9,868 nucleotides of DNA from Candidatus Desantisbacteria bacterium CG1_02_38_46 (lineage in GTDB: Bacteria; Desantisbacteria; UBA1551; UBA1559), in the NCBI GenBank assembly GCA_001871015.1, contig MNUO01000123.1:1-9868 (forward strand), given 5' to 3'. The notes below the pieces were generated by a model. That model saw only the letters and a list, made by a program, of their open reading frames with translations. It was not told the DNA's origin and ran no database searches. Shown piece after piece: positions 1 to 9,868 of this stretch (positions within the stretch are counted from its first letter, which is position 1; every line of letters starts with the position of its first letter). The position numbers were made by a program, and so were the translations under genes.

Positions 1-91
1 TTAATTATATCACAAAAAGGCTAATTTTACGACGAGAAAATTAATTTTCAAAGAACTTTTTGACTGCTTATTAGCAACCGTTTTCTATACG
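1..91. other. AT-rich non-coding edge downstream of the last dehydrogenase gene
   Basis: This stretch follows the stop codon of the minus-strand dehydrogenase and contains no supported gene. It holds a perfect 14-base AT-rich palindrome at 36-49 (GAAAATTAATTTTC). On the minus strand at 9..4 there is a TATAAT hexamer that could be a -10 box for a gene beyond the window. The hexamer 17 bases upstream of it (TCGTAA) matches the -35 consensus at only three of six positions, so the promoter is doubtful. I see no GC-rich hairpin with a T run, so no intrinsic terminator can be called. Confidence 0.4.
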
Positions 92-1132
92 CTACCAAGG
101 ATTTATGATGATTTTCATACCAACTCTTTCTTCCACTGCAGCAAATGCATCGAGGATTTTGTCAAGCGGGAAACTGTGGGATATATAATTCTTCGCTTTA
201 ATTGCTCCGCTTGCTATTAAATCAAGCGCTGTTTTGTGATGTCTGGGTACACTGCCATGAGAACCAAGCACAAATGCTTCTTTATAATGAACAATATTGC
301 TGTCTATATTGATTTTGCGACTGCCCTTTGGTAATCCCCCGAAGTAATTAATTCTGCCATGATTATTTATCATCTGCACTGATTCTTCCTGCGCATCAGG
401 AGATGCACAGGCAACAATTATTACATCTGCGCCGTTTCCTTCTGTTTCCTCAAGGGTTCTGTTAATAAGATTTTCTTCAGTTGTAGAAATTATTACATCA
501 GCCCCTGATAGACGTGCCATTTCCAATCTTTTTTTCGACCTTTGTGCAATGATTACCTTTCCCGCCCCTATAGTTTTTGCCAATCCAGCAAGCATGCATC
601 CAATAGGACCAGCCCCAATTATTACAACCACATCGCCAAGTTTAACTTCTGAAAGTTCAAGTCCATTTATACAGCAGGCAACGGGTTCAGCAAGTGCAGA
701 TTCTTCATAAGTTAGATTCCCGGGTATTTTGTGAACAGGTCCATACCGTACAGTTATGGTATTAAGTGGAATGTATTCTGCAAATCCACCAGGAAATTGA
801 TAGCCAATTGCATAATTAATTTTACAGTTATTACCCATACCCTGCCTGCAAAAATTACACTCACCGCAGGGAACGTCTGCTCCGATTGCCACCCTATCCC
901 CTATTTTAAATTCTTTTACAGTTTTACCAACCTTTACTACATCCCCTGCTATTTCATGCCCTATAACCTGCGGCGGCTTTACACGCGGATTGCCGTAGTG
1001 ATAAATTCTTATATCAGAACCGCATACAGCGCAAGCCCGGACTTTCACCAACATTCCGCCTTCTTCAATCTGGGGTTCTGGTACATCTTTAATTAATATT
1101 TTATTTAATTCTTCGAGAACTGCAGCTTTCAA
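92..1132 (-). CDS. Zinc-dependent medium-chain alcohol/polyol dehydrogenase, possibly NADP-preferring
   Basis: A 346-residue cytosolic oxidoreductase of the medium-chain dehydrogenase (MDR) family, full length for sorbitol/threonine dehydrogenase relatives. Catalytic zinc ligands are visible as Cys37 in CGSD, His59-Glu60 in GHE and Glu149 in AEP. The structural zinc site is intact (Cys89, Cys92, Cys95, Cys103). The Rossmann loop GAGPIG is at 173-178. At the end of the second Rossmann strand, where NAD enzymes carry Asp, this protein has Gln197-Arg198-Ser199. That suggests NADP(H), which is an inference. The start is TTG at 1132. A GGAGGT ribosome site at 1136-1141 lies only 4 bases upstream, and the protein begins MKAAV like its relatives. 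It follows another MDR gene 45 bases upstream, with a repeat hairpin in the gap. The substrate is unknown: sorbitol, threitol, inositol-type and threonine dehydrogenases all share this layout. Confidence 0.9.
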   Translation of the reverse strand: MKAAVLEELNKILIKDVPEPQIEEGGMLVKVRACAVCGSDIRIYHYGNPRVKPPQVIGHEIAGDVVKVGKTVKEFKIGDRVAIGADVPCGECNFCRQGMGNNCKINYAIGYQFPGGFAEYIPLNTITVRYGPVHKIPGNLTYEESALAEPVACCINGLELSEVKLGDVVVIIGAGPIGCMLAGLAKTIGAGKVIIAQRSKKRLEMARLSGADVIISTTEENLINRTLEETEGNGADVIIVACASPDAQEESVQMINNHGRINYFGGLPKGSRKINIDSNIVHYKEAFVLGSHGSVPRHHKTALDLIASGAIKAKNYISHSFPLDKILDAFAAVEERVGMKIIINPW

Positions 1133-1135
1133 ATT

Positions 1136-1141
1136 ACCTCC
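1136..1141 (-). promoter_or_regulatory. Ribosome binding site fixing a TTG start
   Basis: GGAGGT on the minus strand, 4 bases (from GGAGG) before TTG at 1132. There is no in-frame ATG near this position, and the family N-terminus (MKAAV) begins exactly at the TTG. The spacing is shorter than the usual 5-9 bases. Confidence 0.7.
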
Positions 1142-1147
1142 AACAAA

Positions 1148-1170
1148 GCAGGGCTAAAGCCCTGCGCTAC
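1148..1170 (-). repeat. REP-like hairpin with GTAG foot (copy 1)
   Basis: Read on the minus strand: GTAGC, then a 7-base stem GCAGGGC, loop TTTA, and the return arm GCCCTGC. The GTAG foot beside a short GC-rich hairpin is the arrangement of REP sequences mobilised by RAYT (IS200/IS605-like) transposases. It occupies half of the 45-base gap between the two dehydrogenase genes and ends 6 bases before the ribosome site of the downstream gene. It resembles the copies at 2242-2264 and 6130-6176. In RNA the hairpin could also modulate expression of the second dehydrogenase. Confidence 0.7.
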
Positions 1171-1177
1171 AATTCAA

Positions 1178-2215
1178 TCAAAATACAAACATAACTTTAT
1201 TGAAAAACTCTTTTTTATTCCACATTAAATCAAATGCTTCATTAGCCTGTTCAATTTTGAATCGGTGAGTGATAAGCGGTGTAACTTTCAGCGCACCGAT
1301 ACCCATAAAGTGCAACGAAAGTCTCCAGTCATCTTTGAATGCTGGAGCAAAATTTGAATTCCATGTTCCATAGATTGTCAATTGCCTGCGCAAAATGCTT
1401 GAAACTACTTTCTCTGGAAAGGTTACATCTCCCTGGATATTTCCAAGAAAGACAACTTTACCAAAAGCCTTTGGTACTTCTATGGATTGAACAAATGCCT
1501 TTGGAGAACCTGCTGACTCTATACTTAGCTCAACACCTCCGTCTGTATTTTCCTTAATTTTTTTCACAGGGTCTTCATTTTTTGCATTAATACATTCAGA
1601 GAATCCATAATCACGTGCAACTTTTAATTTTTCCTCAATAATATCGACGAGAAAAATTTTGCTTGCGCCTAAAATTCTTGCCCACTGTGCGAGGATGATA
1701 CCAATTGGTCCAACACCAAAAATTGCTACTGTATCACCAACTTGAATCCCTGCTCTTCTTATTCCATGCAGGGCAACTGCCACAGGCTCTGTAAAGGAAG
1801 CACTTTCATAATCCACATTTTCAGGAAGTGGAATGATATTGGAAACAGGCACTCTTGTATATTGAGCAAAACCACCATTGCTTCTGGAACCAATATAATC
1901 GTAATTTGGACATTGGGCATATTCTCCTGTATAGCAGAATTTGCAATTACCGCAGGGAATTAATGGAACTACTGTAACTTTTTCATCCCCTTTTAAATTG
2001 CGGACATTCTTACCCTTTTTAACAATTTCCCCTGCAAATTCATGTCCGGGAATCAGTGGAAATCTGTATGTCCCATAAATCATTACACGCGGAATATCTG
2101 AACCACATATGCCCGCTGCTCTGACTTTTACAAGAACATCGTCGTCGCCAATTTCAGGAGTATCAACTTCTTCAACTCTTAAATCCTTTATTTTATGCAA
2201 AACCGCTGCTTTCAT
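1178..2215 (-). CDS. GatD-like zinc-dependent polyol(-phosphate) dehydrogenase
   Basis: A 345-residue MDR-family oxidoreductase that resembles galactitol-1-phosphate 5-dehydrogenase (GatD). Shared blocks are GICGSDIPR, GHEFAGE, the NYDYIGSRSNGGFAQY stretch and the late LTIYGTWN segment. Catalytic zinc ligands are Cys37, His58-Glu59 and Glu143. Structural zinc cysteines are 88, 91, 94 and 102. The Rossmann loop GVGPIG is at 167-172, and Asp191 ends the second strand as expected for NAD. The family would oxidise a polyol or polyol phosphate to the ketose form, but the true substrate is not readable. The start is the ATG at 2215, with AAAGGA at 2225-2230. An in-frame TTG at 2239 would add eight residues but lies upstream of that ribosome site. 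The gene sits between the TIM-barrel gene and the second MDR gene, with repeat hairpins on both sides. No PTS or kinase gene is in the window. Confidence 0.88.
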   Translation of the reverse strand: MKAAVLHKIKDLRVEEVDTPEIGDDDVLVKVRAAGICGSDIPRVMIYGTYRFPLIPGHEFAGEIVKKGKNVRNLKGDEKVTVVPLIPCGNCKFCYTGEYAQCPNYDYIGSRSNGGFAQYTRVPVSNIIPLPENVDYESASFTEPVAVALHGIRRAGIQVGDTVAIFGVGPIGIILAQWARILGASKIFLVDIIEEKLKVARDYGFSECINAKNEDPVKKIKENTDGGVELSIESAGSPKAFVQSIEVPKAFGKVVFLGNIQGDVTFPEKVVSSILRRQLTIYGTWNSNFAPAFKDDWRLSLHFMGIGALKVTPLITHRFKIEQANEAFDLMWNKKEFFNKVMFVF

Positions 2216-2241
2216 TGTTTCAAATCCTTTATAGAACAAAA

Positions 2242-2264
2242 GGCAGAGTGCTCTCTGCCACTAC
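2242..2264 (-). repeat. REP-like hairpin with GTAG foot (copy 2)
   Basis: Minus strand: GTAGT, then stem GGCAGAG, loop AGCA, return arm CTCTGCC. Stem length, loop length and GTAG foot match copy 1, though the stem sequence differs. The TAG of the foot (2263..2261) is also the stop codon of the upstream TIM-barrel gene, so the element overlaps that gene's end. The second arm is followed by TTTTGTTCT, so a weak terminator or attenuator role ahead of the GatD-like gene is possible. Confidence 0.65.
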
Positions 2265-3175
2265 AATTTTATATATTTACGCCAACACGCAACAGATTCT
2301 TTCAGATTGTCCAGTACACGGTACTCCGCAGGATATCTCTCGCGGAAAGAAAATTCAAAAGTCAAAACTACATCTTTTGCATCTGATTCACTGATAACCT
2401 TTATTAGTTTCTGGGGGTGAATAATTCCTTTCTTATTATATTCAGAAATAAATGGCCAGTGCCCACCCTTGTCTTTTGTGCTCTGTTTGATGTGGATAAC
2501 AGGAGATACAGTTGCAAATTCCTTCAGCCAGGCATAGGGATTGGTATCATCGGGATTTCTGGACTGTCCATCACCGTGGTCTACATCCAGGCAGAGCCGA
2601 ACAGGAATGATTGCTTTTTCGTTCACCTTCTTAAGTAACCCTTTCGTATCCTTTATTGTGCAGGCGCATTCCCGCGGGATTGACATAGGTTCAAATATAA
2701 GGAATTCAAATCCAATTTTTTTGCCGAATTGCGAAAGTTTCTGCCATAATTCAATACCTTCCTTTAGAATAAGTTTTCTTTGTTTTTTATTATAAAAATC
2801 TGTTACAGAGAAAATTCCAAAAGAACCTGTTCCTGACCCTCTGGCACCAAGTTCTTTAGAAATAATAAAAAACTTTTTTATCCATTCAAACCATAATTTT
2901 CTTATTTTATAATTTGGATGGAAAAGATGATTTACGCGAGTGAAAGCACCAAAGAAAGTGGTATCAACTTTTACGTCATATTTTTTACAATAAAATTTAA
3001 TTTTTTTTACTTCTTCTCTTAAAATTTTCCACGGTAACCATGGGTTGAGCAGGTCAGCAACAAATTGGACATAACGCAGACCTAAAAATTCACCAACAAT
3101 CTTAGTCCAGACTTCGGGTTCTGGAAATCTGTTTGTGGCAAAACCTGTATTTATGCCCAGTTTGATGTTTGTCAT
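2261..3175 (-). CDS. Xylose-isomerase-like TIM-barrel sugar isomerase/epimerase
   Basis: A 304-residue protein with the features of the xylose isomerase-like/AP-endonuclease 2 TIM-barrel superfamily, whose members isomerise or epimerise sugars and sugar phosphates using a divalent metal. Candidate metal ligands appear in the expected order: Glu162 (FEPMSIPRE), Asp197 (CLDVDHGD), His228 (VIHIKQS) and Glu274 (FEFSFRER). The N-terminal strand KLGINTGFATNRFPEPEVW is distinctive of one subgroup, but I cannot assign a substrate. The preferred start is ATG at 3175, which overlaps the epimerase stop codon as ATGA. An in-frame ATG at 3190 would add five residues and lengthen the overlap. The stop codon is the TAG of a repeat foot. 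Lying between an epimerase and two dehydrogenases, it probably acts in the same sugar pathway. Confidence 0.8.
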   Translation of the reverse strand: MTNIKLGINTGFATNRFPEPEVWTKIVGEFLGLRYVQFVADLLNPWLPWKILREEVKKIKFYCKKYDVKVDTTFFGAFTRVNHLFHPNYKIRKLWFEWIKKFFIISKELGARGSGTGSFGIFSVTDFYNKKQRKLILKEGIELWQKLSQFGKKIGFEFLIFEPMSIPRECACTIKDTKGLLKKVNEKAIIPVRLCLDVDHGDGQSRNPDDTNPYAWLKEFATVSPVIHIKQSTKDKGGHWPFISEYNKKGIIHPQKLIKVISESDAKDVVLTFEFSFRERYPAEYRVLDNLKESVACWRKYIKL

Positions 3176-3927
3176 TGATTTTTCCACCATTTTTTTAAAT
3201 CTTGGAAAGTCGCCTTGGAGACAGTATTCCCTTTTTCCAATAAAATTGCATTCAGTGATTTACTGGCATCAAAATAAAGTTTTCTCAGTGTTTCTGAAAT
3301 ATTTTTGTTTTTAATGAATACGCCGGCAGTGCCGCCTACAAATACATTAGCACCTGATTCTAAAAGCATCGCAATAGTGTGGCTGTTTATGCATCCGTCA
3401 ACTTCTATTTCAATGTTATTAAAATTATTCATGGTAAGTAAACTGCGTAATTCCCTCACTTTTTCTACTGTTTTGGATATAAATTTCTGACCAGCAAATC
3501 CTGGATTCACAGCCATAATTAAAACCATGTCTAATTTATCCAGAACATATTTTATAACTGAAATCGGCGTAGCAGGATTCAATGCAACAGCGGATTTTAC
3601 TTTATAACTTCTAATTGTTTGCAGCAGCCGGTCTAAATGAACCGTAGACTCTGCATGGACACAGATAATATCACTGCCTGCTTTGACAAAAGTTTCGATG
3701 TATCGTTCAGGATGGCAAATCATCAGGTGGACATCAAAAGAAATTTTTGTCTTTTTTCTGAGTGCTTTTATGACATCTGGCCCAAGTGTAAAATTGGGCA
3801 CAAACACACCATCCATTATGTCAAAATGAAATAGGTGTGCCCCTCCCCTTTCAAGTTTATGAATTTCGTCCTCTAAATGGTTAAAATCCATACACATAAT
3901 TGAAGGTGCAATCTTAATTTCTCTCAT
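3172..3927 (-). CDS. Ribulose-phosphate 3-epimerase family protein with C-terminal extension
   Basis: A 251-residue cytosolic (beta/alpha)8 protein of the ribulose-phosphate 3-epimerase family. Most active-site blocks are present: Ser9 in APSI, His34-Phe-Asp36 in HFDIMDGVFVPN, His67 in DVHLM, VNPGFAGQ at 140-147 and Asp177 in VDG. Thus both catalytic aspartates and both metal histidines are retained. Departures from the norm are IMCMDF where most members read ILSADF, VDGC for VDGG, and a phosphate loop reading GGTAGVF. The protein is about 25-30 residues longer than typical Rpe, with a lysine-rich tail ending WWKNQ. The start ATG at 3927 lies 9 bases after the preceding stop and has no clear Shine-Dalgarno, which suggests translational coupling. 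It could be Rpe itself or a paralogue acting on another ketose phosphate such as allulose 6-phosphate. The sugar-gene neighbours leave both open. Confidence 0.85.
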   Translation of the reverse strand: MREIKIAPSIMCMDFNHLEDEIHKLERGGAHLFHFDIMDGVFVPNFTLGPDVIKALRKKTKISFDVHLMICHPERYIETFVKAGSDIICVHAESTVHLDRLLQTIRSYKVKSAVALNPATPISVIKYVLDKLDMVLIMAVNPGFAGQKFISKTVEKVRELRSLLTMNNFNNIEIEVDGCINSHTIAMLLESGANVFVGGTAGVFIKNKNISETLRKLYFDASKSLNAILLEKGNTVSKATFQDLKKWWKNQ

Positions 3928-3936
3928 AAGAATCTA

Positions 3937-4257
3937 TCATTTTTTTATGCGGGTGTTAGATTTTTTTCTAATTTCCTCAACCATTTTTTTCAATTCCTGA
4001 AACTCTTCACGTGTTGGAATGTTCATCCTGGCAATTATTTTTTTCATTGTTTCTTCTATCTTTGATTCAATTGCTTCCCTGCCTTTTTGTGCTCTCTCAA
4101 AAATTACCCTTGCAACCGCATTCACATCCTTCCTGGACGTTTCACCTTTTTCTATCAGTCCCCCGGCAATCTCCTGTGCTTTTTCCTTTGTGATAGCAAC
4201 GAGCCCCAGTCCAGCCAATAATCCCTTTTTTAAAACCTCTTCAATTTTATTTGACAT
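3937..4257 (-). CDS. Small phasin-like coiled-coil protein
   Basis: A 106-residue, highly charged, helix-forming protein. The N-terminal third has a short apolar helix with GLLAGLGLVAITKEKAQEI, followed by GLIEKGETSRKDVN. The rest is rich in Glu and Lys in heptad-like order, ending in a probable coiled coil (about residues 78-100). This layout matches the small proteins annotated as phasin or polyhydroxyalkanoate granule-associated proteins. No polyhydroxyalkanoate synthase or depolymerase is in the window, so granule binding is not supported by context. The start ATG at 4257 has AAAAGGAG with 8 bases of spacing. It is 51 bases after the EF-Tu-like gene and 9 bases before the epimerase gene, so the three are probably cotranscribed. 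A structural or stress-related scaffold is an equally good reading. Confidence 0.6.
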   Translation of the reverse strand: MSNKIEEVLKKGLLAGLGLVAITKEKAQEIAGGLIEKGETSRKDVNAVARVIFERAQKGREAIESKIEETMKKIIARMNIPTREEFQELKKMVEEIRKKSNTRIKK

Positions 4258-4308
4258 TTTTCTTACTCCTTTTCAATCTTCGCTTTGCAGGTCTTACATC
4301 CGTTATCT

Positions 4309-4569
4309 TTATTCGCTTGCAACCTTATATACCTTATCGTCCTCCCTTGCATGTTCGGTTACTCTCAACCCAATAACATCCCCCACATTAGCAGTCTGAA
4401 TTGACTGGTGTTCAATCTGCATTGAATCCACCTTCTGATTAAAATCGCTGGTATGTCCTTTGATGTGAATCGTGTCACCAACACTGAGGCTATCTGATGT
4501 AATCTTGATAGCCGCTACACTAATATGAGTAAAATAATGTGTCACTACACCTATTTCTTTTTCCTCCAT
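4309..4569 (-). CDS. Free-standing EF-Tu domain II-like beta-barrel protein
   Basis: An 86-residue protein that looks like a single domain of the translation-factor domain II beta-barrel type. Key segments are IGVVTHYF-HISVA (6-18), VGDTIHIKGHTSDF and MQIEHQSIQTANVGDVIGLRV. The same block forms the C-terminal domain of many U32 peptidases (YhbU/YegQ/RlhA group). Here it stands alone, without a peptidase or GTPase domain, as in small proteins annotated 'translation elongation factor-like'. The molecular function is unknown; RNA, ribosome or protein binding is a guess from the fold. The start ATG at 4569 is fixed by an exceptionally strong ribosome site at 4575-4587, which overlaps the stop codon of the upstream membrane protein gene. 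High expression seems likely. Confidence 0.8.
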   Translation of the reverse strand: MEEKEIGVVTHYFTHISVAAIKITSDSLSVGDTIHIKGHTSDFNQKVDSMQIEHQSIQTANVGDVIGLRVTEHAREDDKVYKVASE

Positions 4570-4574
4570 CAGGA

Positions 4575-4587
4575 ATCACCTCCTTTC
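4575..4587 (-). promoter_or_regulatory. Near-perfect anti-16S Shine-Dalgarno of the EF-Tu-like gene
   Basis: The minus strand reads GAAAGGAGGTGAT, 13 consecutive bases complementary to the canonical 3' end of bacterial 16S rRNA. The spacing is 9 bases from GGAGG to the ATG at 4569. It is the longest such match among the gene starts in this window and overlaps the preceding stop codon (4588..4586). Confidence 0.85.
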
Positions 4588-4894
4588 AAATGTAATCTTG
4601 TTCTTGAATTTTTTCTTTCTTTTCCCAATAAATTTTTCCATTTTTATCAATCTTTAAATAATTCAAAAGTATAAGTCCTGCAACAATTAAAATCAATGCC
4701 AGAATTGCAATCCATTTCTTTTTCTTCTGTTCCTTGAGGTCAATAATTTCTCTCGTTTTTCCTCCACTTACATAATAGGAATAAACAGGTCTTCGTATTA
4801 AAAATAGAAAAACGAACAGTATACCCAAAAAAATAACAAAAAGAAAAAGCAATAACAAGAGAAAAAGTGGAAATGTCCAAAGGAATCGAATCAT
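4586..4894 (-). CDS. Small two-helix membrane protein of unknown function
   Basis: A 102-residue protein that I do not recognise. A long hydrophobic, Leu/Phe-rich segment spans about residues 4-33 and ends in two arginines. A polar loop with YSYYVSGGKTREIIDLKEQ and a run of four lysines follows. A second membrane segment covers about 62-80 (WIAILALILIVAGLILLNYL), then a charged tail rich in Lys and Glu. By the positive-inside rule the Arg- and Lys-rich loop should face the cytoplasm, leaving both ends outside; this is inference. The start ATG at 4894 is 3 bases after the stop of the lipid-kinase-like gene, with GGATGAGAT as a weak ribosome site. Its place directly after plsY and the kinase-like gene suggests a role in the membrane, but nothing more specific. 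Confidence 0.65.
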   Translation of the reverse strand: MIRFLWTFPLFLLLLLFLFVIFLGILFVFLFLIRRPVYSYYVSGGKTREIIDLKEQKKKKWIAILALILIVAGLILLNYLKIDKNGKIYWEKKEKIQEQDYI

Positions 4895-4897
4895 ATC

Positions 4898-5494
4898 TCA
4901 TCCTGGGAAATATATTAACAACTGCGCAACAAAACCCGTAGCAAGCGGGGTGCTCAAATTATCATCAATGGGAAGAGGCAAGATGTCAAACAGCGTTGTG
5001 GTCAAGGAAATTATCAATGCCAGGGAAAGAGTCAATCCCTGGGATACTAAAGCTGTTCTCAGAAGTAGTAAATTCATTATTATACATATAGCGAAACAAA
5101 CAAGTGTCCCCTCTAATGATTTACTTCTGAAAAGTTTCACATAATTATATTTGGCACCCACTATGGAAGAAATGGCGTCTCCAAAAATTGCACATAATAA
5201 AACCGGAACTGCAATAAACCTGGGGAAGAAAATCACACAGAACAATGCTCCAAGTGTCATATAAGTAATACCGGAAATGCGCTCTACTTCTTCCCCTTTC
5301 CCCACAGGTGAAAAAATCTTCTCGGCGACTGCCTCTGCCCTGTGCGAATAAAACCTCGCTGATTCAATCACCATAGCTACAACTGCTATCACCGCAGAAA
5401 CATAAATGGTTTGTTCCTGAGTATAATTAAAATATATAAAGGGATAAAAAAGTGCCAGCATTCGAAATAGTTTTCTGCGAATTAATTGTTTCAT
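4898..5494 (-). CDS. Dolichol/phytol kinase-like membrane protein (CTP-dependent lipid kinase family)
   Basis: A 198-residue polytopic membrane protein of the SEC59/DGK1/VTE5 group, related to phosphatidate cytidylyltransferases. Members phosphorylate polyprenols, phytol or diacylglycerol using CTP. Recognisable blocks are an N-terminal RRKLFRMLALFYP helix, a cytoplasmic SPVGKGEEVERISGITY segment (62-78), GDAISSIVG (105-113), KSLEGT (125-130) and a C-terminal DDNLSTPLATG. The N-terminal block commonly has His after the RK pair; here Arg11 lies near that place. The start ATG overlaps the plsY stop as ATGA (5494..5491), so the two are translationally coupled and probably act in the same membrane lipid pathway. 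The lipid substrate cannot be told from the sequence. A dolichol kinase, farnesol/phytol kinase or diacylglycerol kinase role is possible. Confidence 0.78.
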   Translation of the reverse strand: MKQLIRRKLFRMLALFYPFIYFNYTQEQTIYVSAVIAVVAMVIESARFYSHRAEAVAEKIFSPVGKGEEVERISGITYMTLGALFCVIFFPRFIAVPVLLCAIFGDAISSIVGAKYNYVKLFRSKSLEGTLVCFAICIIMNLLLLRTALVSQGLTLSLALIISLTTTLFDILPLPIDDNLSTPLATGFVAQLLIYFPG

Positions 5495-6099
5495 TTCTTC
5501 TCTTTTGACTTTTTACCGACCCTCATTTCCTTCCAGGCACTTCTGACATTTTGAGAACCTCCAATGTAAACAAATACAAGTATAAAAACTGTACCACATA
5601 TTATCCATAATGACCGAGCTGCAAGCCAGCAAACAAAAGGAAGAAAAGGACCTACAATCATCACTGAAAGTATGCCATGTTTTAAAAATATGTAAACAAA
5701 GAATAATGGAATTAACAGGATAACTGATTCTATCGGGACAAGCGTTCCCATTACACCGATGGTCGTAGAAAGTCCCTTTCCGCCTTTGAATTTCAGAAAA
5801 ATTGGCCAGTTATGTCCACTGATTGCAGCCAGCCCTGCTAACACCACCGCATAATCTGGAAGTTTTAATATCCACTGTGAAAGAAAAACAGGGAATACTC
5901 CTTTTATCACATCGCACAGGAATGCAGCAATTCCTGCTTTTCTTGAAACTGCTCTCGAAACATTGGAAGCACCCACATTCCCATCGCCAAACCTGCGCAA
6001 ATCAATTCCTTTTGTCCACTTCGCTATTAGAAAACTAAATGGGATGGAACCTATGAAATATCCAATAAGAATGGATGATAAAATTCCAGTCAGATTCAT
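5491..6099 (-). CDS. plsY: Acyl-phosphate:glycerol-3-phosphate acyltransferase PlsY
   Basis: A 202-residue integral membrane enzyme that transfers an acyl group from acyl-phosphate to position 1 of glycerol 3-phosphate, the first committed step of phospholipid synthesis in most bacteria. The family motifs are in place: GSIPFSFLIAK (17-27), GDGNVGASNVSR (38-49, usually GSGNPGATNVLR), D63-xx-KG, and GHNWPIFLKFKGGKG (95-109). Several hydrophobic helices lie between them, and the tail is basic (GKKSKEKK). The start is ATG at 6099; the codon directly upstream in frame is TAA. No good Shine-Dalgarno precedes it. Instead a five-codon mini-ORF (6113..6096) ends on it with an ATGA overlap, and a TATAAT hexamer lies at 6117..6112. 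It appears to be the first gene of a transcription unit after the 106-base repeat-bearing gap. Confidence 0.95.
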   Translation of the reverse strand: MNLTGILSSILIGYFIGSIPFSFLIAKWTKGIDLRRFGDGNVGASNVSRAVSRKAGIAAFLCDVIKGVFPVFLSQWILKLPDYAVVLAGLAAISGHNWPIFLKFKGGKGLSTTIGVMGTLVPIESVILLIPLFFVYIFLKHGILSVMIVGPFLPFVCWLAARSLWIICGTVFILVFVYIGGSQNVRSAWKEMRVGKKSKEKK

Positions 6100-6113
6100 T
6101 TATCTACTTTCAT
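6096..6113 (-). other. Five-codon mini-ORF coupled to plsY
   Basis: The minus strand reads ATG AAA GTA GAT AAA TGA. AAGGA lies 4 bases upstream, and the stop overlaps the plsY ATG as ATGA. plsY itself has no convincing ribosome site at normal spacing, so ribosomes finishing this mini-ORF could re-initiate on plsY. The stretch is short enough to occur by chance. Confidence 0.25.
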
Positions 6114-6117
6114 TATA
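6112..6117 (-). promoter_or_regulatory. Possible -10 box for the plsY unit
   Basis: TATAAT on the minus strand, 12 bases before the plsY ATG. The hexamer 17 bases upstream, TTCAGG, matches the -35 consensus at only three positions and falls inside a repeat hairpin. If used, the leader would be only a few bases long and would exclude the mini-ORF start, so promoter and mini-ORF are competing readings. Confidence 0.25.
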
Positions 6118-6129
6118 TCCTTCAAGAAA

Positions 6130-6176
6130 TCAGACCTGAAGGTCTGAGTTACGTAACTCAGGACTTTAGTCCTGAA
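6130..6176. repeat. Head-to-head pair of REP-like hairpins (BIME-like)
   Basis: On the plus strand the first hairpin is TCAGACC, loop TGAA, GGTCTGA (6130-6147). The second is TCAGGAC, loop TTTA, GTCCTGA (6158-6175). They flank a perfect 16-base palindrome, TGAGTTACGTAACTCA (6145-6160), so each hairpin is preceded by GTAACT when read outward. The foot GTAA replaces the GTAG seen in copies 1 and 2. The second hairpin shares the CAGGRCTTTAGYCCTG pattern with copy 1. Inverted pairs of REP units are known as BIMEs in enterobacteria; applying that name here is by analogy. Confidence 0.65.
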
Positions 6177-6205
6177 GATTATGGATAACTTTTGGTATAA
6201 TTTCC

Positions 6206-7174
6206 TTAGCTATCAAGATAAACTGTTATTTTTGAACGAGTTTTTAACTCTTCATACCATTTTTCAAAAGCCTGAGAGTTTTTCTGCCGGGTAAGCGATT
6301 TCTTTAAGTCTTCCTTTTCTTTTGCGAACGCCTCTTCATCAATTCCAATTTTTTCTCTTGCTTTATAAAGACATATACCGTCCGGTATATGGACAGTTCT
6401 TATTTCTCCGGGTGGTGAATCAAAACTTGTCTTAACAAGTTCCGGCACATAGCCTATTCCCTCTATATAATATTGAAATTGTGTGCAGATAGTCTCATTG
6501 GGGACATATCCACTTTCCCTTACAATAGTCTCAAATTCTGTTGAATCCTTTAATTTCGCTCTTAATTCGTCCACCTTTTTCATGGTAATTTCTCTTTCTT
6601 TATCAGTTATTTCTGTGTCTGGCATGGTTACATATTTGATGATTACATACTGGACTTTCATTTTCTCGTTAAGTTTTACATATTCATCTCTTACCTCTTT
6701 ATCTGAAGCCTGCTCTCTATTCATGATATATTCCTGAAATTTAATGTAGAGTAATTCCTCCTGAAAAGAACCCCTTATCTCTTTCCATTTTATGTTGGGA
6801 TTATTTATTGCCCATAGATATTTTGTTTTATCAAATTTGCCATCCTTTCCTTTGAAGAAAACCTCCTTTATCTTTTCCTCAACTTCTGTATCGCTGACCT
6901 TGAATTTGACCCTCACGGCTTCTCTTGTAATCAGTTCTCTTTTGATAATTTCATCTAAGACAAAACGCCTTGCCCAGATGGTCGTTTCCTTATTAATTGG
7001 GGAACCAGGGTTAAAAGAGCGAAAGTCCTGTAAAAATTTTTCATAAACAGTATTGAAATATTCCCTGGTAATAGGTTTATTATTTACCTTTGCCACAATC
7101 CCTTTATCCTGGCATAGCCCTGAAGGTAAAATAAACCCTAAAATAAACCACGAAAACACAAAGAAATACTTCAG
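6206..7174 (-). CDS. Exported SurA/PpiD-like periplasmic folding factor, CTG start
   Basis: A 322-residue exported protein. A hydrophobic N-terminal segment with one lysine (KYFFVFSWFILGFILPSGLC) reads as a signal peptide. The cysteine at 21 is preceded by SGL, which is a poor lipobox. Residues about 24-130 resemble the SurA/PrsA N-terminal chaperone region (VAKVNNKPITREYF, then LDEIIKRELITREAVR). Residues about 180-290 hold a weak parvulin-like domain with GYVPELVKTSFDSPPGEI, but the usual parvulin signature is eroded, so peptidyl-prolyl isomerase activity is doubtful. The start is inferred to be CTG at 7174: AAAAGGAGG lies 5 bases upstream, and it overlaps the preceding stop as CTGA. The first standard start in frame, GTG at 7159, is 20 bases from that site and would remove the lysine and part of the signal peptide. 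The likely role is folding of exported proteins. Confidence 0.78.
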   Translation of the reverse strand: MKYFFVFSWFILGFILPSGLCQDKGIVAKVNNKPITREYFNTVYEKFLQDFRSFNPGSPINKETTIWARRFVLDEIIKRELITREAVRVKFKVSDTEVEEKIKEVFFKGKDGKFDKTKYLWAINNPNIKWKEIRGSFQEELLYIKFQEYIMNREQASDKEVRDEYVKLNEKMKVQYVIIKYVTMPDTEITDKEREITMKKVDELRAKLKDSTEFETIVRESGYVPNETICTQFQYYIEGIGYVPELVKTSFDSPPGEIRTVHIPDGICLYKAREKIGIDEEAFAKEKEDLKKSLTRQKNSQAFEKWYEELKTRSKITVYLDS

Positions 7175-7917
7175 ATGGTCCTCCTTTTACGACCTAGATA
7201 AATTGATAGAGGTTCTGAGGGGAGCGGTCCATCATTTGCTCCAAAACCTTGCCCGATTCTTTCAATGAACATCAAAGGAATCCTGCCCCACCCGCTACGC
7301 GGGTGCCCGTTCTTCTTTACTAAAAAAGATACGATTGCAGTTCCTAAAGGAGTGGTCATCTCTCCTTTTATGTCCAGCGCATATGTGGGAATATTTTTTA
7401 CTAAAAGAGAAGTTGCCGGAACTGGTACTGAAAGGATGCCATGACTACATTTGACATTTCCACTTCCCAGAGAAAGTCCAGAGCAGTACACTTCTCCAAT
7501 TTTCAATTTTTTTATACCTGCTACAATTCCGGTCACAATAAGAATAGCTTTGGGTTGGCCCACTTCATACAGATGTACTTTCTCTTTGGGCTCCTTGTGG
7601 ATTTTTGACTCTACTTCACCAATTTTATCATATATAAGTTTTACTGTGCTTTTAATGCCTGATTCTAAATAACTTAAATTAATTAAATTAATAATTTCCT
7701 TTAGTGTAGTGGGGCATCTCTTTTCCTCGCTTTTTAGTTTTATGTTAGTCGCTTTGTTTTGTCCCCTCTTTTCTCTTTTTACATCTATTTCAAATGGAAT
7801 GTTGAGTTTTTTCATTTCCTCTATTAATATATTTGCCTCTATACCTGCATCAATTATTGCAGAGAGGAGTTTACGAGGAGTAACACCATAATAACAATCC
7901 AGATATGCAACTCTCAT
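7171..7917 (-). CDS. Divergent LarC1-like protein (nickel-pincer cofactor nickelochelatase family)
   Basis: A 248-residue protein with the LarC1 (DUF111) frame. LarC inserts nickel into the pyridinium bis-thiocarboxylate cofactor made by LarB and LarE. Family blocks remain at the start (MRVAYLDC), at 118-130 (YEVGQPKAILIVTG), at 159-169 (HGILSVPVPAT) and at 185-195 (GEMTTPLGTAI). Several usual motifs are altered. The N-terminal SGISGDM is YGVTPRK, the His-rich stretch before the first long helix is absent, and HFHEVGAxDxI reads HLYEVGQPKAI. The CTP-binding LarC2 domain is missing, and the next gene follows at once, leaving no room for a frameshifted extension. Residues 205-212 are an extra GC-rich segment. 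The start ATG at 7917 fits the family N-terminus, with AAAGG 9 bases upstream; an ATG at 7923 is also possible. Function may have drifted from nickel insertion. Confidence 0.72.
   Translation of the reverse strand: MRVAYLDCYYGVTPRKLLSAIIDAGIEANILIEEMKKLNIPFEIDVKREKRGQNKATNIKLKSEEKRCPTTLKEIINLINLSYLESGIKSTVKLIYDKIGEVESKIHKEPKEKVHLYEVGQPKAILIVTGIVAGIKKLKIGEVYCSGLSLGSGNVKCSHGILSVPVPATSLLVKNIPTYALDIKGEMTTPLGTAIVSFLVKKNGHPRSGWGRIPLMFIERIGQGFGANDGPLPSEPLSIYLGRKRRTI
7180..7188 (-). promoter_or_regulatory. Strong ribosome site deciding the CTG start of the SurA-like gene
   Basis: AAAAGGAGG on the minus strand, inside the last codons of the LarC-like gene and 5 bases before CTG at 7174. It is 20 bases from the next possible start (GTG 7159), too far for normal initiation. 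It therefore supports CTG, or a sequence error in what would otherwise be ATGA. Confidence 0.65.
7282..7305 (-). repeat. GC-rich palindromic insertion inside the LarC-like coding sequence
   Basis: Eight codons encoding HPRSGWGR (residues 205-212) are almost entirely G and C in an AT-rich gene. They contain a perfect 7-base inverted repeat, CACCCGC and GCGGGTG, around a 3-base centre (7289-7305). LarC relatives usually run straight from the FG-type turn into PxMxIExIGYGAG, so this looks like an in-frame insertion. The pattern resembles short palindromic elements that enter genes, such as the Rickettsia palindromic elements. Membership of a repeat family is inferred, as only one copy is visible. 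Confidence 0.5.
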
Positions 7918-7936
7918 ATTCATGAACCTTTTAATA

Positions 7937-8065
7937 TTACCTTTTCTTTTTTCTTCTTGCCCCGGGTTTAGCCATTTTTGCCTGACAAAGGTTGCCCTTG
8001 CCATCTACATAATACATATAACCCGGCTTCCTCTGAACTGCATTCCTCATAATAATTTCACCCAT
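7937..8065 (-). CDS. Small basic 42-residue protein between larB and the LarC-like gene
   Basis: An ORF of 42 codons plus TAA. It begins MGEIIMRNAVQRKPGYMYYV, continues DGKGNLCQAKMAKPG and ends in the strongly basic tail ARRKKKR. Support is strong: AGGGGGTGAT (8079..8070), nine of ten bases matching the ideal Shine-Dalgarno, with 8 bases between the G run and ATG at 8065. It fits neatly between the larB stop (18-base gap) and the LarC-like start (19-base gap). There is one cysteine, at about residue 27, and no hydrophobic segment. The core with NAV-R-PGY-YYVD-GN-C-AKM followed by a basic tail resembles small hypothetical proteins I associate with candidate phyla and archaea, but that is an impression without a search. 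The basic tail suggests RNA or nucleic-acid binding. An internal ATG at 8050 is a weaker start. Confidence 0.72.
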   Translation of the reverse strand: MGEIIMRNAVQRKPGYMYYVDGKGNLCQAKMAKPGARRKKKR

Positions 8066-8069
8066 TTTT

Positions 8070-8079
8070 ATCACCCCCT
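8070..8079 (-). promoter_or_regulatory. Strong ribosome site of the small basic protein
   Basis: AGGGGGTGAT differs from the ideal AGGAGGTGAT at one base and lies just after the larB stop codon. It is the main evidence that the 42-residue ORF is translated and fixes its start at 8065. Confidence 0.75.
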
Positions 8080-8083
8080 CTCG

Positions 8084-8794
8084 TCATTTATTTATAAGGT
8101 GGGCAAAATAACCCGCACCAAAACCATTATCAATATTGACCACTACCACACCAGGTGCACAACAGTTCAGCATTGTAAGTAGTGGCGCAATTCCTTTGAA
8201 ATTCGCTCCATAGCCAACGCTCGTCGGCACTGCAATAACCGGTTTGCTAGTTAATCCTCCTACCACACTTGCAAGTGCTCCTTCCATTCCTGCCACTACA
8301 ATTATCACCTTTGCCATTTTCATCTTATTCCTGTTGAGAAAGAGACGATGTATCCCAGCAACGCCAACATCATAAAGTCTTTCAACTTTATTTCCAAGGG
8401 TCTCAAGTGTAACTGCTGATTCCTCTGCAACAGAATAATCGCCTGTCCCGGCAGTGATAATAAGAACCTTTCCTTTAAATGGCAGACGACTCCTTTTCTC
8501 AAGGACTATAATCCTGGCATCTTCATAAAACTTAGCTTCAGGAATCTTCTCTTTAACCTTATTGAAAATTTCCCTTTTTGCATGCGTTGCAAGAACAGGA
8601 CCTGAAACTCTGTTGATACTTTGCATAATTTTTATAATTTGATCCGGACTTTTCCCGGGACAGAAAATAACCTCAGGTATTCCTTTTCGTAACACGCGGT
8701 GCAGATCTACCTTTGCAAATCCTATATCATCATATGGAAGGAATTTTAACTTTAATTTTGTTTTGTTGCTGGAATTACTTCTACGCATACCCAA
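8084..8794 (-). CDS. larB: LarB, pyridinium-3,5-biscarboxylic acid mononucleotide synthase
   Basis: A 236-residue protein of the PurE-like LarB family. LarB carboxylates and hydrolyses nicotinic acid adenine dinucleotide, the first step of nickel-pincer cofactor synthesis. Conservation is high: PYDDIGFAKVDLHRVLRKG (20-38), PEVIFCPGKSP (40-50), TAGTGDYSVAEESA (114-127), YDVGVAGIHR (141-150), VVAGMEGALASVVGG (166-180) and CCAPGVVVVNIDNGFGA (211-227), which holds the Cys of the CAPG motif. The TAGTGD segment more often reads GTSD or GTAD. The N-terminus lacks the usual 20-30-residue helix ahead of LP(Y/F)DD. AAAGGAG at 8806..8800 precedes TTG 8794 by 5 bases and ATG 8788 by 11, so either may be used. 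The start overlaps the M16 gene by about 40 bases. LarE and LarA are not in the window. Confidence 0.93.
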   Translation of the reverse strand: MGMRRSNSSNKTKLKLKFLPYDDIGFAKVDLHRVLRKGIPEVIFCPGKSPDQIIKIMQSINRVSGPVLATHAKREIFNKVKEKIPEAKFYEDARIIVLEKRSRLPFKGKVLIITAGTGDYSVAEESAVTLETLGNKVERLYDVGVAGIHRLFLNRNKMKMAKVIIVVAGMEGALASVVGGLTSKPVIAVPTSVGYGANFKGIAPLLTMLNCCAPGVVVVNIDNGFGAGYFAHLINK

Positions 8795-9868
8795 TTATTC
8801 TCCTTTAAATATGTTGAAATAGATCTCTTTATAGCGTCAGGTGTTAAATTTGTTATTTCCTTGGGATATTTCTCATCATATTGCCACCCCTTCCCCATTA
8901 CTTCAAACCAGCCTAAATACCACGCTTGCTTCCTCAGGGTTTGATGGTCCAGAATAAACTTTCCGATAAGTGAGGATTTGGCATCAAGTAAATCCTGCTC
9001 CGGGATGCATTGGGACAATTTCAGAATTTCCTTAATAATATTTTCCTTTGCCTTTGCGATATTATCAGGACTCAATCCGATGTAAACCACGAATTGACTT
9101 TGATATTTTCTGGAAGGATAAAATGAACCTAATTCATATGCCAGCCCCATCTTCTCTCTAAGTTGAACATAAATTTTAGAACTGGCTCTGCCACCCAATA
9201 ACATATTAATCAATTTCATAGAAGGATAGTCAGGAGAACTGACCTCGGGTGCCAGATAACCTAACATCAAATATGCTTGCCGAAAAGGGCTTTCTTTTGT
9301 GATGGTGAAAGTTTCGCCCTGCACCGTCAGAGATTGAGTTTTCCCGCAGGTTCTGGCTACTGGCAAGATTCCACCAAATTCCTCATCTATTGCACTCAAA
9401 ACCTCCTTGAAGGATAAATTTCCCATAATCACCAGAATCATATTATTGGGGGCATAGAAATCCCTGTGATAAGTTACCATATCCTCTCTTGTTATTACTC
9501 CCACAGTTTCTTCATAGCCCAAAACCGGACGATGATAAGGAAAAGTATTGTACAGTTCATCAATAAACACATTATAAGTATAGGTAAAAATGTCATCCTT
9601 CTGAGATTTCAACTGGGCTAAGACAACTTTTCTTTCCTTTTCAATTTCATCTTGGGGAAAAACAGGAGCCTTTAGCACATCGGCAAATATATTTAATCCT
9701 TGTCTGAATGACCTTTTAGGTATTATAAGCCAGACTTCTGCAAAATCATTAAAGACTTCTGTGTTAATTGAGCCCCCCATGAATTCTATCTCTCTAGAAA
9801 TTTCTTCAGCGCTGCGGTTAATAGTTCCCTTTAACAATAATTTCCCAACCAGATTTGTAATCCCGGAT
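8752..9868 (-). CDS. M16-family peptidase-like protein lacking the zinc motif (5' end outside window)
   Basis: At least 372 residues are visible; the N-terminal 40-60 residues lie beyond the window edge. The reading frame is open to 9867. The fold is that of M16B (pitrilysin/processing peptidase-like) proteins: RSAEEISREIEFMGGSIN, the DFYAPNNMILVIMGN strand and a second M16_C half with LLGGRASSKIYVQLREKMGLAYELGSFY. Active members carry HxxEH just before the KGT turn; here the matching stretch GITNLVGKLLLKGT reads Asn-Leu-Val-Gly-Lys. The distal zinc glutamate of the usual VVLEEI is also gone (VVLAQL). It is therefore probably the non-catalytic partner of an active M16 subunit, commonly encoded next door and here expected upstream. 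It ends inside larB, overlapping by about 40 bases. Confidence 0.87.
   Translation of the reverse strand, partial: SGITNLVGKLLLKGTINRSAEEISREIEFMGGSINTEVFNDFAEVWLIIPKRSFRQGLNIFADVLKAPVFPQDEIEKERKVVLAQLKSQKDDIFTYTYNVFIDELYNTFPYHRPVLGYEETVGVITREDMVTYHRDFYAPNNMILVIMGNLSFKEVLSAIDEEFGGILPVARTCGKTQSLTVQGETFTITKESPFRQAYLMLGYLAPEVSSPDYPSMKLINMLLGGRASSKIYVQLREKMGLAYELGSFYPSRKYQSQFVVYIGLSPDNIAKAKENIIKEILKLSQCIPEQDLLDAKSSLIGKFILDHQTLRKQAWYLGWFEVMGKGWQYDEKYPKEITNLTPDAIKRSISTYLKENNWVCVEVIPATKQN

Follow-up and report, generated by a model that had tools for sequence, protein, structure and literature searches.

The window, by which we mean the whole analyzed stretch of 9,868 nucleotides, contains a small gene on the minus strand between larB and a larC frame (Table 1). 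The frame starts with ATG at 8065 and ends with TAA at 7939-7937, and its 42 codons yield MGEIIMRNAVQRKPGYMYYVDGKGNLCQAKMAKPGARRKKKR, a protein with a computed pI of 10.6 and a net charge of +10; the plus strand of 7937-8065 does not encode it. The original prediction had located this ORF and described its content correctly, leaving the strand unstated, and we confirmed that the frame is complete, preceded by a ribosome site, and tightly spaced to both neighbors. The NAV, PGY, YYVD, and GNLC motifs and the Arg/Lys-rich end were likewise all found in the translation. It is doubtful, however, that the gene lies below usual gene-calling limits, as had been stated, because it spans 129 nt and common gene callers apply a minimum gene size of 90 nt. 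The small gene is probably cotranscribed with larB and larC. A search of the window against Rfam gave no match.

Table 1. Positions of the small gene, its sequence elements, and its neighbors in the window.
Feature	Position	Strand	Basis and remarks
Gene of the 42-aa basic protein	7937..8065	minus	Translation, homologues, charge; one unit of ~33 residues followed by a 9-residue PGARRKKKR tail
Extended Shine-Dalgarno sequence AGGGGGTGAT	8070..8079	minus	Sequence; 4 nt ahead of the ATG
larB, upstream neighbor at 18 nt	8084..8794	minus	NF033503 LarB, 291 bits; functional tie not seen as far as tested
larC, N-terminal part, downstream neighbor at 13 nt	7171..7923	minus	PF01969 (profile positions 1-224 of 375), TIGR00299
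Most conserved core of the unit, GYMYYVDGKGNLCQAKM, predicted beta-hairpin	7973..8023	minus	Alignment of 35 sequences, column counts, AlphaFold strands 16-20 and 26-30

The LarC frame matches only positions 1-225 of the 375 in the profile. The LarC of a relative from the same order of Candidatus Desantisbacteria (G001, the only other genome of the phylum in the collection searched) likewise matches positions 1-219 only, and a search for a second LarC part elsewhere in the two genomes found none in either. Thus, the LarC of both genomes appears to lack the C-terminal domain, or to carry one too divergent to detect. Elsewhere in the window, the minus strand encodes a phasin-like small protein at 3937-4257 (PF05597, E 6e-8), and an 86-aa ORF beside it (4309-4569), without a Pfam match, resembles an elongation-factor beta-barrel domain.

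Judged by its homologues, the 42-residue ORF is a genuine conserved gene, far beyond what chance would produce. A search of the window genome itself revealed three copies, namely the window ORF, C39:670-792 (80% identity), and C131:60081-60206 (69%), while the relative G001 carries a single copy with 70% identity to the window protein. Compared over a 33-codon core, the window copy differs from that on C39 by synonymous change only at 13 codons and by amino acid change at 4. The comparison of synonymous with nonsynonymous change proposed in the original prediction showed strong purifying selection: the median dN/dS over archaeal homologue pairs was 0.10, and the differences at codon positions 1/2/3 amounted to 0.18/0.11/0.47. 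Furthermore, 74 of the 78 homologous loci have one of the motifs GGAGG, GAGGT, AGGTG, or GGTGA in the 20 nt preceding the gene. It is unlikely that the gene entered the bin on a contaminating archaeal contig, given the three copies, the position of the relative's copy between V-ATPase subunit F and cvpA, and the bacterial type of the window genes; those that could be identified match typically bacterial families, such as a PlsY-type acyltransferase and a SurA-type foldase.

The family is built from a unit of ~33 residues, which occurs alone or as a tandem pair and has the consensus MGxIIxKNxVxRKPGYLYYVDGKGNVCEAKMARGG. In an alignment of 35 sequences, with column counts over 78 sequences, G15, Y18, D21, and G24 were invariant and M1, R12, L17, A29, and M31 nearly so. 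The window protein carries these residues of the GYLYYVD-GN-AKM family, with M instead of L at position 17. It belongs to a first type, with one unit and the motif GNVCEAKM, in which Cys27 is found in 78 of 78 sequences; the second type has GDVSRAKM-like units, single or tandem. A zinc ribbon or similar small metal-binding protein would need two or more Cys/His ligand pairs. The family has only the one conserved Cys, a position that is Ser or Ala in members of the second type, and therefore no metal ligand set, which leaves the suggested metal association unsupported.

Most members end in a K/R tail interspersed with A, P, V, or T. Tail length is 6 to ~100 residues overall; it is 6-55 among the archaeal single-unit members and reaches ~100 in some of the two-unit forms, the long two-unit members having AKKKPAKKK repeats. 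The charge of the core ranges from +3 to +7, while the tail has a median charge of +13 and a K+R content of 68%. Some copies on viral contigs have no tail and are near neutral (+1 for L147 and +3 for L150); therefore, the tail is not the whole function, and the core is probably functional alone. An archaeal protein encoded on the minus strand of L185 (3179-4108) consists of a HIT domain (PF01230, also matching DcpS_C), then one unit, and then an acidic tail; HIT/DcpS_C-like proteins form a nucleotide/RNA-end hydrolase family. This fusion suggests that the unit can serve as a module. Another HIT protein (L181) has a Lys-rich tail and no unit.

Searches of several members against Pfam and NCBIfam profiles found no family match, and PHROGs and PDB sequence searches returned only weak matches near chance level, including one to uS4 (E 0.34) in the single-sequence PDB search. 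The papers searched for the motif text of the family contained none, and we found no description of the family in the literature. Thus, the family is unnamed so far, and no curated family model covers it.

AlphaFold predicted the window protein alone with modest confidence (pLDDT 68), with strands at residues 11-13, 16-20, and 26-30. The two-unit form reached a pLDDT of 87 and a pTM of 0.70, with three strands per unit. The beta fold and the pairing of two units are predictions. Foldseek against PDB and BFVD gave no match with E below 0.001. With VIA-align, the best fold match was SmpB at Z 2.8, a value that may mean nothing, and uL6 matched at the noise level of Z 2.1-2.3; no solved fold convincingly matched the predicted one, and the want of such a match among nucleic acid–binding proteins counts against the binding role proposed below.

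A scan of one genome per species revealed at least 348 confirmed loci. Among the best 80 of these, 75 were archaeal, mostly from Pacearchaeota, Woesearchaeota, and Nanoarchaeota, and 5 were bacterial. In the archaeal phylum (Pacearchaeota, Woesearchaeota), 118 of 148 sampled genomes carry the family. Among 386 diverse genomes related to that of the window, 31 carry it; one of these 31 belongs to another bacterial phylum, in which 47 of 100 genomes encode a two-unit protein of ~77 aa. One bacterium, FK4.bin61 (G486), has six copies of the small gene (loci L100, L112, L126, L153, and L156-L160). Single- and two-unit forms were also detected on IMG/VR viral contigs, among them one of 103 kb and one of 430 kb, while GenBank phage records and PLSDB plasmids contained no match to the family. 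Phage-like contigs encoding one- and two-unit homologues, some of them without the basic tail, include the 430-kb contig (L143/L148), L146 (103 kb), L149, and L150, and the homologue of L143 has a long additional C-terminal part.

In Pacearchaeota, the gene has a conserved neighborhood: in 47 of 80 loci a DUF192 gene precedes it by ~60 nt, and in 45 of 80 TsaD/Kae1 follows downstream within 2 kb, succeeded by ribosomal L7Ae and S28e; some loci include L24e, and a gene for the Obg-like GTPase YGR210 lies upstream. A gene matching PF18894 (“putative phage metallopeptidase”) is a conserved same-strand neighbor in 49 of 80 loci of this group (cluster c1, e.g., L102 and L123). In Woesearchaeota and most bacteria, the neighbors vary and are mostly unrelated, which fits a stand-alone housekeeping role.

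In a tree of the units, the bacterial single-unit copies (from the window genome, G001, FK4.bin61, and JPAS_metabat.71) nested inside the archaeal single-unit sequences with low support. Both FK4.bin61 and JPAS_metabat.71 encode HU, consistent with their being bacteria as labeled. The gene is near-universal in the archaea, and the simplest reading is a transfer of the single-unit type from them to these bacteria, of which 35 residues are no proof.

Several explanations of the small gene have to be weighed. That it is a chance open frame without a product, to which a length of merely 42 codons would lend itself, has a vanishingly small probability: it is already refuted by the existence of homologues, and it is at odds with the 69-80% identity to the paralogues and the relative, the purifying selection, the kept ribosome sites, and the near-universal archaeal homologues. 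The original prediction had made the gene depend on homologues being found and on the orthologous gap being free of frameshifts, and the outcome of what was in effect this test favors a protein. A dedicated accessory function in the LarB/LarC nickel-pincer pathway is also very improbable for the product. The tight operon spacing of 18 and 13 nt speaks for such a role, but the only copy of G001 has V-ATPase subunit F and cvpA as neighbors and is ~3.5 kb from larB, with larC on another contig, and hundreds of archaeal homologues have other neighbors. When every locus fetched up to that point was searched by tblastn with LarB and LarC, larB/larC were found only in the window locus and near the G001 copy, and none of the other fetched copies has a lar gene at its side. 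We rejected the accessory role on these grounds of synteny, as a neighborhood with larB or larC is not conserved in the relatives. In the window genome, the C131 copy occupies the same place as the G001 copy, between V-ATPase subunit F and cvpA. In the tree of 35-residue units, which is weak owing to such short sequences, the three window-genome copies cluster with one another, diverging once G001 had split off (local support 0.87), and the three paralogues would thus have arisen within the window-genome lineage. Because this clustering follows the split and the lar sites of G001 are without a copy, the copy beside the lar genes is most likely a recent duplicate. The lar pathway itself may be active, since both genomes have larA homologues. 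Of what had been proposed at the outset, a conserved, nucleic acid–associated protein riding in the operon is borne out by the two-domain homologues, purifying selection, cationic core, and Lys-rich tail, whereas membership in the LarB/LarC pathway, for want of conserved adjacency, is not.

We consider it reasonably probable that the gene encodes a general, abundant nucleic acid–binding protein associated with the nucleoid or the ribosome; binding, abundance, and cellular site are all inferred. Two units, in one chain or as a homodimer, would form a small cationic module of six strands, and phosphates would be neutralized by the disordered Lys/Arg-rich tail. The protein would coat or bridge DNA, as nucleoid-associated proteins do, or bind to the rRNA of the ribosome. 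It would have no role in nickel-pincer cofactor synthesis, the window copy being a lineage-specific duplicate inserted between larB and larC. Only the charge and the tail composition point to a possible place in the nucleoid. HU was present in 11 of the 11 bacteria tested, so that a replacement of HU was rejected, and archaeal histones were found in 43 of 58 genomes, with and without the family and with no clear anticorrelation; therefore, no pattern of replacement favors the nucleoid role. A narrower version that overlaps this explanation, in which the protein serves the ribosome or translation by binding rRNA or tRNA and does not package DNA, seems rather unlikely. Its main argument is the conserved translation neighborhood in Pacearchaeota, and the strong ribosome sites and the tiny, basic protein would fit. 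However, the neighbors differ outside Pacearchaeota, the fold matches to uL6 and SmpB (Z 2-3) are at noise level, and the family has no profile relation to the solved ribosome chains in PDB, where the best match (E 0.55) was nonribosomal. Many large ribosome-bearing clades are without the family, which therefore is not a core ribosomal protein. Binding to another polyanion or a role outside the nucleoid and the ribosome, be it with polyphosphate, at the cell envelope, or as a secreted cationic peptide, is distinctly improbable: Lys-rich tails bind any polyanion and the tail length varies widely, but the sequences show neither a signal peptide nor a transmembrane segment, and a core so nearly invariant speaks for a specific partner.

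Taken as a whole, we find it possible, at a little below an even chance, that the gene represents an undescribed chromatin or ribosome family of one or two new small beta units, near-core in an ultra-small archaeal phylum, passed to a few bacteria where it multiplied (three copies here and six elsewhere), and with related forms in phages. Its presence in ~80% of the sampled genomes of an archaeal phylum with reduced genomes, and in several bacterial phyla, implies a likely basic function. If a role in DNA packaging or on the ribosome is true, the family would extend the short list of such proteins by a new small fold, and it would mark genes exchanged between tiny archaea and bacteria. At this length, the proteins can be synthesized and tested directly.

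The closest counterparts are uncharacterized small proteins of Pacearchaeota and Woesearchaeota, which share the unit and the Lys tail and reach 69% identity over 39 residues; in contrast to the window protein, they are archaeal, have one or two units, and often have longer tails. LarB and LarC adjoin the small gene in the window genome without conserved linkage. Archaeal histones, Alba, Cren7/Sso7d, and HU are of the same general kind, being small, abundant, basic nucleic acid binders, but searches of several members against Pfam and NCBIfam gave no sequence-profile relation of the family to archaeal histones, Alba, Cren7, or HU, and no sequence relation to Sso7d was found either. Bacteria also have histone H1–like or lysine-tailed nucleoid proteins, such as those of the Hc1/HctB type and mycobacterial HupB with its tail. 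The family resembles these in its small size, basic character, and AKKKPAKKK-type tail, while the core differs and the long-tailed members give no Pfam match to Hc1/HC2. The Lys/Ala/Pro-rich tail of H1-like proteins is thus found in the family, although not strongly in the window copy, which has PGARRKKKR only.
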